The notes under the pieces are model-generated. The model made no database searches. It saw only the letters and a list, made by a program, of their open reading frames with translations, and was not told where the DNA came from. From Stygiolobus caldivivus (GTDB taxonomy: Archaea > Thermoproteota > Thermoprotei_A > Sulfolobales > Sulfolobaceae): 64,000 nt of DNA. Both the position numbers and the translations under genes were made by a program. The stretch is from contig NZ_AP024597.1 of assembly GCF_019704315.1 (NCBI RefSeq), forward strand, positions 2,170,001-2,234,000, in the 5' to 3' direction. This document shows, one piece after another, positions 1 through 64,000 of this stretch (positions are counted from its first letter, which is position 1; each line of letters starts with the position of its first letter).

Positions 1-1913
1 TGGTCTGTAGTTATTTTATCACCTAATAGTAAGAGGATACGTGCACCTCTAATATTTCCGAAACTGTTTTCAGCGGAAAACCAAGGTGGCATCCTTATGT
101 AAGTCGATTTCTCATCCCAATCATAGAGCTCCGACTCAGGTACCTTAAGTTTCTTCCAATTCTCATCTCCTTCGAAAATTTTCTCGCTCCTTGACTTATA
201 CAGTTCCGGATTCATAGCTAAGTTATAGAAATCAGCTATCTCCTTCATTGAGGGCCAGATATCTTTTAAGTAAACCGGTCTACCATTAGGGTCGTAATCT
301 ATGGGTTCTTCGAAGAAGTCTATATCTATCCTCCCAGCTAAAGCGAAGGCTATTACAAGGATAGGTGACGCTAAAAATACGCCTTTAAGGTATGGGTTTA
401 CCCTACCTTCAAAGTTTCTGTTCCCGCTAATCACACCATAGACTTCTAAGTTATTAGTCTTGATATCATTCTCTATTTTAGGAGGGAGTGGGCCCGCATT
501 ACCGATGCATGTAGTACACCCGAAGCCTACAATGTGGAACCCTAGTGCTTCAAGATAAGGTAGGAGGTTGGATTCTTTAAGGTATTCCGCTACTACGGGT
601 GAACCAGGTGCCATGCTGGTCTTTATATAAGGTTTACTCCTCAGACCGGCCTCCACAGCTTTCTTTGCCAGTATGCCCGCACCAAGCATCAGTGTTGGGT
701 TTGATGTATTAGTACAACTAGTTACGGCAGCTAGGACGACGTCGTTATCTTTAACGTACAAACCAGACTTTTTATTATCTTTTCTCATTTTTTTCTTTAA
801 TTCTCTCAAGGGGACTCTCTCGTCAGGGTTTTTAGGGCCTGCAACAGAAGGCTCAATATCGTTTAAGTCAATTTTCACCACTTCAGTGTATCTAGGCTCC
901 TCGTCGTAGAAGAGCCCTTGGGCTTTTGCATACCTTTCGACGATCTTATAGTCCCTACCAGTAGCGTAGAGGTAATTTATTGTCCTTTCGTCTATCGGGA
1001 AGTAACCTACTGTTGCACCGTACTCTGGTGCCATGTTTGCAATTGTTGCCCTATCTGGGACGGATAAATGTGACAGAGAAGGTCCGAAAAACTCCACAAA
1101 CTTACCTACAACACCTTTCTTTCTGAGAACTTCTGTTATATATAGAACTACGTCGGTAGGTGTCACCCCTTCCTTGATATCTCCTTCCAGTTTAACTCCT
1201 ATTACTTCCGGGACTATCATGGTATAAGGTTCACCTAACATTACGGCTTCAGCTTCTAACCCTCCGACCCCCCAAGAGAGTACGCTGGCACCATTAGCCA
1301 TAGTAGTATGAGAGTCTGTGCCGATTACAATTTCTGGGAATGCTACTTGTTCTCCTTTAACCTCCCTTATATCTACTACTCTACTTAAGAACTCGAGGTT
1401 TACTTGGTGGATAATACCGTTGCCCGGAGGGACTATCCTTAAATTCCTAAAACTCTTTTGAGCCCATTTTAAGAAAGTGTACCTTTCTGAGTTTCGCTCG
1501 AATTCTTTCTGCATGTTTAGCAACAAGGAGGAAGAAGTCCCGTAATAGTCAACTTGTATTGAGTGGTCAATTACCAAATCAGACTGGATTACCGGGTTTA
1601 CCCTTAACGGGTCTTTTCCCTTTTTCGCTAATTCAGTCCTCATCGCTGCTAGGTCTACTAGTAAGGGTACACCGGTATAATCCTGCATTATTACTCTCGT
1701 GGGTAAAAAGGAAAACTCCTCTCCAGTTTTCCATGACCCTATTTTCTGGAGGTCTTCATCTGTGACCTTCTTACCGTCCAAGTTCCTCATTACGTTTTCT
1801 GCCAATACCCTTATAGAATAAGGTAAGGAAAAAACGTCGTAACCTAGGCTTTCAAGTTTTTTAAGGTTATAAAACTTTACGTTCCCCTCTAGGAGTTCTG
1901 GTGAAAACGCCAT
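1..1913 (-). CDS. acnA: Aconitate hydratase (aconitase A), cut off by the window edge
   Basis: Aconitase interconverts citrate and isocitrate in the cytoplasm. The reverse-strand reading frame is open from an ATG at 1913 to base 1, giving about 637 residues. The family is usually 840-900 residues, so the C-terminal swivel domain lies outside the window. The iron-sulfur ligands are visible: a Cys in SCTNTSNPT and the CTTCIGNAGP pair. Further family motifs are IGTDSHTTMANG and SMAPGSPVVAEYL. The start is supported by a TATA-like box about 40 bases upstream. Whether it also acts on methylisocitrate for the prp-type genes near 51-55 kb cannot be told from sequence. Family assignment is secure. 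Confidence 0.95.
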   Translation of the reverse strand, partial: MAFSPELLEGNVKFYNLKKLESLGYDVFSLPYSIRVLAENVMRNLDGKKVTDEDLQKIGSWKTGEEFSFLPTRVIMQDYTGVPLLVDLAAMRTELAKKGKDPLRVNPVIQSDLVIDHSIQVDYYGTSSSLLLNMQKEFERNSERYTFLKWAQKSFRNLRIVPPGNGIIHQVNLEFLSRVVDIREVKGEQVAFPEIVIGTDSHTTMANGASVLSWGVGGLEAEAVMLGEPYTMIVPEVIGVKLEGDIKEGVTPTDVVLYITEVLRKKGVVGKFVEFFGPSLSHLSVPDRATIANMAPEYGATVGYFPIDERTINYLYATGRDYKIVERYAKAQGLFYDEEPRYTEVVKIDLNDIEPSVAGPKNPDERVPLRELKKKMRKDNKKSGLYVKDNDVVLAAVTSCTNTSNPTLMLGAGILAKKAVEAGLRSKPYIKTSMAPGSPVVAEYLKESNLLPYLEALGFHIVGFGCTTCIGNAGPLPPKIENDIKTNNLEVYGVISGNRNFEGRVNPYLKGVFLASPILVIAFALAGRIDIDFFEEPIDYDPNGRPVYLKDIWPSMKEIADFYNLAMNPELYKSRSEKIFEGDENWKKLKVPESELYDWDEKSTYIRMPPWFSAENSFGNIRGARILLLLGDKITTD

Positions 1914-1946
1914 AGTTAAATATCGCATTTAAAGACTATAAACGGG

Positions 1947-1956
1947 TTTTATAAAA
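1947..1956 (-). promoter_or_regulatory. TATA box for the aconitase gene
   Basis: Read on the minus strand, TTTTATAAAA lies about 35-43 bases before the aconitase ATG. Transcription would start near 1925, leaving a very short leader, as is common in Sulfolobales. The motif is palindromic and sits in the 80-base gap to the divergent permease gene, so it could in principle also serve that gene. Confidence 0.5.
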
Positions 1957-1993
1957 GTAGGGTAAGAATTTTTAGGGTGTTGTATAAATCTTC

Positions 1994-2764
1994 ATGGGAA
2001 TGAGTTTAGCGTTAGTCGTAATTTTAATACTTATAGGGGTCGCGGTAGGTGCACTGACCGGGATAACTGGGTCTAGCGGTGTCCTAATTGTAGTACCAGC
2101 ACTCTCCTATCTAGGCTTGTCTTTCAAAGACGCTGTCGGTTCAAGTCTCCTTGTAGATGTAATTACTACGGTTTCCGTAGTAGTAGCCTATATCCAGAAC
2201 AAAAATACCGACTATAAGATCAGTAGTATCCTAGCCTTAGGGGCTGTAGTCGGTTCACAGATAGGGGTTAGGATTGCAGTAGAAACCCCGGAGAAGTTAC
2301 TTGAAGGGGCTTTTGCAGTCTTCACTTCGGTCATGGCTTATATATCGTTCAGGAGGTCAAAGAACCCTGAGCTGAAGTTGAGGCACCTAAATCTGGGTAA
2401 GTTATCTTTCCCTGCGGGGTTTTTAATGGCGATCTTAGTGGGTATCGTTACCGGGACTCTAGGTGCTAGTGGAGGGATAATGTTCATAGCATTAATGATA
2501 CTCCTCTTTTCTTCTATGTGTATAAAGAAGATGATCGGGACGGCGACCCTTTCTATGCTTTTTTCTGCCACAAGCGGTGCGATTGCATACTTCTCTGTAG
2601 GGCTGCTAGATCTAGAAGACTCATTAATAATAGGGACTACAGCCCTATTATTTGGGTACCTATTTGCAAGGATGGCGAACAAGATGAGACCTTCAACTAT
2701 ATACTTGTTTTTGGGGAGTACCTTCGTCCTAACTACGGTGTCTGAGATATTTAAGATAATTTAA
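1994..2764 (+). CDS. TauE/SafE family membrane permease (putative sulfite/organosulfonate exporter)
   Basis: A 256-residue polytopic membrane protein of the TauE/SafE (former DUF81) family, which moves sulfur-containing or other small anions across the cytoplasmic membrane. The fold is an internal repeat, and both halves keep the Gly-rich signature: GALTGITGSSGVL near residue 20 and GIVTGTLGASGGI near residue 156. Seven to eight hydrophobic segments are evident. It is divergent from aconitase and convergent with the Csx1-like gene, so it is probably a single-gene unit. The ATG at 1994 is preceded by only short AT-rich DNA, suggesting a leaderless mRNA; an ATG two codons later is possible. The substrate is not determined by sequence. 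Sulfite export would suit a sulfur-metabolising archaeon (inference). Confidence 0.85.
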   Translation: MGMSLALVVILILIGVAVGALTGITGSSGVLIVVPALSYLGLSFKDAVGSSLLVDVITTVSVVVAYIQNKNTDYKISSILALGAVVGSQIGVRIAVETPEKLLEGAFAVFTSVMAYISFRRSKNPELKLRHLNLGKLSFPAGFLMAILVGIVTGTLGASGGIMFIALMILLFSSMCIKKMIGTATLSMLFSATSGAIAYFSVGLLDLEDSLIIGTTALLFGYLFARMANKMRPSTIYLFLGSTFVLTTVSEIFKII

Positions 2765-2785
2765 CTGTGAAAAGAGGAGAAGGTA

Positions 2786-4063
2786 CTAATCCTCCCTACC
2801 TATACTCTTTATCCATGACAATATACTGTCCAAACATTCTTCAGCATATTTCACAGTTATTACGCTATCTTCTTTATTTACTTTGGTAAATTTCCTGCCC
2901 ATCCCTGCATGAGAGACCATTTCTTCTTCTGTAATATCACACTTTACCTTTCCTCCTTCGTATACTTTACCTTCCAGCCAGTCAAGGACTCTCGTATTCC
3001 CTATCCTTATTAGGGAGTCCAGTAGGTATTCTCCATCTTTGACCAGTTCACTTAATTTCCTTATTATTTCTATCTCTCTCTTTATTAACGCCCTAGTAGC
3101 TCCCGTATAATAATCTAAGAATTCATTTAGTTTATCGAGAGTTATCTCTCCTTCAACTATCTTTTTGTTGGTTTCAACAAAATGGTAACCCATGAAATAA
3201 TACGGGGCACTCATACTCGCCCTGACCGAAGCAGTTAGCGAGAACACCCCATTACTCTTTTGTATTTGCAGTCCTTCTAAGATCTGTTTCCTAAATTCCT
3301 CTGGTGAAATTAGTTCACCAGTCTCTCTGATTAAATAAATAAGGGCTAACGGAAAGCCTAGCTCTAACGCTTTACCTATACCGTAGAGTTCGCTCTTACC
3401 TTGTGTGTTCATCCCTTTAGCAAGTTTAATGTCTGAAGTTAGGTACTGGTGTAGGTTTACGTCCTTTATCACTTTTTTTCTTAGCGGGAATAACCTATTT
3501 GAAAAGTCAGACGCTAGCTCGACTAACATTAACTGTTTCTTATGCGTAAACGCGTAATCTTCAACAGCTAACCTAACCGCGTTATATGTCACATATGCTA
3601 AATACGATGAGTCCTCGCTTAAATCTACCATAACCATCTCTGGCTCCTCAGATACTAGTTTGCTGTAAGTGTACAAATAACTGAGGAAGTTGAAATTTCC
3701 TATACCCCCATCATGGATACTGAGGACGTTACTACTTGACTTAAAAGTCCCTGAAGAGGGTAGGACGAATATTTCATCATTCATGTCGGGTAAGGATAGC
3801 CTCTGCATAACAAGTTCTTTAAGGGAGTTCTCTAAAATAGAGTATGAAGTAGGTAATTCGTTCAAATTCGTAGCCAGAAAAGAAGGTAAAAAGGCTAGTA
3901 TTTTCACATCGGTAGTCTCTTCTTTCAGGAAAGAGTACTCGGCTAATGATGGTTTATAGCTCTTTACTATGGTCTCGGTCTCATTCCCTCTGCTATCTAC
4001 AACCTTATATTCTTTTTCAGAGGTATTTATGTTAGTCCATGTAGAAACTAGTAATGTCTTCAT
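2786..4063 (-). CDS. Csx1-like CRISPR-associated protein (CARF + C-terminal HEPN), altered active-site motifs
   Basis: A 425-residue protein resembling the archaeal Csx1 (MJ1666) family. These cyclic-oligoadenylate-activated ribonucleases pair an N-terminal CARF sensor (about 1-190) with a C-terminal HEPN RNase (about 250-425). Visible hallmarks are the opening LLVSTWTN strand, the strand-plus-helix VMVDLSEDSSYLAYVTYNAV near 143-163, and the HAGM motif at His385. Two canonical motifs look broken. The usual D-[LIV]-T-H-G-[IL]-N ligand loop reads DLSEDSS, and the HEPN R-x4-H reads E-x4-H (Glu380, His385). No cas gene or CRISPR array is nearby. It could be an inactive or re-purposed Csx1, one with other catalytic residues, or a member of a related CARF family. 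Family membership is moderately sure; loss of activity is inference. Confidence 0.72.
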   Translation of the reverse strand: MKTLLVSTWTNINTSEKEYKVVDSRGNETETIVKSYKPSLAEYSFLKEETTDVKILAFLPSFLATNLNELPTSYSILENSLKELVMQRLSLPDMNDEIFVLPSSGTFKSSSNVLSIHDGGIGNFNFLSYLYTYSKLVSEEPEMVMVDLSEDSSYLAYVTYNAVRLAVEDYAFTHKKQLMLVELASDFSNRLFPLRKKVIKDVNLHQYLTSDIKLAKGMNTQGKSELYGIGKALELGFPLALIYLIRETGELISPEEFRKQILEGLQIQKSNGVFSLTASVRASMSAPYYFMGYHFVETNKKIVEGEITLDKLNEFLDYYTGATRALIKREIEIIRKLSELVKDGEYLLDSLIRIGNTRVLDWLEGKVYEGGKVKCDITEEEMVSHAGMGRKFTKVNKEDSVITVKYAEECLDSILSWIKSIGRED

Positions 4064-4385
4064 TCAGTATTAGGATAATACCGCCGGTTAATATTATTTT
4101 CTATCATTTGTTGATAGTTATAGAATCCCTAAATAATTTCTGTAAAAATTTTCAATGAGTAGTTCCCGTTTCTTTCCTGATTTCTATTTGTCCCGCAAAA
4201 GTTAAGTTTAACTATTAAATATCCAAAAAATACTACCACAAAAGACTCGAGGGTAGCCCTAGCACTTTACAGCGAACTATTTTGTCCACATTTACTATTA
4301 ATATTGTAATAATCTCCCTATCTGTAGTTAAATTAAACTTTAGTAAGAAGTTTTTTATTAGTTCAATAAAAAAGATGTTTGGCGT
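4064..4385. other. Intergenic region, divergent promoters
   Basis: 322 bases without a supported gene between the Csx1-like gene (minus) and the APC permease (plus). A TATA-like run TTTTTTATTA near 4350-4359 lies about 30 bases before the permease ATG at 4386. The Csx1 side has AT-rich DNA (about 4090-4105) where its promoter would be. No repeat or hairpin of note was seen. Confidence 0.4.
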
Positions 4386-5729
4386 ATGTCAAAATCGTCT
4401 CAGAGAGGACTTCAAAAGCCTATTAGAGAAATAGGTCTAAGGGACTTAGTGTTTATGAGTCTTGGAGGGCAAGCCCCTTTTTTGAGTATTTTAGTTTACG
4501 GTGTTGCGTCTTACTCTGAAGCAGGGGCTTTTACTCCTATAGCAATAGTCCTAGGTACCATGTTAGTTTTGTTAAACGGTCTAGTAGCGTACAAGTTATC
4601 CGTTAAGTTCACTCAGAGCGGTGGGTATTATACATACTCATATTACTCCCTTACTAAAAGGCTTGGGTTTGAGACAGGTTGGACTTACTTATTTTATTCA
4701 GCATTATACGGTAGTGCATATGTTTTAGGTGCAGTAGCTGTAATCTCTACAGTTTTCCCTTTCTTCAACGTCTTTGAACTATCCCTAATTTTCCTTTCTG
4801 GGGCGTCTCTAATAGTGCTCCTTGGGAAGAGGCCGTCTTTCACTTATGCGATTTTTGCCAGCTCTCTCGAGATACTTATTATGGGAGTACTTGCAATTAC
4901 ATTTCTTTACTCTACTCACTTCACGTTCTATAACCCATTTTCGAAGATACCCCCTATTTCTTCACTCGCAGCTGCAATAATATTTGGCTCCAGCATACCT
5001 ACAGGTTATGGGTCGATAACCCCGTTATCAGGCGAAGTTAAAGACCCTAAAAAGACAGTACCAAGGGCTATCGTTACAGTGATTTTACTAGGTGGGCTTT
5101 TCGCTTCCTTTGACATCTACGCTATAATTGACCACATAGTGTACTATAACTTGGACTTAAGTTCCTCGATGTCCCTTCTTACGTTAATCCAAAACAGGTT
5201 CGGGTTAGCGACTTTAGCCTTCGCCTCTATAGCCGCTATAAATGACGGCATATTAGCTACTTTGACTTTTATGTTTGCCACTTCCAGGACTATTTACGCG
5301 ATGTCAGTTAACGGTTTCTTCCCCCAAAAACTAGCTGAGCTGAAAAACGGTAGGGAACCTTTTAATGCTGTAGTAGTCACCGTAATAGCATATTGGATAA
5401 TAGTCCTACTCTCTCTAGTCCTCTTTAGTGGTAATGCGTTTAATGCGTTCTTTGCAGTAGGGTTTATGTCGCTACTCGGTAACCTCTATGTCCACCTAGC
5501 TACGGACTTCTCTCTTACGAGGATATCGTTAAAGAGGTTAAAGAAGAGAAAGTTAGAGATTTCACTGTCCTTAGGTGCAGCTGCGTTTACAATATATGTA
5601 ATGATAACTTCTATACCTTCGGCGGCTGCAGCAGCACTCGGTGCCTTCGTACTTTGGTTGTTAGCCGGGTTTATGGTCGCGGAAATAATAGATATGGCTA
5701 AGCAGGAGCAACAAGACGAAGGCAGATAA
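4386..5729 (+). CDS. APC-superfamily amino acid permease
   Basis: A 447-residue integral membrane protein with about 12 hydrophobic segments. It has the APC hallmark opening helix: GLRDLVFMSLGGQAPFLS near residues 17-34, with the Gly-rich unwound region. The middle helix region GSSIPTGYGSITPLSGEVKDP near 203-223 matches the TM6 and following loop, where APC transporters usually carry a P-x-x-x-x-x-E-x-x-P-x(1-2)-[KR]-x-x-P pattern. It would import amino acids or related amines by proton or sodium coupling. It stands alone on the plus strand. A second, distinct APC permease lies at 55.8 kb. Substrate unknown. Confidence 0.88.
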   Translation: MSKSSQRGLQKPIREIGLRDLVFMSLGGQAPFLSILVYGVASYSEAGAFTPIAIVLGTMLVLLNGLVAYKLSVKFTQSGGYYTYSYYSLTKRLGFETGWTYLFYSALYGSAYVLGAVAVISTVFPFFNVFELSLIFLSGASLIVLLGKRPSFTYAIFASSLEILIMGVLAITFLYSTHFTFYNPFSKIPPISSLAAAIIFGSSIPTGYGSITPLSGEVKDPKKTVPRAIVTVILLGGLFASFDIYAIIDHIVYYNLDLSSSMSLLTLIQNRFGLATLAFASIAAINDGILATLTFMFATSRTIYAMSVNGFFPQKLAELKNGREPFNAVVVTVIAYWIIVLLSLVLFSGNAFNAFFAVGFMSLLGNLYVHLATDFSLTRISLKRLKKRKLEISLSLGAAAFTIYVMITSIPSAAAAALGAFVLWLLAGFMVAEIIDMAKQEQQDEGR

Positions 5730-5871
5730 AAGAGGAATTAAAGACACAATTCTCCACTTTTTAGGAGATAGTCTTAAATTACATTGTTAGTTCTAAAGTT
5801 ATAGAGTCAACTGTTAGAATACTTTAGGTAATAAATTCCAAGACTGTGAACGACTTTTTACAATATTTGTG

Positions 5872-5930
5872 AGGGGGGTTTTAAGGTCACCTCTATAATC
5901 CCCCCCCCCCCCCACTATCTTTTTAAAAAC
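5872..5930 (+). promoter_or_regulatory. Control region of the cobalamin operon with a 14-C tract
   Basis: This stretch holds, in order, a run of six G (5873-5878), the odd dyad AGGTCACCT (5884-5892), an uninterrupted run of 14 C (5900-5913) and a TATA-like TTTTAAAAA (5921-5929), about 70 bases before the cbiG start. The G-run and C-run can pair. The C-run occupies the place of the BRE just upstream of the TATA box, so changes in its length could alter promoter strength. That role is inference; the sequence features are direct observations. No bacterial-type B12 riboswitch was recognised. Confidence 0.5.
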
Positions 5931-5997
5931 TCTATTTTTTAGATCGAGAAAATATCTTAATACCATTTAACGAGAACCAGTAGTCATACATTTAACT

Positions 5998-7011
5998 ATG
6001 TCCTATCAATTTGAACACGTTGTAGTTAAAATGTGGTGGAGGAGGGGAATTGCAGTAATTTACGCTACAAATGAAGAAAGTGCTAAGAAGGTGTTAGAGG
6101 CCCTAAAGGAAAACGGTTACCCTGCAGTTCTTTTTAAATATAGCCTAGAGAACGTTGAAAGGGCATGGAGTTGCTACGATGCCATAGTGTTTATCATGGC
6201 ATTAGGAGGAGTAGTGAGGACGGTCTGCAGGTTTGCTCAAGGGAAGGACAAAGACCCATCAGTGGTAACAGTGGATGACGGTTTAAAGTTTGTTATCCCG
6301 GTTTTAGGCTCACATTGGGGGTCAAATAAGTTAACCGAGGAGCTCGCAAAAGCCCTGAACTCTACTCCAGTGATAACTACTGCAAGTGAGCAGAGTGGGA
6401 TTACAAGTATTGAAGAACTTGCCAATACGTTAATAGCTAAGGTAATAAACGTTAATGCTATCGTTAAAGTTACGTCAGCACTATTAAGGGGCGAAAATGT
6501 CTGTGTAAAGGGATTAAAAGAGCTCCCTAAAGGTGTAAGGGGGAACTATGTGATAGGTGAAGAGTGTAAGTATAATGTCGTGGTCACAGACAAAGAGGTG
6601 GAATGCAGAGACGAAAACACAGTGTGCCTTAAGTTACTGAAGGTAGCTGTTGGAGTAGGGGCAAAAAAAGAGGCAAGCCCGACGGTTATTAAAGAAGCGG
6701 TCTTTCACGCCTTGGACATCCTCTCCCTCACTTTGGACAGAGTATCGGTAATAGCGTCCTTGAGGGACTCAGTAGAGAGTGTGAGCAAAGAACTCGGTGT
6801 GCCTTTTAGAAAAATCACACCCGAGGAAATTAACTCCTTTAACGATGAGTGTCTAACCCCTCCTTCGGAGAAGTTATCCGAACTAGGGCTAAAAGGAGTG
6901 GCTGAGGTCTCGGCATTGATTTCCGGTGGGAATGGTGCGAAACTGATTTTAAGGAAGATCCAGTACAAAAGAGAAGTCACTGTAGCCGTAGCTACGGTAG
7001 GTGAGCAGTAG
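5998..7011 (+). CDS. cbiG: CbiG, cobalt-precorrin-5A hydrolase
   Basis: Opens the delta-lactone of cobalt-precorrin-5A and releases acetaldehyde, a step of the anaerobic (early cobalt) branch of corrin synthesis in the cytoplasm. The 337 residues show the three-part CbiG layout: an N-terminal domain with the family block ALGGVVRT and then DGLKFVIPVLGSHWGSN (about 70-108), a middle region, and a C-terminal domain with VAVGVGAKKEASPTVI (about 217-231). It is first in an eight-gene operon, and its stop shares one base with the GTG start of cbiE. The ATG at 5998 gives a slight N-terminal extension; MWWRRGIAV at residue 12 could be an alternative start. Length and motifs are normal. Confidence 0.93.
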   Translation: MSYQFEHVVVKMWWRRGIAVIYATNEESAKKVLEALKENGYPAVLFKYSLENVERAWSCYDAIVFIMALGGVVRTVCRFAQGKDKDPSVVTVDDGLKFVIPVLGSHWGSNKLTEELAKALNSTPVITTASEQSGITSIEELANTLIAKVINVNAIVKVTSALLRGENVCVKGLKELPKGVRGNYVIGEECKYNVVVTDKEVECRDENTVCLKLLKVAVGVGAKKEASPTVIKEAVFHALDILSLTLDRVSVIASLRDSVESVSKELGVPFRKITPEEINSFNDECLTPPSEKLSELGLKGVAEVSALISGGNGAKLILRKIQYKREVTVAVATVGEQ

Positions 7012-7682
7012 TGATATACTTAGTCGGTGTCGGAAGCGGAGACCCAGAACTAATCACAGTTAAGGCGGTTAACACATTAAAGAGCTGTAAGGTAATTGCT
7101 GGGTGGAGGAGTGTTATAGACCGGTTCGACTTCATTAAGACCGATAGCTCTAAGGAGATAGTATACCTTAACTATAAGGAACAAGAAAAGCAAATCCCTG
7201 AGTTAGTTAAGAGGTCTAAGACTATCGATATAGCTATACTTTTTCACGGAGACCCAATGGTGTCTGACTACCAGTTCTTAGACCGCATAAAGAAAGAGTG
7301 TGCTAAAGTAGGTGTAAGGTATGTAATACTTTCAGGGATATCTTCAGTGTTAAGGGCCTTAGCTTACGTGGAAAAAGACCTCTCTCAAGTTATTTTTATT
7401 ACTTTCCATGTAAGGGGTGACCTAGATTACTCTATCATCGGGAAATCGATAGCACTTGGAAGAGATCTGCTGATAATACCTGAACCTTACCCTGACGGAG
7501 TTAAGAAGATAGCCCAAGTTCTACTCAGCCTGAACTGTAACCCGACTTTGACGGTGATGGAGAAACTAACATTTTCTGATGAGAAAATCTATACTGTTAC
7601 TGCTGAACAAGTTGTTAATGACGATTTAAAGTTTAGTGACCTTGTAATAGTACACGTCCCTAGCTGTTTAAGAAACTCGTGA
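7011..7682 (+). CDS. cbiE: CbiE, cobalt-precorrin-7 (C5)-methyltransferase
   Basis: S-adenosylmethionine-dependent tetrapyrrole methylase acting at C5 of the corrin ring. It is 223 residues. The family opening IYLVGVGSGDPELITVKA is followed by the CbiE-typical IAGWRSVIDRF near residues 34-44. The middle loop FHGDPMVSD and the SGISSV motif form the SAM pocket. In many bacteria CbiE is fused to CbiT; here cbiT is a separate gene 2.8 kb downstream, as in other archaea. It starts with GTG, overlapping the cbiG stop by one base. It could be confused with other methylases of the superfamily, but the operon supports this call. Confidence 0.87.
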   Translation: MIYLVGVGSGDPELITVKAVNTLKSCKVIAGWRSVIDRFDFIKTDSSKEIVYLNYKEQEKQIPELVKRSKTIDIAILFHGDPMVSDYQFLDRIKKECAKVGVRYVILSGISSVLRALAYVEKDLSQVIFITFHVRGDLDYSIIGKSIALGRDLLIIPEPYPDGVKKIAQVLLSLNCNPTLTVMEKLTFSDEKIYTVTAEQVVNDDLKFSDLVIVHVPSCLRNS

Positions 7683-7707
7683 AAAACTGTTAACAAAAGT
7701 TAAATAT

Positions 7708-8724
7708 GTGGATAATCTATCCATACCTAAGTTGAGATCCGCGATTATCATGATAACCCACGGGTCAAGGAGACATACATTTGTAGAAGATATGCAGAAA
7801 TTAGCTACATACCTTGAGGAAAAACTGGAAGTCCCAGTATTTCTATCCCATAACGAGTATACGGAACCCAACTGGAGGAATATCCTGCTCGACCTCTCCG
7901 ATAAAGGATTTGACCATTTTGTCTTTGCATTAGCTTTTCTGGGCAGGGGAAACCACGTAGCTAGGGACATAATGGGTGAAGTAGGCGCCTCAGAGTTTTA
8001 CCAGTGGACCAAGACAAAGTACAAGGATAGGGACATAAATGTGTATTTTACCCGCCCGTTAGCGGACTCGGAGCTCGTTAAATTAGCCCTATTTTATAGA
8101 GTTAAAGGCGCTTTTCAGACGGGAGAAGAACCCGATTATATTGAAGACCCTGAAGAAATAGAGGAAAGGACTATGAACATGATAAGGGAAAAAGTTAAAG
8201 AAGAGCTGAAGGTCGAAGGGGAAGAATTAGAAGTCGTCAGTAGGGCTGTATTTGCGAGCGGGAACTTGGAATTGGCTAAGCACGTAGTCATATCACCGGG
8301 CGCGATTACAAGCGGGGTCGAAGCACTGAGAGCTGAAATGCCCATCCTTACGGACGTAAAGATGGTCATGGCAGGGATAAGGTGGAAAAAAGTGGAAAAC
8401 TACCTCGATTCTTCGGCTGAGCTCGCTAAAAAACTTAAAATAACTAGGACAGCCGCAAACATCAGGATGGGGTTGACCTCGCCTAAAATCGTAGTGATAG
8501 GCAACGCACCGACAGCACTGGTCGAAGTATTGAGGGTACAGAGGGAAAACTCACTGGAGGTCCCTCTCGTCGTCGCGACGCCACCAGGTTTTACAAATGC
8601 GGTTGAGTCGAAGGAAGAGCTTATAAAGAGTGGCCTCCCTTCTATAGTAGTTAGGGGGACTTACGGCGGTAGTAGTATAGCCGTTGCAATTATTAATGAG
8701 TTAATCAGGGTGTCTATGAAATGA
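7708..8724 (+). CDS. CbiX-CbiC fusion: cobaltochelatase (small CbiX type) plus cobalt-precorrin-8 methylmutase
   Basis: One 338-residue chain carrying two corrin-pathway enzymes. Residues about 10-125 are a small CbiX-type chelatase with the metal-binding MITHGSRR His and GRGNHVARDIMGE His; it would insert cobalt early in the pathway. Residues about 140-338 are CbiC, which moves a methyl group from C11 to C12 near the end of ring synthesis. Its signature blocks are PILTDVKMVMAGI, IGNAPTALVEVL and VATPPGFTNAVESKEEL. The start is a GTG 25 bases after the cbiE stop; its stop overlaps the cbiH ATG by four bases. Chelatase and mutase act far apart in the pathway, so the fusion may serve channelling or simply stoichiometry (inference). 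Confidence 0.92.
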   Translation: MDNLSIPKLRSAIIMITHGSRRHTFVEDMQKLATYLEEKLEVPVFLSHNEYTEPNWRNILLDLSDKGFDHFVFALAFLGRGNHVARDIMGEVGASEFYQWTKTKYKDRDINVYFTRPLADSELVKLALFYRVKGAFQTGEEPDYIEDPEEIEERTMNMIREKVKEELKVEGEELEVVSRAVFASGNLELAKHVVISPGAITSGVEALRAEMPILTDVKMVMAGIRWKKVENYLDSSAELAKKLKITRTAANIRMGLTSPKIVVIGNAPTALVEVLRVQRENSLEVPLVVATPPGFTNAVESKEELIKSGLPSIVVRGTYGGSSIAVAIINELIRVSMK

Positions 8725-9482
8725 AGGGTAAACTATTTATAGTGGGTACCGGCCCCGGTGCACCCCCAGTAAGGACATTCAGGATGGTCGAAGCCATAAA
8801 ACAGAGCGACGTAATAGTCGCCTACACTACTTATGCTAAATTAGTCGGTGACCTGGTTGACGGTAAAGAAGTGATCACGGCTAGGATGAAAGAGGAACTA
8901 CTCAGGGCCAGGGTGGCTATCCAGAAAGCGTTAGAAGGTAAGACAGTTTCTTTGATCTCCAGTGGCGACCCACAAGTTTACGGTATGGCAAGCCCGGCCT
9001 TGGAGATGATGTGCAAAAATAACGTGGACTTAGACGTGGAAATCGTACCGGGAGTAACTGCTGCGTTAGCGGCATCAGCCAGGTTGGGTTCTCCTCTGGC
9101 TATGGACTTTGCCTCAATAAGCTTAAGCGACCTATTAGTCCCAGCTGAAGAGATCCTCCATAGAGTCAGGAAGGCGGTTGAAGGGGACTTTGTGATAGCC
9201 CTCTACAACCCTATAAATAAACCTCTGCTGGAGAAGGCTATGAGTATAATTGCAGAGTGGAGGAAGCCAGAAACACCTATAGGTATAGTGAAAAGTGCAT
9301 ATAGAGAAGATGAAGAAGTTGTGGTCACTACATTATCGGACTGGAAGAAATATGAGGGGATTATAAACATGATAACTACTATTATTGTAGGTAATTCAAG
9401 GAGCTACATCTGCAACGGGAAAATTATTACCCCAAGGGGTTACGATAGGAGGTATAACTTTGAGCTTAATAACAACTCTTAA
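8721..9482 (+). CDS. cbiH: CbiH, cobalt-precorrin-3 C17-methyltransferase
   Basis: A 253-residue SAM-dependent methylase that methylates C17 and drives ring contraction. Family blocks are visible: LFIVGTGPGAP at the N-terminus, ISSGDPQVYGMASPALEM (about 79-97), PGVTAALAASARLGSPL, and the CbiH/CobJ-specific FASISLSDLLVPAEE (about 132-146), followed by ALYNPINK. It begins with an ATGA overlap to the cbiX-cbiC stop and runs 23 bases into cbiD. There is no extra Fe-S or CbiH60-type extension, so this is the short form. Confidence 0.94.
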   Translation: MKGKLFIVGTGPGAPPVRTFRMVEAIKQSDVIVAYTTYAKLVGDLVDGKEVITARMKEELLRARVAIQKALEGKTVSLISSGDPQVYGMASPALEMMCKNNVDLDVEIVPGVTAALAASARLGSPLAMDFASISLSDLLVPAEEILHRVRKAVEGDFVIALYNPINKPLLEKAMSIIAEWRKPETPIGIVKSAYREDEEVVVTTLSDWKKYEGIINMITTIIVGNSRSYICNGKIITPRGYDRRYNFELNNNS

Positions 9483-10509
9483 ACGGTTTGGGATAACTAC
9501 TGGGGGAGCTGCGGCTGCGGCTTCCAAAGCATCCGTGATTTTCCTCGTCAGAGGGGAGACCCCTAAGAGTGTTACAATCCCTACTCCTATAGGTCTAAGG
9601 CTTGAGATCCCAGTAGAGAAGTACGCTAAGAAAGAGGAAAAATACTGTGCTACGGTGAGGAAGTTTGCCGGAGATAACCCTGATGTGCTAGACGGGCTAG
9701 AGATCACGTCCTGTTCGAGGAGGAGCGAGTCCCTCAAGGTCATAGGGGGTGACGGTATAGGTATCATTACTAGGCCGGGCCTTAGGGGAGAAGTAGGGAG
9801 TAAATCCATAAGTCCTACAGCATTATCGATGATTATAGAAGCTGTTAAGGAAGTAGTAAGTGAAGGGGTCGAAGTAGAGATAACAGTCCCGAACGGAAAA
9901 GTAATAGCCCGTAATACTATGAACCCTTCTATAGGGATTAATGACGGTATATCGATTTTGGGGACAACCGGGATTGAATACCCTGTCAGTGATGAAGATT
10001 ATATGGATCATTTAAGGGCTGAAATCTGTGTTATAAGGCACGCGGGGAGTAAGAAGTTAGTGATCGCGCCGGGGAATGTAAGCTTTGACTTCGCTTCAAA
10101 AAGGTACGGCGATATAGTAGTTAAAATAGGAGATAGAGTAGGCGATACAATAAAACTTGCTGAGGAACTGGGTTTTGAACACGTAGTGTTAGTTAGTCTT
10201 CCAGGCAAATTGGTAAAAGTGGCAGCAGGTCTGATGAACACCCATAATAAGTATGGAGATGCTAGAGTCGAGACTATAACATTTGCTTCAGTACTGGCTG
10301 ATATTGACCATGAAAAAATTAAGAGAGTAGCTGGATCTCTAACGGTCTCCGAAGCGTTAACTTACTTAGATGAAGGGGAAAAGGTTAAGGTTATGAAAGT
10401 AATAGCTGAAAGGGCCCTAAAGAGGATAAGGGCCTTATCTAAGGTCAAAGTGGGTATAATAGCACTGTCGGAAAACGGTAAAGTTATTTCGGAGGTAGGT
10501 GACCTGTGA
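9460..10509 (+). CDS. cbiD: CbiD, cobalt-precorrin-5B C1-methyltransferase
   Basis: The anaerobic-pathway C1 methylase, structurally unrelated to the other ring methylases. The 349 residues show the CbiD signatures RFGITTGGAAAAASKA at the N-terminus, GDGIGIITRPGLRGEVGSKSISP (two blocks within about 97-119), MNPSIGINDGISILGTTGI (about 151-169) and SLPGKLVKVAAGLMNTH (about 246-262). The TTG start at 9460 lies inside cbiH. It is the start that leaves the conserved N-terminus intact, and 4-base stop/start overlaps are the rule in this operon. CbiD together with CbiG marks the pathway as the oxygen-independent one. Confidence 0.95.
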   Translation: MSLITTLKRFGITTGGAAAAASKASVIFLVRGETPKSVTIPTPIGLRLEIPVEKYAKKEEKYCATVRKFAGDNPDVLDGLEITSCSRRSESLKVIGGDGIGIITRPGLRGEVGSKSISPTALSMIIEAVKEVVSEGVEVEITVPNGKVIARNTMNPSIGINDGISILGTTGIEYPVSDEDYMDHLRAEICVIRHAGSKKLVIAPGNVSFDFASKRYGDIVVKIGDRVGDTIKLAEELGFEHVVLVSLPGKLVKVAAGLMNTHNKYGDARVETITFASVLADIDHEKIKRVAGSLTVSEALTYLDEGEKVKVMKVIAERALKRIRALSKVKVGIIALSENGKVISEVGDL

Positions 10510-11087
10510 GAGTCCCCGGCATCCCTGATGAAGAGTTTATAAGGGAAGAAAAAATCCCGATGACGAAAGAGGAAATAAGGGTTTTAGCACTATCTAAGTC
10601 AAGGCTATTTGTAGGGGCGAGGTTTCTGGACGTAGGGAGCGGTACGGGTAGTGTTACAGTGGAAGCGGCATTAGTAGTGGGCGACAAGGGGAAAGTCTAT
10701 GCTATCGAGAAAGAAGATAACGCGTATAATTTAACGCTTAAAAACCTTGAAAAATTTAACGTAAGAAACGTAGAGGTCATTAAGGGGGAAGCCCCCGAGG
10801 CGATAGACAAGGTCAATGACATTTTAGATGCCGTATTCATAGGTGGAGGCTCGGAGAGGATAAAAGAGATCTTAGACCGTGTAGACAAGAGGTTAAAAAA
10901 AGGGGGGAGGGTGGTCGCAGATGCCATCCTTATAGAAACGGCGGTAAACACGGTAAGCGCGATGGAAAAACTAGGTTATAAGACCGAAATAATAGAGGTC
11001 ATAGTAGCTAAAGGGATGAAGACAAGTAAGGGGTATGCTATGATCTCCCGGAACCCCGTGTTCGTAATTTACGGTGAGAAGGTTTGA
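10506..11087 (+). CDS. cbiT: CbiT, cobalt-precorrin-6B C15-methyltransferase (decarboxylating)
   Basis: A 193-residue class I Rossmann methyltransferase that methylates C15 and decarboxylates the acetate side chain at C12. The N-terminal IPDEEFIREEKIPMTKEEIR is the family signature. The SAM loop is DVGSGTGSVTVEAA (about 39-52), followed by AIEKE and, further on, DAVFIGGGSE. It starts with GTG, overlapping the cbiD stop (GTGA), and ends overlapping the TTG start of cbiL. In enteric and many actinobacterial genomes this activity is fused or paired with CbiE; here the two are separate. Confidence 0.94.
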   Translation: MRVPGIPDEEFIREEKIPMTKEEIRVLALSKSRLFVGARFLDVGSGTGSVTVEAALVVGDKGKVYAIEKEDNAYNLTLKNLEKFNVRNVEVIKGEAPEAIDKVNDILDAVFIGGGSERIKEILDRVDKRLKKGGRVVADAILIETAVNTVSAMEKLGYKTEIIEVIVAKGMKTSKGYAMISRNPVFVIYGEKV

Positions 11088-11764
11088 CCAAGGAGTTATT
11101 CGTTATCGGTTTAGGTCCCGGAGACCCTGAGCTCCTGACAGTAAAGGCCACCAAACTCCTCAGGGAATCTAAAACGGTATTTGTCCCCTATTCCACTAAT
11201 ACTAACAGGAGTCTAGCGCTAAATGTTATTTCACCTTACCTTAGCAACACGGCTAAAGTAGTACAATTGGGGTTCCCGATGGGTAAGGAAGTCGACCAAA
11301 ATTCCCTAAAACAACTAGGTGAGGTCATATGCAATAACCTCGAAGAAGGAGTCAACACTTTTGTCACTCTTGGAGACCCGTCCTTATACAGTACGTATTA
11401 TAGGGTGTCTAAGTTCTTAAACTGTGTGGATAAGGTAGAGCTAATACCCGGTATATCTTCTATTACTGCATGTGCTTGTAAAAGTAACCTCCCGTTAGCT
11501 CTAGGTAACGAGGGGATAGCCGTTGTCCCTGCCGATAGGCTTGATTTAGTTGAACAAGCTAAAGGGAAATTTGATACGATAATTATCATGAAAGGGAACG
11601 TAAACTTAGACAAAGTTTCCGAGTCCCTTAAGGATGAATATAAACTTATTTATGCGCGTAGGTGTTATTTAAGCGGGGAGAAGATCACACCTTGGGATTT
11701 ATCTGTCTATGACAAGGATTATTTTTCCATGCTTATAGGGGTGAAAAAACGTGAAGATGGGTAA
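11084..11764 (+). CDS. cbiL: CbiL, cobalt-precorrin-2 C20-methyltransferase
   Basis: A 226-residue tetrapyrrole methylase catalysing the first dedicated ring methylation after cobalt insertion. It shows the VIGLGPGDPELLTVKATKLL opening, then VFVPYS, the loop TLGDPSLYSTY (about 94-104) and IPGISSITACAC, all typical of CbiL/CobI. The TTG start overlaps the cbiT stop, and the 3' end runs 14 bases into cbiF. Its low distance to cbiF at the N-terminus reflects the common methylase fold rather than recent duplication. Confidence 0.92.
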   Translation: MTKELFVIGLGPGDPELLTVKATKLLRESKTVFVPYSTNTNRSLALNVISPYLSNTAKVVQLGFPMGKEVDQNSLKQLGEVICNNLEEGVNTFVTLGDPSLYSTYYRVSKFLNCVDKVELIPGISSITACACKSNLPLALGNEGIAVVPADRLDLVEQAKGKFDTIIIMKGNVNLDKVSESLKDEYKLIYARRCYLSGEKITPWDLSVYDKDYFSMLIGVKKREDG

Positions 11765-12554
11765 GGTAGTGTTCATCGGTGCCGGTCCCGGAGACCCAGA
11801 GTTATTAACAGTAAAAGCAAAGAACAGGCTAGAAGAGGCTGACGTAGTACTTTATGCCGGTTCTCTGGTTAACACTGAAGTACTAAAGTGGGCTAGGAAA
11901 GACGCCGAAATTGTAAACACCGCTAGCTTAACTTTAGAGGAAATAACGGACATAATGATTAGGAGGGCTAAAGAAGGCAAGTTAATAGCGAGGTTAAAAT
12001 CAGGGGACTTCTCTATTTACGGTGCGCTAATAGAGGAGATCTGGGCTTTAGAAGATGCAGGTGTACCCTATGAACTAGTCCCCGGGATAACAGCTGCAAT
12101 AGGTACGGCCAGTGTGTTAGGTATTGAGTTAACGCTTCCTAAAATTTCGCAGACCCTGATAATAACTAGAGCATCAGGTGCCGTCCCAATGGAAGGTTCA
12201 ATAAAAGATTACGCACCCCATTTACTTAAGGGCGCTTCTATGGCAATTTACACCGGAGTCCAATTGATCGATAAAGTGGTCAGAGAATTGAAGGAAGGAG
12301 GGGTGCCAGATGACATGCCGGTGGTAGTTGTTTACAAAGCTACATGGCCCGAACAAAAGGTTATCAAAGGGACGGTCGGTGATATTGCAACGAAGGTGAA
12401 GGCTGAGAAGATAACTAAAGACAGCATGATAATAGTAGGTAAAATTGCTGATCCATCGAGGTATAAAGACCAGATAAGGTCTAGTGTGTACGATCCCTCT
12501 CACGCCCATTCCTTTAGACCAAAGAAAGATAATGCTAGGAAGAATTTTATATAG
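11751..12554 (+). CDS. cbiF: CbiF, cobalt-precorrin-4 C11-methyltransferase
   Basis: A 267-residue methylase of the C11 position, substrate provider for CbiG. Diagnostic blocks are VFIGAGPGDPELLTVKA, VLYAGSLVN (about 35-43), RLKSGDFSIYGALIEEI (about 81-97) and PGITAAIGTASVLGIELTLP. It is the last gene of the operon. A GTG start (11751) lies inside cbiL. The C-terminal tail after residue 245 is basic and rich in His and Lys and is not needed for the fold. A TATA-like TTTTATATAG over its last codons probably drives the next small gene. Confidence 0.95.
   Translation: MKMGKVVFIGAGPGDPELLTVKAKNRLEEADVVLYAGSLVNTEVLKWARKDAEIVNTASLTLEEITDIMIRRAKEGKLIARLKSGDFSIYGALIEEIWALEDAGVPYELVPGITAAIGTASVLGIELTLPKISQTLIITRASGAVPMEGSIKDYAPHLLKGASMAIYTGVQLIDKVVRELKEGGVPDDMPVVVVYKATWPEQKVIKGTVGDIATKVKAEKITKDSMIIVGKIADPSRYKDQIRSSVYDPSHAHSFRPKKDNARKNFI
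12544..12553 (+). promoter_or_regulatory. TATA box inside the 3' end of cbiF
   Basis: TTTTATATAG lies about 25-34 bases before the ATG at 12578, the spacing expected for a leaderless archaeal transcript. This suggests that the small membrane protein gene is transcribed independently of the cobalamin operon. Confidence 0.5.
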
Positions 12555-12577
12555 AATGGGATCACAATTCTAATACT

Positions 12578-12811
12578 ATGTTATCTTTAAGCCAGTTACG
12601 AAATAGACTCATCTTTATTGTCCTCGAGGTGGTAGGTTTTTTACTGATCTATGTAGGTTTTAGGACTTCAGGTGTAGTCTCTGTAGTAACAGGTGTATCA
12701 GGTTTGCTAGTAGTAGTTATAGCTGCTGGCTATTTCACTAGGTGTAAACCAGAAAGAGTTGATGAAACTACTGACCAGACAAATGAGAAACATTTTTCCC
12801 AATCTACGTAG
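12578..12811 (+). CDS. Small two-helix membrane protein
   Basis: A 77-residue protein with two predicted membrane helices, about residues 10-30 (RLIFIVLEVVGFLLIYVGF) and 34-53 (VVSVVTGVSGLLVVVIAAGY). A hydrophilic tail follows, with a Cys near residue 56 and Gln/Asn-rich end. No family was recognised. It follows cbiF by 23 bases on the same strand but has its own promoter, so a link to cobalamin is doubtful. The reading frame, start spacing and membrane-like composition make a real gene likely. Confidence 0.6.
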   Translation: MLSLSQLRNRLIFIVLEVVGFLLIYVGFRTSGVVSVVTGVSGLLVVVIAAGYFTRCKPERVDETTDQTNEKHFSQST

Positions 12812-12850
12812 CGTTAAGTTTAATTTCTTGAAAAGTGGCTAGTAATATAG

Positions 12851-13327
12851 ATGCCTAAGGAGTTAACTCCGTTAGAAAAATTACAATTGTTAGTTCCCGG
12901 GTACAGAGGGTATAAAGCTAAAGACTTAATACGTCAGGACGATTTTCTAGTTAGACAAGCTACAATTTTAAAGCTAGAAACAGCACTGACAAACCTCTCA
13001 AACTCTGAATCTCAAATAGTCAGGACAGATCCTTTCTCACCTCTTCTTAAAAATATAGAAGATACTATCTCACAAATAAGGACTATCATAGGATTACTTA
13101 ACTCTGCGCAAGGTGGTGGTGCGGACATATATGCAAGGTATAAAATTTTCACAGAACAACTCGATGAGATTTATAAGAACGACTTACAGATGGTGAGTAT
13201 TGCAGACCAAATAGTAACACTTTCTAATTTTCCCGACCAAGTCTATCAAATAAAATCACTTCTCGGTAACTTAAAGACTGTCTTATTGAATAGGACTAAG
13301 CTATTATTTCCACCAGAAACCAGGTAA
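12851..13327 (+). CDS. Conserved hypothetical soluble protein
   Basis: A 158-residue hydrophilic, mainly helical protein of unknown function. The N-terminal block LVPGYRGYKAKDLIRQDDFLVR (split: LVPGYRGYK about 14-22, then KDLIRQDDFLVR) resembles a segment I associate with uncharacterised proteins in bacteria and archaea. The rest looks like coiled helices with a central Gly-rich hinge (AQGGGAD, about 95-101). The ATG at 12851 follows an AT-rich region. No catalytic motif or membrane segment is visible. It lies beside the small membrane protein gene on the same strand. Confidence 0.65.
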   Translation: MPKELTPLEKLQLLVPGYRGYKAKDLIRQDDFLVRQATILKLETALTNLSNSESQIVRTDPFSPLLKNIEDTISQIRTIIGLLNSAQGGGADIYARYKIFTEQLDEIYKNDLQMVSIADQIVTLSNFPDQVYQIKSLLGNLKTVLLNRTKLLFPPETR

Positions 13328-13817
13328 AAAGTTAGCATCGTTTTTACTCTCTATCTTTTGAAAGTAGAAAGTTAACTTAGGTCTCTTGTTAAGCCATAAG
13401 TTTCTACAAGATTGCTTCATAAAACCTATTATACTCAGTTAGACACTAAAGGGCAAGTCTTCCATCATATTCGCGATGAATACGTATACTAGTTAATTAC
13501 TATTGTCTTTATAAACTAGTGCTATCAAAACCCTCTCCTTCATCAACCTCTCATGGTCATCAGAACGAGTAGTACCTTTTGGATTAACTGGGACTAAGTT
13601 AAAACCCAACCTTAACTATACCATGAGTAAGCAGTTGCTTATTAGTGAACTTACTAATATCTTTTTATAATTTGTTAATAGCAAATAACGTAGAGTTACT
13701 CTATATATGATTAAGTTAATAACAGCAGATAAATCTCGATTATACCCATAAAAATTATTCGAACCAACTTCTTTAACAAAAAGAGTTAAAAGAAATTAAA
13801 AAAGTCTAAACTAACTT
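13328..13817. other. 490-base non-coding region containing a MITE-like element
   Basis: No supported gene. The first 100 bases are AT-rich trailer. A degenerate element at 13430-13527 is related to one at 20728-20832. The rest (13530-13817) shows AT-rich DNA with short inverted pieces but no reading frame worth reporting. Confidence 0.5.
13430..13527 (-). repeat. MITE-like element, copy 1 (degenerate)
   Basis: About 98 bases related over their whole length, in inverted orientation, to 20728-20832. Shared landmarks in the same order are TATACTCAGT at one end, the 15-base core CACTAAAGGGCAAGT (13444-13458), a GAAT-containing segment, GTATAC (13483-13488), and TTGTC..TTTA.AAACTA near the other end. 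The terminal repeat at the 13527 end has decayed. There is no coding capacity. It is probably an old copy of a miniature inverted-repeat transposable element, moved in trans by a transposase not present here (inference). Confidence 0.7.
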
Positions 13818-14045
13818 CTATTTTTTCTTTATATTTTTCTTTATATTTTCTATTAAATCTTGGTTTATCTGTTTTAATCCGTGAGCTTTTTCCGCATGAA
13901 TCTTAATGATCTGTAATAATTCGTCTTCACTTGAGGCTCCTTTGACTTGATATCCACATTTCATGCCTATATCTTCACAGCTAAAGCTGTACTTCTTTTT
14001 ACCGAATAGCATAAAATTTACATAATAACAGAGGTATATCTTCAT
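13818..14045 (-). CDS. DUF1059-type small protein, single domain
   Basis: Up to 75 residues. The conserved part begins at about residue 19 with YSFSCEDIGMKCGYQ, then GASSEDELLQ and HAEKAH. The pattern of two Cys and a H-x4-H is typical of DUF1059 proteins and could bind a metal. No function is established for the family. A TATA-like sequence on the minus strand at about 14074-14083 favours the start at 14045. A second ATG at 14012 gives a 64-residue form without the odd hydrophobic leader and cannot be excluded. It is divergent from a two-domain paralogue 87 bases away, suggesting shared regulation. Confidence 0.75.
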   Translation of the reverse strand: MKIYLCYYVNFMLFGKKKYSFSCEDIGMKCGYQVKGASSEDELLQIIKIHAEKAHGLKQINQDLIENIKKNIKKK

Positions 14046-14132
14046 GTGTTAAAAATAATTTAACATAAATGTCGATATAAAGATAAAAATTTCTAACATT
14101 AGCTTAATACGATTATCACGGCACTTATTTCA

Positions 14133-14489
14133 ATGAAATATAACTTCAGCTGTGCGGATATAGGAATGAACTGCGGGTACCAGATCAAGGGTGCATCGAG
14201 TGAAGACGAGTTATTGGAAGAATTAAAGATACATGCTAAAATGTCTCACGGGTTAACCTCAATCCCAGCAGACGTATTAGATAAAATAAAGAAAAATATA
14301 AAGAAAAGTGGAAAGTACAGTTTTAGCTGTGCTGATGTAGGGATGAAGTGTGGATTCGAGATAGTAAATGCTGATACTGAGGAAGAACTATTAAATGAGT
14401 TAGCAATACACGCTAAATTAAGTCATAATATGACTTCAATTCCTCAGGACACCCTAAATGCGATAAAGTCCAAAATAAAAGTCATGTAA
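14133..14489 (+). CDS. Tandem two-domain DUF1059 protein
   Basis: A 118-residue protein made of two DUF1059 repeats, residues 1-58 and 61-118. Each has the FSCADxGMxCG block, an acidic EDELLEEL-type helix and an H-A-K-x-S-H motif. Repeat one is closer to the single-domain neighbour (shared IKGASSEDELL), so the three domains look like products of local duplication. The ATG at 14133 lies about 25 bases after a TATA-like TTAATACG, consistent with a leaderless mRNA. The function is unknown; a small metal-binding role is inference from the CC/HH pattern. Confidence 0.82.
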   Translation: MKYNFSCADIGMNCGYQIKGASSEDELLEELKIHAKMSHGLTSIPADVLDKIKKNIKKSGKYSFSCADVGMKCGFEIVNADTEEELLNELAIHAKLSHNMTSIPQDTLNAIKSKIKVM

Positions 14490-14505
14490 TTTTTTATTTA
14501 TTAAT
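14490..14505 (+). terminator. T-rich terminator after the tandem DUF1059 gene
   Basis: Immediately after the stop codon the plus strand reads a run of six T, then ATTTATT. T-rich runs without a hairpin are the usual archaeal termination signal. Assignment is by position and composition only. Confidence 0.4.
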
Positions 14506-14645
14506 TAACGCGTTTATTTAGAATGTGATTACTATTTACTAACTTTTCTTAGACAAAGATTATATAGATGATATTTCCCCCCTTTGATGGTATTATATAT
14601 TCTCGCTTATTAACTTTTTAGCCCATTTATTTACCACGATCTTCA

Positions 14646-15395
14646 ATGAAGTACGCGATCGTAACTGGGGGGTCTAGGGGGATAGGCAGGGCTATAGCTG
14701 AGACTTTGAATGAAGAAGGCTATAAGACAATAATACTTTATAACTCTTCTCAGGAAAAGGCTAAAGAATTAGAAGAAAAAGGAATTATAACAATAAAATG
14801 CGATGTCTCAAATAGAGATAGTGTAAAAGGAGCTAAAAAAGAGGTCGAGAAAATAACTGATAAAATCCATGTTTTAGTTAACAACGCTGGGCTATGGTAC
14901 CTAATGCCGTTCGAGAGGTTCGATGAGGACAAGTATGAAAAAATGTTAAAGGTTAACCTTAATGGATTGATATACGTTACTTATGAATTCCTGCCCCTGC
15001 TCAAGAACGCGGGCGGTTCCTCAATTATTAATATTGCATCTAATGCTGGAATAGGGACTGCGGCTGAAGGTACAACGTTTTATGCAATAACTAAAGCTGG
15101 GGTCATTATACTTACCAGAAGGCTAGCCTTTGAGTTAGGTAAATATGGTATAAGGGTAAATGCTGTAGCTCCGGGGTGGATAGAGACTGATATGACAATT
15201 GGTGGTAAGAGTCAAGAAGAAATAGAGAAATTGAGAGAAAATTTTAGAAATAAGACAGTCCTCCATACTACAGGTAAACCTGAGGATATAGCTTACATAG
15301 TTTCCTTCTTAGCATCAGAAAAGGCAAGATATATTACCGGACAAGTCATCGTAGCCGATGGGGGTAGAATAGACAATTTAACCCACTCAGTTTAG
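14646..15395 (+). CDS. Short-chain dehydrogenase/reductase (FabG-like)
   Basis: A 249-residue classical SDR, a cytoplasmic NAD(P)H-dependent oxidoreductase of a keto or hydroxy group. The cofactor loop TGGSRGIG lies at residues 7-14. Further hallmarks are the Asp in KCDVSN, NNAG near 79-82, the catalytic Ser of INIASNAG, the Tyr-x3-Lys of YAITK near 146-150, and PGWIETDM after it. The C-terminal ITGQVIVADGG is typical of FabG-type enzymes. The substrate is not predictable: Sulfolobales lack type II fatty acid synthesis, so a sugar or acyl-CoA substrate is likelier. It is 22 bases upstream of the trmO-like gene and may form an operon with it. Confidence 0.9.
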   Translation: MKYAIVTGGSRGIGRAIAETLNEEGYKTIILYNSSQEKAKELEEKGIITIKCDVSNRDSVKGAKKEVEKITDKIHVLVNNAGLWYLMPFERFDEDKYEKMLKVNLNGLIYVTYEFLPLLKNAGGSSIINIASNAGIGTAAEGTTFYAITKAGVIILTRRLAFELGKYGIRVNAVAPGWIETDMTIGGKSQEEIEKLRENFRNKTVLHTTGKPEDIAYIVSFLASEKARYITGQVIVADGGRIDNLTHSV

Positions 15396-15417
15396 GAATA
15401 TTTTTATTATTACGCCA

Positions 15418-15840
15418 ATGTATGAAAACGTGGATTGCTGTTTTAAGTATATAGGCTATGTTAGAAGAGAAGATAATTCAGCCAGTAGGGACAATTTAGT
15501 AAAAGTTATAATTAACGAAGAATTTGAAGACGGGCTAATAGGAATAGAGGAATTTTCCCACCTAATAATAATTTACCACTTACATCAGGCTACTTTTGAC
15601 GGTAGGGTAAAGAGGGTTAGGGATGGTAAAGAAATAGGTGTCTTTGCTACGCGTTCCCAATTCAGACCTAACCCCATAGGTATATCTGTAGTATCCCTCA
15701 TAAGGAGAGAAGGAAACGTGTTGATAGTCAAGGGGATTAACGCAATCGATGGGACTCCAGTATTAGACATTAAACCCTATGATACGTGGGATAGGGTTGA
15801 CAGTCCTAAGGTCCCTCATTGGCATAATGGGGGAAAGTAA
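15418..15840 (+). CDS. TrmO/TsaA-like tRNA methyltransferase
   Basis: A 140-residue protein of the TsaA/TrmO family. In bacteria TrmO N6-methylates the threonylcarbamoyl-adenosine at tRNA position 37 using S-adenosylmethionine. The family blocks are complete: FKYIGYVRRE near the N-terminus, EFEDGLIGIEEFSHLIIIY, the signature GVFATRSQFRPNPIGIS (about 77-93), and DGTPVLDIKPYDTWDRVD (about 113-130). Its length equals the catalytic domain, without the C-terminal extension of some bacterial forms. It is in the same direction as the SDR gene, 22 bases downstream. Confidence 0.85.
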   Translation: MYENVDCCFKYIGYVRREDNSASRDNLVKVIINEEFEDGLIGIEEFSHLIIIYHLHQATFDGRVKRVRDGKEIGVFATRSQFRPNPIGISVVSLIRREGNVLIVKGINAIDGTPVLDIKPYDTWDRVDSPKVPHWHNGGK

Positions 15841-15968
15841 GAGAAAATTAAAATTATTTTTCAATTTTTAAATTTATGTTCTGAAATAACAATAAGGTTG
15901 ATTGAATTGATGTAAAGAGATAATATTAAATAGAAAAATTAATAATCCTTAGTGCAAATAGTGTATAT

Positions 15969-16574
15969 GTGATAATCTTTTTAAATGGTGACGGTAATCA
16001 ATATATATCATCATATAGAGATAAATTTGCCTCTGTTCCAGTCGATATCATAATTTATGCGCCTAAAGTTAAACTTGCGGACTTCGAGAGAATCCTAACA
16101 GAAATTGCGCTTGGAGAGGAATTAAGGATCCCGATGACCTTAAAAGACCTTTACAAACTCCTAGTATTTGCTGATAAAGTTAAGACTTCAAAATATGTTT
16201 TGAAGTACAGTGAGAGCCTGAACTCTATGTATATAGAGGAGGACGATTCTAACTTGTTAGGTAGGTTATTCAAAAGAAGCAAAGATGTGTTCTTACCTTC
16301 GTCAGCTTTCTTTTACTCGAAGAGTAAATTAGTAATATATCGTAAAGATAAGATTATAACAATATTTTCACTAGATGGTATCAAAAAAGTAGATAAAATT
16401 TATGATAAAATAATAGAATTAGTAAATAATATTTACTCGTCTAAAGTGTATATCTATATAGATAAATTTAACAGCTTAACCAATGTTATCCCCGTAATTA
16501 TAGATAATGTAAATAGAAAAGGAGTAGATGATGTCAGAATATATATTAAGAATAATGATGTTAAATTGATATAA
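15969..16574 (+). CDS. Hypothetical protein upstream of the Ser/Thr kinase
   Basis: A 201-residue protein I do not recognise. It begins with GTG at 15969. Alternating beta/helix patches are seen: IIFLNGDG at the start, VDIIIYAP near 25-32, KLVIYRKDKIITIFS near 118-132, and SKVYIYID near 158-165. It is Lys- and Ile-rich with no membrane segment, signal peptide or Cys cluster. Codon use is more AT-rich than its neighbours. It sits 46 bases ahead of a protein kinase in the same direction, so it may be a partner or substrate of that kinase (inference). Confidence 0.6.
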   Translation: MIIFLNGDGNQYISSYRDKFASVPVDIIIYAPKVKLADFERILTEIALGEELRIPMTLKDLYKLLVFADKVKTSKYVLKYSESLNSMYIEEDDSNLLGRLFKRSKDVFLPSSAFFYSKSKLVIYRKDKIITIFSLDGIKKVDKIYDKIIELVNNIYSSKVYIYIDKFNSLTNVIPVIIDNVNRKGVDDVRIYIKNNDVKLI

Positions 16575-16620
16575 TTTCCTATCATAACTTATTTATTGAT
16601 AAGATAAAAACAGAACAATT

Positions 16621-18072
16621 ATGGCAAAATATTGTAGGAAGTGTAAAGTAACATTACCAGATAATTACACCACTTGCCCGCACTGTAATGGTCAATTAAT
16701 TCCCATTCCAGACTTCTTGGCCCCATTTATTACTTTATATAGAAACCCTTTAGTTCTAAAGCTAATCAACAGTACCATAGAGCAACACAGATGGGGGTTT
16801 ACGTTATCCCTAACATTTTACATTAATAGGTCTATGAGCATAAGTGGTGTACAACTCCTCCTCAATAACGTCATATCTACTGAAGTTAATCCAAGAGTAT
16901 TAAACGTTGGAGTAAACAGCATTTCAATTACCTTCAGGTTACCTTTTCCTCAGACAAATATGATCCCTATTAGAATATATTTTTCCACTGGTGAATATAT
17001 TGATATCAAACTAGGAATAGTCGGGTACACTACACCTCAGCCCGTTCCCTTTAATAACCGCCCCCAACCATTTACACCCTCCCTCCCTAGCATAGACCAA
17101 TGGGATCCTAAATTATGGGTAGGAAAGAATATAGGAGTGTATAACATAATTTCAGTAATAGGAGAAGGTGGGACGAGCTATATACTTAAGGGAGTATATG
17201 AGAATACGTCTTACGCAATAAAGGTCTTAAAATTAGGTTCCAGTAATAGGGGTACGACTATAGTTAAAGGTTATTATTACGATCTACAAGTAGAAGCCTC
17301 TAACCTCATAGCCCTCTCCAACAGTAAGTATACTGTAAAGATCTATGCTGTAAATATAGATCAGAATTTGATTAAAGAGATCTTGAAGGGCAATAGAGAG
17401 CTCTACTTGAGGGATCCGCCCCGATTAATAATGGAATTAATGGAAGGGGGGACTGTTATGGACCTCTTTAATAACCCCAACGTTAGATATTCTTCCTTCT
17501 GGAGAAAGATCGTGTACTCCATTATCGCTGAAAGTTCACTCGCTTTGGACCACATACACAAGCAAGGTTATGTCCATTTGGACATAAAACCCCAGAACAT
17601 TTTCATTTCTAAGCCCTTAGGGAAGACCGGGGAAGAGGTTTACAATAGAATTAGAGGTATGATCAGGATAGGAGATCTAGGAAGTGCTAGTAGAATAGGC
17701 GGAAGTATAAAACAGTTGACCGTCGAATATGCACCCCCAGACCAATTAGAAAATGCTGTGAGCGGAAAGGGTGCCGACCCTTCAATGGACATATTTGCTT
17801 TAGGTGTTGTTACGTATTTGCTCCTTACCGGAAAGAATGACAGACCTGATATGACTCTTCTCAATGAGGGAGTGGACTACTACGTTAAAAGCGAAGTGGG
17901 GAGAGCGTTAGCTAAGGCAAAAGAGGCTAAATATTACTTGTGTAAGTGGGGTATTTCTATACCTATGATAGAGAAAGAGGTCTTTCACGTCATAAACAAT
18001 ATGCTGTCTTGCGACCCTAGATCAAGACCTAAAGCCAGCGAGGTGTATTCGGTCTTTTCTAGATATATCTAA
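16621..18072 (+). CDS. Ser/Thr protein kinase with N-terminal zinc ribbon
   Basis: A 483-residue protein in three parts. Residues 1-24 form a zinc ribbon (Cys5, 8, 19, 22). Residues about 30-145 are a beta-rich segment that could mediate binding. Residues about 165-483 are a eukaryote-type protein kinase. Kinase hallmarks are the Gly loop GEGGTSYILKG near 179, the ATP-binding Lys of YAIKVL near 201, a helix-C Glu in LQVEASNL, the catalytic HLDIKPQN near 319 (HLD in place of HRD), DLG in place of DFG near 351, and APPDQL as the activation-loop end. All core catalytic residues are present, so it should be active. No membrane segment is obvious. An unknown 201-residue gene lies just upstream. 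Confidence 0.9.
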   Translation: MAKYCRKCKVTLPDNYTTCPHCNGQLIPIPDFLAPFITLYRNPLVLKLINSTIEQHRWGFTLSLTFYINRSMSISGVQLLLNNVISTEVNPRVLNVGVNSISITFRLPFPQTNMIPIRIYFSTGEYIDIKLGIVGYTTPQPVPFNNRPQPFTPSLPSIDQWDPKLWVGKNIGVYNIISVIGEGGTSYILKGVYENTSYAIKVLKLGSSNRGTTIVKGYYYDLQVEASNLIALSNSKYTVKIYAVNIDQNLIKEILKGNRELYLRDPPRLIMELMEGGTVMDLFNNPNVRYSSFWRKIVYSIIAESSLALDHIHKQGYVHLDIKPQNIFISKPLGKTGEEVYNRIRGMIRIGDLGSASRIGGSIKQLTVEYAPPDQLENAVSGKGADPSMDIFALGVVTYLLLTGKNDRPDMTLLNEGVDYYVKSEVGRALAKAKEAKYYLCKWGISIPMIEKEVFHVINNMLSCDPRSRPKASEVYSVFSRYI

Positions 18073-18180
18073 CGTAAACTAGTCTTAGAAATAACCTTTA
18101 GGTCTCTAAAGTAAGTAGAGTACAACTCCATTTAACATTTCAACAAACTTTTTAAAATTAGTAAGTCCATTTAAGCAAGA

Positions 18181-19434
18181 ATGATAAAGTACAAAGACAC
18201 AAGGTGGATGTGGCTAGTATTACCTTTTAACGCTTCTACCGGTTCCTTGTCAACTCTCATAACCCTCCAAATATTAACTTTAGGAGGAAACGCTTTAGAC
18301 GTGTCCTTTGCCTTGTCATTAAGCAATGCAGTGCTAATCCCCTCGTCCTTGTTTTGGGGTTTTATGGCTGACAGGATGGACAGAAAGAAACAGATACTCA
18401 TCAGTATGGGCGGTACTTCGGCGTCATTGTTACTTATGCCTTTAGCTAACTCGATCCCACTACTAGCCATTAATTACTCTCTAATCACTTTTATGAGCAC
18501 AGCGTCTACGACTCCTTTTAACTTACTAGTGATGGAGTCTGCAGAAAAGAAACACTGGGGACAGCTCTTTTCAAGGTTCTCTTTCTTATCCTCGATGGGT
18601 ATGCTAACCAGCCTTATCTTGTCTACAATTCTAGTAGTTTTTCTAAAGATCTATGAAATAGAAGAAATACTAGGTATAATAGCCTTAGCTACTCTGATCG
18701 CAGGAATAAAGCTCATACCGAGACCTATACTCACGTTCGAAAGAGTGGCTATCCTACACCATAAAGAATCATTTCTCACCAGGATGAGGCACCTGCCCAT
18801 GATGTTTCTACATATACCCAACCCGCATTCTTTTAAGATATTTTCGTGGAGAAGAATTAAGACAAAGCCCACGAATTATATACCTTTACTCTACCTAGGT
18901 ATTGTAACTTTTTACATAAGTAGCGGTATATTTAACACTGTATACCCTGCAGGTCTCTATGTTAAAGGCTTGGATAAATCCGGAGTACTAACAGTCATCA
19001 CGGTAGGTATGGTCTTTCAAATCATAGGTTTTAAGGTGTCTGGGCTACTACTTGAAAAAGCCGAGGAAAAAAAGATAGCTTATCTATCCCTTTTACTCAG
19101 GGGCTTATCATACTCCGTATTGGGCGTTTTTGCACAAGTATTTTTCGGTTTACCTATTTTCATTTCAGGCTTGATCTTCTACCCTCTAGCAGCAGGTATT
19201 GCATATTCCCTGTTCTATTCCTCGTCTACGACCCTAGTGTTTAAGATAGTAGGTGAGAGAAGCCAAGGAAAAGGATTGGGTGTTTATAGTACTGTGGTTG
19301 GGGTCTCACTTTTCTTAGGCTCTTTGCTATCTGGGTATTTTACGCACTATATTGGTTACGGAGTTGATTTCATGATAGCGGGGTCGTTGCTCGTTATTGA
19401 CGCTATTTTGTTCAAGTATCTTGAAGAAGGTTGA
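18181..19434 (+). CDS. Major facilitator superfamily transporter
   Basis: A 417-residue membrane protein with about 12 hydrophobic segments. It carries the MFS loop motif between helices 2 and 3 as WGFMADRMDRKKQIL near residues 59-73. A long hydrophilic loop near 195-235 separates the two six-helix halves. The substrate is unknown; sugar, drug or organic acid export or uptake are all possible. It is convergent with the SMP-30-like gene with only four bases between them. A second MFS protein at 32.3 kb is not closely related. Confidence 0.87.
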   Translation: MIKYKDTRWMWLVLPFNASTGSLSTLITLQILTLGGNALDVSFALSLSNAVLIPSSLFWGFMADRMDRKKQILISMGGTSASLLLMPLANSIPLLAINYSLITFMSTASTTPFNLLVMESAEKKHWGQLFSRFSFLSSMGMLTSLILSTILVVFLKIYEIEEILGIIALATLIAGIKLIPRPILTFERVAILHHKESFLTRMRHLPMMFLHIPNPHSFKIFSWRRIKTKPTNYIPLLYLGIVTFYISSGIFNTVYPAGLYVKGLDKSGVLTVITVGMVFQIIGFKVSGLLLEKAEEKKIAYLSLLLRGLSYSVLGVFAQVFFGLPIFISGLIFYPLAAGIAYSLFYSSSTTLVFKIVGERSQGKGLGVYSTVVGVSLFLGSLLSGYFTHYIGYGVDFMIAGSLLVIDAILFKYLEEG

Positions 19435-19438
19435 GCAA

Positions 19439-20263
19439 TTACACATCACATTCAAACGTCTCCGTCCCTTTTACATCACTTTCCACAGCATATACATACC
19501 CTCCGTCAGGCTCATCGTTAGCAGTCGTGATGAACAAGGTCTTTAAATCTGGACCGCCGAAAGTTACAGACGTCGTATGAGACGCCGGGACTCTAATTTC
19601 TCCTACTATCTCTCCCTTAGGGCTTATCCTTAGGACTCTACCTCCTCCGTATAGCGCTACCCATAAATACCCCTCTGAGTCGACTGTCATCCCATCCGGT
19701 ACACCATCGTATCTAGTCAGGTCTACTAAGACCTTTCTATCTCTTATCTCGCCGGAGGTCAAGTTAAATGCGAATTCAAATACCTTCTTGGTAGGCGAAT
19801 CAATATAATACATTTTAGTATTATCTATGTTCCAACCTAAGCCGTTGGATATTGTGACACCCTCTAGTACTTTCCTAAGTTGTAAGTGTTTGTCCAGCAC
19901 GAAAAGCGCACCGGTAGGGTATTTTTCCTCTAGGTTCATAGTCCCTACCCAATACCTCCCCATCGCGTCACATTTCCCGTCGTTAAACCTGTTCCGGCTA
20001 TCCCAGTCCCTAACTTCATATATTAGCCTTATATCGTCTCCTATTACGTGATAAAACCCCCTACCTGATGTTACTATCAGTCCCCCTTTTTTGTACGGTT
20101 GTAGCGAGCTAACGTATGAGCCAATCTTTTTCATTATTTCATGTTTACCGTGACGTAAACTGTGGATTTCTCCCCTTAAGATATCCACAAAGTATAAGGT
20201 ATCTCTGTACCAAACCGGCCCTTCGTAGAGCCTCCCTTTATTATCAACCACTTTCTTGATCAC
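19439..20263 (-). CDS. SMP-30/gluconolactonase family protein
   Basis: A 274-residue six-bladed beta-propeller lactonase of the SMP-30/gluconolactonase/LRE family. It would hydrolyse sugar lactones such as gluconolactone using one divalent metal. Visible ligands and motifs are the Glu of LYEGPVW (about 12-18), the Asn/Asp of RFNDGKCDAMGRYWVGT (about 91-107), the Asn of TISNGLGWN near 138-146, and the Asp of PDGMTVDSEGYLWVAL (about 190-205). It begins with GTG, and its start overlaps the upstream small gene by 20 bases. In Sulfolobus sugars are oxidised through branched Entner-Doudoroff steps where such a lactonase fits, but the role here is inference. Confidence 0.88.
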   Translation of the reverse strand: MIKKVVDNKGRLYEGPVWYRDTLYFVDILRGEIHSLRHGKHEIMKKIGSYVSSLQPYKKGGLIVTSGRGFYHVIGDDIRLIYEVRDWDSRNRFNDGKCDAMGRYWVGTMNLEEKYPTGALFVLDKHLQLRKVLEGVTISNGLGWNIDNTKMYYIDSPTKKVFEFAFNLTSGEIRDRKVLVDLTRYDGVPDGMTVDSEGYLWVALYGGGRVLRISPKGEIVGEIRVPASHTTSVTFGGPDLKTLFITTANDEPDGGYVYAVESDVKGTETFECDV

Positions 20264-20549
20264 TTAAAACACCCCTTTCTTCTACATTTCCTTCCAAATC
20301 CTCAAAAAATACTTTACCGTCTTTGGTAACGACTATGTAGCCTGCTCTATCACCGCACTTGTAAGGTAACGCTAAAGACGCGTTTTCTGTCTTAACGTTT
20401 TCGACTGCGAAAACGGGTGAAAGAGTATCATCTAGTTCAAGCGCCAAACATTCTCTCACTAAAGACTGTAATTCATTAAGGAGGCGGTTTAGTAACTTAT
20501 CATATTCAATTGCTAGCTCTCTCATCCTCTCAATATCTTCTGTTCTCAT
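20244..20549 (-). CDS. Hypothetical protein overlapping the lactonase gene
   Basis: A 101-residue acidic protein of unknown function. Residues 1-37 look like a coiled helix (ELAIEYDKLLNRLLNELQSL within about 11-31). They are followed by a small beta-rich part with the hairpin GYIVVTKDGKVFFEDLEG (about 70-87). No Cys motif, signal or membrane helix is apparent apart from two scattered Cys. It overlaps the start of the SMP-30-like gene by 20 bases on the same strand, so translation is probably coupled. Confidence 0.6.
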   Translation of the reverse strand: MRTEDIERMRELAIEYDKLLNRLLNELQSLVRECLALELDDTLSPVFAVENVKTENASLALPYKCGDRAGYIVVTKDGKVFFEDLEGNVEERGVLSDQESG

Positions 20550-20628
20550 ACATTGATCATGAGTAATAGTAACTATTATTTCTCATTGAAATAGACCATA
20601 GTGTCTTACCAACCTATAAACTGTATAT

Positions 20629-20644
20629 GAAAGGGATCCCTTTC
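20629..20644. promoter_or_regulatory. Perfect 16-base palindrome GAAAGGGATCCCTTTC
   Basis: The sequence equals its own reverse complement over 16 bases. It lies 80-95 bases upstream of the 101-residue gene (minus strand), so it could be an operator for that operon or the stem of a structured RNA. No protein that binds it can be named. Confidence 0.4.
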
Positions 20645-20727
20645 CCAGAGCGACGGTGTAAGAAAAAGGACTTAACACGCCTTAGTACTGTGAAGAGACT
20701 TAATAGCTTAGTGACAACCTTGTGAAA

Positions 20728-20832
20728 TATACTCGGTTAGTTTGTAAAGGACAACAGGAGCTCTAGCCTAAAGTATACGCATTCGCTATGAATACGACGA
20801 AGCACTTGCCCTTTAGTGCTTGACTGAGTATA
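20728..20832 (+). repeat. MITE-like element, copy 2, with terminal inverted repeats
   Basis: A 105-base element bounded by TATACTCGGTTA and the inverted TGACTGAGTATA (10 of 12 positions complementary). Near the right end it holds a perfect 7-base stem AAGCACT/AGTGCTT with an 8-base loop (20800-20821). The reverse complement aligns along its whole length with 13430-13527. It has no reading frame. The layout fits a miniature inverted-repeat transposable element. Target duplications were not recognisable by eye. Confidence 0.75.
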
Positions 20833-21002
20833 AATTAGCAAGTAATATAAAATTATGGCGGTGATCCGATCTTACTTAAATAAAAGTTAAAGAAGAATAA
20901 ATCTAGTTTCATGAACATTAAGTTGGGAATATTCTAAGCATTCAAAAAGGAGGAAAAATTAAGGAGTAAGGAGATCAGAACATAGCAAGTTCTTCACAGT
21001 TT

Positions 21003-21722
21003 TTATTGTTTTTTAGTTAGATTACTGTTAGTACAAACCATTCTCTTTATGCATTCACAAGAGAAATTAAGCCTTAGCCCTTCTTTTGTACAATCCATAG
21101 CTATAGCATAAGGCTCTCCATTTTCTCTAAAACCAATAACCCCTCTACATGATGGCGTAATTGGTATGGGAGGGAAAATCTTAAGCATATAGAAGGCAAT
21201 TATCTTTTTTGACGTATCTGAGAGATCATCAGCAAAAGGATATAGGAAAGCTGCTAGTGAAGTAGGATGATTAAAGCATAGGTTATCGACATTGAATCTG
21301 CCTTCATCAGATAGCTTTACTATCTCGTTCAGAAAAGTATAAATTTCACTATCAGACCCCTCATACTTCCACTCCTCCTTAAGTTTTATAGATACTAGCC
21401 TTTTGATCCTCTCATCTCCTTCACTACGAAATACAGCGATAAGGCCCTTAGGTGTAATGTAAAAGCTCCTATAACCCATCTTAACATAGCCTTCTTTTGC
21501 CAACTTCTTCAATATCCTCCACGCCGTAGCTGAAGGTAGATCACATTCTTGAGATAAGCGATAGGAAGATATGGGCCCTAAGATAACCATTTTATACAGC
21601 ACCTTGACCTCTTTGACTGAAAGTTTAGCTGAGAGGACTGCAAAAAAGTGAAACTTGAAATGGTCTAATATAAACCTTACGTGCTCTAACACGAATAATA
21701 CCAGTGATAGTTCGCCAGGCAT
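21003..21722 (-). CDS. Winged-helix transcription regulator with Cys-rich C-terminus
   Basis: A 239-residue putative DNA-binding protein. A winged-helix domain spans about residues 35-110: VLYKMVILGPISSYRLSQEC, then LPSATAWRILKKLAKEGYV as recognition helix and wing, then SFYITPKGLIAVF. The C-terminal third is Cys-rich (Cys192, 211, 222, 224, 230 with C-x-C-x5-C), as would suit a metal or Fe-S cluster, so it may sense redox state or metal. It is on the minus strand just downstream of the NrfD-like gene (113 bases) and is the best local candidate for a regulator of the Mo reductase locus (inference). No close named family was recognised. Confidence 0.72.
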   Translation of the reverse strand: MPGELSLVLFVLEHVRFILDHFKFHFFAVLSAKLSVKEVKVLYKMVILGPISSYRLSQECDLPSATAWRILKKLAKEGYVKMGYRSFYITPKGLIAVFRSEGDERIKRLVSIKLKEEWKYEGSDSEIYTFLNEIVKLSDEGRFNVDNLCFNHPTSLAAFLYPFADDLSDTSKKIIAFYMLKIFPPIPITPSCRGVIGFRENGEPYAIAMDCTKEGLRLNFSCECIKRMVCTNSNLTKKQ

Positions 21723-21835
21723 AAATTTTTTGCCCCTTATTTTAATAATAATAATGTAGATTTAAAAAGATTATGGATATATTAATTTAATTAAAACTAT
21801 TTTTACAAGAAAATAACTAAAAAACTTACCTTTAC

Positions 21836-22906
21836 TTAACCTCTCCAACCGAAACTACCTATAGGTATAGGCTGGTTACTCACGATCTGGAATGGAGTTT
21901 GAGGAGCAGTCTGGTAAGCATATTGGCCAGCAAACAGAATATCAGCCCTAGTTAAGAATGCGGCAACTATCGCAAATATTGCTGCTACTAAGATAGCATA
22001 CTTTAATGCACTAGGGAGGTCTGCTGGTTTAGTCTCCCCTCCTAAAGCTTTCTGCCCCTTTAATGAAGGGTTAAATAATACAGCCAGATAAGGCCCAGAG
22101 AATAGGTACCCAACACCAGATATTAACACTGCAAGACCAGAAAGTATTAGGTCTGCGTAGAAAGTAGCTTGGGAGAGCAGGTAATCATATGCTACCTCAT
22201 CAAAGACGTTAATGTAATTTACCGTGGCTAGGAATAGAAACCAAGAGACCAGTTCTGCTATCCCCGAGAAAGCTAACAGCTTGGCCATTAACCTCCTAGC
22301 CATTACCCCCTCATCACCTTTAGTAAAGAAAGCAAGTACATACCCTATACCTGCACCTACAAATACTCCTCCTGCCAAAAATAGTACGGGCAGACCAGCG
22401 TTATTCCAGAACGGTATACCTGTAGTAGCTGCCAGCTCGAAGCCACTATATACTGTAGAGAACAGCCCGAACAACATACCAAGTGTTGCGAAAGTAACTC
22501 TCAGCCATACTTTTTTAACGGAAAATAGAACTGAAATAGTGTATAGGAGCGAAAATAACAGCAGTCCGCTGACGAAGATTATGCCCCTAGCCATCCACGA
22601 GTTGTAAAAATTAGCTAAAGCCTCTAGGGGGGCTGAAACTCCAGCTAGAGGTCTTCCTAAGTCGTATGCAAAGAAGGCAAATGCTAAGATAGTAGATACA
22701 AAAGCTACAGGCCCTCCCTTCTTAGCCATTGAAGGATATTTGCCAGTGTATTCCAAAACTCCGAGGATCGCCATTAGCATCCCGGCGACTTCAGTAAAGT
22801 AAAGGGCCAGTGCCACTTCTTCTCCCCATACAGGGTACTGATTTATCTGGATTATTGGCGATTGTACGCCATATGGCTGCGGTGTCGGAGCTGTAAATAA
22901 CCCCAT
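21836..22906 (-). CDS. NrfD/PsrC-type membrane anchor subunit of a Mo reductase (SreC-like)
   Basis: A 356-residue polytopic membrane protein with about eight to nine helices, resembling NrfD/PsrC/SreC subunits. These take electrons from quinol and pass them to an Fe-S subunit. Typical features are an acidic Glu in an early helix (YFTEVAGMLMAILGVLEY near 36-53), Asp-Arg in FFAYDLGRP (about 77-85), and the pattern of helices with conserved Gly. It is transcribed away from the catalytic and Fe-S subunit genes, unlike the sreABCDE order described for Acidianus ambivalens. A TATA-like box on the minus strand at 22931-22940 is about 25-30 bases before the ATG. Confidence 0.82.
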   Translation of the reverse strand: MGLFTAPTPQPYGVQSPIIQINQYPVWGEEVALALYFTEVAGMLMAILGVLEYTGKYPSMAKKGGPVAFVSTILAFAFFAYDLGRPLAGVSAPLEALANFYNSWMARGIIFVSGLLLFSLLYTISVLFSVKKVWLRVTFATLGMLFGLFSTVYSGFELAATTGIPFWNNAGLPVLFLAGGVFVGAGIGYVLAFFTKGDEGVMARRLMAKLLAFSGIAELVSWFLFLATVNYINVFDEVAYDYLLSQATFYADLILSGLAVLISGVGYLFSGPYLAVLFNPSLKGQKALGGETKPADLPSALKYAILVAAIFAIVAAFLTRADILFAGQYAYQTAPQTPFQIVSNQPIPIGSFGWRG

Positions 22907-22930
22907 CTCTAATCGTGTGTTAATTAACTA

Positions 22931-23012
22931 ATTTTTTAAATAAACCTTCACTCCGGAAAATTAATATGAATGATTATACATATTTTTAAGCACTCGTAAG
23001 GTTATTATACTC
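22931..23012. promoter_or_regulatory. Divergent promoters of the NrfD-like and TPR genes
   Basis: The 126-base gap holds a minus-strand TATA-like TTTAAAAAAT (22931-22940) about 27 bases before the NrfD-like ATG. A plus-strand GTTATTATAC (23001-23010) lies about 25-30 bases before the GTG of the TPR gene. Both spacings predict nearly leaderless transcripts, and the closeness suggests one regulator may control both sides. Confidence 0.5.
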
Positions 23013-23032
23013 TCGGTATCAAAACCCGTAAT

Positions 23033-23932
23033 GTGGAATTAGAAGAATTAATATCACAAGGTAAGTATGAGGAAGCATTAAAGCAAATAACTGGGGGAGA
23101 CGAAGAGTCAAGACTAACTAGGGCATTCATATTAATTAAGGCCAAAAAATATGAGGAAGCTTTGCATGAGTTGAAAGCTATAGGTAGGAGTGAGGCAAAC
23201 TACCTTAGATTTGAGGCATATAGAGCACTGGGTAAAGATAAGGAAGCTGAAGAGGAAATAAAGGAAGGGATAAGTAAGTCTCCATATAATCATGTTCTAT
23301 ACTATACTCTTGCAGACTACCAGTTCAGTTTAGGTAAACTGAAAGAGGCTTTAGAGAATATAAATAAAGCGCTTGAAATAATGCCTCTAAGCTATGATTA
23401 TAAGTACCTAAAGGCTAGAATACTCTTCGCTTTAGATGAATATGAAGACGCAATTATTTATCTTAATGATGTCTTAGCACTAAACCCTAAAGATGTAGAA
23501 GCTAGACTAATGAAAGCCTTATGTTATTATAATGTTGGCCTAAAGATGGACGCTCTATCGGAGGTTAATAAAGCAATAGACCTCAAGAAAGATGACCCGA
23601 CATTGCATGCATTAAAGGGGAAAATTTATTATGAGACTGGTTTCTACAAACTGGCTTTATCCGAATATAAGACAGCGTATAGGCTAAACCCGAATAACTC
23701 AGACTACTCTTATCAGGTTTCATTATGTTACTACGTTTTATCCCTAAACCAAGACGCATTAATGTTCATAGATAAAGCTCTGGCTCTGGATCCTGAAAAC
23801 CCCCAATACCTTGTCCTTAAAGCTAGGATAATGAAAGCACTAGGAGACATTTCAACAGCTAGAGTGTTCGCAGAGAAAGCTGTTAATGTAGACCAGAAAA
23901 TGAAGAGCCAGCTAGAAGATATTTTATTTTAA
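23033..23932 (+). CDS. Tetratricopeptide-repeat protein
   Basis: A 299-residue protein that is almost wholly TPR repeats, about eight helical pairs of 34 residues. Examples are YNHVLYYTLADYQFSLGKLK followed by EALENINKALEIMPL (about 85-119), and DPTLHALKGKIYYETGFYKL near 188-207. No signal peptide or membrane helix is seen, so it is cytoplasmic. It starts with GTG and lies 78 bases upstream of the Mo catalytic subunit gene, with its own promoter. TPR proteins are scaffolds or chaperones; here it may aid assembly or Tat export of the large Mo subunit (inference). Confidence 0.85.
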   Translation: MELEELISQGKYEEALKQITGGDEESRLTRAFILIKAKKYEEALHELKAIGRSEANYLRFEAYRALGKDKEAEEEIKEGISKSPYNHVLYYTLADYQFSLGKLKEALENINKALEIMPLSYDYKYLKARILFALDEYEDAIIYLNDVLALNPKDVEARLMKALCYYNVGLKMDALSEVNKAIDLKKDDPTLHALKGKIYYETGFYKLALSEYKTAYRLNPNNSDYSYQVSLCYYVLSLNQDALMFIDKALALDPENPQYLVLKARIMKALGDISTARVFAEKAVNVDQKMKSQLEDILF

Positions 23933-23970
23933 TATATGAACACTCAGTTATATTAATAAAGTGAAGTGAA

Positions 23971-23982
23971 ACTATATATAAT
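23971..23982 (+). promoter_or_regulatory. TATA box of the Mo reductase operon
   Basis: ACTATATATAAT lies about 30-40 bases ahead of the likely ATG at 24011 and 20-31 bases ahead of the alternative TTG at 24002. It indicates that the reductase genes are transcribed separately from the TPR gene. Confidence 0.5.
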
Positions 23983-24010
23983 GAGGTAAATTAACCATGT
24001 TTTGAGAGAA

Positions 24011-27000
24011 ATGAGTAATTTAAAGCTGACGAGGAGGGACTTTTTAAAAGTAAGCGGAGTCACGGCAGCGGCTACTGCCATACTCCTTAATTCAGGGTCG
24101 ATAGCTAGTAAATTATTTAACTCGCAAGAAGAAGGTTATCACTATACGCTGAATTACCCTTCTGACGAAGTAGTTTACGGTAACTGTTTCCAGTGTCTGG
24201 GCAGGTGCTCTCTAGAGATAGTGAGAACCCCTACCGGTTTTCCGAGGTTCATAACGGGGACAATAGGCTGGCATATAAACGACGGCGGTGTATGCCCAAG
24301 GGGAGCATCTGATGTTTATTACTATTTTGCTCCAGCTAGGCTAAGGTTCCCGTTAATCAGAGCCGGTGACAGAGGTTCGGGTAAATGGATGGCTATAGAT
24401 TACGACACGGCGATCGATATAATAGTCAACGGTGCGAGTGCCCCGAGCTGGAGTAAGATAGGCCTCAACCCACAGCAACTAGGTGTAGGTAACTTCCCTG
24501 GCTTAAAAACGATAAGGGAGACCAACCCCCACGCATTAGCCTATTTCCAAGGAAGAGACCAGTTAGTCCCGGGCATAGATGCAGGTTTCTTCGCAGGTAA
24601 TTTCGGGACAGCTAACGCAGGTGCCCACGGTGGGTTCTGTTCAATGAATGTCTATACAGCAGGAGTATATGTCACCGGGGCACCCGTATGGGAGTACGCT
24701 GGACCGGATGAAGAAAGAGCACAGTATTTCATACTCGCTGGGCTAGCCGGAGACCATTTCCCTAACTGGATGAGAAGGATAATAGCTAGAATTAGAGAAA
24801 ATGGAGGAAAAGTGGTAACTATAGCCCCTGAAAGGTTTGGGTTCTATTCAGTCTCAGATGAGCACTTATTCGTTAACCCGGCAACTGATGGAGCATTGGC
24901 AATGGGTTGGATAAGAGTATTAGTTGACTTTCATTACTATGTGTATAAAGCATATTTATCAAGCAACGGGCAAGGTTCTCAAGTCTTAAACCCGCAGACC
25001 TTACAGCCCGTTTCCCCCGCATATGATACGTCTTCCGGTCAACTGATAATGCAGACAATAACTCCCAGCGGACAAGTTGTACAACTACCCCAATTAGGCG
25101 ATATCCCCTCTACTGCCGTATTCCCTCATATAGATGAGGAGTTCCTCAGATACTACACTAACTTATCTTGGTTAGTAATAGTAAATCCGAATCCACAAAA
25201 CGGTGACTGTTTAGACCCCAGCGACCCCAGTGCGGATAATAACGTAGGGTTGCACCTCAGGATGCCCGTCCAAAATAAACAATATGTATCAGCTCATCCG
25301 TGGCTGGAAGCCATAATGGGTTCAGACGGTAACGTTTACTCATATGTTGATACTCCTTGGCAGAACAACGTAATGCCGATCCTGACATTAGACGAATTAC
25401 CTCAAAATATGCAATCTCAAATAGTGCAAGTCCCCTATAAACTAAAGAACGGACAAACAGTTAAAGTCCCTGCTATACAAGTCACAGTTCCTAAAGCATT
25501 AGGTTCAAGTGATACGATAACCGTGACCGTGACTACCGCCTTCGAGCTCTTGAGGGCTGAACTCCTGAACTACGACCCTTACACTCCGAGCGGACAAACA
25601 CCGCAATACGGTGCCCTAAGTGTAGCAGAGGTAACCGGTATACCCCATACCACGGTAGTGAGGATTGCTAATGAGATTGCAACTACGGCATTTCAGAAGT
25701 CCATATACGAGCCGGTAAAGTGGATCGACTATCTGGGTAGGTTCCATGACCACGTCGTCGGGAGACCTGTGTCGATATACTTTATGAGGGGCTTGGCAGG
25801 CCATGCAAACGGTTTCATGAGTGCAGCCGCGATGTATTATCTAGTGCTAATGGTCGGTGCATGGGACAACCCAGGTGCTGACCTCTATAAGTACCCATAT
25901 CCACATTACTTCCCTGGAGTTGCTGTCCCACCTCACCCCTTAGCTAATACTCCGACAATTGACCCTGATATAGCAAATGCAACTAGCGGAATGACATTAA
26001 GTAACCCCAAGACTAGGTCAGGCTTCTTAAAGACCGAATATATATACAATGACGGCACTGTAGATATCAAGAGCGTAAAGATAGTAGGAGCCGGTCCCTA
26101 CGGGTTCCCAGATGGGCCGGATGACCTCGTGATATACAAGAACGGCAGACCCCTTCTGGTAGATAGGGGATATAGCTGGGAGTTGCCGTTAACTACTCAG
26201 CGCTCTATTTCAGCAGTTGCCTATACAGCGTATTTAATGAATAAGTATCCAAATATGGTAGTCCCGTATAAAGTCCAGGCAATGCTATGGTATATTACCG
26301 CACCATACTGGAATAACGCCTATTCATTAACAGACATATTACAGAAAGTCACGGAGAAAGACCAGAACGGTAACTACGTAGTCCCATTTAACATTAGTGT
26401 GGACTTGTTTATGCAGGAGACCGATAACGTGGTAGACCTTGTCATCCCAGACTTGTCCTTCCTCGAAATATACGGTTTCCATTCGATATATGACAGACCC
26501 ACGAGCCTCCCTCAAGGTCCGTCAGACTCCCTCAACTGGCCCGTATTGCCCGCGATGTACCCCGTACTATCTAACGGGGATTTCATGCTGACACTAGCTT
26601 GGATCCTCAGGATATACCCGAAACAAGGTGACACCATCGACCCTACAAAATGTCCTCACTACACGACTCAAGACCCAGTAACCGGGCTACCACTGGTGAG
26701 CCCGGTAACTATTCACGACCCAGTAACCGGCACCCCAATATTACAACAAGGGCAGCCGGGAATGATATCCACTGGGATGTACATATTAAAGTCCGGTACA
26801 TTATTAGCAGGGTACGGTGACAATTTCCAGTACATATTGGCTAATGATAAGGGTTCGCCAACACCCAATCCCCAACAACTGAAGTTATATGCCTCATTTG
26901 TACCTAACGGGGCTAACCAGCAGGACATCATTAACCAGATACTGAATAGTGTACCTCAAGGACAAACTTTCTCTACCGCGACAACTTATAAGATCTCAGC

Positions 27001-28324
27001 TAGCCAGAGGTCTTCTGGTATCGAACATTACTTCAGGGTCCCAGTCCAGTTCCAGCCCGGGCTACAGCAGATGTTAGAAGACATAATAAACACATACGCT
27101 CAGGGAAAGATGACGATAGACGAGATAAACCCGGGATATGTTAAGGTAGGAAAAGGCGGTGCAGTTTACGTCTTACCACCCTCTATCAGGTACATGAGAA
27201 ATGTCAACATGTTCTACTTCCTTGGCTGGGGTAAGTTCATGCCGGGTGGATACGGAGGAATAGGGTTACCTTTCGTGCATAGGATATACCTAGAGTATCT
27301 ACAGAAGTTTAGACTGGCTGCTGCAGGTAAATGGACTGGGTATAATGCAGCTTACTATTACTACTATACTTTAACCGGCAATACGAGCTTCTTAATAAGG
27401 AGTGTTTTACCCAATGATTCTTACGGCCAAGCACTATCCAAGACGATACTAGACTACCATAGACCCTTCGGCGGTTATTATCCTCCGCCAGCATGGAACT
27501 CTGATATCACGCCTGACGGTATCGACCTCAACGAATACCCGTTAACATTCTTTGTCAGGAGACACGATAGGACATATCATACTTGGTCGTTCAATGTCCC
27601 GTGGCTGATGGCTATTATGCCCTATACGCCAATTATGTTAAGTTCGGCTGACCCTTACGTACAGAGCATGGGGATTAAATCGGGTGACTTCGTCCAGTTC
27701 GAGGCAATTAATGAACCTTGGTCAGGCGGGCTGAGGACCACACTAACCGGAATTGCATTCTTAGATAACGCCACTAGGCCTGGAGCGGCGTGGGTAATAG
27801 TGTCTTCCCAAGCGTTACCGGGCTTCAGGGGTATGACTAGTGAGTCACCGCAAGTTAAGTACAGCGTCTTAAACAACTGGGCTAATATCTTATATATGCC
27901 TGAGTCGAGAGGTGGAAAGCTATCCCCTCAAACAGACGGGGCGTATCCGGTAATGTACCTAGACCCGATAACTGGACAAACCGCTTGGCACGACAGTAGG
28001 ATTAAAATTGTAGGAGTAGCCAGCGGAGCCACTAAAGTGCAAGTAACAGCTAACAAATTCACGTACATGGGACAAGACTTTTCAAACCAAGATATCCTCA
28101 CTGTGATAATGAACCAGCTTGGTGGGCAAATTAACGTTAGTGGGACGTCTAATGGAGCTCCCTTCGCCCAGCCCGTCGATGTACCACATTTGAGATTTGA
28201 CGCAAACAATATGCAGAATACTTCCATATGGAGCTTTGTGGCCCCGTATTCACTGGCGCAAAACAACTACCAATTAGGTAACTACAAGATAAGGTACGGT
28301 TTCGCAGGTGAACCCACAAGTTAG
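24011..28324 (+). CDS. Molybdopterin oxidoreductase catalytic subunit (DMSO reductase family; sulfur/polysulfide/tetrathionate reductase-like)
   Basis: A very large (1437-residue) bis-MGD enzyme. A Tat signal with twin arginines (TRRDFLK, Arg8-Arg9) precedes a hydrophobic stretch, so it is exported folded. An N-terminal [4Fe-4S] site shows C-x2-C-x3-C near 58-65 and a fourth Cys in VCPRG near 95. The probable Mo ligand is the Cys in AHGGFCSMN near 209. The C-terminal MGD-binding domain is seen around 1200-1330 (for example [20 protein letters not shown]). Most family members have 750-1250 residues, so about 200 or more residues are inserted, including a Pro/Thr/Gln-rich part near 310-420. Neighbours (NrfD, Fe-S subunit, TorD) match a sulfur-reductase-type complex facing the pseudo-periplasm. 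The exact acceptor (sulfur, polysulfide, tetrathionate or other) is not readable. A TTG at 24002 is an alternative start. Confidence 0.88.
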
Positions 28325-28349
28325 GTTCTTTTTTCGTGAATTTTCCTCA

Positions 28350-28355
28350 AGAGGT
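28350..28355 (+). promoter_or_regulatory. Shine-Dalgarno site of the Fe-S subunit gene
   Basis: GAGGTG lies 11 bases before the ATG at 28367 within the 42-base gap after the catalytic subunit gene. It indicates internal, leadered translation in the operon. Confidence 0.5.
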
Positions 28356-28366
28356 GAAAAGTCCGC

Positions 28367-29206
28367 ATGTCCTCAAACCAAAATCCCCAAATCACTCTAA
28401 ATATAAGAGAAGGAGGAGTTGAACACAGCCTACCATATCATAATAAAAAGAATTATGCGATAATAACAGATCTAAATAAGTGCTTCGGCTGTGCAGGGTG
28501 TCAGATGTCTTGTAAGGAATGGAACACCTCAGGTATGTTTGGGCCTCTCCCAGACCTCAACCCCTATGGAGACCTAGATGTCATGTTTTGGCTCAGGGTA
28601 ATGTACGTAGAAGTAGGTAACTACCCGCAGACAAAGGTATACAACATCCCGATCAACTGTTTCCACTGCATGGACGCACCATGTGTCCCGGTATGCCCAG
28701 TAGGGGCTACCTTTAAGAGAGAAGAAGACGGTATTGTGCTAGTGGATTACACTGAATGTATAGGGACTAAATATTGCATCTATGCTTGTCCTTATGGTAA
28801 TAGATTCTTCGACTATGTTGAAGGTGTGACCAAGAAATGTACGCACTGTTTTGACAGAATATACGACCCGACATTACCTCCCGAAGAGAGGATCCCGGCG
28901 TGTATCCACGGGTGTATGGTTCAGGCTAGGATTTGGGCAGATAGGCTAGACCCGACAGACCCGGGTAATATACTGTTCGTAGACAAGGGCGGTTTTGTCC
29001 TAGGCCCTGAAACCGGAGCCAACCCGGCAAGCGGTTATCTACCCTGGCGTAGTAACTACGCTGCAGACAATGACGTAGAGTTGTTAAGTGAATCTGAATA
29101 TTATAATGTCTGGACATCAAACGGTGTAGTCATTTTAGGTGCTCAAGGAAATAACTCGACGTATACGGAACAAAACCAGTCCTCATCTTCTAATTCCTCA
29201 AGTTAA
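28367..29206 (+). CDS. Fe-S electron-transfer subunit of the Mo reductase (DmsB/PsrB/SreB-like)
   Basis: A 279-residue ferredoxin-like subunit that relays electrons from the NrfD anchor to the Mo subunit. Four Cys groups are visible: [11 protein letters not shown] near 43-53, [14 protein letters not shown] near 100-113, [12 protein letters not shown] near 130-141, and CTHC...CIHGC near 159-186. In the third group the usual second Cys is Thr (C-x5-C-x3-C), so one cluster is probably [3Fe-4S] rather than [4Fe-4S], as known for NarH-type subunits with another residue there. It has no Tat signal and presumably travels with the catalytic subunit. The tail is Ser/Gln/Asn-rich. Only ten bases separate it from the TorD gene. 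Confidence 0.9.
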
Positions 29207-29216
29207 GGTGTTTTTT

Positions 29217-29870
29217 ATGTCACTCTCTACCTTAGACCAAGCCTCATTACGGTTTTTACTTTATGACCTTTTTTCAACACTTTTCTATTATAACTTTCAC
29301 GAAGAGGACTATACTAAGATGAGGGAAAAACTAGAGAAAGTGTCCTCTCTAGGGATAGATAAGGATGCCGTTGATGTAGGACGCATAAAGGACGTGGTGC
29401 TCAACTCTGCAAAGTCTGAGTTATTGATAGAATATTCTACACTGTTTTTGACCGGTCTCGGAGTGAAACCTTTGACACCGGTTGAAAGTAAGAGGTTCTT
29501 CTCGTTAATGGGGGAAAAAGTAGCGAGTTTTAGATATAACGATATACTTAGGTTCTTACGTTCACGAAACGTCAGGTTAAATTATATGCTGGGTGAGTTT
29601 CAGCCAGAGCCCGACAACATAGTTACAATTCTAGCTTTCATGAGCGTTCTAATAAAAGAGGAAATTACAATTTTGCAGAAAGGTGGTGATATATATAAAA
29701 ATAGGGCAGACCAGAGGAACTTCTTTACAACTCACATCTATAGCTGGATACCAGACTGGGCAAATGACGTGATCAATGATAAGAGGGCAAATATATATAG
29801 AGTGGTCTGTGAGGAACTGAGGAAGTGGTTGGAGGTCGAAAGGGAGTATTTAATAGGGGAAGGGAATTGA
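29217..29870 (+). CDS. TorD/DmsD-family molybdoenzyme maturation chaperone (SreE-like)
   Basis: A 217-residue all-helical cytoplasmic protein of the TorD/DmsD/NarJ type. It would hold the catalytic subunit for cofactor insertion and check its Tat export. The family core is the segment EFQPEPDNIVTILAFMSVLI (about 122-141), in which the E-P-D-x-I pattern matches the canonical E.PDH. The later FFTTHIYSWIPDW near 168-180 matches the H-x3-W helix. The ATG at 29217 is chosen over the earlier in-frame start because the latter lies inside the Fe-S subunit gene and adds 26 non-family residues. Its TGA overlaps the TTG start of the next gene. Confidence 0.85.
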   Translation: MSLSTLDQASLRFLLYDLFSTLFYYNFHEEDYTKMREKLEKVSSLGIDKDAVDVGRIKDVVLNSAKSELLIEYSTLFLTGLGVKPLTPVESKRFFSLMGEKVASFRYNDILRFLRSRNVRLNYMLGEFQPEPDNIVTILAFMSVLIKEEITILQKGGDIYKNRADQRNFFTTHIYSWIPDWANDVINDKRANIYRVVCEELRKWLEVEREYLIGEGN

Positions 29871-31345
29871 GAATAGGCTTAATCGTAACGAAGACAGCGA
29901 GAGAGAAATTAGGTGACCAGCTCTTAGTAGAACTCTATAAGGAGACTAACCTACCTTATATTGCTGAGTTCGGGGACTACTTGATCGAAGATGTGAAAAG
30001 TAATGAACTACAAGGGTTGCTAATAGTATCCGAAAAGGACGAACAGGACTTCATATCTAGTGTAGACGAAAAATTAGGGATAAGCCCTTTAGCTGTTGAA
30101 GTGCTACCCCTTTCATGGTTCCTGGGGAAAAGCCCTAAATACTCTAAGGTATTGTTAAAAGCTTATATTAAGAAGCTCTCAAAACAAGACTTTGTTTATA
30201 GGCTCCAGCCCGTGAAGGCTACTACGGTGACCAGGAGGTCTTTAATAAGGTTCAGGTTATATGAGTACAAATCCTACCCAATCCTCTTTGACGCTTTAAC
30301 CTTTGAAAGGGAGATTAATATTTTAATTCAGTCTTGTCCTAAAGGCCTCATCGCTAAATCTGTGGAAGGTGTTACCATAACTTCACCCCAGGAATGTTCT
30401 GGGTGCGGGTATTGCACAGCAAAGGGATTCCTAGGTTATCTAGAGATGCCTAATTTTACCACTGAGCAGTTCATATCTTTCATAAACGAAATTGTAAAGG
30501 AGTATAACTCGGCGGAGAAACCACAAGGCGTAGTCTTTACTTCTGAAAAGAACTTAGACCTAGGGGAGGGGGAAGACCTTTTCCCTCTCTTGATTCCCAG
30601 CGTAGCGTCTATTCATGAATCATTCGTATTGGCAACTTATGCATCAGGTTTAATCCCTGTTATCCTTTATGACCCCAAGGATGATATGGTCAGGAAAAGA
30701 GTCGAGGAGATCCCTAATGTTTTCCCGGGGACTAACCTGAGTGTTGTCAAGGTTAAAACGGGGGAGAAGATCCCGGCCCTAGAGACTAAACTCCCTAGGT
30801 CTCAAATCCCGGAGGGGGTCTCGTTAAACCGCTATAGGAGAAGGTCGCTCTATTTATGGGCGTTAGAAGAGATGGCTAAGAAAGTAAATATCGACGCAGA
30901 GGCAGAAATTCCCGGAGTGTATTATGTTGAGGTAGACCCTGAGAAATGCGTTTTATGTGGTGTCTGTGTAAGGGCATGTCAAATGCTTGTCCCTGATATG
31001 AAAACACAGAATGACCTTACGTCTCTTGAATACAATATCCCTTATTGTATAGGTTCGCAGAGGTGTGTTAAGAACTGCCCAGAAAACGCTATAAAAGTCG
31101 AGAGGATAGCTAAGTTTAAAGAACTCCAGAAAGTTAGAGTTAACCAAGCTAAGGTGACTAAATGTAGATATTGTGGAAAACCTATAGGTACAGTAAAGAT
31201 AAAGGGAAAAGTAGACACTTTATTAGTCCAATTCGGTTTCCTTGGGGCTGCTCAATACACGGATGTGTGTAATGAGTGCAAACAAAAGGAGCTCACAAAG
31301 ATGTGGATTGAAAATTATCTGAAAAGCAGAGATAAGGTGTCATAA
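29867..31345 (+). CDS. Ferredoxin-domain protein of the Mo reductase operon (SreD-like)
   Basis: A 492-residue protein combining an N-terminal part of unknown fold (about 1-175) with several Fe-S motifs. An isolated CSGCGYC lies near 180-186. A ferredoxin-like pair near 366-416 shows CVLCGVCVRACQ and CIGSQRCVKNCP, the latter again lacking one Cys. A C-terminal zinc-ribbon-like pair CRYCGKP and CNECKQ lies near 439-475. This matches descriptions of SreD in Acidianus ambivalens (inference by operon and motif). It probably assists electron transfer or cluster assembly. The TTG at 29867 overlaps the torD stop (TTGA), a better start than the GTG at 29825. Confidence 0.75.
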   Translation: MRIGLIVTKTAREKLGDQLLVELYKETNLPYIAEFGDYLIEDVKSNELQGLLIVSEKDEQDFISSVDEKLGISPLAVEVLPLSWFLGKSPKYSKVLLKAYIKKLSKQDFVYRLQPVKATTVTRRSLIRFRLYEYKSYPILFDALTFEREINILIQSCPKGLIAKSVEGVTITSPQECSGCGYCTAKGFLGYLEMPNFTTEQFISFINEIVKEYNSAEKPQGVVFTSEKNLDLGEGEDLFPLLIPSVASIHESFVLATYASGLIPVILYDPKDDMVRKRVEEIPNVFPGTNLSVVKVKTGEKIPALETKLPRSQIPEGVSLNRYRRRSLYLWALEEMAKKVNIDAEAEIPGVYYVEVDPEKCVLCGVCVRACQMLVPDMKTQNDLTSLEYNIPYCIGSQRCVKNCPENAIKVERIAKFKELQKVRVNQAKVTKCRYCGKPIGTVKIKGKVDTLLVQFGFLGAAQYTDVCNECKQKELTKMWIENYLKSRDKVS

Positions 31346-31346
31346 T

Positions 31347-31961
31347 ATGTATGTTATTTTATTTAACGTAATCGATAGTCTGATAAAGCCTGAAGAGAAA
31401 TTTGCATCAGTAGTGAGAGAAATACAGTGTGTAATAAACGGTTACTCTCTGAGTAGAGTCTACGTAAGTTATTCCTCTATTTTAGATACGGCGTACAAGG
31501 AGTGGAGGGATAAATTAATTAAGTCACCTTTATACGAAGACTCTTTGTTTTTAGAGGAACTAAGCTATAGAGCGAGGATATATATCGTCACAAATTTAGA
31601 CAAAATGTCGGTAAAACAGTTACTGGTCAGGAATAACCTTGATGTATTTGTTCAAGATGTAATATCTTCAGAAGACGTAAAAAGATATAAGCCTTCCAGG
31701 GAGTTCTTCGAATATGTTAGTAAAAAAGTTAATTCACCTATCCCTTCTATTATGTTAATTTCTTCAAATCCCTATGATGTGCTAGTAGCTAAGTCTTTAA
31801 ACATGAAAGCGCACTGGTTGAATAGAAAAGGTGAGGTTTTCATATTCCCTTCTAATTTACAGCCAGATAGTGTTATTAAAAGTATAAAAAGTATAGCGGA
31901 GAGTACAGCTCAGCATAAAGTAGACTCGTCAATGGGAGACTCTGCCCTGAGGTGTAGTTAA
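31347..31961 (+). CDS. HAD-like protein lacking the nucleophilic aspartate
   Basis: A 204-residue protein with the layout of haloacid dehalogenase type II hydrolases. Motif I would be LFNVIDSL at residues 5-12, where the first Asp of the D-x-D/FDxxGTL motif is Asn7 (codon AAC). Motif II is IVTN near 80-83, motif III Lys is in RYKPSREFF near 112-120, and motif IV is ISSNPYDVLVAKS near 136-148. Without the nucleophile, ordinary HAD catalysis is unlikely. It is one base after the SreD-like stop and is co-transcribed with the reductase genes. Possible roles are binding or assembly in that system. It could also be a mis-remembered sub-family that uses another residue. Confidence 0.68.
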   Translation: MYVILFNVIDSLIKPEEKFASVVREIQCVINGYSLSRVYVSYSSILDTAYKEWRDKLIKSPLYEDSLFLEELSYRARIYIVTNLDKMSVKQLLVRNNLDVFVQDVISSEDVKRYKPSREFFEYVSKKVNSPIPSIMLISSNPYDVLVAKSLNMKAHWLNRKGEVFIFPSNLQPDSVIKSIKSIAESTAQHKVDSSMGDSALRCS

Positions 31962-31962
31962 G

Positions 31963-32379
31963 GTGGTAGCGGATTCCCAGATATATGACTGGTTTACAGA
32001 GTTAGGGATGAAAGTAGAGAAAATAGCTAGCGGTAACTTTTATTTTCATATTACAATAGCACCGCCTATCGGTGAAGGCGTTAAAGTCTCAATTATCAGG
32101 ACTAACCCTAATTCTACATATTATATAGTTACTACAGTAGTAGACCTTGACTTAAATAAAATAAAAAAGGAACCTTCACTACTTAGGAACATAAAGAGAG
32201 AGCTAATGAGGATGAACGTAGAATTCTTCCTGCTCCCACCCGATGCTGAAGTCCCGAAGTCAATACAGATAGCCAAAATAGTTTTCATAGACGGTCTAAC
32301 CAAGAACGAAATGCTTAACGTAGTGGAGCTAGTTAAAAACTCAGCGTACTTGACTCTGAGCTGGCTTGAAGGTCCTTAA
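31963..32379 (+). CDS. DUF2299-like conserved archaeal protein
   Basis: A 138-residue soluble protein that resembles the archaeal DUF2299 family in length and pattern: a helix (IYDWFTELGMKVEKI), a beta-rich middle with FHITIAPPIGEGVKVSII near 28-45, two helices, and a strand IAKIVFIDGLTKNEM. The function is unknown. It starts with GTG one base after the HAD-like gene stop, so it ends the reductase operon. Its 3' end overlaps the convergent MFS gene by 39 bases. Confidence 0.65.
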   Translation: MVADSQIYDWFTELGMKVEKIASGNFYFHITIAPPIGEGVKVSIIRTNPNSTYYIVTTVVDLDLNKIKKEPSLLRNIKRELMRMNVEFFLLPPDAEVPKSIQIAKIVFIDGLTKNEMLNVVELVKNSAYLTLSWLEGP

Positions 32380-33486
32380 CGCTAGAAAGAACAGTATAGC
32401 TGACAAAAACCCTAAAGAGCTGAGTAGTCCCCACAAGACGATTGGTGAATAAAGGAAGAAAGTCATTAAGTAGCTTGCTAAGGAAGAGCCAAAGACCCTA
32501 CCCAATGAGGTAAATATCCCGAATACTCCTATCTGCTTTCCCCTCTGCCTCTTCTCGGTAAAAGACGTCGCCACAGCTTGGACTAAGGGGGAAACAATAA
32601 TTTCAGCCAAAGTGATAAAAATTATGTCCACCGCAGCCTCAGAGAAGTTGGTAATAAACGCTACTGCAAAATACGACACACCGTATATTATACATCCTAA
32701 AGGTAGGAATTTCCTAACATTAGAAAGCATTTTTCCGATATAGTCCTGCAGGACTACAATCATCATCCCGTTTATCATAAAGAGAAAACTCACCTGGACA
32801 ACAGTAAAATGGGTTACTGTGGTGTAAAAAGTAATTAACCCGAACCCTAATTGGCTCATAAGCATGAAAATCAGTGCTGAAGGTATGAGGAACTTGAGTA
32901 ATTTTTTAGAGACAGTGAATGAGACTTCAACACCTCCACGGAACTCCGGTAATAGCCTTACAAAGTATATAGGTATTAGGGCAATAAAACCCGCTATGAG
33001 CAGTAGCTTATTAAAACCTAAAGTTTGAAAGATATATCCACCGACCAGCGGTCCTATAGCCCACCCGGCATTTATCCCTACTCTTTGCCTACTAAAGGCC
33101 CTGATCAGGCTGTCGAGGTCGTCTTCAAAAATGTCACCTACAATAGACGTAGACGCGACAAAATAAATATCGTTAAAGAAAGTTTGGGCTAAGATTAGCG
33201 TAGACACGAGAATCGCTGAAGCAATTTGAGAGGCCATCATTATTGAAATAGACGCCATGGTGATAGCTAAATACATGCCTTTTCTTCTACCTAAAGTATC
33301 GGTCAAAATACCTCCTACATAATAAGCACCTAACCCTATAACGCCTTGTAAAAGGTAAAATAACGAAACCACGGTAAGGGGAAGTTTATAAACAGTATAT
33401 AATGCGTACCCTATAAAAGGCCATATTAAAGACCCACCTAAAGCCCTGAAAGCTCCTATGAGGGCTATCTTGTTAATATTGTCCAA
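32341..33486 (-). CDS. Major facilitator superfamily transporter
   Basis: A 381-residue protein with 11-12 hydrophobic segments. The MFS loop between helices 2 and 3 reads GGILTDTLGRRKGMYLA near residues 58-74, with a second related loop EKRQRGKQIGVFGIF near 313-327. The TTG at 33486 is the only start keeping the first helix; the upstream frame offers none better. Substrate unknown. It overlaps the DUF2299-like gene tail to tail and is 38 bases downstream of the creatininase-family gene on the same strand, so those two may be co-transcribed. Confidence 0.85.
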   Translation of the reverse strand: MDNINKIALIGAFRALGGSLIWPFIGYALYTVYKLPLTVVSLFYLLQGVIGLGAYYVGGILTDTLGRRKGMYLAITMASISIMMASQIASAILVSTLILAQTFFNDIYFVASTSIVGDIFEDDLDSLIRAFSRQRVGINAGWAIGPLVGGYIFQTLGFNKLLLIAGFIALIPIYFVRLLPEFRGGVEVSFTVSKKLLKFLIPSALIFMLMSQLGFGLITFYTTVTHFTVVQVSFLFMINGMMIVVLQDYIGKMLSNVRKFLPLGCIIYGVSYFAVAFITNFSEAAVDIIFITLAEIIVSPLVQAVATSFTEKRQRGKQIGVFGIFTSLGRVFGSSLASYLMTFFLYSPIVLWGLLSSLGFLSAILFFLALRTFKPAQSQVR

Positions 33487-33524
33487 CCTTTGTCATTTAA
33501 AATCAGCCATACACGTTTTTGAGT

Positions 33525-34247
33525 TTAAGCCCGGTTATTACACTTCTTTAATTCTTCAATTATTTTACTTACTAAAATGGATAACTCATCGACAGCTTTT
33601 TCAAGTGACTTCCTACCCTTATCTTCATCGATCTCCACTTTACCACCAATATTAATAATACCGTATTTATTTGCCTCACTAATAGGTATAGTCTTAAACA
33701 CCCCTTCATTTACTGTGTAGTCGTCTACTGACTCTAGATTTTCTTTTCTAACTAGCTCCTTATTGATAGCATAAATCCTAGAAGTTTCCGCAGACCCTGC
33801 GTGCATATCTATTACATTAAAGAGTTCTCTATCTCTTCCTACCATCGAGAAAACATGGACTTTAAAGCATTTATCCCCGTTCATATTAGTCTCTCTCCTC
33901 ACAAGGTCTAAAACAGATTCATTACCTCCATGTCCGTTTACAATGACCAGAGATGAGACCCCCGCATTTTTAGAGGTAGTTACTATGTCCATAAGGAAAT
34001 TAAACATGTTTATGTAACCGATTGAAAGGTGGGGGAAACCGTAGTGTTCCTTTGAGCAGCCGTAGTAAAGTGTAGGGTACAAGAGGACTTTATCTCTAAA
34101 CTTCTCTTCCACCCTTTGAGCTATCCACTCCGCGATTATACCGTCTGTCCCTAGGGGTAAATGGGGTCCGTGTTGCTCTATACTGCCTATTGGCATTAAC
34201 CCTATCTTTCCCCTTATTTCCTCCCTCGTAGCCTCTATCAACTTCAT
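33525..34247 (-). CDS. Creatininase-family amidohydrolase (ArfB/creatinine amidohydrolase-like)
   Basis: A 240-residue member of the creatininase superfamily, metal-dependent enzymes acting on cyclic or formyl amides. Metal ligands are visible: Glu and His of PIGSIEQHGPHLPLGTD (about 18-34, including the Asp), His of VNGHGGNES near 109-117, and Glu of MHAGSAETS near 146-154. In archaea one branch (ArfB) deformylates a pyrimidine on the way to riboflavin and F420; another is creatininase proper. The sequence alone does not separate them. It is followed by the MFS gene 38 bases away. Confidence 0.88.
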   Translation of the reverse strand: MKLIEATREEIRGKIGLMPIGSIEQHGPHLPLGTDGIIAEWIAQRVEEKFRDKVLLYPTLYYGCSKEHYGFPHLSIGYINMFNFLMDIVTTSKNAGVSSLVIVNGHGGNESVLDLVRRETNMNGDKCFKVHVFSMVGRDRELFNVIDMHAGSAETSRIYAINKELVRKENLESVDDYTVNEGVFKTIPISEANKYGIINIGGKVEIDEDKGRKSLEKAVDELSILVSKIIEELKKCNNRA

Positions 34248-34313
34248 TTAAATCCCGTCAGAGGTTGTATCCCGTTTTTGTAGTATTTTTCTCTTTCCTC
34301 CTTTTTTACGTCC

Positions 34314-35453
34314 TCATAACCGATTACCTTCCTTGAAGGACTTTACTATGCTGGAGAAAGAATAAACTGTACTATCCCAACTGTATTTCTTAGCACATTC
34401 TAAGGCAACATCTCTGTATTCCTTATAACTACTAAGAAATTCTAATGTTGCTTTTAACAAAGATTCTTTATCACCAGTTTTGACTAATTTCACAGCTTTA
34501 CAATCACCGTAATAATACTTTATCGCCGGGATATCATATGCCACTACTGGTATTCCGTTAGCTAGTGCTTCTGCCACTACTATTCCAAACGAGTCAACAT
34601 AGGAGGGATAAACCATAATTTTTGAGGATTTCATTATAGAATAAAGATAAGATTTATCCTCAACTTTACCGAAATATTTTATTCCCTCAGTATCGGCTAT
34701 GTATTTCTCTATGTCGAATCCGTTATCTGCAGGCCCTACAATTGCGAATGAATTGTATCCATATTTCTTCAATTCTTTCATTACGTAAATAGTGTCCGGT
34801 GTTCCTTTCATAAACCCCTGCCTGGCAACATTAATAGCATCGAATGAAAATTCTCCTAGAGGTTCTGACTTATTAATTAAATCTAGATCTATACCGGCTG
34901 GAGGTTCTAATGGTTTGCATTCGAGCCCAAATTCATTATAAACCTTTTCCATGAGGACTTTTCCGAGGCAGATGTTCATTTTATTTTTCCTTGCTCTCCT
35001 ATATGAAAAATAGGTATTCAGAAACCATATAGTCCCTTCTATCGGATTAGTTTTTCTAATGAGGTTAAGCCAAAATTTATATAGAGGAAACTTCAGAAAT
35101 GGTTCTAGGTATAATATATTAATAGTCTTTGATGTCCAGAAGCCTATCACAAAATCATATTCTTTCAAATACTTATTCACCAAGTAGCGTACGTAGACAT
35201 TGCGGAGTAAATATCTATAACTTTTACCTATTATATTTCTCGTAGAAAAAGGTATTCTGATTATCTTGTGCATTTCGATATTAGAAGCTAGTTGCGGGTA
35301 TACATCAGTAATACTCCTATCTTTTTTTCCTAATAGTTCTAGTATCCCAAATGATATACCAAAAGCTTTACTCCTCTTTATTATTTCAGTAATAATTGTA
35401 GTAGCTCCAGATAAAGTAGGCTCGCCTATGCTTACGTAGAGAATTCTTATCAT
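34314..35453 (-). CDS. Glycosyltransferase, GT4/group 1 type
   Basis: A 379-residue GT-B glycosyltransferase of the group 1 family, which transfers sugars from nucleotide donors, probably for N-glycans or other surface glycans at the membrane face. It shows the Gly loop at the N-terminus (SIGEPTLSGATTII, about 7-20) and INVARQGFMKGTPD near 206-219. The C-terminal donor-binding segment includes YPSYVDSFGIVVAEALANG near 281-299, with E-x7-E geometry. The upstream region is a long non-coding stretch. Codon use is more AT-rich than in its neighbours, as is common for surface-glycan genes. Confidence 0.88.
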   Translation of the reverse strand: MIRILYVSIGEPTLSGATTIITEIIKRSKAFGISFGILELLGKKDRSITDVYPQLASNIEMHKIIRIPFSTRNIIGKSYRYLLRNVYVRYLVNKYLKEYDFVIGFWTSKTINILYLEPFLKFPLYKFWLNLIRKTNPIEGTIWFLNTYFSYRRARKNKMNICLGKVLMEKVYNEFGLECKPLEPPAGIDLDLINKSEPLGEFSFDAINVARQGFMKGTPDTIYVMKELKKYGYNSFAIVGPADNGFDIEKYIADTEGIKYFGKVEDKSYLYSIMKSSKIMVYPSYVDSFGIVVAEALANGIPVVAYDIPAIKYYYGDCKAVKLVKTGDKESLLKATLEFLSSYKEYRDVALECAKKYSWDSTVYSFSSIVKSFKEGNRL

Positions 35454-36287
35454 TCCAGATCACTAAGCTTATAGTGTAATATAAGTTTTACTTTTTTCAA
35501 ATTTTAACACCTTTAAATCAATAATTATCATTAAATATAGGGTTATAAAACTAAAAATGTTTATTTAGTTAGAACCTACTATAAGTCAGTATATAACATA
35601 TAATGCGAACTCCCTGAGGCTTTAAAGGTTACATCTCCTAATCTGATATACTAAACAAGCCTTATGTAGTTCGCGTGACTTCAGCAATTCAAACCTCTTT
35701 CGAAATTTGTATTTATCTTATTAAAGTGAGGTTTTAAATATTAATTGCAAATTAAGTAATATTAACATAGAGTAGTGTATAAAGCGTACATCAAGGACAT
35801 TATAGCATATACTATTGTAAAGAATTAACCATACATATTCTATTATTTGTGAATGAATTATATTAATTCCATGAAGAATATTACAATTTGTAATAGACGC
35901 TTAAGCAATCTTGTAAAGTGCCCAAAATTTTTATGCTAACTTTTTGCATCATAATATTCATTAGATTTTTAAGTTCCTAGCGATGTAGGTCCTTATTAAA
36001 CTTTAATTATCATTTTGAAAATGTTTAAATCCTTATGTATAAATATGGGAACTTTATCAAAATAAATTACAACTATGTTAGGAGTTATTTTAAAAAAACA
36101 AGTATATTCTTGGCGACATAGCAAGTTGACATAAGAACAATAAACTATGCAAAAGATGATACGTTCGAAAAGATCCAAGATAAGCTATTTCCCGGTTGGT
36201 ATTGGATGGAAGGTATAAGTTAGGAAGACCTTTCTTCACGTCCTCGAGCAGGAGGTCAGGTCGAATAAGTTTCGATTTTAGCTCCAT
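35454..36287. other. 834-base non-coding region with a repeat copy and possible gene remnant
   Basis: No supported gene. The region is strongly AT-rich. It carries repeat copy 1 (35758-35900), related to 42372-42520, and a short run of protein-like codons (36122-36223) without a usable start. Reading frames on the minus strand just before the permease gene look like trailer sequence. Confidence 0.5.
35758..35900 (+). repeat. Dispersed non-coding repeat, copy 1 (flanks the ABC operon)
   Basis: About 143 bases share ordered landmarks with 42372-42520 in the same orientation: AATATTAA, ATAAAGCG, then TATTATTTGT after 54 bases (55 in the other copy), then ATTAC after exactly 29 bases in both. 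Matching spacing indicates common descent although the sequence has drifted. It lies at the 3' side of the ABC operon. Nature unknown: an old mobile element, a duplicated regulatory RNA or a duplicated intergenic segment. Confidence 0.55.
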
Positions 36288-37487
36288 TCACACCTCGTAT
36301 CTCAGTGCCTTTGCAGGCTCTATTTTAGACGCCCTATACGCAGGGACAATACCAGCAATAGTGGTAATTATCATTATTGATATGAAGAGCCCGATTCCTT
36401 GCCCCAGATAAAACTCCGGCGACGCGTTCAAACCCCTAAAAATCGGTGAACTAAGTATGAGGTCTAGGAACGCAAAAGAACTGAGATAGCCTATCAGTAT
36501 TCCTATTCCTCCTCCTATTATTCCCATTATTGTAGCCTCTGTTAGGAATGTCAGCATTACCTGCGTCCTCGTGAAGCCTAAGGACATGAGGAGCCCAATC
36601 TCCCTAGTCCTCTCCACCACAGCAGTAATCATCGTAGTCAAAACGCTGATGAACGCAACTATAAAAGACGCTGAGCCTACAATAGCTAATAGCAAGTTAA
36701 ATGCCGATACCTGCTGTTGAATAAAAGTTATCTCGTCTTGGGTAGTAAATACTTGGACATAAGAACCCAAGTACGTATGTATCTGGTTCACTATGTTTTG
36801 AACATTACCTAAAGAAGACGCAACAACTATGGCTCCTGAATATTCTGAACCGTAAATCGACCTACCTAATGAGTCTGAAGCTAAGAGCCCTCTGTTTATG
36901 TCAATTGTACCTAATGTTATACCGTAATTATTTAACTCGCCGGTCACGAAAAACGTTATGGTCTTCTTACTACCATCGGGCAGTAATATACACGATGTGA
37001 TCTCTTGGCCCGTGTGATAAGTGGGTTGTCCTAGGTACTGGGGGGTAGCTATATAATAGCCTACGTCGACTTCGTTTAGGGAACTCCCTGCGGGGTACAG
37101 CCCGTTTTGTAGCCCCAACCCGGGTAGGGCTACTTCTAACTCCTTCAAATTAGCCGACAGTATAGTCACGGGTTTTGGCCCCTGAGGAGTAAGCATTGTG
37201 GCCGCGATGGTATAATAAGGTACGACTACTTTAACGCCGGGTATCTGGGATAACGTTTCCACGACATAAGAAGAAATGTATTTTCCATTAGGGACGACTA
37301 TAATGTCCTGCGGCGAGATATCTTTTTCGATCAAACCTAATGCTGAGTCAGAGACCCCTTGGACGGAAGCGGTAATTGCCACAATTATTAATGGTCCCAC
37401 GACTATACCTAAGATTGTTAAGATTGCCCTAGTCCTCCTTTCGAATAAGGCGCCTAACGCAAGCCTAATTAGGTCATAAAGCTTCAA
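36288..37487 (-). CDS. ABC transporter permease, MacB/FtsX type (second paralogue)
   Basis: A 399-residue permease with the MacB/FtsX plan: one N-terminal helix (ILTILGIVVGPLIIVAITA, about 22-40), a large outer domain (about 45-265), then three C-terminal helices. The FtsX core block VVERTREIGLLMSLGFTRTQ near 287-306 and the end motif PAYRASKIEPAKALRYEV are present. It starts with TTG, seven bases after the stop of the first permease. About 150 codons of its C-terminal DNA are nearly or fully identical in blocks to the first permease, while the outer domains differ. The two probably form a heterodimer with the ATPase at 41.2 kb. Confidence 0.9.
   Translation of the reverse strand: MKLYDLIRLALGALFERRTRAILTILGIVVGPLIIVAITASVQGVSDSALGLIEKDISPQDIIVVPNGKYISSYVVETLSQIPGVKVVVPYYTIAATMLTPQGPKPVTILSANLKELEVALPGLGLQNGLYPAGSSLNEVDVGYYIATPQYLGQPTYHTGQEITSCILLPDGSKKTITFFVTGELNNYGITLGTIDINRGLLASDSLGRSIYGSEYSGAIVVASSLGNVQNIVNQIHTYLGSYVQVFTTQDEITFIQQQVSAFNLLLAIVGSASFIVAFISVLTTMITAVVERTREIGLLMSLGFTRTQVMLTFLTEATIMGIIGGGIGILIGYLSSFAFLDLILSSPIFRGLNASPEFYLGQGIGLFISIMIITTIAGIVPAYRASKIEPAKALRYEV
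36289..36368. repeat. Gene-conversion block A, copy in permease 2
   Basis: 80 bases encoding the last residues of the permease match 37495-37574 with two differences. Together with block B this suggests recent conversion between the two adjacent paralogues. Confidence 0.8.
36502..36628. repeat. Gene-conversion block B, copy in permease 2
   Basis: 127 bases identical base for base to 37714-37840, covering the FtsX core ERTREIGLLMSLGFTRTQ and the following helix. Flanking DNA is clearly diverged, also at third codon positions. Confidence 0.9.
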
Positions 37488-37493
37488 AACCTT

Positions 37494-38699
37494 TCACACC
37501 TCGTATCTCAGTGCTTTCGCAGGCTCTATTTTAGACGCCCTATACGCAGGGACAATACCAGCAATAGTGGTAATCAACACTATTACGAGGAATATACCTA
37601 TAAGCTGTAATATAGATATTGAAGGTTGGATCTGAAAAGCCGCATTATGTCTTCCACCCGCACTAAAGGCCAAGCTTGTGAGGGCAAAAGAGCCTAGATA
37701 ACCCAATATAGTCCCTATTCCTCCTCCTATTATTCCCATTATTGTAGCCTCTGTTAGGAATGTCAGCATTACCTGCGTCCTCGTGAAGCCTAAGGACATG
37801 AGGAGCCCAATCTCCCTAGTCCTCTCCACCACAGCAGTAAACATTGTAGCTAGGACAGTAAAGAAGGCTACTACAAAAGAAGCCACTCCTGCGACTAACA
37901 GTAACGCTTCGAAAGAAGAAAGTTCTTCATTAACTAGGTGTAAGATCTGTGTACTTGCGGTAACTTGTACGTAGTTCCCGAACTCATCCTTTATTTCATT
38001 GACCAGAGTAGGCACTTCGGCTTCTGACGACGCTACCACAATAGCCCCCGAGTAGTTTGTACCACAAACGCTCTCTCCGAGAGAAAAAGGCGCGTATAAC
38101 GCTTGGTTAAAATTAGCACCGCCGAAAGAAGTAAGCTGAGCTAATTGCCCTACTACTAGGAACGTCTTAGCCTCTTTTTGACCGTCAGGATAGAGGATAT
38201 AGGTTACCATTATGTCTCCAGTGTGGTATGTAGGCTGACCTGAATACTGCGGGTTCGCGATATAGTAACCTACATCTAGTTCGTTATACGATGTCTCTGA
38301 GGGGAGGATACCGCTCTGTAACTTCAGACCGGGTATAACTACCTTTATGTAAGATATGTCCATTGAAAATATAACGGTAGGTTCTAACCCCTTAGGGGTA
38401 GCTATATAAGCAGGGATCAAATAATAGGGGACTACGGCTTTCACACCGGGGAGGTGCGAAATACTGTTTATCACGTAAGGGTTTAGAGTACCTTGTCCTT
38501 TAGGTGATAAATAAATGTTCAAGGGAGAGAAGAAGCTGGTCAAGTCTTGTGTGAGGCCGATATCAAACCCCTGAATGGTCGCGATCAAAGACACTACTAT
38601 CAGCGGGCCTACCAAGATCCCTAAGATCACTAAGATAGCCCTAGTCTTCCTTTCAAATAATGAAGAAAAAGCGTAGGCGAAAGTGTCAACTGCTCTCAT
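37494..38699 (-). CDS. ABC transporter permease, MacB/FtsX type (first paralogue)
   Basis: A 401-residue permease built like its downstream neighbour: N-terminal helix (AILVILGILVGPLIVVSLIA, about 21-40), outer domain with YHTGDIMVTYILYPDG near 160-175, and three C-terminal helices. Its start overlaps the end of the large adaptor gene by 14 bases. The core FtsX block and C-terminus are identical in amino acids to the paralogue. With the ATPase it would move or mechanically act on an envelope substrate; such systems export lipids, peptides or toxins, or drive conformational change of surface proteins. Confidence 0.9.
   Translation of the reverse strand: MRAVDTFAYAFSSLFERKTRAILVILGILVGPLIVVSLIATIQGFDIGLTQDLTSFFSPLNIYLSPKGQGTLNPYVINSISHLPGVKAVVPYYLIPAYIATPKGLEPTVIFSMDISYIKVVIPGLKLQSGILPSETSYNELDVGYYIANPQYSGQPTYHTGDIMVTYILYPDGQKEAKTFLVVGQLAQLTSFGGANFNQALYAPFSLGESVCGTNYSGAIVVASSEAEVPTLVNEIKDEFGNYVQVTASTQILHLVNEELSSFEALLLVAGVASFVVAFFTVLATMFTAVVERTREIGLLMSLGFTRTQVMLTFLTEATIMGIIGGGIGTILGYLGSFALTSLAFSAGGRHNAAFQIQPSISILQLIGIFLVIVLITTIAGIVPAYRASKIEPAKALRYEV
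37495..37574. repeat. Gene-conversion block A, copy in permease 1
   Basis: Partner of 36289-36368 (two differences in 80 bases), covering the codons for AGIVPAYRASKIEPAKALRY and neighbours. Confidence 0.8.
37714..37840. repeat. Gene-conversion block B, copy in permease 1
   Basis: Identical to 36502-36628 over 127 bases. Confidence 0.9.
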
Positions 38700-41172
38700 G
38701 TCTTCTCACCTTCTTAAGGACTAAGAACAGGATTATAGCGACTACTATTATAATTACAAGGACTAGAGCTATCCCCGAGAACTTGTGGTGTGATGGCTGT
38801 GAAGTAGGGACAGAAATCGTTGTTATTGTACCGTGGTAGCTATACGTCATATTTACTGTCTGGTACGTCGGAGTCTGATAAGATATAACGATGCTCACGT
38901 TGGGTTCATCAAAAGGTAATGTAATGGAAATGGGTAAAGGTGAGGCAGTAGGTAGCTGTCCAATATAGCTACTGCCTCCCGGGTAATAGACGATCACGTT
39001 ATTAGCCTGTGTATTTCCTTCATTAAGGAGAGTAGCCTGAAAGATCTCACTATTGTTAACTAAGGTCAGGGAAGGCTGTAGTACCTCTATTGAAATTAGT
39101 CCAGTAATCATTATGGAAAAGTTTTCGTTATAAGTGACTAGACCGTCCTGGGTCTGGTATTGTAAACTTACTGATAAAGGTGCAACTGCTGTTGATGATA
39201 TCGGAGAGAAAGCGTTAACGGTAAAAGTGTAATTTTCATGCGGAGGCAGTATCTGTAGGTTAAATTGTGTCTGAGATAAAGACAAGACTTGCGGGTTTGA
39301 ATATATCTTCAAGTTCAGGTCGGTAAGAGTACTATTACCATTATTTGAGACCACTATTTTTACCTGCTGAGAGACTTGGTAATATAGTGTTGATGGGCTA
39401 ACCGTAACTGCGACGCCATTTTCTGCTTGAGTCACTATAAGCGGTATTGTAAATGTCTGTGTGTTCTGTATGCCAGAGTAATAATACTCGACACTTACCT
39501 CTACCGGATATACGCCGGTAGCTAAGTAGGACGGCACGTATATACTAAAGGCTAAAGGTGAAGTAGAAGACGGTTCCAGTTCGTATATCGTATTATTACT
39601 TGAGCCGACGAGTTGGACTCCACTAAACACGGCACTTACATGGATATCGTATAGGGACTGGTTTGAGAGGTCTTTTAGGTAAAGGACTACCTGAGTCTGT
39701 TGCCCTTGGACTACAGTATTAGGATACAGTTTCACGCTTAGTAAGGGCTGGCTATAAATTGGCGTGATTATACTGCTTATAGAGCTATATCTACCATACT
39801 CCGTGAAATAGTTTATCATAAACGTTAGGTGGTATATGGGTTCAGCGTCCTTAGGAATTATAAACTCAACTTCTACCTGAGAAGACCCAAAGGGAGGTAT
39901 TTCGGGTAAAGTATAATAGGGCTGAGATAAGGGTAGGGAGGTAGTGGATATATTCAGGGAATAGACTGGGTAAGGTAGAGGGTTGAAGACAGTGAGCTCA
40001 CCTTGTGCACTACTCCCGGGGTAAGGAGGGGTCAACCAGTTTATGGACACTACTTCCGGTCCACTTTCGTTAAGGTCAATCTCTACGTATTCGGGGACTG
40101 AAAAAGTATACTCGACGCCCCCATATGTATATGACCCAGATATCGTCACGGGATATACCCCGGGCGTTGTACCGTACGGTGCATATAAGTTAACTTGTAT
40201 TGGGAGTACCCCTTCAAAAGAGATGGGAGTAGTTATATTATAGCTCGAAATAATTATGTTTTGGGACTCTACATTAAAGGACGTGAGTTGAACACCGCTA
40301 GAGTTAAGGTACACCGTTAAGCTCGTTATCTTACCCGGGTATAGGAGTATTGGGTCTGTCTTTACAGTAAGCGGTTGCTTGGGGTATATGAAAATGCTAC
40401 CGTTATTAAACGTCTTCGAGTGGACACCTCCTAACTGGTCCGTGAACGTTATTGTATAGTTTACCTTATAATACCCCGGAGAGACTGATGACGACACGTT
40501 GACCATCTGTGTACTGGAAACTACGGAGAAAGGTTGTACTGCGGGTATGGTGAAGTTTACGACTTGGTTACCGGATAAGCTGTAAACACCCTTAGGCAAG
40601 TCTACGGAGACCATTACGTTACTGTCTATTTTACTGCTCGGGTTTTCCACTATCACGGTTAACGGGGATAGGCCCTCACCCGGAGACACGAAATTGCCGT
40701 TTCCCCACTCAAAGGTCACCTTTGGGTAAACTACGGGTGATATGTAAATGGGGATCTCTTGGCTTGACTCGACCACACCACCATCATATGTGTAATTTAC
40801 ACCTAAGAAGACCTTGTAAAGGCCCGGTGAAACGTTTTGCGGGATCGTAAGGTAAAATACTATAATGGACTGTGTGGAATTGGCTGATAGAATATAACCC
40901 GGTATTGCTACGAACTGCTGACCAAAAGGCTGATACTCCATAGATTCTATTGAAGCACCTATAGCAAAAGCCCTAACTACCACGAATAGAGGTATATTAA
41001 TATCACCCGGTGTAGCGTTTTGTGGCTGTACCAAGGAACCCCATTCAATTGCAGTAACAGGAGGTGCGGGGCCTCTGGCTATTATGACTACGTTAGAAGA
41101 AGCGACGAATGCTGAAATCGAACTTAAGACTAAGGCTACTATTAACATACTGTAAAGGAACTCTCTCTTCAC
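38686..41172 (-). CDS. Large cell-surface protein with repeated beta-sandwich domains and C-terminal membrane anchor
   Basis: An 828-residue exported protein. An N-terminal signal helix (SMLIVALVLSSISAFVAS, about 8-25) is followed by some 770 residues of repeated Ig-like/NEW3-type beta domains. Recurrent phrases such as VxPGxYxVxxxxxY (for example NVSPGLYKVFLGVNYTY near 113-129 and SPGYYKVNYTITF) suggest six or seven repeats. A single C-terminal helix (IALVLVIIIVVAIILFLVL, about 800-818) is followed by a basic tail, so the bulk faces outwards. It is rich in N-glycosylation sequons. It lies between the ATPase and the permeases, in the place of a MacA-like adaptor or substrate receptor. Start is GTG. 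No enzymatic motif was seen. Confidence 0.85.
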   Translation of the reverse strand: MKREFLYSMLIVALVLSSISAFVASSNVVIIARGPAPPVTAIEWGSLVQPQNATPGDINIPLFVVVRAFAIGASIESMEYQPFGQQFVAIPGYILSANSTQSIIVFYLTIPQNVSPGLYKVFLGVNYTYDGGVVESSQEIPIYISPVVYPKVTFEWGNGNFVSPGEGLSPLTVIVENPSSKIDSNVMVSVDLPKGVYSLSGNQVVNFTIPAVQPFSVVSSTQMVNVSSSVSPGYYKVNYTITFTDQLGGVHSKTFNNGSIFIYPKQPLTVKTDPILLYPGKITSLTVYLNSSGVQLTSFNVESQNIIISSYNITTPISFEGVLPIQVNLYAPYGTTPGVYPVTISGSYTYGGVEYTFSVPEYVEIDLNESGPEVVSINWLTPPYPGSSAQGELTVFNPLPYPVYSLNISTTSLPLSQPYYTLPEIPPFGSSQVEVEFIIPKDAEPIYHLTFMINYFTEYGRYSSISSIITPIYSQPLLSVKLYPNTVVQGQQTQVVLYLKDLSNQSLYDIHVSAVFSGVQLVGSSNNTIYELEPSSTSPLAFSIYVPSYLATGVYPVEVSVEYYYSGIQNTQTFTIPLIVTQAENGVAVTVSPSTLYYQVSQQVKIVVSNNGNSTLTDLNLKIYSNPQVLSLSQTQFNLQILPPHENYTFTVNAFSPISSTAVAPLSVSLQYQTQDGLVTYNENFSIMITGLISIEVLQPSLTLVNNSEIFQATLLNEGNTQANNVIVYYPGGSSYIGQLPTASPLPISITLPFDEPNVSIVISYQTPTYQTVNMTYSYHGTITTISVPTSQPSHHKFSGIALVLVIIIVVAIILFLVLKKVRRHESS

Positions 41173-41178
41173 CCTTCA

Positions 41179-41865
41179 TCACCCCTCTATCCTCTCTATC
41201 GTACCGTCCCTTACGTGGACCTTCCTTTCAGCATAAGACGCAATATCAGGTTCATGAGTTACAAGGATTATGGTAGTCCCGAACTCTTTATTGGCTTTTA
41301 TAAAGGTCTCCATGACTACCTTACTCGATACGGTATCGAGGTTTGCCGTAGGCTCGTCAGCTAAAAGGAGTTTAGGGTTCTGTGCTAAGGCCCTCGCAAT
41401 TGCTATCCTCTGCTGCTGGCCTCCTGACATTTCGTTAGGTTTTTTATTAGCTAAATGTTCTAGCCCCAACCTGGCCAATACGTCTAACGCTACTTTCCTC
41501 CTCTCGGATTTAGGCACTCCTCGCGCGATCAAAGGTAGCTCTATATTCTCTATCGCAGTCATCCTTTCAATTAAGTTATAACTCTGGAACACAAACCCTA
41601 TGTACTGGTTCCTTATCTTAGCTATTTCCTTATCCTTCATCTTAGTGACGTTCTTACCGTAAATTATAACGTCTCCCTCAGTGGGCTTACTGAGGGTACC
41701 GATAATTGTTAGGAGGGTCGTCTTCCCTGAGCCTGAAGGGCCTTGAATAGCTACAGTTTCTCCTTCGTTAATTTGCAAATCAATGCCCTTCAACGCCACT
41801 ACGGGCACTTTTCCTTGGTATACTTTTTTTACGTTGTGTAACTCTACTACCGGTATACTAGGCAT
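41179..41865 (-). CDS. ABC transporter ATPase, MacB/LolD type
   Basis: A 228-residue nucleotide-binding subunit at the membrane. Walker A is GPSGSGKTTLL near 39-49, the Q-loop is GFVFQSYNLI near 90-99, the signature is EMSGGQQQRIAIARAL near 143-158, Walker B is LLLADEPTANLD near 165-176, and the switch His is VTHEPD near 205-210. The ADEPT/NLD variant is typical of the LolD/MacB class that works with FtsX-like permeases. It is the first gene of a four-gene operon; a minus-strand TATA-like box at 41885-41894 is about 25 bases before the ATG. Confidence 0.95.
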   Translation of the reverse strand: MPSIPVVELHNVKKVYQGKVPVVALKGIDLQINEGETVAIQGPSGSGKTTLLTIIGTLSKPTEGDVIIYGKNVTKMKDKEIAKIRNQYIGFVFQSYNLIERMTAIENIELPLIARGVPKSERRKVALDVLARLGLEHLANKKPNEMSGGQQQRIAIARALAQNPKLLLADEPTANLDTVSSKVVMETFIKANKEFGTTIILVTHEPDIASYAERKVHVRDGTIERIEG

Positions 41866-42371
41866 ATCTCAATTATATCGTTTAAACTTAAATAGCCGAT
41901 CGCTAGTTCAAAAAGTCAAACCAAGAATTTACTGATTAGCTGTTCTTTAATATAGTGGAATATTGACATTTTTTCTGTTTCTTACGTATAGATATATTTA
42001 TTTCTGTTTAGAGTCGAAAAACGGGGATAGGTGACCGAACTCAGTATTAAAGCTAATCTACTCGCCCACCAATTTTATGGTGTAGAGAAGTTAGCTAAGC
42101 CTTTCAATGACTGTTTGTGGATCTAGACCTATGAGGTAAGCTTAGTAGACATTATACTTGATATAACATTTTGCGTAAAAGCCCTTGTGTCTAATATTTA
42201 TTTACTAAATTCGTGCGTGTATCACACACTCTTACATAAATAATCTAAAATTTTAGTCATATTGCGTAAAACTAAGTATCAATATTAATAGGGCGATCCA
42301 TGTTTACTTTGCGATTTCCATTTGTCTAAATAGGCTAAGATTATCACATTAAATATACACTAAAAAACAAC

Positions 42372-42520
42372 AATATTAATACGTGGATCGTGTAGAGCAT
42401 AAAGCGACGTGTCTATAAGCGGTTATAATTTAGTTTAATGTATAACACCTTACGTATAATGTATTATTTGTACACGGATTATACTAATTTAAGAGAGAAA
42501 ATTACGATTCGTGAAGAGCC
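42372..42520 (+). repeat. Dispersed non-coding repeat, copy 2 (flanks the ABC operon)
   Basis: Partner of 35758-35900, with landmarks AATATTAA (42372), ATAAAGCG (42399), TATTATTTGT (42462) and ATTACGATTCGT (42501). Both copies have the same orientation and lie about 6.6 kb apart, one on each side of the ABC operon. Confidence 0.55.
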
Positions 42521-42650
42521 ATTGGTCGTCCTATTAAAGTAAACATTCAGGGTCCTTAACTGTTACGATTTTTCATTAAATCTTGTCCTATTAAGCCCTT
42601 TTACCTAACCTTTGGAGTTGACCTATCCTCATATAATAGGTGGCAAAACA

Positions 42651-42662
42651 ATTATTAATAAA
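42651..42662 (+). promoter_or_regulatory. TATA box of the small membrane-protein gene
   Basis: ATTATTAATAAA lies 22-33 bases before the ATG at 42685, the normal distance for a leaderless archaeal gene. It supports expression of the very short reading frame. Confidence 0.5.
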
Positions 42663-42684
42663 TGTCAATTAGTTATTCCTAATT

Positions 42685-42822
42685 ATGAGCGAAGAAAAGG
42701 AAAGGCATCAGGAGGACAAAGTCGACAAATGGGATTTAATACTATTATTAGTAGAGATCCTTTTACTATTCGGTATCGTGGCTTCGCTCGTTGACATATT
42801 GCCAGTTTTAGCACACACATAG
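42685..42822 (+). CDS. 45-residue single-helix membrane protein
   Basis: A short reading frame of 45 codons plus stop. Residues 1-15 are charged (Glu, Lys, Arg, Asp). Residues about 18-40 form one membrane helix (LILLLVEILLLFGIVASLV), and the last residues are short and polar. A leaderless promoter is in place. The charge pattern (amphipathic N-terminus and a long hydrophobic stretch) is not expected by chance in AT-rich filler. The function is unknown. It is isolated between repeat copy 2 and the Mo hydroxylase operon. Confidence 0.55.
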   Translation: MSEEKERHQEDKVDKWDLILLLVEILLLFGIVASLVDILPVLAHT

Positions 42823-43120
42823 CTTACTATAAATCACGGGCATTTACTCGATTTAAAACAAAAATTTAGTTACATTTAGTTATATGGATCTTCTCATAAT
42901 AATTATAAATAACTTAATTAACTACCTAATGAAGATAGGTTATTTCAATTCACAATAAAAACGTAAGCCGCCCAGCTAAGCTCTACAGCAACTTTACGCT
43001 AATAGCTACAGCGTAGTCAGTTTTGTACCCATTACCATTAGTGCAATTCGGTGTACAAATAACTTGGTTAAATACCTTTGAATAATTTTGTTTATTAAGT
43101 TTCAATACAATGTATATTTT

Positions 43121-45397
43121 ATGTATATTGAAGGAGAGAGAGCGGTTAAAGGGGAAGGTATGTACATATCCGACCTGCCCGACCTACCCGGTACACTAAA
43201 TATGGCTATTTTTAGGAGCCCAATAGCCCACGGGATAATTAGAAAAATAGACGTGAAAGACGTCATTGACCACGGTGGTATAGCCCTTACGCCGGAAGAA
43301 CTCTCAAAGGTTATCATAAACCCGTTCCCTGTCACCGTTGATAAGAAGGTCGCATATTACCCTTTCGCTAGGGGTAAGGTCAGGTTTGTGGGGGAACCCA
43401 TAGTCCTTGTATTAGCTAAAGACTACTATAAGGCTATAGACTTATTAGACTACGTACAAGTGGAACTTGAAGAATTAAAGCCCGTCGTTTCAATTGAAGA
43501 CGCACTTAAAGGTGAACCTTTGGTCCATGAGGAAATAGGTACCAACGTCGTTATGGACAAGCACTTTTCCTTCGGTGACCCTAACATCTTTTCAAAAGCT
43601 GAGGTAGTTATCTCCCACCCGTTTAAGTTTAGCAGGCACTCCTCCATGCCTTTAGAACCTTACGGAGTCCTGGCCTACTTTAGAGACGAGCTCACTGTAT
43701 GGTCCAATATACAAGGGCCTATGCTCCAAGCGTACTTCATAACTAAAGCCTTGAACATCCCGGTAACTAAACTCAAGCTAAAATCACCTAGGGATATAGG
43801 CGGTAGTTTCGGAATCAAGTACGAGGTATACCCTTATATCACGTTGGCAGCCGCTGCGTCTAAGCTACTAAACGTACCGGTAAGGTGGAATGAAAGTAAG
43901 ACGGAGCACTTCATAGCGAGTTCAGCTGGGGCTGAAAGAAAGGGCGAAGTAGAAATAGCCGCGAATAGAGACGGGAAGATCCTCGGGATAAGGTATAACT
44001 TTATTGAAGACGTAGGGGCTTATGTGAGGCCTCCAGAGCCTGGAGCCCTATTCAGAGTACAAGGGTGCCTAAACGGCGCTTATGATATAAAGAACATTTC
44101 AGGTTGGTACAGGGTAGTCGTAACTAACAAATCACCTACTGGACTAAACAGAGGATATGGTGCACCTTCCTTCTTCTTCGCCCTTGAGACTGCTGTAGAC
44201 CACCTCGCCGATGAGCTGGGTATTGACCCGTTCGAACTACGGTTAAAGAACTTAATAACAAGGTTCGACAACGTAATTGACGGTGTAGAGTTCTATGAGA
44301 CACCAGGCGGCGGCCTCTATCCCAAGCAGGACTACGTGAAGGTGGTGATGTCGATCAAAGAAGAATACGAAAAGTGGAAAAATAGGGGAGATGCAGGAGT
44401 AGGCTTGGCCGTGTTTGTTGAACCTTCAGTGACAAACCTCGCCTACGTGGACTTAGCCTTAGATAATAGGAAGAACCCGCATTCAGCATCCGCTGATTAC
44501 ATAACTTTGAGTTTTAACCCGGACGGTACACTGTCTGTTTTCATTAACGGTACAAATGAAGGCTTAGGACATGAAACTACTATTGTAGACATAGTATGCA
44601 GGGAACTCGGGCTCAGACCCGAAGAAGTAAATGTAACCAACCAAGTAGACACTGACCAGCCTTGGAACCTCGCCAGTGGGAGCTACTCCAGTAGGTTCGC
44701 ACCAGTAGTAGTCAGTGCATTGATGAGGGCAATTGAAGACTTGAAGGAGAAACTGACGACCCTAGCAAAGAAGTACCTAGAGTCGGAAGACGTAGTCTTA
44801 AAAGGAGGGAAGTTCGTAGACCCGAAAGACCCCCGGAAGTCAGTTGACATCAGGAGGTTAGTTTCGGCATACCACTGGAACCCCTCAGCCTTTAACGTTA
44901 ATTTTCCCTTAGCATCGACAGGGTACTATTACTCCCCTCTTCTAAGGCCGGTAGAAGGGAATAGGATAAACTCAGCCCTAGGTTACGGGATTAACGCCCA
45001 TTTAGCTGTAGTTAAAATGTCTGAAGGACAAATTAAGGTAATCAAATACGTAGTAGCACATGACATAGGGAAAATACTTGAAAAGGACATCCTAGAAGGG
45101 ATCATGACCGGGAGTATCGTACACGGGATTAACATGGCGTTATACGAGGAACTCAAATATGACGAAAGGGGAAACCCTATAGTTACCACTCTAGATTCTT
45201 ATGAGTCGTTAACGCTAGGCGACCTAGTAGGGACTGAAATAGAGTTTATACACTTTGAGACCCCTTCTCCCTATATCCCTTCAGGTGCGTACGGAGGGGG
45301 AGAAGGCCCCATAATGGGTGCTCCGGCAGCTATAGCTAACGCGGTGTCCAGGTTAGTAAAGAAGAGGATAAGTGAGACCCCGATCAGGGTGATTTAA
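43121..45397 (+). CDS. Molybdenum hydroxylase large subunit (xanthine dehydrogenase/aldehyde oxidase family)
   Basis: A 758-residue Mo-binding subunit of the xanthine oxidase family. The N-terminal hammerhead domain ([16 protein letters not shown] near 12-27; SPIAHG near 35) is followed by two Mo-cofactor domains. The catalytic Glu lies in [13 protein letters not shown] near 724-736, and the substrate loop reads LNRGYGAPS near 342-350. The CoxL form I motif AYxCSFR is absent, so it is not a classical CO dehydrogenase. It adds oxygen from water to a carbon next to N or C=O; the substrate may be an aldehyde, N-heterocycle or aromatic acyl-CoA. The ATG at 43121 is preferred over an upstream TTG because of the TATA-like TTTATTA about 25-30 bases before it. 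Confidence 0.85.
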
Positions 45398-46696
45398 GTG
45401 TTTGCCTTAGGTATACCGAGGCCTTTTAAATATGTTAGGGTGAAGACGTTAGAAGAAGCCTTAGACGCGTTGGAAGAAGGGAGACCGCTCGCGGGGGGCC
45501 AGAGCCTCCTGCCTATGTTGAGGCTTAGGATACCCTTTGAAAGCTTGGTGGACATAAACGAGCTAGACCTAGACTTTATCAGGAGGGAAGGTAACACTTA
45601 TACTATTGGAGCGTTAACCAGACATAACGAAATAGCATCTAATGTCCCCCTATTAAGGGGAGTCGCGATAACCATAGCAGACCTGCAAGTTAGAAATAGG
45701 GGGACTATAGGGGGTTCCCTAGCTAATGCAGACCCCTCAGCGAATTATTACCCTGCACTAATAGTCCTAGGGGCTGAAGTCAAGGCTGTAAGCAAGAAAG
45801 GCAGTAGGAGGATAAAGGTAAAGGAACTATATGATAACCCCTACACTACTACCCTAAGGGAAGGTGAACTAATAACTGAAGTATCAGTAAAAGAGCCTAG
45901 AGATGCTAAACTTTACTTTAAAGTTATAAAGAAAGGGGGTTCGGCTTATCCCATCGCAGTACTAGCCTTATTAAAGGAAAGTAACGGAAAGTTACACGCT
46001 TCTATTGGAGGCGTTTTCCCTAAACCCATATTGCTCGAAGGTGAAAGTAAAGAAGAACTGGTAAAAAGCATAGAGGGATATAACGAGAAACCTTTATCAG
46101 ACCACCACATGACCGGTGAAGGGAGGATAAAGCTCGTAAAAGACCTTATTAATACTTTTGACGAGGACTACCGAGAAATACACCTAATAGAAGGGAGGAA
46201 GATTAACTGGAAGACCGGTATAGGGGTAATGGCGACTGGCGAGATAAAAATAAGGGTCAAAGTAAACGGTAAACTCATAGAAGATACAGTAGAACCGAGG
46301 ACGTTGTTACTTGACTTCTTAAGGAGAAACGGGTTTGTCGAAGTAAAGAGGGGGTGCGATGAAGGAAAATGCGGTGCTTGTACCGTGATACTTAACGGTG
46401 TCTCGGTGAAGTCGTGTTTAGTCTTAGCGATACAAGCTGTGGGTCTTGATATTAAGACTATAAGGGGGTTGGATGCCAGCCACCTCACAAGGTCTTTTGT
46501 CAGGAACTATGCGTCTCAGTGTGGTTATTGCACCCACGGTTTCCTCATGGTAAGTTATGATTACCTTAAAAATGTAGACCCTGAGGCGTCTGACGAGACC
46601 CTGAGGTACTCTGTGAAGAACATATGTAGGTGTACTGGGTATATTAACATAATAAGGGCTATAAAGGAGGCTGGTAAGGATGAAATATCAGGTTAA
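45398..46696 (+). CDS. Fused FAD (medium) and 2Fe-2S (small) subunits of the Mo hydroxylase
   Basis: A 432-residue fusion of two subunits that are separate genes in most CO dehydrogenase-like enzymes. Residues about 1-275 are the FAD-binding subunit (LAGGQSLLPMLRLR near 31-44; RNRGTIGGSLANADPSANY near 98-116). Residues about 282-432 are the 2Fe-2S subunit, with a plant-type cluster (GCDEGKCGACT near 319-329 and a Cys after it) and the second cluster (QCGYC near 373 and CRCTGY near 411). All eight Cys are present. It begins with GTG directly after the large subunit stop and overlaps the enoyl-CoA hydratase gene by 17 bases. The order FAD then Fe-S is the reverse of the eukaryotic xanthine dehydrogenase order. 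Confidence 0.92.
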   Translation: MFALGIPRPFKYVRVKTLEEALDALEEGRPLAGGQSLLPMLRLRIPFESLVDINELDLDFIRREGNTYTIGALTRHNEIASNVPLLRGVAITIADLQVRNRGTIGGSLANADPSANYYPALIVLGAEVKAVSKKGSRRIKVKELYDNPYTTTLREGELITEVSVKEPRDAKLYFKVIKKGGSAYPIAVLALLKESNGKLHASIGGVFPKPILLEGESKEELVKSIEGYNEKPLSDHHMTGEGRIKLVKDLINTFDEDYREIHLIEGRKINWKTGIGVMATGEIKIRVKVNGKLIEDTVEPRTLLLDFLRRNGFVEVKRGCDEGKCGACTVILNGVSVKSCLVLAIQAVGLDIKTIRGLDASHLTRSFVRNYASQCGYCTHGFLMVSYDYLKNVDPEASDETLRYSVKNICRCTGYINIIRAIKEAGKDEISG

Positions 46697-47429
46697 AGAC
46701 GGGGTAGCTTGGGTCATATTAGACAGAGTGGAAAGGCTGAACGCCTTTGACGAAAAGAGCTGGGAGGAACTGGGAGAAAAAATGAGGAGGGCGAACGGCG
46801 ATAATAACGTTAAAGTAGTGGTGCTCACCGGAGAAGGGAGGGCATTTTCAGCAGGAGATGACATATATGCTATGCTGGAGTTAAATAGTGTCGAGGATGC
46901 GAAACGTTTTTTTAACACTCTTTTCTCCGCTGTAGAGTCTATGATGGAACTGGAAAAGCCACTCATCTGTGCGGTAAACGGACTGGCGTATGGAGGAGGA
47001 TGTGAGATACTCCTCTTTTGTGACATAGTTATAGCTAATAAAGACTCGAAATTTTCCATACCTGAGGCTAAGCTGGGGTTGATCCCCCCTATGGCTATCA
47101 GCGTAGGCCACAGACTGTGGGGCAGGGCTGTAACAAGGCTTGCGATTACTTCTGATGAAATTACCGCTGAAGAAGCTAAGCAAATAGGGATCGTAGACTA
47201 CATAGTAGATGACGTAGTCAGGAAAGCTGAAGAAACCTCTAAAAAGATAATCGCCTCTGTAGACCTAGACTCAATACGGGCCATAAAGAGGTGGAGTAAG
47301 GCTGATAAAGAAAAAGTACGCAGGGCTATTATGGAGTTAGCCTTGTTAAGTCTCACTAGTTCAGCTAAAAGGAGGATGAATGATTTTAAAGAAAGTCACG
47401 ATAAATCAAAAGAAAGGAAATTAAAGTAA
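46680..47429 (+). CDS. Enoyl-CoA hydratase/isomerase family protein
   Basis: A 249-residue crotonase-fold enzyme. The oxyanion-hole loops are AFSAGDDI near 59-66 and GLAYGGGCEI near 101-110. Both catalytic glutamates of hydratases are visible, in GGCEIL and in PEAKLGLIP near 125-133, so it probably adds water to an enoyl-CoA rather than only isomerising. It overlaps the fused Mo-hydroxylase subunit gene by 17 bases, so the two are co-translated. This implies that the Mo enzyme acts on an acyl-CoA or an acid later turned into one (inference). The C-terminal tail is Lys-rich. Confidence 0.9.
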   Translation: MKYQVKDGVAWVILDRVERLNAFDEKSWEELGEKMRRANGDNNVKVVVLTGEGRAFSAGDDIYAMLELNSVEDAKRFFNTLFSAVESMMELEKPLICAVNGLAYGGGCEILLFCDIVIANKDSKFSIPEAKLGLIPPMAISVGHRLWGRAVTRLAITSDEITAEEAKQIGIVDYIVDDVVRKAEETSKKIIASVDLDSIRAIKRWSKADKEKVRRAIMELALLSLTSSAKRRMNDFKESHDKSKERKLK

Positions 47430-47483
47430 AGATAAAAGCAGAGGCGTGTAAGCAAATAAATAAATAAAAAAGTAAAAAACCAA

Positions 47484-47801
47484 CTAGTAGGAGTAAAACC
47501 CGTCCTTAACTTTTCTTTCCATCTCTCCTAATAACTTAGAGTTTATCCACATCCTGCCAAACCCCCCTATATTCTCCTCCTCTACAATCACTATTACGTT
47601 ATTGGGGTCTCCCTTGATCCTCACAATAATTTCTTCTTCTTTATGATGTATATGCCCAGCCCTTTTAGTCCCCCTGATTAAATAGTCGTTGGGGCCGTTC
47701 TGGGTCAGAGTAGTCTGCCAACCGTCGGTTTTCAGGGAGTTCTCTATGTCTTGCGCAAACGCCTGCACGTTTATGTTGTTGTTTTCAAATACTTTCTGCA
47801 T
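47484..47801 (-). CDS. Conserved hypothetical protein
   Basis: A 105-residue soluble protein of unknown function. An N-terminal helix (NVQAFAQDIENSLKTDGW, about 11-28) is followed by a beta-rich middle with GHIHHKEEEIIVRIKG near 49-64, VIVIVEEE near 69-76, and a short helix. The His-rich GHIHH could bind metal but proves nothing. It is convergent with the enoyl-CoA hydratase gene and lies downstream of the ABC-2 exporter genes. The ATG is clear. Confidence 0.65.
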   Translation of the reverse strand: MQKVFENNNINVQAFAQDIENSLKTDGWQTTLTQNGPNDYLIRGTKRAGHIHHKEEEIIVRIKGDPNNVIVIVEEENIGGFGRMWINSKLLGEMERKVKDGFYSY

Positions 47802-47844
47802 TAATGGATAAAATTCTTGACAATTATTAAAAATTAACTTTGTT

Positions 47845-48657
47845 TCAATATTCGCTTAATGTCCCTTTTTTCCTAGCCCTCTGGAACGAATACGAATAAA
47901 ATGCTATCCCTAAAGGTAGTAGAATTACGGTAAATAGTAGGAGAGCTAGAACATATTCAGATAACTGGAATACCGTATATCCCTCAAGTATCGCATACCT
48001 CAAACCGTTAAGTGCCCAGGTCAAAGGTATCGCATAACTTACAAACCTAATAAACGAAGGGAGTACCGACACTGGGAACACGACTCCAGTAGTCAATGTG
48101 GTGAAAGTGGCAAAGAAGAATGATATGGGGTTCCCCTGTTTTACGATCATTGTGAACCCGGCTGAGATCATACCTAGCCCTAATGATGAAGTAAGGAGTA
48201 ATAAGATAAGTACGACAGCGGAGAGGAAATTTATATCGTATTTAACGCCCAACGCATAACCAATAGCAAGGATCACTACAGCGTTAACAGTGTTGATGGT
48301 AAAGCCCCATAACGCGGAGTAAACAAGGAAGGATATTACACCGCCCGAAGATAGGACATAGTATTCAATAGTCCCGTATAGCTGTTCATTCCTCAGCCTC
48401 CCGCTTAGAGTAGTTATTACTGAAGATATGTAACCTTGAAACGCTAGGCCTACTACAATAAATGAGATATAAGACTCTCCTCTGAACCCGATAGATCTCA
48501 CTATATTTCCTCCTAATGACGTCCCCACAAAGTAATAAGTAAATACCGGCAACACCCAAGATAAGACATTTAGTACCAGTTGAGTCCTATAACTAGCCCA
48601 TATTTTAAAACCCCTTAAATATATGTAAGCGTATAACTTGTCTATTATCCCTCCCAT
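47845..48657 (-). CDS. ABC-2 type exporter permease
   Basis: A 270-residue membrane protein with six hydrophobic segments and the ABC-2 pattern. The N-terminal cytoplasmic helix ([18 protein letters not shown], about 12-29) leads into TM1. The central region [17 protein letters not shown] near 86-102 and the conserved [20 protein letters not shown] near 195-214 are characteristic of drug or antibiotic exporters. It overlaps the ATPase gene by 13 bases. With the ATPase it would expel a drug, lipid or peptide. The substrate cannot be read from sequence. Confidence 0.9.
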
Positions 48658-49562
48658 CTCCTAAACCCTCCCCTCCTCCTGTTCCTCGTACTGTCTATCT
48701 CCTCATCTGTAAAATATACGAAAGCGTCTTCTAATGTGGGCTCTTCAACCCCTATCACGTCCCCCCATATTTTTACGTCCTTATCAGGTATCCTCAATAA
48801 GACCCTCCCGTGGAGGAAACCGCTCACATACTTCTCGTAACCTTTCGGTACGGTATCTGTTAGTACGACCTTTATTTTACCTATATTCGAGACTATCTCC
48901 TCTCTAGTCCCTTGAGCTACTATTTTTCCTCTTTTTAGCAAAACTATCTTATCAGCTAGGTCCTCTACCTCCTTCATGTTATGAGAGGTCATCAGGATAG
49001 TCTTACCCTCTTTAGACAAGCTCTTGACCAAGCTCCTGAAGTCTCTAGAGCTTACCGGATCCATGCCTAATGTAGGCTCGTCTAAGAGGATTACCGGTGG
49101 GTCTAATAGTAAAGCCCTAGCAAGCGCTAGCTTTCTCTGCATCCCGGTACTATACTTCATATATTGGACGTCTGAAAAGCTTGAAAGGCCTACCAGTTCA
49201 AGGAGCTCTTTAGCTCGCCTTTTAGCCTCGGATATGGAAAGCCCCTGAATAATGCCAAAGAAAACTAAGTTATCAAAACCTGAAAGCCTAAAATAAAACG
49301 CCCTTTCGCTAACCATCATTACACCCAAGTTTTTCCTCACCTTTTTCTCTTCCCTAATACTGACACCGTTTATCCTAGCGTCACCTTTATCTGGGATAAT
49401 CAGTGTAGAGAGGATTTTTATCAGTGTAGTCTTTCCTGCACCGTTATGCCCTACTAGTGCTCCCACCCCAGAACTGGGGATATTAAAACTCACGTCGTCT
49501 AAGGCTTTGATCTCCCCGGATTTAATGCGAAAGGTTTTCGAGATGTGCTCAACTTCTATCAA
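48645..49562 (-). CDS. ABC transporter ATPase of the ABC-2 exporter
   Basis: A 305-residue ATPase of the DrrA/CcmA-like class. Walker A is [12 protein letters not shown] near 38-49, the signature is [15 protein letters not shown] near 134-148, Walker B is [13 protein letters not shown] near 154-166, and the switch His is MTSHNM near 189-194. A C-terminal regulatory part (about 225-305) ends in a basic Arg-rich tail. It starts with TTG and overlaps the PadR gene by 14 bases, so three genes are translationally coupled. Confidence 0.94.
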
Positions 49563-49947
49563 GGGACGACATCACCTCCTGAAGCACTTTTTTAAGTTTA
49601 TCTTTCAGTTCCTGGTCAAGTTCGTCTTTATTTTCCATAATAAACCTTAGATCTGAGACGACCTCTTCTATTATCGTCTCCAGTTGGTGTTTTGGGCTTA
49701 GAAATTCTCTCCCTAATTCAGTAATTTCATAGAACTTTTGAGCCCCATCGACCTTGCTTATAACTACATAACCCTCCTCCAGTAATTTATCGAGAGTTGG
49801 ATAGATCGCCCCTGGTGAAGGCTTCCAAAAACCTTGAGTTACTCTCTCGATCTCTCTCATTATTTGAGCCCCGGTCATAGCACCTTTACTACTCAGGATC
49901 GACAGTATAATATGGCGTAATCTTCTCCTTCGTCTCATAGATATCAT
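49549..49947 (-). CDS. PadR-family transcription regulator
   Basis: A 132-residue winged-helix repressor of the PadR type. Family marks are ILSILSSKGAMTGAQIMREI (about 14-33), GFWKPSPGAIYPTLDKLLEEGYV near 40-62, and KFYEITELGREFL near 70-82, followed by a dimerising helix. PadR proteins repress neighbouring exporter genes until a ligand binds, so autoregulation of the downstream ABC-2 operon is expected (inference). The N-terminus is very basic. An ATG three codons further in is an alternative start. Confidence 0.92.
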   Translation of the reverse strand: MISMRRRRRLRHIILSILSSKGAMTGAQIMREIERVTQGFWKPSPGAIYPTLDKLLEEGYVVISKVDGAQKFYEITELGREFLSPKHQLETIIEEVVSDLRFIMENKDELDQELKDKLKKVLQEVMSSLDRS

Positions 49948-50329
49948 TATTGATATCGAAATATATAAAGAATAAGCTCAAAAATTACAATTCAAGTTTA
50001 TTTTTACAAATACCGTCATCGTTTCCCATATACGTTTACCGTTTGCCCGTTAGAGGGCCCTTTAAAGGAAAGCGGTGAATAGTATCATCGCTAACCCGTA
50101 TTCGGATGGATTGTTATGAAATTTTACACGCTTAACTAGTTTATACACACGCATAATAACTAAAAGAAAATATGAGCACTTACTAAAAATATATGCAATA
50201 CGCGTATCGAGTTAAGGCGATGGAAGAAAGAGTTAGATAGACACCATGACATTTAATCGTTTATGAAGACAAATATTATGTTAGAGACGAAAAAGTTTCT
50301 TTTAACTAATTCCTTGGGCAAAAAAGCGA
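49948..50329. other. 382-base non-coding region
   Basis: Between the PadR start and the malate dehydrogenase stop. A short palindromic patch AGGGCCCT plus CCTTTAAAGG lies at about 50056-50073. No reading frame or known repeat was recognised. The PadR promoter should be in the first 50 bases, but no clear TATA box was picked by eye. Confidence 0.4.
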
Positions 50330-51256
50330 TTATTTTGCGCTTATGCTCTCTTCAAGCTGTTTTAAGTTCTCTTTGTACACACTGTAGAAGTCCTTAATAG
50401 AGGCCATCAGGTGCCACCTGTCTTTTTCGTCTAATAGAGGCTCTAAGGAAGGCCCAATGGTCTTTCCTACTACTACTGGTTCGCTTACATGAATGACCTC
50501 GTCCTCATACTTGTGGGGGAACGCTATACTCATCACCTTGTTCTCGTTTAACGCTATTGCCCTTACAATCTCTTCAATAATGGTTCCCGGCCCCCATGTA
50601 GTCCCACCCATGACTCTTATTATTTCGCCCGGTATTTTCTTTACGTAATCTTCGACCTCACTCTTACTGACTCCCATCTCTTCTGTAAAGGGCTTTCCTT
50701 TTACCGTAACCGTGCTCCACAATACTACGGCGTCCTCTCCGTGTTCTCCCCCCACATACCCGTTAATATCGTATACGGGGACTTTCAGTTTTTTAGCTAA
50801 GTAAGACCTCATCCTCATTGTCTCTACCTGATCCCCGGTACTTATTGTGTACTCCCCCGAATATTTCATAAATACCGAGGCCATCATATCTACTGGGTTA
50901 GCTACCATAATGTAAATAGCACCTCTGTTCTTCTTTGCTATTTTATCTGCTAAATCTATCATTATCTTAGCGTTATCTACAAACAAGTCCCTCCTGCTCA
51001 TCCCAGGCTTCCTTGGCTTACCCGCTGTAATTACCACTATATCAGACCCAGACACATCGTCAATATTGTTAGTACCAAGAACCTCGGTCTTAAGTTTTCT
51101 AGATGCTAAAGCATGTCTAAGCTCATGTTCAAACTTTTCTGGGAGTTCAGGGATTATATCATAAATTATTGCCTCATCAACATAACCGCCCATGATTACG
51201 TTAAACGCTATTGTTTGACCTATCTTACCTGCTCCAATAAATGCGACTTTTGTCAT
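50330..51256 (-). CDS. mdh: Malate dehydrogenase
   Basis: A 308-residue NAD(P)-dependent 2-hydroxyacid dehydrogenase of the LDH/MDH family, interconverting malate and oxaloacetate. The Rossmann loop [10 protein letters not shown] (about 8-17), an acidic residue at the end of strand 2 (IIYDI, favouring NAD), VANPVD near 120-125, and the catalytic His of GGEHGEDAV near 168-176 are present. The substrate loop [12 protein letters not shown] near 79-90 carries the Arg that distinguishes malate from lactate enzymes. It is divergent from the prpD-like gene, with 83 bases between the starts. Confidence 0.93.
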
Positions 51257-51339
51257 GGTTTATCACAAGAGAAGCTTCTCATCTATCTTATTTAAATTTA
51301 CCTCACTAAATTTATTATCATTAATTAAACTAATAAGTT
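51257..51339. promoter_or_regulatory. Divergent promoter region of mdh and prpD-like gene
   Basis: In 83 bases two TATA-like boxes are seen: minus strand at 51289-51298 (about 33 bases before the mdh ATG) and plus strand TTTATTA at 51311-51317 (about 25 bases before the prpD-like ATG). A 12-base palindrome GAGAAGCTTCTC at 51269-51280 lies just inside the predicted mdh transcript and could be an operator. Confidence 0.55.
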
Positions 51340-52626
51340 ATGGATCTTTCAGATATATTAGCAGAGTATGTGACTTCAGTCCAGGACATTAATGACAGAG
51401 CGTATAAGGAAGCCAAGAGGAGAGTACTAGACTCGATAGCAGTGGCTATGGCGTCTAAAAATTCTCCTCCTGCTAAAATCGTGGAAGGGCTTTCCTCCGT
51501 ATTTCAAGGAGGAGCCCCTACATTGGGTTTCTTTAACGCTACACCTGACTTTGCATCTTTTTATAATACACTCCTAATAAGGTACTTAGACTTTAATGAT
51601 ACATATCTGGGCTTGGAGCCCCTTCACCCAAGCGATATGATAGGCGGGCTATTATCGGTCTCCACCGAAGTGAAGGGCAGTGATATAATAAGGGCTATAG
51701 TAGTGGGATACGATGTTGGAGTAAACCTCTGTGATACGACATCCCTAAGGAAGAAGGGGTTCGACCACGTAAATTTCCTTGAGGTAGCTACAGCATCAGC
51801 CCTCTCTAACTTACTTTCACTAGATAGGGCTAAGGCTAAGAACGCTATATCGCTTTCAATTATCCCTCACGTAGCATTAAGGGAGACGAGGAGCGGTAAA
51901 CTGTCTATGTGGAAAGCAGGTGCAGCTGCAGAAGCCGTTAGGAATGCCGTCTTCGCGACACTCCTCGCCAGAGCGGGGCTCACTGGACCAGAACTCCCCT
52001 TCTCTGGAATTTTCGGTTTCTCTACGGTAATTGCCAAGGACATGGACGTAGAAAAAATTAAACTAGACGGGAATGGGATATTAAGGACTTTCATAAAAAA
52101 ATACCCCGTAGAATACCATGCCCAAGCTGCTGTCGAGACGTCTTTATCTCTGGACTACAGAGGTGAAATAAGGAAAGTCTTGGTGGAGACTTATGAGGCC
52201 GGAAAGACGATCCTCGCTGACAGCCGTGATAAATGGAGGCCTCAAAATAAGGAGACAGCCGATCACAGTTTACCTTTTATAGTTAGTGTTAGTCTCTTGA
52301 GGAAAGACTTCTGGTTGGACTCCTACTCTTTGATAGGCAACTCTGAAGTAGAGTCACTGATGGACAAGGTCGAAGTAGTAGAGAGGGAAGATTATACTAA
52401 AGTCTACCCCAATGAGCTACCTACAAAGGTCACGGTAATCACTGATCAGGGCGAGTTTAGCAAAGAAGTCAGGGTGCCAAGAGGGCACTACAATAACCCT
52501 ATGAGTGATGAGGAGTTAGAAGAGAAAGCAATGAGGTTGGGTCTGACTAAAAGGCAGATAAGTATAATTAACAACTTCGACGATATGAAGGTGGGGGAAT
52601 TTGTCAGAAGTCTTAAGGAAGTCTGA
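51340..52626 (+). CDS. MmgE/PrpD family protein (2-methylcitrate dehydratase-like)
   Basis: A 428-residue member of the MmgE/PrpD family. Its best-known members dehydrate 2-methylcitrate in propionate breakdown. Family marks are the RRVLDSIAVAMAS helix (about 27-39), LIRYLDFNDTYLG near 84-96, HPSDMIGGLLS near 100-110, WKAGAAAEAVRNAVFATLLA near 191-210, and YPVEYHAQAAVE near 251-262. The next genes encode a PrpB-like lyase and a citrate/methylcitrate synthase, which strengthens the propionate call. Its 3' end overlaps the lyase gene by 26 bases. Confidence 0.88.
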   Translation: MDLSDILAEYVTSVQDINDRAYKEAKRRVLDSIAVAMASKNSPPAKIVEGLSSVFQGGAPTLGFFNATPDFASFYNTLLIRYLDFNDTYLGLEPLHPSDMIGGLLSVSTEVKGSDIIRAIVVGYDVGVNLCDTTSLRKKGFDHVNFLEVATASALSNLLSLDRAKAKNAISLSIIPHVALRETRSGKLSMWKAGAAAEAVRNAVFATLLARAGLTGPELPFSGIFGFSTVIAKDMDVEKIKLDGNGILRTFIKKYPVEYHAQAAVETSLSLDYRGEIRKVLVETYEAGKTILADSRDKWRPQNKETADHSLPFIVSVSLLRKDFWLDSYSLIGNSEVESLMDKVEVVEREDYTKVYPNELPTKVTVITDQGEFSKEVRVPRGHYNNPMSDEELEEKAMRLGLTKRQISIINNFDDMKVGEFVRSLKEV

Positions 52627-53443
52627 TTTCCTAGTTATACCGGGCGTGTTTAACCCTTTTACCGCGTTATTGGCTGAGAAGGTAGGCTTTAAAGCCGTAT
52701 ACCTATCCGGTGGGGCCCTCACGTCCTCTTTAGGGCTACCAGATTTGGGTATGATAACCTTAGATGAATTAGCTTGGATGGTCAGGAGGATAAGGGAAGT
52801 AACGGACTTACCAATAATAGTAGATGCTGATACGGGCTTTGGAGAGGCGATTAACGTGTATAGGACTGTTAGAGTGCTTGAAAAAGCAGGTGCTAATGCG
52901 ATCCAAATAGAAGACCAGGTATTACCTAAAAAATGTGGGCATCTGGAGGGAAAAGAAGTGATAACACCGAGGGACATGGTTTTAAAGATCAAGGCCGCCC
53001 TTAAGGCTAGGAGGGACATGCTAATAATAGCGAGGACTGATTCTAAGGCTATAAACGGCTTAGACGACGCGATAAACAGGGCCAAGCTCTACTTAGAAGC
53101 CGGTGCTGATGTAATTTTCCCAGAGGCACTGGAAAGCAAAGAGGAATTTGCTAAGTTCTCAAAAGAAGTCAGGGCCCCTTTGTTAGCTAATATGACGGAG
53201 TTTGGAAAGACGCCTTTTATAACGGCCGAAGAATTCAGGGATTTAGGTTACAAGTATGTCATCTTCCCAGTAACTATCTTCCGCGTAGCTGCCAAGGCTA
53301 TGAAGGAAGCCCTTGAAGTCCTCCTTAAAGAGGGTACGCAGAAAAACTTACTGGACAAAATGATGACACGAAAAGAGCAGTACGAAGTCATCAATTATTA
53401 CTTCTATGAGAACCTCGATAAAACACTTTCAAACGACAGTTAA
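52601..53443 (+). CDS. Isocitrate lyase-superfamily protein (2-methylisocitrate lyase-like)
   Basis: A 280-residue PEP mutase/isocitrate lyase superfamily enzyme, in this context probably cleaving 2-methylisocitrate to pyruvate and succinate. Visible motifs are YLSGGALTSSLGLPDLG near 34-50, the Mg-binding DADTGFG near 76-82, IQIEDQVLPKKCGHLEGK (about 100-117) with the active-site Cys in KKCGH, and IIARTDS. The TTG at 52601 is inside the prpD-like gene and gives the full domain. A GTG or ATG further in would cut conserved residues. Confidence 0.9.
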   Translation: MSEVLRKSDFLVIPGVFNPFTALLAEKVGFKAVYLSGGALTSSLGLPDLGMITLDELAWMVRRIREVTDLPIIVDADTGFGEAINVYRTVRVLEKAGANAIQIEDQVLPKKCGHLEGKEVITPRDMVLKIKAALKARRDMLIIARTDSKAINGLDDAINRAKLYLEAGADVIFPEALESKEEFAKFSKEVRAPLLANMTEFGKTPFITAEEFRDLGYKYVIFPVTIFRVAAKAMKEALEVLLKEGTQKNLLDKMMTRKEQYEVINYYFYENLDKTLSNDS

Positions 53444-53736
53444 AGCATTTTGCAATGTCACTTCTAACCTCTTTTTTCGTCATACCATAAAAGATCTTAA
53501 ACTTGCCTAGGAAATTCGCTAGAAATCCTATAATGACCTTGCCCCTTATCATTTTACAATGAACTCATTTCTATAGGCTCCCTCATTTAGCACTTAGTAG
53601 CTCTTTTCCCTTTTTTGAATATTTTTCTTTAAAAGACTTATTATTGAATTTTTTCTTCTTTAAACCTATTTTAATATTTTTCTTTCATAACTAATTTGAG
53701 AAAGATTTATAGTTTACAAATTCGATATAAGTATTT
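53444..53736. other. 293-base non-coding gap before the CBS gene
   Basis: Pyrimidine-rich trailer of the lyase gene (long T/C runs near 53610-53690 may terminate transcription), then an AT-rich stretch with TTCGATATAAGT about 15-25 bases before the CBS-protein ATG. This makes a second transcription unit for the CBS and synthase genes likely. Confidence 0.4.
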
Positions 53737-54165
53737 ATGAGTGGGATTAAAGTCAAGAGTTTAATTACAAGACCCCCAATCAAGGTCTCAAAAGGGACAA
53801 GGACGTTAGACGCCGTAAAATTAATGGCACAGAACAACGTGGGTTCCGTATTGATCATGGACGGTGAAAAAGCAGTGGGTATATTTACCGAGAGGGATTT
53901 GTTAAAGGCAGTAGCGAAGGGCGAAGACTTGAACAAGCCCGTCGAAGAGCTGGGGACTCAGGGAAAATTATTTACCGTTAAGGAGGACGACCCCGTTGGT
54001 AAGGCAGCTTTACTAATGCACCAACATAACATCAGACACCTAGTAGTTCTTGACGGCCTAGATAAAGTCATTGGCGTTATTTCTATACGCGATATAATAA
54101 GTGAAAGGCACTTACTTTCTGCTTTATCCACTAAGCCTGAAGAAGAATGGTTAGGAGGTGACTGA
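53737..54165 (+). CDS. CBS-domain pair protein
   Basis: A 142-residue protein made of two CBS domains (about 5-60 and 72-130). Typical phrases are DAVKLMAQNNVGSVLIM, VGIFTERDLLKAV, HNIRHLVVLDG and GVISIRDIISE. Such pairs bind adenine nucleotides or S-adenosylmethionine and regulate partner enzymes. It is directly followed by the synthase gene, whose ribosome site lies over its last codons, so it may sense energy charge for that enzyme (inference). It has no attached catalytic domain. Confidence 0.9.
   Translation: MSGIKVKSLITRPPIKVSKGTRTLDAVKLMAQNNVGSVLIMDGEKAVGIFTERDLLKAVAKGEDLNKPVEELGTQGKLFTVKEDDPVGKAALLMHQHNIRHLVVLDGLDKVIGVISIRDIISERHLLSALSTKPEEEWLGGD
54154..54161 (+). promoter_or_regulatory. 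Shine-Dalgarno site deciding the citrate synthase start
   Basis: GGAGGTGA lies five bases before the GTG at 54167 and overlaps the last codons of the CBS gene. It supports GTG 54167 rather than the GTG at 54158, which lies within this motif. Confidence 0.65.
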
Positions 54166-54166
54166 A

Positions 54167-55300
54167 GTGTCACAGATAAGTAGGGGGTTGGAGGACGTAT
54201 TAATAAAGACCACGTCCTTGACTTTTATTGACGGTATACACGGAGTTTTACGCTATAGGGGGTACGATATAAACGACTTGGTGGAGCACTCTTCTTATGA
54301 AGAGCTCATATACCTTATGCTATACGGTGAACTACCTTCTCAAAAACAACTGAGCGAACTAAAAGCTAAGATAAATGAAAGCTATGATGTACCGGAGCAA
54401 GTAATTAACATAATATACTCCTTACCTAGAAACTGTGATGTTATCGGTATAATGGAGAGTGCATTCGGTATAATGGCATCTATTTACAACCCAAAATGGG
54501 ACAGGACAAAAGACCGTGATGTAGCCATTGGGATAATAGCTAAAACCGCCACAGTTACGGCTAACGCTTTTAGGGCTAAGGAAGGGCTAAAGCCCAAGAT
54601 ACCCAGGCCTTCCAGTAGTTATAGCAGGAGTTTCTTGGAGGCGTCATTCGACAAGGAGGTCAGCGATATAGAAGCAAAAGTCATGGACTCTGCACTAATC
54701 TTATACACAGACCACGAAGTCCCAGCTTCAACTACGGCAGGGTTAGTGGCGTCCTCTACGCTCTCGGACATGTACTCGTGCATCGTAGCGGCTTTAGCTG
54801 CCCTCAAGGGCCCCTTACATGGAGGAGCCGCTGAAGAGGCATTTAAACAGTTCGTTGAGATAGGTTCACCAGAGAAAGTAGAAGAGTGGTTTAAGACTAA
54901 TATCATCGAAGGTAAGAAACGGCTTATGGGCTTCGGTCATAGAGTATATAAAACTTATGACCCTAGGGCTAAGATCTTTAAACGCCTAGCTGACGAGCTA
55001 ACTAAAAACAATAAAGAAGGAAGGAGGTATTTTGAAATAGCAGAAAGACTCGAAAAATTAGGAGTAGATACCTTCAGCCCTAAGGGGATTTACCCTAATA
55101 CGGACTTCTATTCCGGGATAGTATTTTACAGCCTAGGGTTCCCAATTTACATGTACACGGCTCTGTTTGCTTTAGCTAGGACTTTAGGGTGGCTTGCACA
55201 TTTCATAGAGTATGTCGAAGAACAACACAGGCTCATAAGACCTAGGGCACTGTATATAGGACCAGAGTACAAAGAATATGTACCAATAGACAAACGATGA
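54167..55300 (+). CDS. Citrate/2-methylcitrate synthase
   Basis: A 377-residue citrate synthase-family enzyme joining acetyl-CoA or propionyl-CoA to oxaloacetate. Catalytic residues are visible: His in LYTDHEVPASTTA near 181-193, His in PLHGGAAEEAF near 215-225, GFGHRVYKTYDPR near 254-266, and Asp in NTDFYSGI near 310-317. Archaeal members of this size often accept both acyl-CoAs. The operon (prpD-, prpB-like genes) suggests a methylcitrate role, but it may also be the organism's citrate synthase. The start is set by the Shine-Dalgarno site at 54154-54161. Confidence 0.93.
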   Translation: MSQISRGLEDVLIKTTSLTFIDGIHGVLRYRGYDINDLVEHSSYEELIYLMLYGELPSQKQLSELKAKINESYDVPEQVINIIYSLPRNCDVIGIMESAFGIMASIYNPKWDRTKDRDVAIGIIAKTATVTANAFRAKEGLKPKIPRPSSSYSRSFLEASFDKEVSDIEAKVMDSALILYTDHEVPASTTAGLVASSTLSDMYSCIVAALAALKGPLHGGAAEEAFKQFVEIGSPEKVEEWFKTNIIEGKKRLMGFGHRVYKTYDPRAKIFKRLADELTKNNKEGRRYFEIAERLEKLGVDTFSPKGIYPNTDFYSGIVFYSLGFPIYMYTALFALARTLGWLAHFIEYVEEQHRLIRPRALYIGPEYKEYVPIDKR

Positions 55301-55814
55301 AACTCCGCTTTATTAACAGCTTTCCCCTTTTCCTTTTGTGGAATGGTGTCTTGTACTTTATTAAGCTACAGAAAGTAAAGAAAATAAAAGTCTTCCCGAT
55401 TCACTGAAGTTCCTATATATTTGGAAAAAAAAAAAACGGTACATCTTTGACATCTCTTATCCACTCACTGAGTATGACAAACTTTTCGTATATCTGGTCT
55501 GGGACTGAGGGTACTTCCAGCTGCAAAAATTCGCTGGTTTCGACTTAAGACTTAGGGCTAAACAAGTTATCGATCTTACCTAGATAAGACTATTTGCTGA
55601 CCTTCTCCTCCGTTTATATAATACGTAATATCTACTATATACCTCTTTTCCTTTTTTATAAATTAAACTAAGGTACGGTACAACAGATGAAATTTCAACT
55701 TAATATAAACAGTATATTGCGGGACTAGTTGTATAATAAATAGCCATTTAAAGATAGACCTATTAATATTAAACATGAGTTCGACTTTTTATCTCGCTAA
55801 CCGAGTTTAAAAGT
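55301..55814. other. 514-base non-coding region
   Basis: It follows the synthase gene. A run of 12 A (55425-55436) is present. Otherwise the sequence holds only short frames. A TATA-like TTATCTCGCTAA lies before the APC permease start at 55815, but the match is weak. No repeat shared with the rest of the window was recognised. Confidence 0.4.
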
Positions 55815-57338
55815 ATGTCTAGGCCTTTCCTGCGAGAGTCTTCAGGGTTAGTGAAAAACGCTACACTGAAGGACTTGGTTATGTTAAACGTAGCAAATAT
55901 GGGCGCAGGGTTAGCCGTATTCGAAGGTATCTCTCCTTATATCCAACCTGGTTCTGTCCTCTGGCTAACTTCTCTCCTTACTTTCCTGTTGACCCTCCCC
56001 TTAGTATTCACATACACTAACTTACTAATGAGGATGCCTAGGACGGGAGGAGACTATGTTTGGATATCTAGAAAATTAAACGGTAAGGTAGGGGCTGTGA
56101 TGGGAGTCGCCTTTGCTTTTAATATGCCACCTTATTTTGCACTATCAGCGTTCTTTTCGGTCTCAGCTATAAACCTAGTGCTATACGAGATTGGGGTACT
56201 TAACCGCCAACCAAGCTTAGTCTACCTATCGAATAACGTCTTTGTAAACCCGTACGGTACGGTCACCTTAACGCAAGACCTACTGATCTATGCTTTAGGT
56301 GCTACCGCGTTCATAATTATCATCCTAATAAATATCTTGAGACCTAAATGGGGCTTCACCTTGACAACGGTACTAGGCTTTTTCTCAGTCTTTACATTAG
56401 TACTCGCTATTGCTGTAGTGGGGCTCAGTGCAGGCTCTATCAGGTCTCAACTTCCGGTCTTTGTTAAAGAGTTTGACCTATCGCCTACTTCAACGTCCCC
56501 TTGGAGTTTCAGTTGGGGGTCAACACTTTATATGATACCTTTCTTCTTGTCCTTCGCTTACATTTGGCTCTATGCGGGACCTGCTGTAGCGTCTGAAGCA
56601 AAGGAAGGCTCTTTGAAGTGGAACTTGTACCTAGGGAGTTTAATTACACTGCTTACAATAACCGTCCCGTTTTTGGAAATGTACGTAGAAGTAGGGTGCC
56701 CAACTAATACAGCCTATTATCCCACCTTTACGTACAATTTCTGGAGCTTAGCGATATTCCTCTCCCACAGCCCTATACTGGAGTGGGTACTGGGACTGGG
56801 GCTCATAGCATGGAACTTCTTTGTTATGGCTTTCGGTGTAGTAGTATTTGCTAGATACGTGTTCGCCTTTGCCTTTGACAGGCTGTTTCCATCAATATTT
56901 GCTAAGCTTAATAAATTCGCCTCACCGGTATATGCCCACCTATTGGACTTAGCTACTACTCTAGTCTTCCTCAGCCTCCCCATCATCTCGGTGAGTGGGG
57001 CTACCGCCCTATACTCTTATACTCCGCTGGCCTTAGCCTATTTGATCCTCGTGTCGTTAGCTGGAGTTAAGGTGGGCCTTCAAGAGAAGAGTTACCCCCT
57101 ACTTATTGGTTCGGCACTCTCTACCATTATAATGGCCTTAATGGAAGCTGAGATCCTTGACCCCTATAATAACTACGGCTTTAGTGTAGTCGGGACTAGT
57201 GGGGTAAACTGGATAGCAACGGGATATATCTTGTCTCTGGTCGGCCTCGGGTTGGTAACATATACTCTAGCTAAGGTCATAAGAAAAAGAGAAGGTATAG
57301 ACGTAGATTTGGTCTACAAAGAAATACCCCCCGAGTAG
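55815..57338 (+). CDS. APC-superfamily amino acid permease
   Basis: A 507-residue transporter with 12 or more hydrophobic segments. The N-terminal ATLKDLVMLNVANMGAGLAV (about 16-35) is the first helix region. It continues with RMPRTGGDYVWISRKLNG near 73-90, and has the TM6-like AYIWLYAGPAVASEAKE near 249-265. It probably imports an amino acid or other organic amine with protons. It is a lone gene on the plus strand. It is unlike the permease at 4.4 kb beyond the shared fold. Confidence 0.88.
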   Translation: MSRPFLRESSGLVKNATLKDLVMLNVANMGAGLAVFEGISPYIQPGSVLWLTSLLTFLLTLPLVFTYTNLLMRMPRTGGDYVWISRKLNGKVGAVMGVAFAFNMPPYFALSAFFSVSAINLVLYEIGVLNRQPSLVYLSNNVFVNPYGTVTLTQDLLIYALGATAFIIIILINILRPKWGFTLTTVLGFFSVFTLVLAIAVVGLSAGSIRSQLPVFVKEFDLSPTSTSPWSFSWGSTLYMIPFFLSFAYIWLYAGPAVASEAKEGSLKWNLYLGSLITLLTITVPFLEMYVEVGCPTNTAYYPTFTYNFWSLAIFLSHSPILEWVLGLGLIAWNFFVMAFGVVVFARYVFAFAFDRLFPSIFAKLNKFASPVYAHLLDLATTLVFLSLPIISVSGATALYSYTPLALAYLILVSLAGVKVGLQEKSYPLLIGSALSTIIMALMEAEILDPYNNYGFSVVGTSGVNWIATGYILSLVGLGLVTYTLAKVIRKREGIDVDLVYKEIPPE

Positions 57339-57521
57339 TTTAAATAATTAGATAATCTACATTATCGATTTTTTCTTTACCATTTTACTATAAATAAACT
57401 CTCAATTACTTAGATCTGATTATCCTTCAAATTGAATGTTCTGTTACTAATACACTTAATTTACTAATTTTATCTATGTTCAGAATAATTTTATAAGCTA
57501 AGAAGTATATACTGTACTACT

Positions 57522-57893
57522 ATGCACATAACCGTAGATACGCATGGGTTATTAGGGGCCTTGTTAACTTTTATCATAGCCTGGGTAATAACCTCCATAC
57601 CGGTGTGGATAGCGTCCAAAGCTTTCTCTAAGGACAGTTCATTCGGTAGGGCCTTATTGGCTACCCTGATGGCTTACATAGTATTTAGTATACTGGTGTT
57701 CATCTTTACCTTCATAGGGTTACCACTTATAGGAGTGATAGTAGGGTTTATAGGAATATTAGCAGTGCTGAAATCCGTATTCGATACAGGTTGGTTAGGG
57801 GCTTTAGGTATAGCTATTTTAGCGGTGATCGTGTACATAATAATAGCGTTCATCCTAGCACTGCTGGGAATAGCTGTAATACATCTCTTATGA
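57522..57893 (+). CDS. Small membrane protein, four predicted helices
   Basis: A 123-residue protein almost wholly hydrophobic, with helices near residues 9-28, 42-64, 68-88 and 93-118. It is rich in Ile, Leu, Val, Gly and Ala, with few charged residues (KAFSKDSSF near 33-41). No family was recognised. It stands alone between the APC permease and the pilin-like gene. The length and start codon (AT-rich leader with a TATA-like stretch near 57490) argue for a real gene. Confidence 0.7.
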   Translation: MHITVDTHGLLGALLTFIIAWVITSIPVWIASKAFSKDSSFGRALLATLMAYIVFSILVFIFTFIGLPLIGVIVGFIGILAVLKSVFDTGWLGALGIAILAVIVYIIIAFILALLGIAVIHLL

Positions 57894-57985
57894 TTTCGTA
57901 AAAGAGGTAAAGATTTTTTCTCTTTAATCAGTCCCTATGTTGTAAAGTTTTTAGAAAAAACTACATAACTTCAAATCCCTTAAAG

Positions 57986-58588
57986 TTACACGCTCAACTG
58001 ATAGGATAATGAAGCCCAATAGATATTTCCGAATTGCGTTAAAGAGGAAACCGGGACGCTATAGTAAGGTGTCACTTGATTATGACACGAATCGTTCACG
58101 ACCTGATAAGGTATGTATTGGGCTATAGGAGCTCCTTGCCAATTCGGCCAATAAGGTGAATACAGTTGTTGAGGATAAATGATAATGTTTACAGTTTCAG
58201 ATGGAGCTATTGTCCTACCTACATAGTAAATGAAAAGCTGTACACCTCTCCCATTAGTTATTATAATGTATGTAATTGTACTAGGTACCTTGCCAGTGTT
58301 AGTTATAGTAATCGTTATATTGCTTAAATTATATTTGTAAATTCCCAAAGCTTTACCATGGTATGACCCTATACCTACCCCACAATCACTGTGAGAGACC
58401 TCACTGTAATACGCTGTAGCTGATATTGACAAGTCCTCGTTCTCGTGGTCATATATACTTATTTGACCCTGAGAAAGCTCTGCCCCCACAGCCTGGAAAG
58501 AGTCGAAATAATATAAGATCAAAGCCACTGAGGCTGCCACTATTAGCAGTAATATGACTATCCCGATAACAGAGCCAAGCCCTTTCAT
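57986..58588 (-). CDS. Pilin-like protein with class III signal peptide (orphan copy)
   Basis: A 200-residue type IV pilin-like protein. The start MKGLGSVIGIVILLL has the short basic leader, KG before the cleavage site, and a hydrophobic helix (about 5-27) expected of archaeal PibD substrates. The following FDSFQAVGAELSQ, then Q-I-x-I-YDH, is shared with the larger pilin-like gene at 61487, so the two are paralogues. The outer part is beta-rich with four Cys. The ATG at 58588 is supported by a TATA box 25 bases upstream; the longer frame from 58636 would hide the signal peptide. Confidence 0.82.
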   Translation of the reverse strand: MKGLGSVIGIVILLLIVAASVALILYYFDSFQAVGAELSQGQISIYDHENEDLSISATAYYSEVSHSDCGVGIGSYHGKALGIYKYNLSNITITITNTGKVPSTITYIIITNGRGVQLFIYYVGRTIAPSETVNIIIYPQQLYSPYWPNWQGAPIAQYIPYQVVNDSCHNQVTPYYSVPVSSLTQFGNIYWASLSYQLSV

Positions 58589-59073
58589 ACGAAGAGTAAA
58601 AACTCGTACCCTATTTATAAGGATATTGCGGAACAAGAATTTTCATTGTTTTTCACTATAAAAAAGTAAAAGAAATGTAAACGAAAAATCACATAGTTAG
58701 TAGAAGTCATTTACACTTTATGACCCAGATCCTAGTGTAGTAAAGGACCAGAGAGTAATTCAGGTTTTGCGTCTGTCGGCAAAGCTAAAAATAGAGCCGT
58801 GATAGAACTAGGAAAGTAGTTTTTTGTATAATGCGTCACTTTAACACAGATACAAAGTATAACTACAACCTATTAGCTTAAACTTTCCAATTGTTAATTA
58901 TGCTCATTATTAAGGTAGTAGGAGTACTTGTTCGAAGCAAAGAAGGATTTGGTATTGTAAAGAGTAAAACTATCTCAATAGATCTGGAAAGTAAATCATA
59001 ACATCAATCCTATATTTATTTCTATTCCTAAGATCTGAATATATCTAAACTTAAAATTATAATTATTTCTTTA
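58589..59073. other. 485-base non-coding region
   Basis: It contains the TATA box TTATAAATAG (minus strand, 58611-58620) of the orphan pilin-like gene. The remainder is AT-rich. A 33-codon reading frame at 58900-59001 is too weak to call. Confidence 0.45.
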
Positions 59074-59586
59074 TCAAAGGTTGCTTTTCTTTGACTTCCC
59101 TTTATCCTCACCCTCTACTATACCTTCAGTAATTTTCTTTTTACTTAGCTTAGTTTTTTTCGCCTTGACGTTGAATTGGTAGAACACTTTTCCGTATCCT
59201 CTGTCTTCATTAAGATAACCTAGTGCAGTAAGTTTCCTTAACCTCCTATAGGTAGTGGATTTAGGTAACCCAGTAAAAGTAGAAATCTCGGTCAAGGTCT
59301 TATACCCTCTTTTGATTGCTTCCAGTATCATAAGGTCTCTATTATCTAATTTTTCGCTGACTAATTCTACTTCTTCTTTTGCACTTTTATGCTTCTTTAG
59401 GAAAAAAATCGATATTAGTAAAATCCCTAATATAGGGATAACAAATATAGGGATAACAAATTGAAGCGCCACTATATAACTGAGGCTAATAAAATAAGTG
59501 AGAAATTTCGATATACTCTCTCCCATATTCATACTAATAGAATATTCAAAGTAAGGAAGTGAAATAGAAGTTCCAGCACTTAGCAT
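59074..59586 (-). CDS. Membrane-anchored winged-helix regulator
   Basis: A 170-residue protein with an N-terminal outer segment, one or two hydrophobic stretches (about 28-64, including VIPIFVIPILGILLISIFF), and a cytoplasmic winged-helix domain (about 80-145: LDNRDLMILEAIKRGY, LTEISTFTGLPKSTTYRRLR, LTALGYLNEDRGYGKVFYQF). A Lys-rich tail follows. Membrane-bound one-component regulators (for example ArnR proteins of Sulfolobus archaella) control surface structures, and this gene is divergent from the pilin operon. It is thus a good candidate to control it (inference). A 15-base tandem duplication codes for part of the membrane helix. Confidence 0.82.
   Translation of the reverse strand: MLSAGTSISLPYFEYSISMNMGESISKFLTYFISLSYIVALQFVIPIFVIPILGILLISIFFLKKHKSAKEEVELVSEKLDNRDLMILEAIKRGYKTLTEISTFTGLPKSTTYRRLRKLTALGYLNEDRGYGKVFYQFNVKAKKTKLSKKKITEGIVEGEDKGKSKKSNL
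59427..59460. repeat. Tandem 15-base duplication within the regulator's membrane helix
   Basis: The unit ATAGGGATAACAAAT occurs twice in a row here, giving five added codons (I-F-V-I-P type repeat) in the hydrophobic segment. Because it keeps the frame it changes only helix length, and slippage at this site could vary the protein. Confidence 0.7.
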
Positions 59587-59876
59587 AATCTTTACTACTC
59601 ATTTTGATATATAAGGCTTTCTACATTTAGTAATCTAACCTTCCTATGATAAGTTTTTTGGTATAGAAAGTATTTTCTTAAATTTTTAGATTAAAAACTA
59701 AAAAAAATTATAAAAGTATATATTAAAAAATATAGTGGAAATAGGGTGAAAAAGGGAATTTTTTATAATGAAACACAGAAAAATTGTAAAACTTCACAAT
59801 TTCAATTTACGTTTCAATTAGCGTTTCATCGACTTTATTTTTAAAGACCAAAGCTAAAGACAGTTTTTGAGAAAAA
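59587..59876. promoter_or_regulatory. Divergent control region of regulator and pilin operon with GTTTCA/TGAAAC boxes
   Basis: This 290-base AT-rich region holds TGAAAC at 59769-59774 and its complement GTTTCA twice at 59811-59816 and 59823-59828 (12 bases apart, one helical turn). They lie just upstream of the TATA-like CTTTATTTTTAAAG (59833-59846) of the pilin gene at 59877. The arrangement fits operator sites for an activator or repressor, possibly the adjacent membrane-bound HTH protein (inference). Confidence 0.5.
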
Positions 59877-60413
59877 ATGGCTCATATACATAAAAAAATT
59901 GGTAAAAAGACAAAAAAAGGTCTATCTAATATAGTTGGATCTCTACTATTAATAGTATTAACAATAGTAGCAGCACTTCTGATAGGCCACTTCGTATTTG
60001 GACTATTCTCTGCGAACAGTCATAACGCAGGAATATCAATAAGTGATGCCTCCGTGATAATCCCCGCCGGAGAGTACACTACAAATGGGGCAAGTGTTAC
60101 CATAACTATAACTGACAGCGGAAACGACCCCTTAGTACTACAATATGTAACTCTAGTAGCCAATGGTAATTCATACACGCTGTTTGGCGGTGGCAAAACT
60201 TACATAAAGCCAGTGTCTACTGTATACCAAAAAGTTGGTAACGGATACCTAATTGAACCAGGCCAGTCGCTGACATTACAAGGTGTGATAAGCTCAGCTA
60301 ACGGACCGGCTCTACTACAAACAGGGCAGACGGTAGTCTTCCAGGTCTCAGGAGTAGACAACGTAACAGCCCAGTCGTTAAGCCAGCAGATGAGCGTAGT
60401 GATACAAGACTGA
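59877..60413 (+). CDS. Type IV pilin-like protein 1
   Basis: A 178-residue pilin. The leader is long and basic (MAHIHKKIGKKTKKG), followed by LSNIVGSLLLIVLTIVAALL as the pilin helix after the KG cleavage site. The outer part is beta-rich and Asn/Gly/Thr-rich with no Cys. First in a run of four pilin-like genes and probably the major subunit, as its promoter is the strong one in front of the cluster. The layout of several pilins followed by an ATPase resembles Sulfolobales adhesive pili (Aap) or the bindosome (Bas) loci; which of them is not decided. Confidence 0.86.
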   Translation: MAHIHKKIGKKTKKGLSNIVGSLLLIVLTIVAALLIGHFVFGLFSANSHNAGISISDASVIIPAGEYTTNGASVTITITDSGNDPLVLQYVTLVANGNSYTLFGGGKTYIKPVSTVYQKVGNGYLIEPGQSLTLQGVISSANGPALLQTGQTVVFQVSGVDNVTAQSLSQQMSVVIQD

Positions 60414-60429
60414 AAAGGTGGAGCCTGAG

Positions 60430-60960
60430 ATGGTTCAAAGGGAGGGGAGGGGGCTTAGCAATATATTAGGCTCCCTCCTCCTGATTTTAATCGTTTTTTT
60501 AGCCTGGGCTTTCCTCTACCAATACGGCTTAAATTACATTCACATCCTTTCCTCTTCCCCTGACATTTCGGTCAGGGCTGTGGTGATATTGATGAACTAC
60601 CAGACTGTTAAAAACCCCGGAACAGTTATGTTAGAGCTCTACATTTCAGACGACGCTTACACACCTTTTATCCTGCAACATGTCTACCTGACCAGCAACG
60701 GGATTGAAAAAGACTTGAGCAGTAACACGTTTTACACCGCAATAGTCCCGTATTCGCAGTTAAGCCATTATGAAGTGACCTTACCGATCTCCATAAGGCA
60801 GGCTTACACCCAGATGGTATACACATTTGCACCAAACTTCCAAGTAAACCAGTACTCGGACTGGGTCAACCAAGGTAATTACACCATAGTCACAGTTCAG
60901 GGACAGCTAGGTCCCTCCGTGATACAAATCCAGACTTCCGCACAGGTGGTGAGCGCATGA
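60430..60960 (+). CDS. Type IV pilin-like protein 2
   Basis: A 176-residue pilin-like protein with leader MVQREGRG and helix LSNILGSLLLILIVFLAWAF. The ATG at 60430 is chosen because AGGTGGAG lies six bases upstream, a good ribosome site; a GTG at 60418 would add four residues. The outer part has aromatic and Thr/Val-rich beta strands. It is 16 bases from the previous stop and ends in an ATGA overlap with the third pilin gene. Confidence 0.82.
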   Translation: MVQREGRGLSNILGSLLLILIVFLAWAFLYQYGLNYIHILSSSPDISVRAVVILMNYQTVKNPGTVMLELYISDDAYTPFILQHVYLTSNGIEKDLSSNTFYTAIVPYSQLSHYEVTLPISIRQAYTQMVYTFAPNFQVNQYSDWVNQGNYTIVTVQGQLGPSVIQIQTSAQVVSA

Positions 60961-61490
60961 AAGCATTATCCCGAAAATTAAGAGAAAAGGCCTATAATAA
61001 GGGGTTGTCAGATGTAGTTGCAGCACTGCTTTCGATAGTAATAACTCTTGTTTTACTGGGAGCCTTTTTTGCCTTTAACGGAGGGTATTTTATCACTGCG
61101 TTTCAGAGACCTCAAGTCGCCTCTACACTACCTCTCCTCCAGCCCCTCTACTTGATAATAAACCCGCAAACACAAGGTTATCCCCAACAGCCCGGCATTA
61201 TACTATTCCTCGTAAATTACGGTTCATCTCCGGTCCAAGTGGCCTATGCAATGGTAAACGACGCACAACAGCCTAACGTAACTTATGTATACTTGGTAGT
61301 CCCACCTAGTTCCAGTACCGGTGGTCAACCAAAGTTTATACCTTGCCCTACGGGCGAAATACAGCCGGGGAAGGAGTATGCGGTGCTTGTAGCTAACGTC
61401 CCGACTTCCCTAAACACATATTTTATAACACTAGTCTTCACGAATGGGTACTCTGAGGAGTTTGTCTTATCTCCGGGGGTGATACAATGA
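60957..61490 (+). CDS. Type IV pilin-like protein 3
   Basis: A 177-residue pilin-like protein with a basic leader (residues 1-17, ending NKG) and the helix LSDVVAALLSIVITLVLLGA. Asp follows the LS start of the helix, as in many class III substrates. The outer part is Pro/Gln-rich (QPGIILFLVNYG near 76-87) with one Cys. It overlaps both neighbours by four bases (ATGA), so production is coupled. Probably a minor pilin. Confidence 0.85.
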   Translation: MKALSRKLREKAYNKGLSDVVAALLSIVITLVLLGAFFAFNGGYFITAFQRPQVASTLPLLQPLYLIINPQTQGYPQQPGIILFLVNYGSSPVQVAYAMVNDAQQPNVTYVYLVVPPSSSTGGQPKFIPCPTGEIQPGKEYAVLVANVPTSLNTYFITLVFTNGYSEEFVLSPGVIQ

Positions 61491-62452
61491 AGAGTCGGAG
61501 TAGGAAAGGTTTGGGTACCGTAATAGGTATAGTAATATTTATCCTCATACTATTAGTAGCCTTAGCACTAATACTGTCCTATCTGGGTGAGTTCCAGGCC
61601 GTAGGTGCACAGCTATCACAAGCCCAGATAAACATATACGACCACAACAACGCTAAACTAGGCGTTAGCCCTAGCATCCAATACCTAGAGTCTAGCCAGA
61701 TCTATCAAGGCCAATGTCAGGAATTTTCTCACAGTGGGAGTCGCTACGTCTCTTGTTCTAACCCTTATGACCCGCATTATCCTGGTTATACAGTCTATTG
61801 CGATTATTATTACCAATTTCATGTCAAAGTCTATCAGTATTCAGACCCACAAGTCAGTGTGACTGTTAGTAACCCCTCTCAAATAACACAGACCGTCGAG
61901 TACTTAATACTGGCCTCCGGCGCACCCGACGCGCAATATACTAGCTATATAGCAAGTAACCAGCAGAACTCTCCGCCCAATTACCAGAGCTTAGCTAAGC
62001 CTGAATTGACCCAACTAGTGATACAAGGTGTAGGCCACACCATAGCTCCCAGCTCGTCCTACACAGCGACTGTCACTTGCGACCAACTCTACTCGCCTTA
62101 TCTAAACGACCCCGCCAGCTCTCCAGTGGACTTATATATACCTTACCAATATTACCAGGTCAAGATAGAAGTTTACTGTTTTGAGGTCATACATTATTCC
62201 TATGGTGGACCTACACATACTCGCGGGCCATGGTATATTGGTACACATTATTACGCCTACTACAGTTATGAGCAATATAAACTGTACGACCCGTACTACG
62301 GTGCTCCACCTACTATTGGTAGTTACGTGCCAACTGACTGGCACAACTTACCTACAAGTCCAGTAACGCCTTACGGTAATGTATACTTCATAGCGTTTAC
62401 TAACTTCGGTAATGAAGCCCACGCATACGTCCCACTCCCTGACCCTTATTGA
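61487..62452 (+). CDS. Large pilin-like protein 4, Cys- and Tyr-rich
   Basis: A 321-residue protein with a class III leader (MKSRSRKG then LGTVIGIVIFILILLVAL). The segment after the helix (LGEFQAVGAQLSQAQINIYDH) is paralogous to the orphan pilin-like gene at 58.0-58.6 kb (split: FQAVGAQLSQ, QINIYDH). The outer part has several Cys (about residues 79-108) and is rich in Tyr, Pro and His, as suits a tip or cell-contact adhesin (inference). It is the longest of the four and the last before the ATPase. It overlaps the previous gene by four bases. Confidence 0.85.
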   Translation: MKSRSRKGLGTVIGIVIFILILLVALALILSYLGEFQAVGAQLSQAQINIYDHNNAKLGVSPSIQYLESSQIYQGQCQEFSHSGSRYVSCSNPYDPHYPGYTVYCDYYYQFHVKVYQYSDPQVSVTVSNPSQITQTVEYLILASGAPDAQYTSYIASNQQNSPPNYQSLAKPELTQLVIQGVGHTIAPSSSYTATVTCDQLYSPYLNDPASSPVDLYIPYQYYQVKIEVYCFEVIHYSYGGPTHTRGPWYIGTHYYAYYSYEQYKLYDPYYGAPPTIGSYVPTDWHNLPTSPVTPYGNVYFIAFTNFGNEAHAYVPLPDPY

Positions 62453-62458
62453 GGTGAT
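62451..62458 (+). promoter_or_regulatory. Shine-Dalgarno site deciding the pilus ATPase start
   Basis: GAGGTGAT lies four bases before the GTG at 62463 and overlaps the stop codon of pilin-like gene 4. It supports that GTG over the in-frame ATG at 62412 inside the pilin gene. Confidence 0.6.
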
Positions 62459-62462
62459 CCAC

Positions 62463-63953
62463 GTGTCTGAACAGTCCTTAATCAAAATTTTAAAACCCGA
62501 AGTTAAAGGAACTGTACTTTTTGAGAAAGAACTGAAGTGGAGGTATGAAGAAAAAGGGGTCTCCTACCCCAGAGCCTTTGTAGTCAAGGACGAGTCTGGA
62601 GACCTCTATTACCAAGTCGATGAACCTGAACTAGACGACAAACAGATCAAGACTGTAGACAAGCTTAAGAAGACTCTCTACTATATTGTAAAGCCTTCCT
62701 CCAACGAAGACGAAATGATCCAGCAAATACTAATGCACCCAGACGTCAAGGGGGATCCTAACATAGGCTACTTCATATACCGTGACGTCTTACGTTATGG
62801 TCCACTGTCCCCGCTGTTTGATGACGAAGAATTAGAGGATATATCGTATTCAGGCTCTAGAGCAGGTCTCTATGGCGACGCCGTATGGGTGTTCCACAGG
62901 GAGTTCGGAACCTGGTTACCTACCAACGTACACCTGACTAAGGCGGACGCCGACTACCTAATACAAAGGATCGTCCTAAAGTCCGGTAAGTCGGTGACCC
63001 TTGCAAGGCCTATTGTTGACGGTATAACTCCTGAAGGGTACAGGTTTGCAGTTACATTCGGTAGTGAGGTCTCCCTACCCGGGTCGACGATCACTATCAG
63101 GAAGCCCCTTGAGGAGGTCTGGACTCTGTCTGACCTTGTGTATAAGCGGAAGACGGTCTCACCTATGACTGCCGCCGCACTGTGGTACGCACTAGAAAAC
63201 AGGGGCGTTATCTTAGTGGTGGGTAGGACCGGAACTGGTAAGACTACGTTCATCAATGCATTAATGACCATACTCCCACCTTCTTGGAAAATAGTCACTG
63301 TCGAGGAAGTACCTGAGCTTAAGGTCATTTTCCCTAACTGGACTAGGTTAGTCGCTAGGAAGTCTACCACCTTCATGGAGTACAGTGATGCTATCGAGAT
63401 CCCGCTGGACAAGCTGATTTCACATACCTTAAGGATAAGACCGGACTTCGTATCCGTAGGCGAGGTCAGGACTAAGGAGGAAATAAGGGAGTTCATCCAC
63501 TCGGTCGCTAGCGGTCATGGAGGTGTAACGTCATTACACGCTGAGGACTATGATTCGTTAAAAGCTAGGTTTAACTATTCAGGCGTCGATGACTCGTTCT
63601 TCGCCTTAGTCACGATGGTGGTGTTCATAAACACGTACCCTAACCCAGAGAAGAAAGGGGGCCTGAGGAGGAGAGTGCAGGAGTCCGGAGAAGTCCTATT
63701 GAAAGGAGGCCAGGCCGTCTACAAGCAGCTTTCGTACTACAACCCGCTGAAGGACGACTGGGATGACTCTAAAATACCCATGAGTGAGAGGTTACTGCAG
63801 ATAGCCCAGAGGAACGGGTTGACCCAGAAGGAACTTGAAGACGAGTTAAAGTCAAGGGTAGATTTTTTGGAGATTGTGTATGAGAAGAACTTGTCCTTAA
63901 ACCAGTATAAGGAGGAGTTGATGAGGTTCTATGAGGCTAGGGGAATTATCTAA
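62463..63953 (+). CDS. Type IV pilus assembly ATPase (TadA/PilB/GspE family)
   Basis: A 496-residue secretion ATPase that powers pilus extension at the cytoplasmic membrane. Walker A is GRTGTGKTTFINAL near 253-266. Asp-box and related acidic residues appear in VTVEEVPELKV near 278-288. The Arg/His-containing SVASGHGGVTSLHAED near 345-360 is the His-box/Walker B region. An N-terminal domain of about 160 residues is present. Neighbours are four pilin-like genes and, downstream, a frame where the TadC-like platform protein should start. In Sulfolobales such pairs are named aapE/F, upsE/F or basE/F; the family is secure, the exact system is not. Confidence 0.92.
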   Translation: MSEQSLIKILKPEVKGTVLFEKELKWRYEEKGVSYPRAFVVKDESGDLYYQVDEPELDDKQIKTVDKLKKTLYYIVKPSSNEDEMIQQILMHPDVKGDPNIGYFIYRDVLRYGPLSPLFDDEELEDISYSGSRAGLYGDAVWVFHREFGTWLPTNVHLTKADADYLIQRIVLKSGKSVTLARPIVDGITPEGYRFAVTFGSEVSLPGSTITIRKPLEEVWTLSDLVYKRKTVSPMTAAALWYALENRGVILVVGRTGTGKTTFINALMTILPPSWKIVTVEEVPELKVIFPNWTRLVARKSTTFMEYSDAIEIPLDKLISHTLRIRPDFVSVGEVRTKEEIREFIHSVASGHGGVTSLHAEDYDSLKARFNYSGVDDSFFALVTMVVFINTYPNPEKKGGLRRRVQESGEVLLKGGQAVYKQLSYYNPLKDDWDDSKIPMSERLLQIAQRNGLTQKELEDELKSRVDFLEIVYEKNLSLNQYKEELMRFYEARGII

Positions 63954-64000
63954 TAAGGGGAAAAAGACTAAAAAAGCTACAGCCCCGAAAAAGGGGCCTA
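63931..64000 (+). CDS. Start of a further gene, probably the TadC-like pilus platform protein (cut by window edge)
   Basis: An open frame from ATG 63931 runs to the end of the window (23 codons), overlapping the ATPase gene by 23 bases in another frame. The visible part is Lys-rich (LSNKGKKTKKATAPKKG). In this position the polytopic platform protein (AapF/UpsF/BasF type) is expected, but no membrane helix is within view, so this is an inference from order only. Confidence 0.45.
   Translation, partial: MRLGELSNKGKKTKKATAPKKGP

Follow-up and report, generated by a model that had tools for sequence, protein, structure and literature searches.

A clade of orphan Csx1-like proteins in Sulfolobaceae with altered CARF and HEPN motifs, retained under purifying selection

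Does a Csx1-like protein that carries neither the usual RNase motif nor the usual signal-binding motif still act in CRISPR signalling, or has it been put to another use? The question is raised by a single gene in the window, by which we mean the whole 64,000-nucleotide stretch of DNA analyzed (G000:C1:2170001-2234000, in a genome of 2.96 Mb). The gene and its parts are listed here.

2786..4063 (-): predicted HEPN-dead Csx1-like CARF-HEPN protein, 425 aa; ORF with ATG start, Pfam and PADLOC
3509..4063 (-): CARF domain, about residues 1-185; Pfam Csx1_CARF PF22230 over residues 16-185, E 1.5e-8
3605..3625 (-): DLSEDSS, residues 147-153, replacing D-x-T-H-G-x-N; alignment with 26 other Csx1-like proteins and profile alignment
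3092..3094 (-): Arg324, present in nearly all clade members and absent from canonical Csx1; alignment
2846..3100 (-): HEPN-derived domain, residues 322-406; Pfam Csx1_HEPN PF09455, E 2e-18
2909..2926 (-): EEMVSH, Glu380 to His385, with Glu at the catalytic Arg position; alignments
2894..2896 (-): Arg390, five residues past His385, invariant in 10 aligned intact close orthologues; alignment

Results

The window protein is Csx1-like but lacks the canonical motifs

The ORF at 2786-4063 (-) encodes a CARF domain and a Csx1-type HEPN domain in the order found in Csx1, and both Pfam matches lie above the cut-off. Its top PADLOC model is CARF9 CARF_HEPN PDLC01957, matched at full length (profile 1-410 of 410, 1.1e-145); the PADLOC Csx1 model PDLC01341 is matched at 3.5e-45. 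Solved Csx1 structures were recovered by a profile of the family plus one canonical Csx1 row (2I71 at 7e-21, 4EOG at 7e-10), and a profile of the orphan family alone still matches 2I71 (1.7e-6). An AlphaFold2 model built from few sequences was discarded (mean pLDDT 35).

The active center of SisCsx1 includes R399, N400, and H404, and its cA4-binding residues include Y14, Y19, S51, T154, H155, G156, and N158 (PMC6754442); these residues were placed on the window protein by motif and not by structure. In a profile alignment to the canonical Csx1 of the same genome (DITHGIN, RRNLYAHAG), the catalytic Arg lines up with E380 and the DITHGIN loop with DLSEDSS. Where a Csx1 HEPN would have R-x4-6-H the protein has Glu in place of the expected Arg, and where the CARF domain would contact cA4 through T-H-G-x-N it has S-E-D-S-S. 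Both substitutions described in the initial annotation, a DLSEDSS loop in place of D-x-T-H-G-x-N and a HEPN E-x4-H formed by Glu380 and His385, were confirmed by the alignments. Also absent is GDPxxY, an N-terminal motif of canonical Csx1 that, like T-H-G-x-N, includes residues contacting cA4 in SisCsx1.

The altered motifs characterize a Sulfolobaceae clade

Of 31 Sulfolobaceae genomes, 20 carry an orthologue, which is broken in one of them (G151). Among 197 genomes of the order that were searched, only those of the window's family yielded relatives. Across 398 genomes of the phylum, the matches outside Sulfolobaceae were partial and to proteins of about 430-570 aa, and a search of viruses, phages, and plasmids returned no relatives. 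A tree was built from the 19 intact orphans and 26 other Csx1-like proteins encoded in the same 31 genomes; a branch supported at 99/96 sets all the orphans apart. The best PADLOC matches across the clade are PDLC01957, as for the window protein, and PDLC01954, for members of a Saccharolobus-type branch; that label, as applied to the genus of G131, rests on equating the G131 Csx1 with 2I71 by C-terminal sequence only. The orphan of G183 (Sulfolobus MAG UBA167, 71% complete) nests within another genus (g7), a position that may reflect transfer or a misbinned contig. In the best explanation, the orphan is a Csx1 paralogue passed on vertically within Sulfolobaceae. The alterations first described for one Csx1-like protein are real, but they belong to a whole Sulfolobaceae clade and not to a single odd protein.

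R-x4-H stands at the catalytic position in 1 of 19 clade members versus 25 of 26 other Csx1-like proteins of the same genomes (Fisher 2e-10, a value that ignores relatedness), and a [HN]-G-x-N-type CARF motif in 1 of 19 versus 26 of 26 (Fisher 1e-11, with the same caveat). The sole member keeping R-x4-H is G167, with ERNFSAH together with DTTNGFT. Among close orthologues the position of the lost Arg is occupied by E, Y, K, D, or V. Because Glu380 is not conserved, the Arg was lost and no functional Glu took its place; E-x4-H is not a new motif. When conservation was checked in orthologues, Glu380 itself varied, and absence of the Arg was common to them. That the family normally looks this way holds insofar as the orthologues lack the Arg, but nothing indicates that the family is active.

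Met382, Ser384, His385, Ala386, Gly387, and Arg390 are invariant in the alignment of 10 intact close orthologues, as is Arg324. Members from the genus of G131 and from two other genera (G179, G163) have neither the Arg-x4-His motif nor the His; in the Saccharolobus-type branch the segment around the His is gone along with it. Two independent losses are the count under parsimony only: a history in which G167 branched off first and the loss happened once is not rejected by the AU test (p 0.11).

The orphan is under purifying selection

Informative pairs give dN/dS of 0.03-0.15 for the orphan, the G059-G011 pair standing at 0.06. One close pair, G155-G146 (dS 0.03), gives 0.59 from too few changes to weigh. 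Between the window genome (G000) and its nearest relative, G108, pS is saturated at 0.87; pN is 0.21 for the CARF domain and 0.10 for the HEPN remnant, where constraint is strongest in this comparison. By these substitution rates, all domains of the orphan, the HEPN remnant included, evolve under purifying selection. The altered motifs are neither a one-off mutation nor decay; such rates would not be expected of a mere relic.

The orphan stands apart from CRISPR loci

The orphan is a single gene between a convergent TauE/SafE permease gene (1994-2764 +) and a divergent amino-acid permease gene (4386-5729 +), with a CbiG gene as the next one along. No match to Cas10, RAMP, or a second Csx1 lies in the window, the nearest being about 0.66 Mb away, and no CRISPR-like repeat array occurs within it, bearing out the earlier statement that the gene has no CRISPR or cas neighbors. 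Elsewhere in the window, a recent tandem duplication probably gave rise to two adjoining FtsX/MacB-type permease genes (36288-38699, -), which share stretches of 88% identity. A 38-nt inverted repeat (13823-13860 / 14270-14307, 87% complementary, arms separated by 409 nt) lies beside small, similar-looking coding stretches (13823-14490), and a 62-nt inverted repeat (13429-13490 / 20772-20833, 77% complementary, arms 7.3 kb apart) may represent mobile-element remnants.

Gene order around the orphan is stable within genera, and no neighbor is common to all genera. A gene judged by eye to be aconitase-like adjoins it together with a DUF402 gene in two genera (g1, g4), as do NurA and HerA genes in another and different genes elsewhere. 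In one genus (L027 of G125, about 9248-13527), a NurA-domain gene begins 38 bp after the orphan with a HerA-like ATPase gene beyond, a possible defense or repair island.

Cas10 is present in 17 of the 20 orphan carriers; one of these is the window genome, with four Cas10 matches and further Csx1-type CARF proteins. Two models found no Cas10 in G108, G011, and G163, although the second (Cmr2) is narrow and also misses the Cas10 of G059, and a Cas10 could have been missed in the drafts G011 (20 contigs) and G163 (93% complete). RAMP matches number none in G011 and one each in G108 and G163. No other Csx1-type CARF protein was matched in G011, G059, and G163, absences limited by draft genomes and model sensitivity. 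Across the 31 genomes, presence of the orphan shows no association with Cas10 (Fisher p 1). Being encoded with, or dependent on, a type III Cas10, as expected of Csx1, was not seen for the orphan. G108, a sister species assembled as one contig with no Cas10 match, has a canonical csx1 that a frameshift interrupts ahead of the HEPN motif (L110 6336-7337, C1 from about 1210339), while its orphan gene is intact; a second Csx1-like protein of that genome (L106, G108:C1:1183926 region) has DITHGVN intact and R-x4-H nowhere.

Discussion

At the level of sequence, our results establish the loss of the canonical Arg and signal motif, the retention of the gene, and selection on it. We give about an even chance to the reading that the orphan is a repurposed Csx1 paralogue, no longer a cA4-activated RNase but a pseudoenzyme serving as sensor or scaffold. 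A Csx1 paralogue would have ceased to be an RNase activated by cyclic tetra-adenylate (cA4), and its descendant would keep the fold of a CARF-HEPN dimer. In the CARF cleft there would be either no ligand or a small molecule other than cA4. Instead of cutting, the HEPN-derived domain would serve for binding or dimerization, with RNA or another protein as its partner. Csx1 HEPN domains are predicted to be active RNases on the grounds that their motif is strongly conserved (PMC3710099). HEPN domains without active residues have been suggested to bind nucleic acid (PMC3710099), and the binding role proposed for the remnant follows that suggestion. Among the possibilities raised at the outset, a move to a new cellular role fits best, because the orphan persists in three genomes without detected Cas10 and is under purifying selection. 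More tentatively, and in our view rather less probably, a CARF-HEPN protein may have been recruited from CRISPR signalling into the core physiology of Sulfolobaceae, as a sensor of a non-cOA nucleotide with a non-catalytic HEPN fold whose active site was perhaps lost twice independently. G167 keeps both R-x4-H and DTTNG, so some of the clade may have remained active RNases that respond to cOA.

It is conceivable, though we think it unlikely, that the orphan instead modulates type III cOA signalling, as a sponge for cA4, as a ring nuclease, or by partnering canonical Csx1 in a dominant-negative manner. The CARF domain is retained, ring nuclease activity is known for some CARF proteins (PMC7694759) and provides a precedent, and the frequency of Cas10 among carriers, with four matches and further Csx1-type CARF proteins in the window genome itself, means that a link to CRISPR could persist. 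However, the cA4-contact motifs are replaced and there is no statistical association with Cas10. Selection also persists in carriers where Cas10 was not found, and it is strong in the G059-G011 pair, in both genomes of which no other Csx1-type CARF protein was detected. The initial proposal of a decoy or ring nuclease partner is possible but less likely, because genomes in which neither Cas10 nor canonical Csx1 was detected also carry the orphan.

Less probable again is that the protein is still an RNase under a new activator, with His385 paired to another basic residue, either Arg390 (H-x4-R) or Arg324. All three residues are invariant in the aligned close orthologues, constraint between G000 and G108 is strongest in the HEPN remnant, and Parep HEPN proteins, in which the Arg is absent and the His kept (PMC3710099), offer a precedent. 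Yet the Saccharolobus-type members have neither the His nor its surrounding segment, and Arg390 and Arg324 could be structural. A pseudogene decaying after loss of its CRISPR role, to which the stop inside the G151 copy might point, is very improbable given 19 other intact copies and purifying selection over all domains, and the dN/dS values contradict it.

If the orphan is indeed a repurposed Csx1, it would be a clear natural example of a CRISPR alarm effector that became a non-nuclease protein. A diverged orphan occurs alongside a canonical Csx1 matching the solved S. solfataricus protein 2I71 in one genome, which makes genetic testing possible in a model genus. The label CARF-HEPN does not imply an RNase, and this bears on counts of type III effectors.

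The family is already in PADLOC as CARF9 CARF_HEPN. Clusters PDLC01957 and PDLC01954 correspond to the orphan clade under a name that implies an effector HEPN, and no mention of their inactivation was found in the PADLOC library or the literature searched, a coverage to which the 2020 CARF classification did not belong. Like Csx1 (SSO1389 2I71, PfCsx1 4EOG, SisCsx1), the orphan combines a CARF domain with a C-terminal HEPN-derived domain in similar length and order. Unlike Csx1, it has no catalytic Arg, T-H-G-x-N, or GDPxxY and lies outside cas loci. It resembles the CARF ring nuclease Crn1 in being a Sulfolobales CARF protein without an active HEPN, but differs from it in carrying a full HEPN-derived domain under selection.
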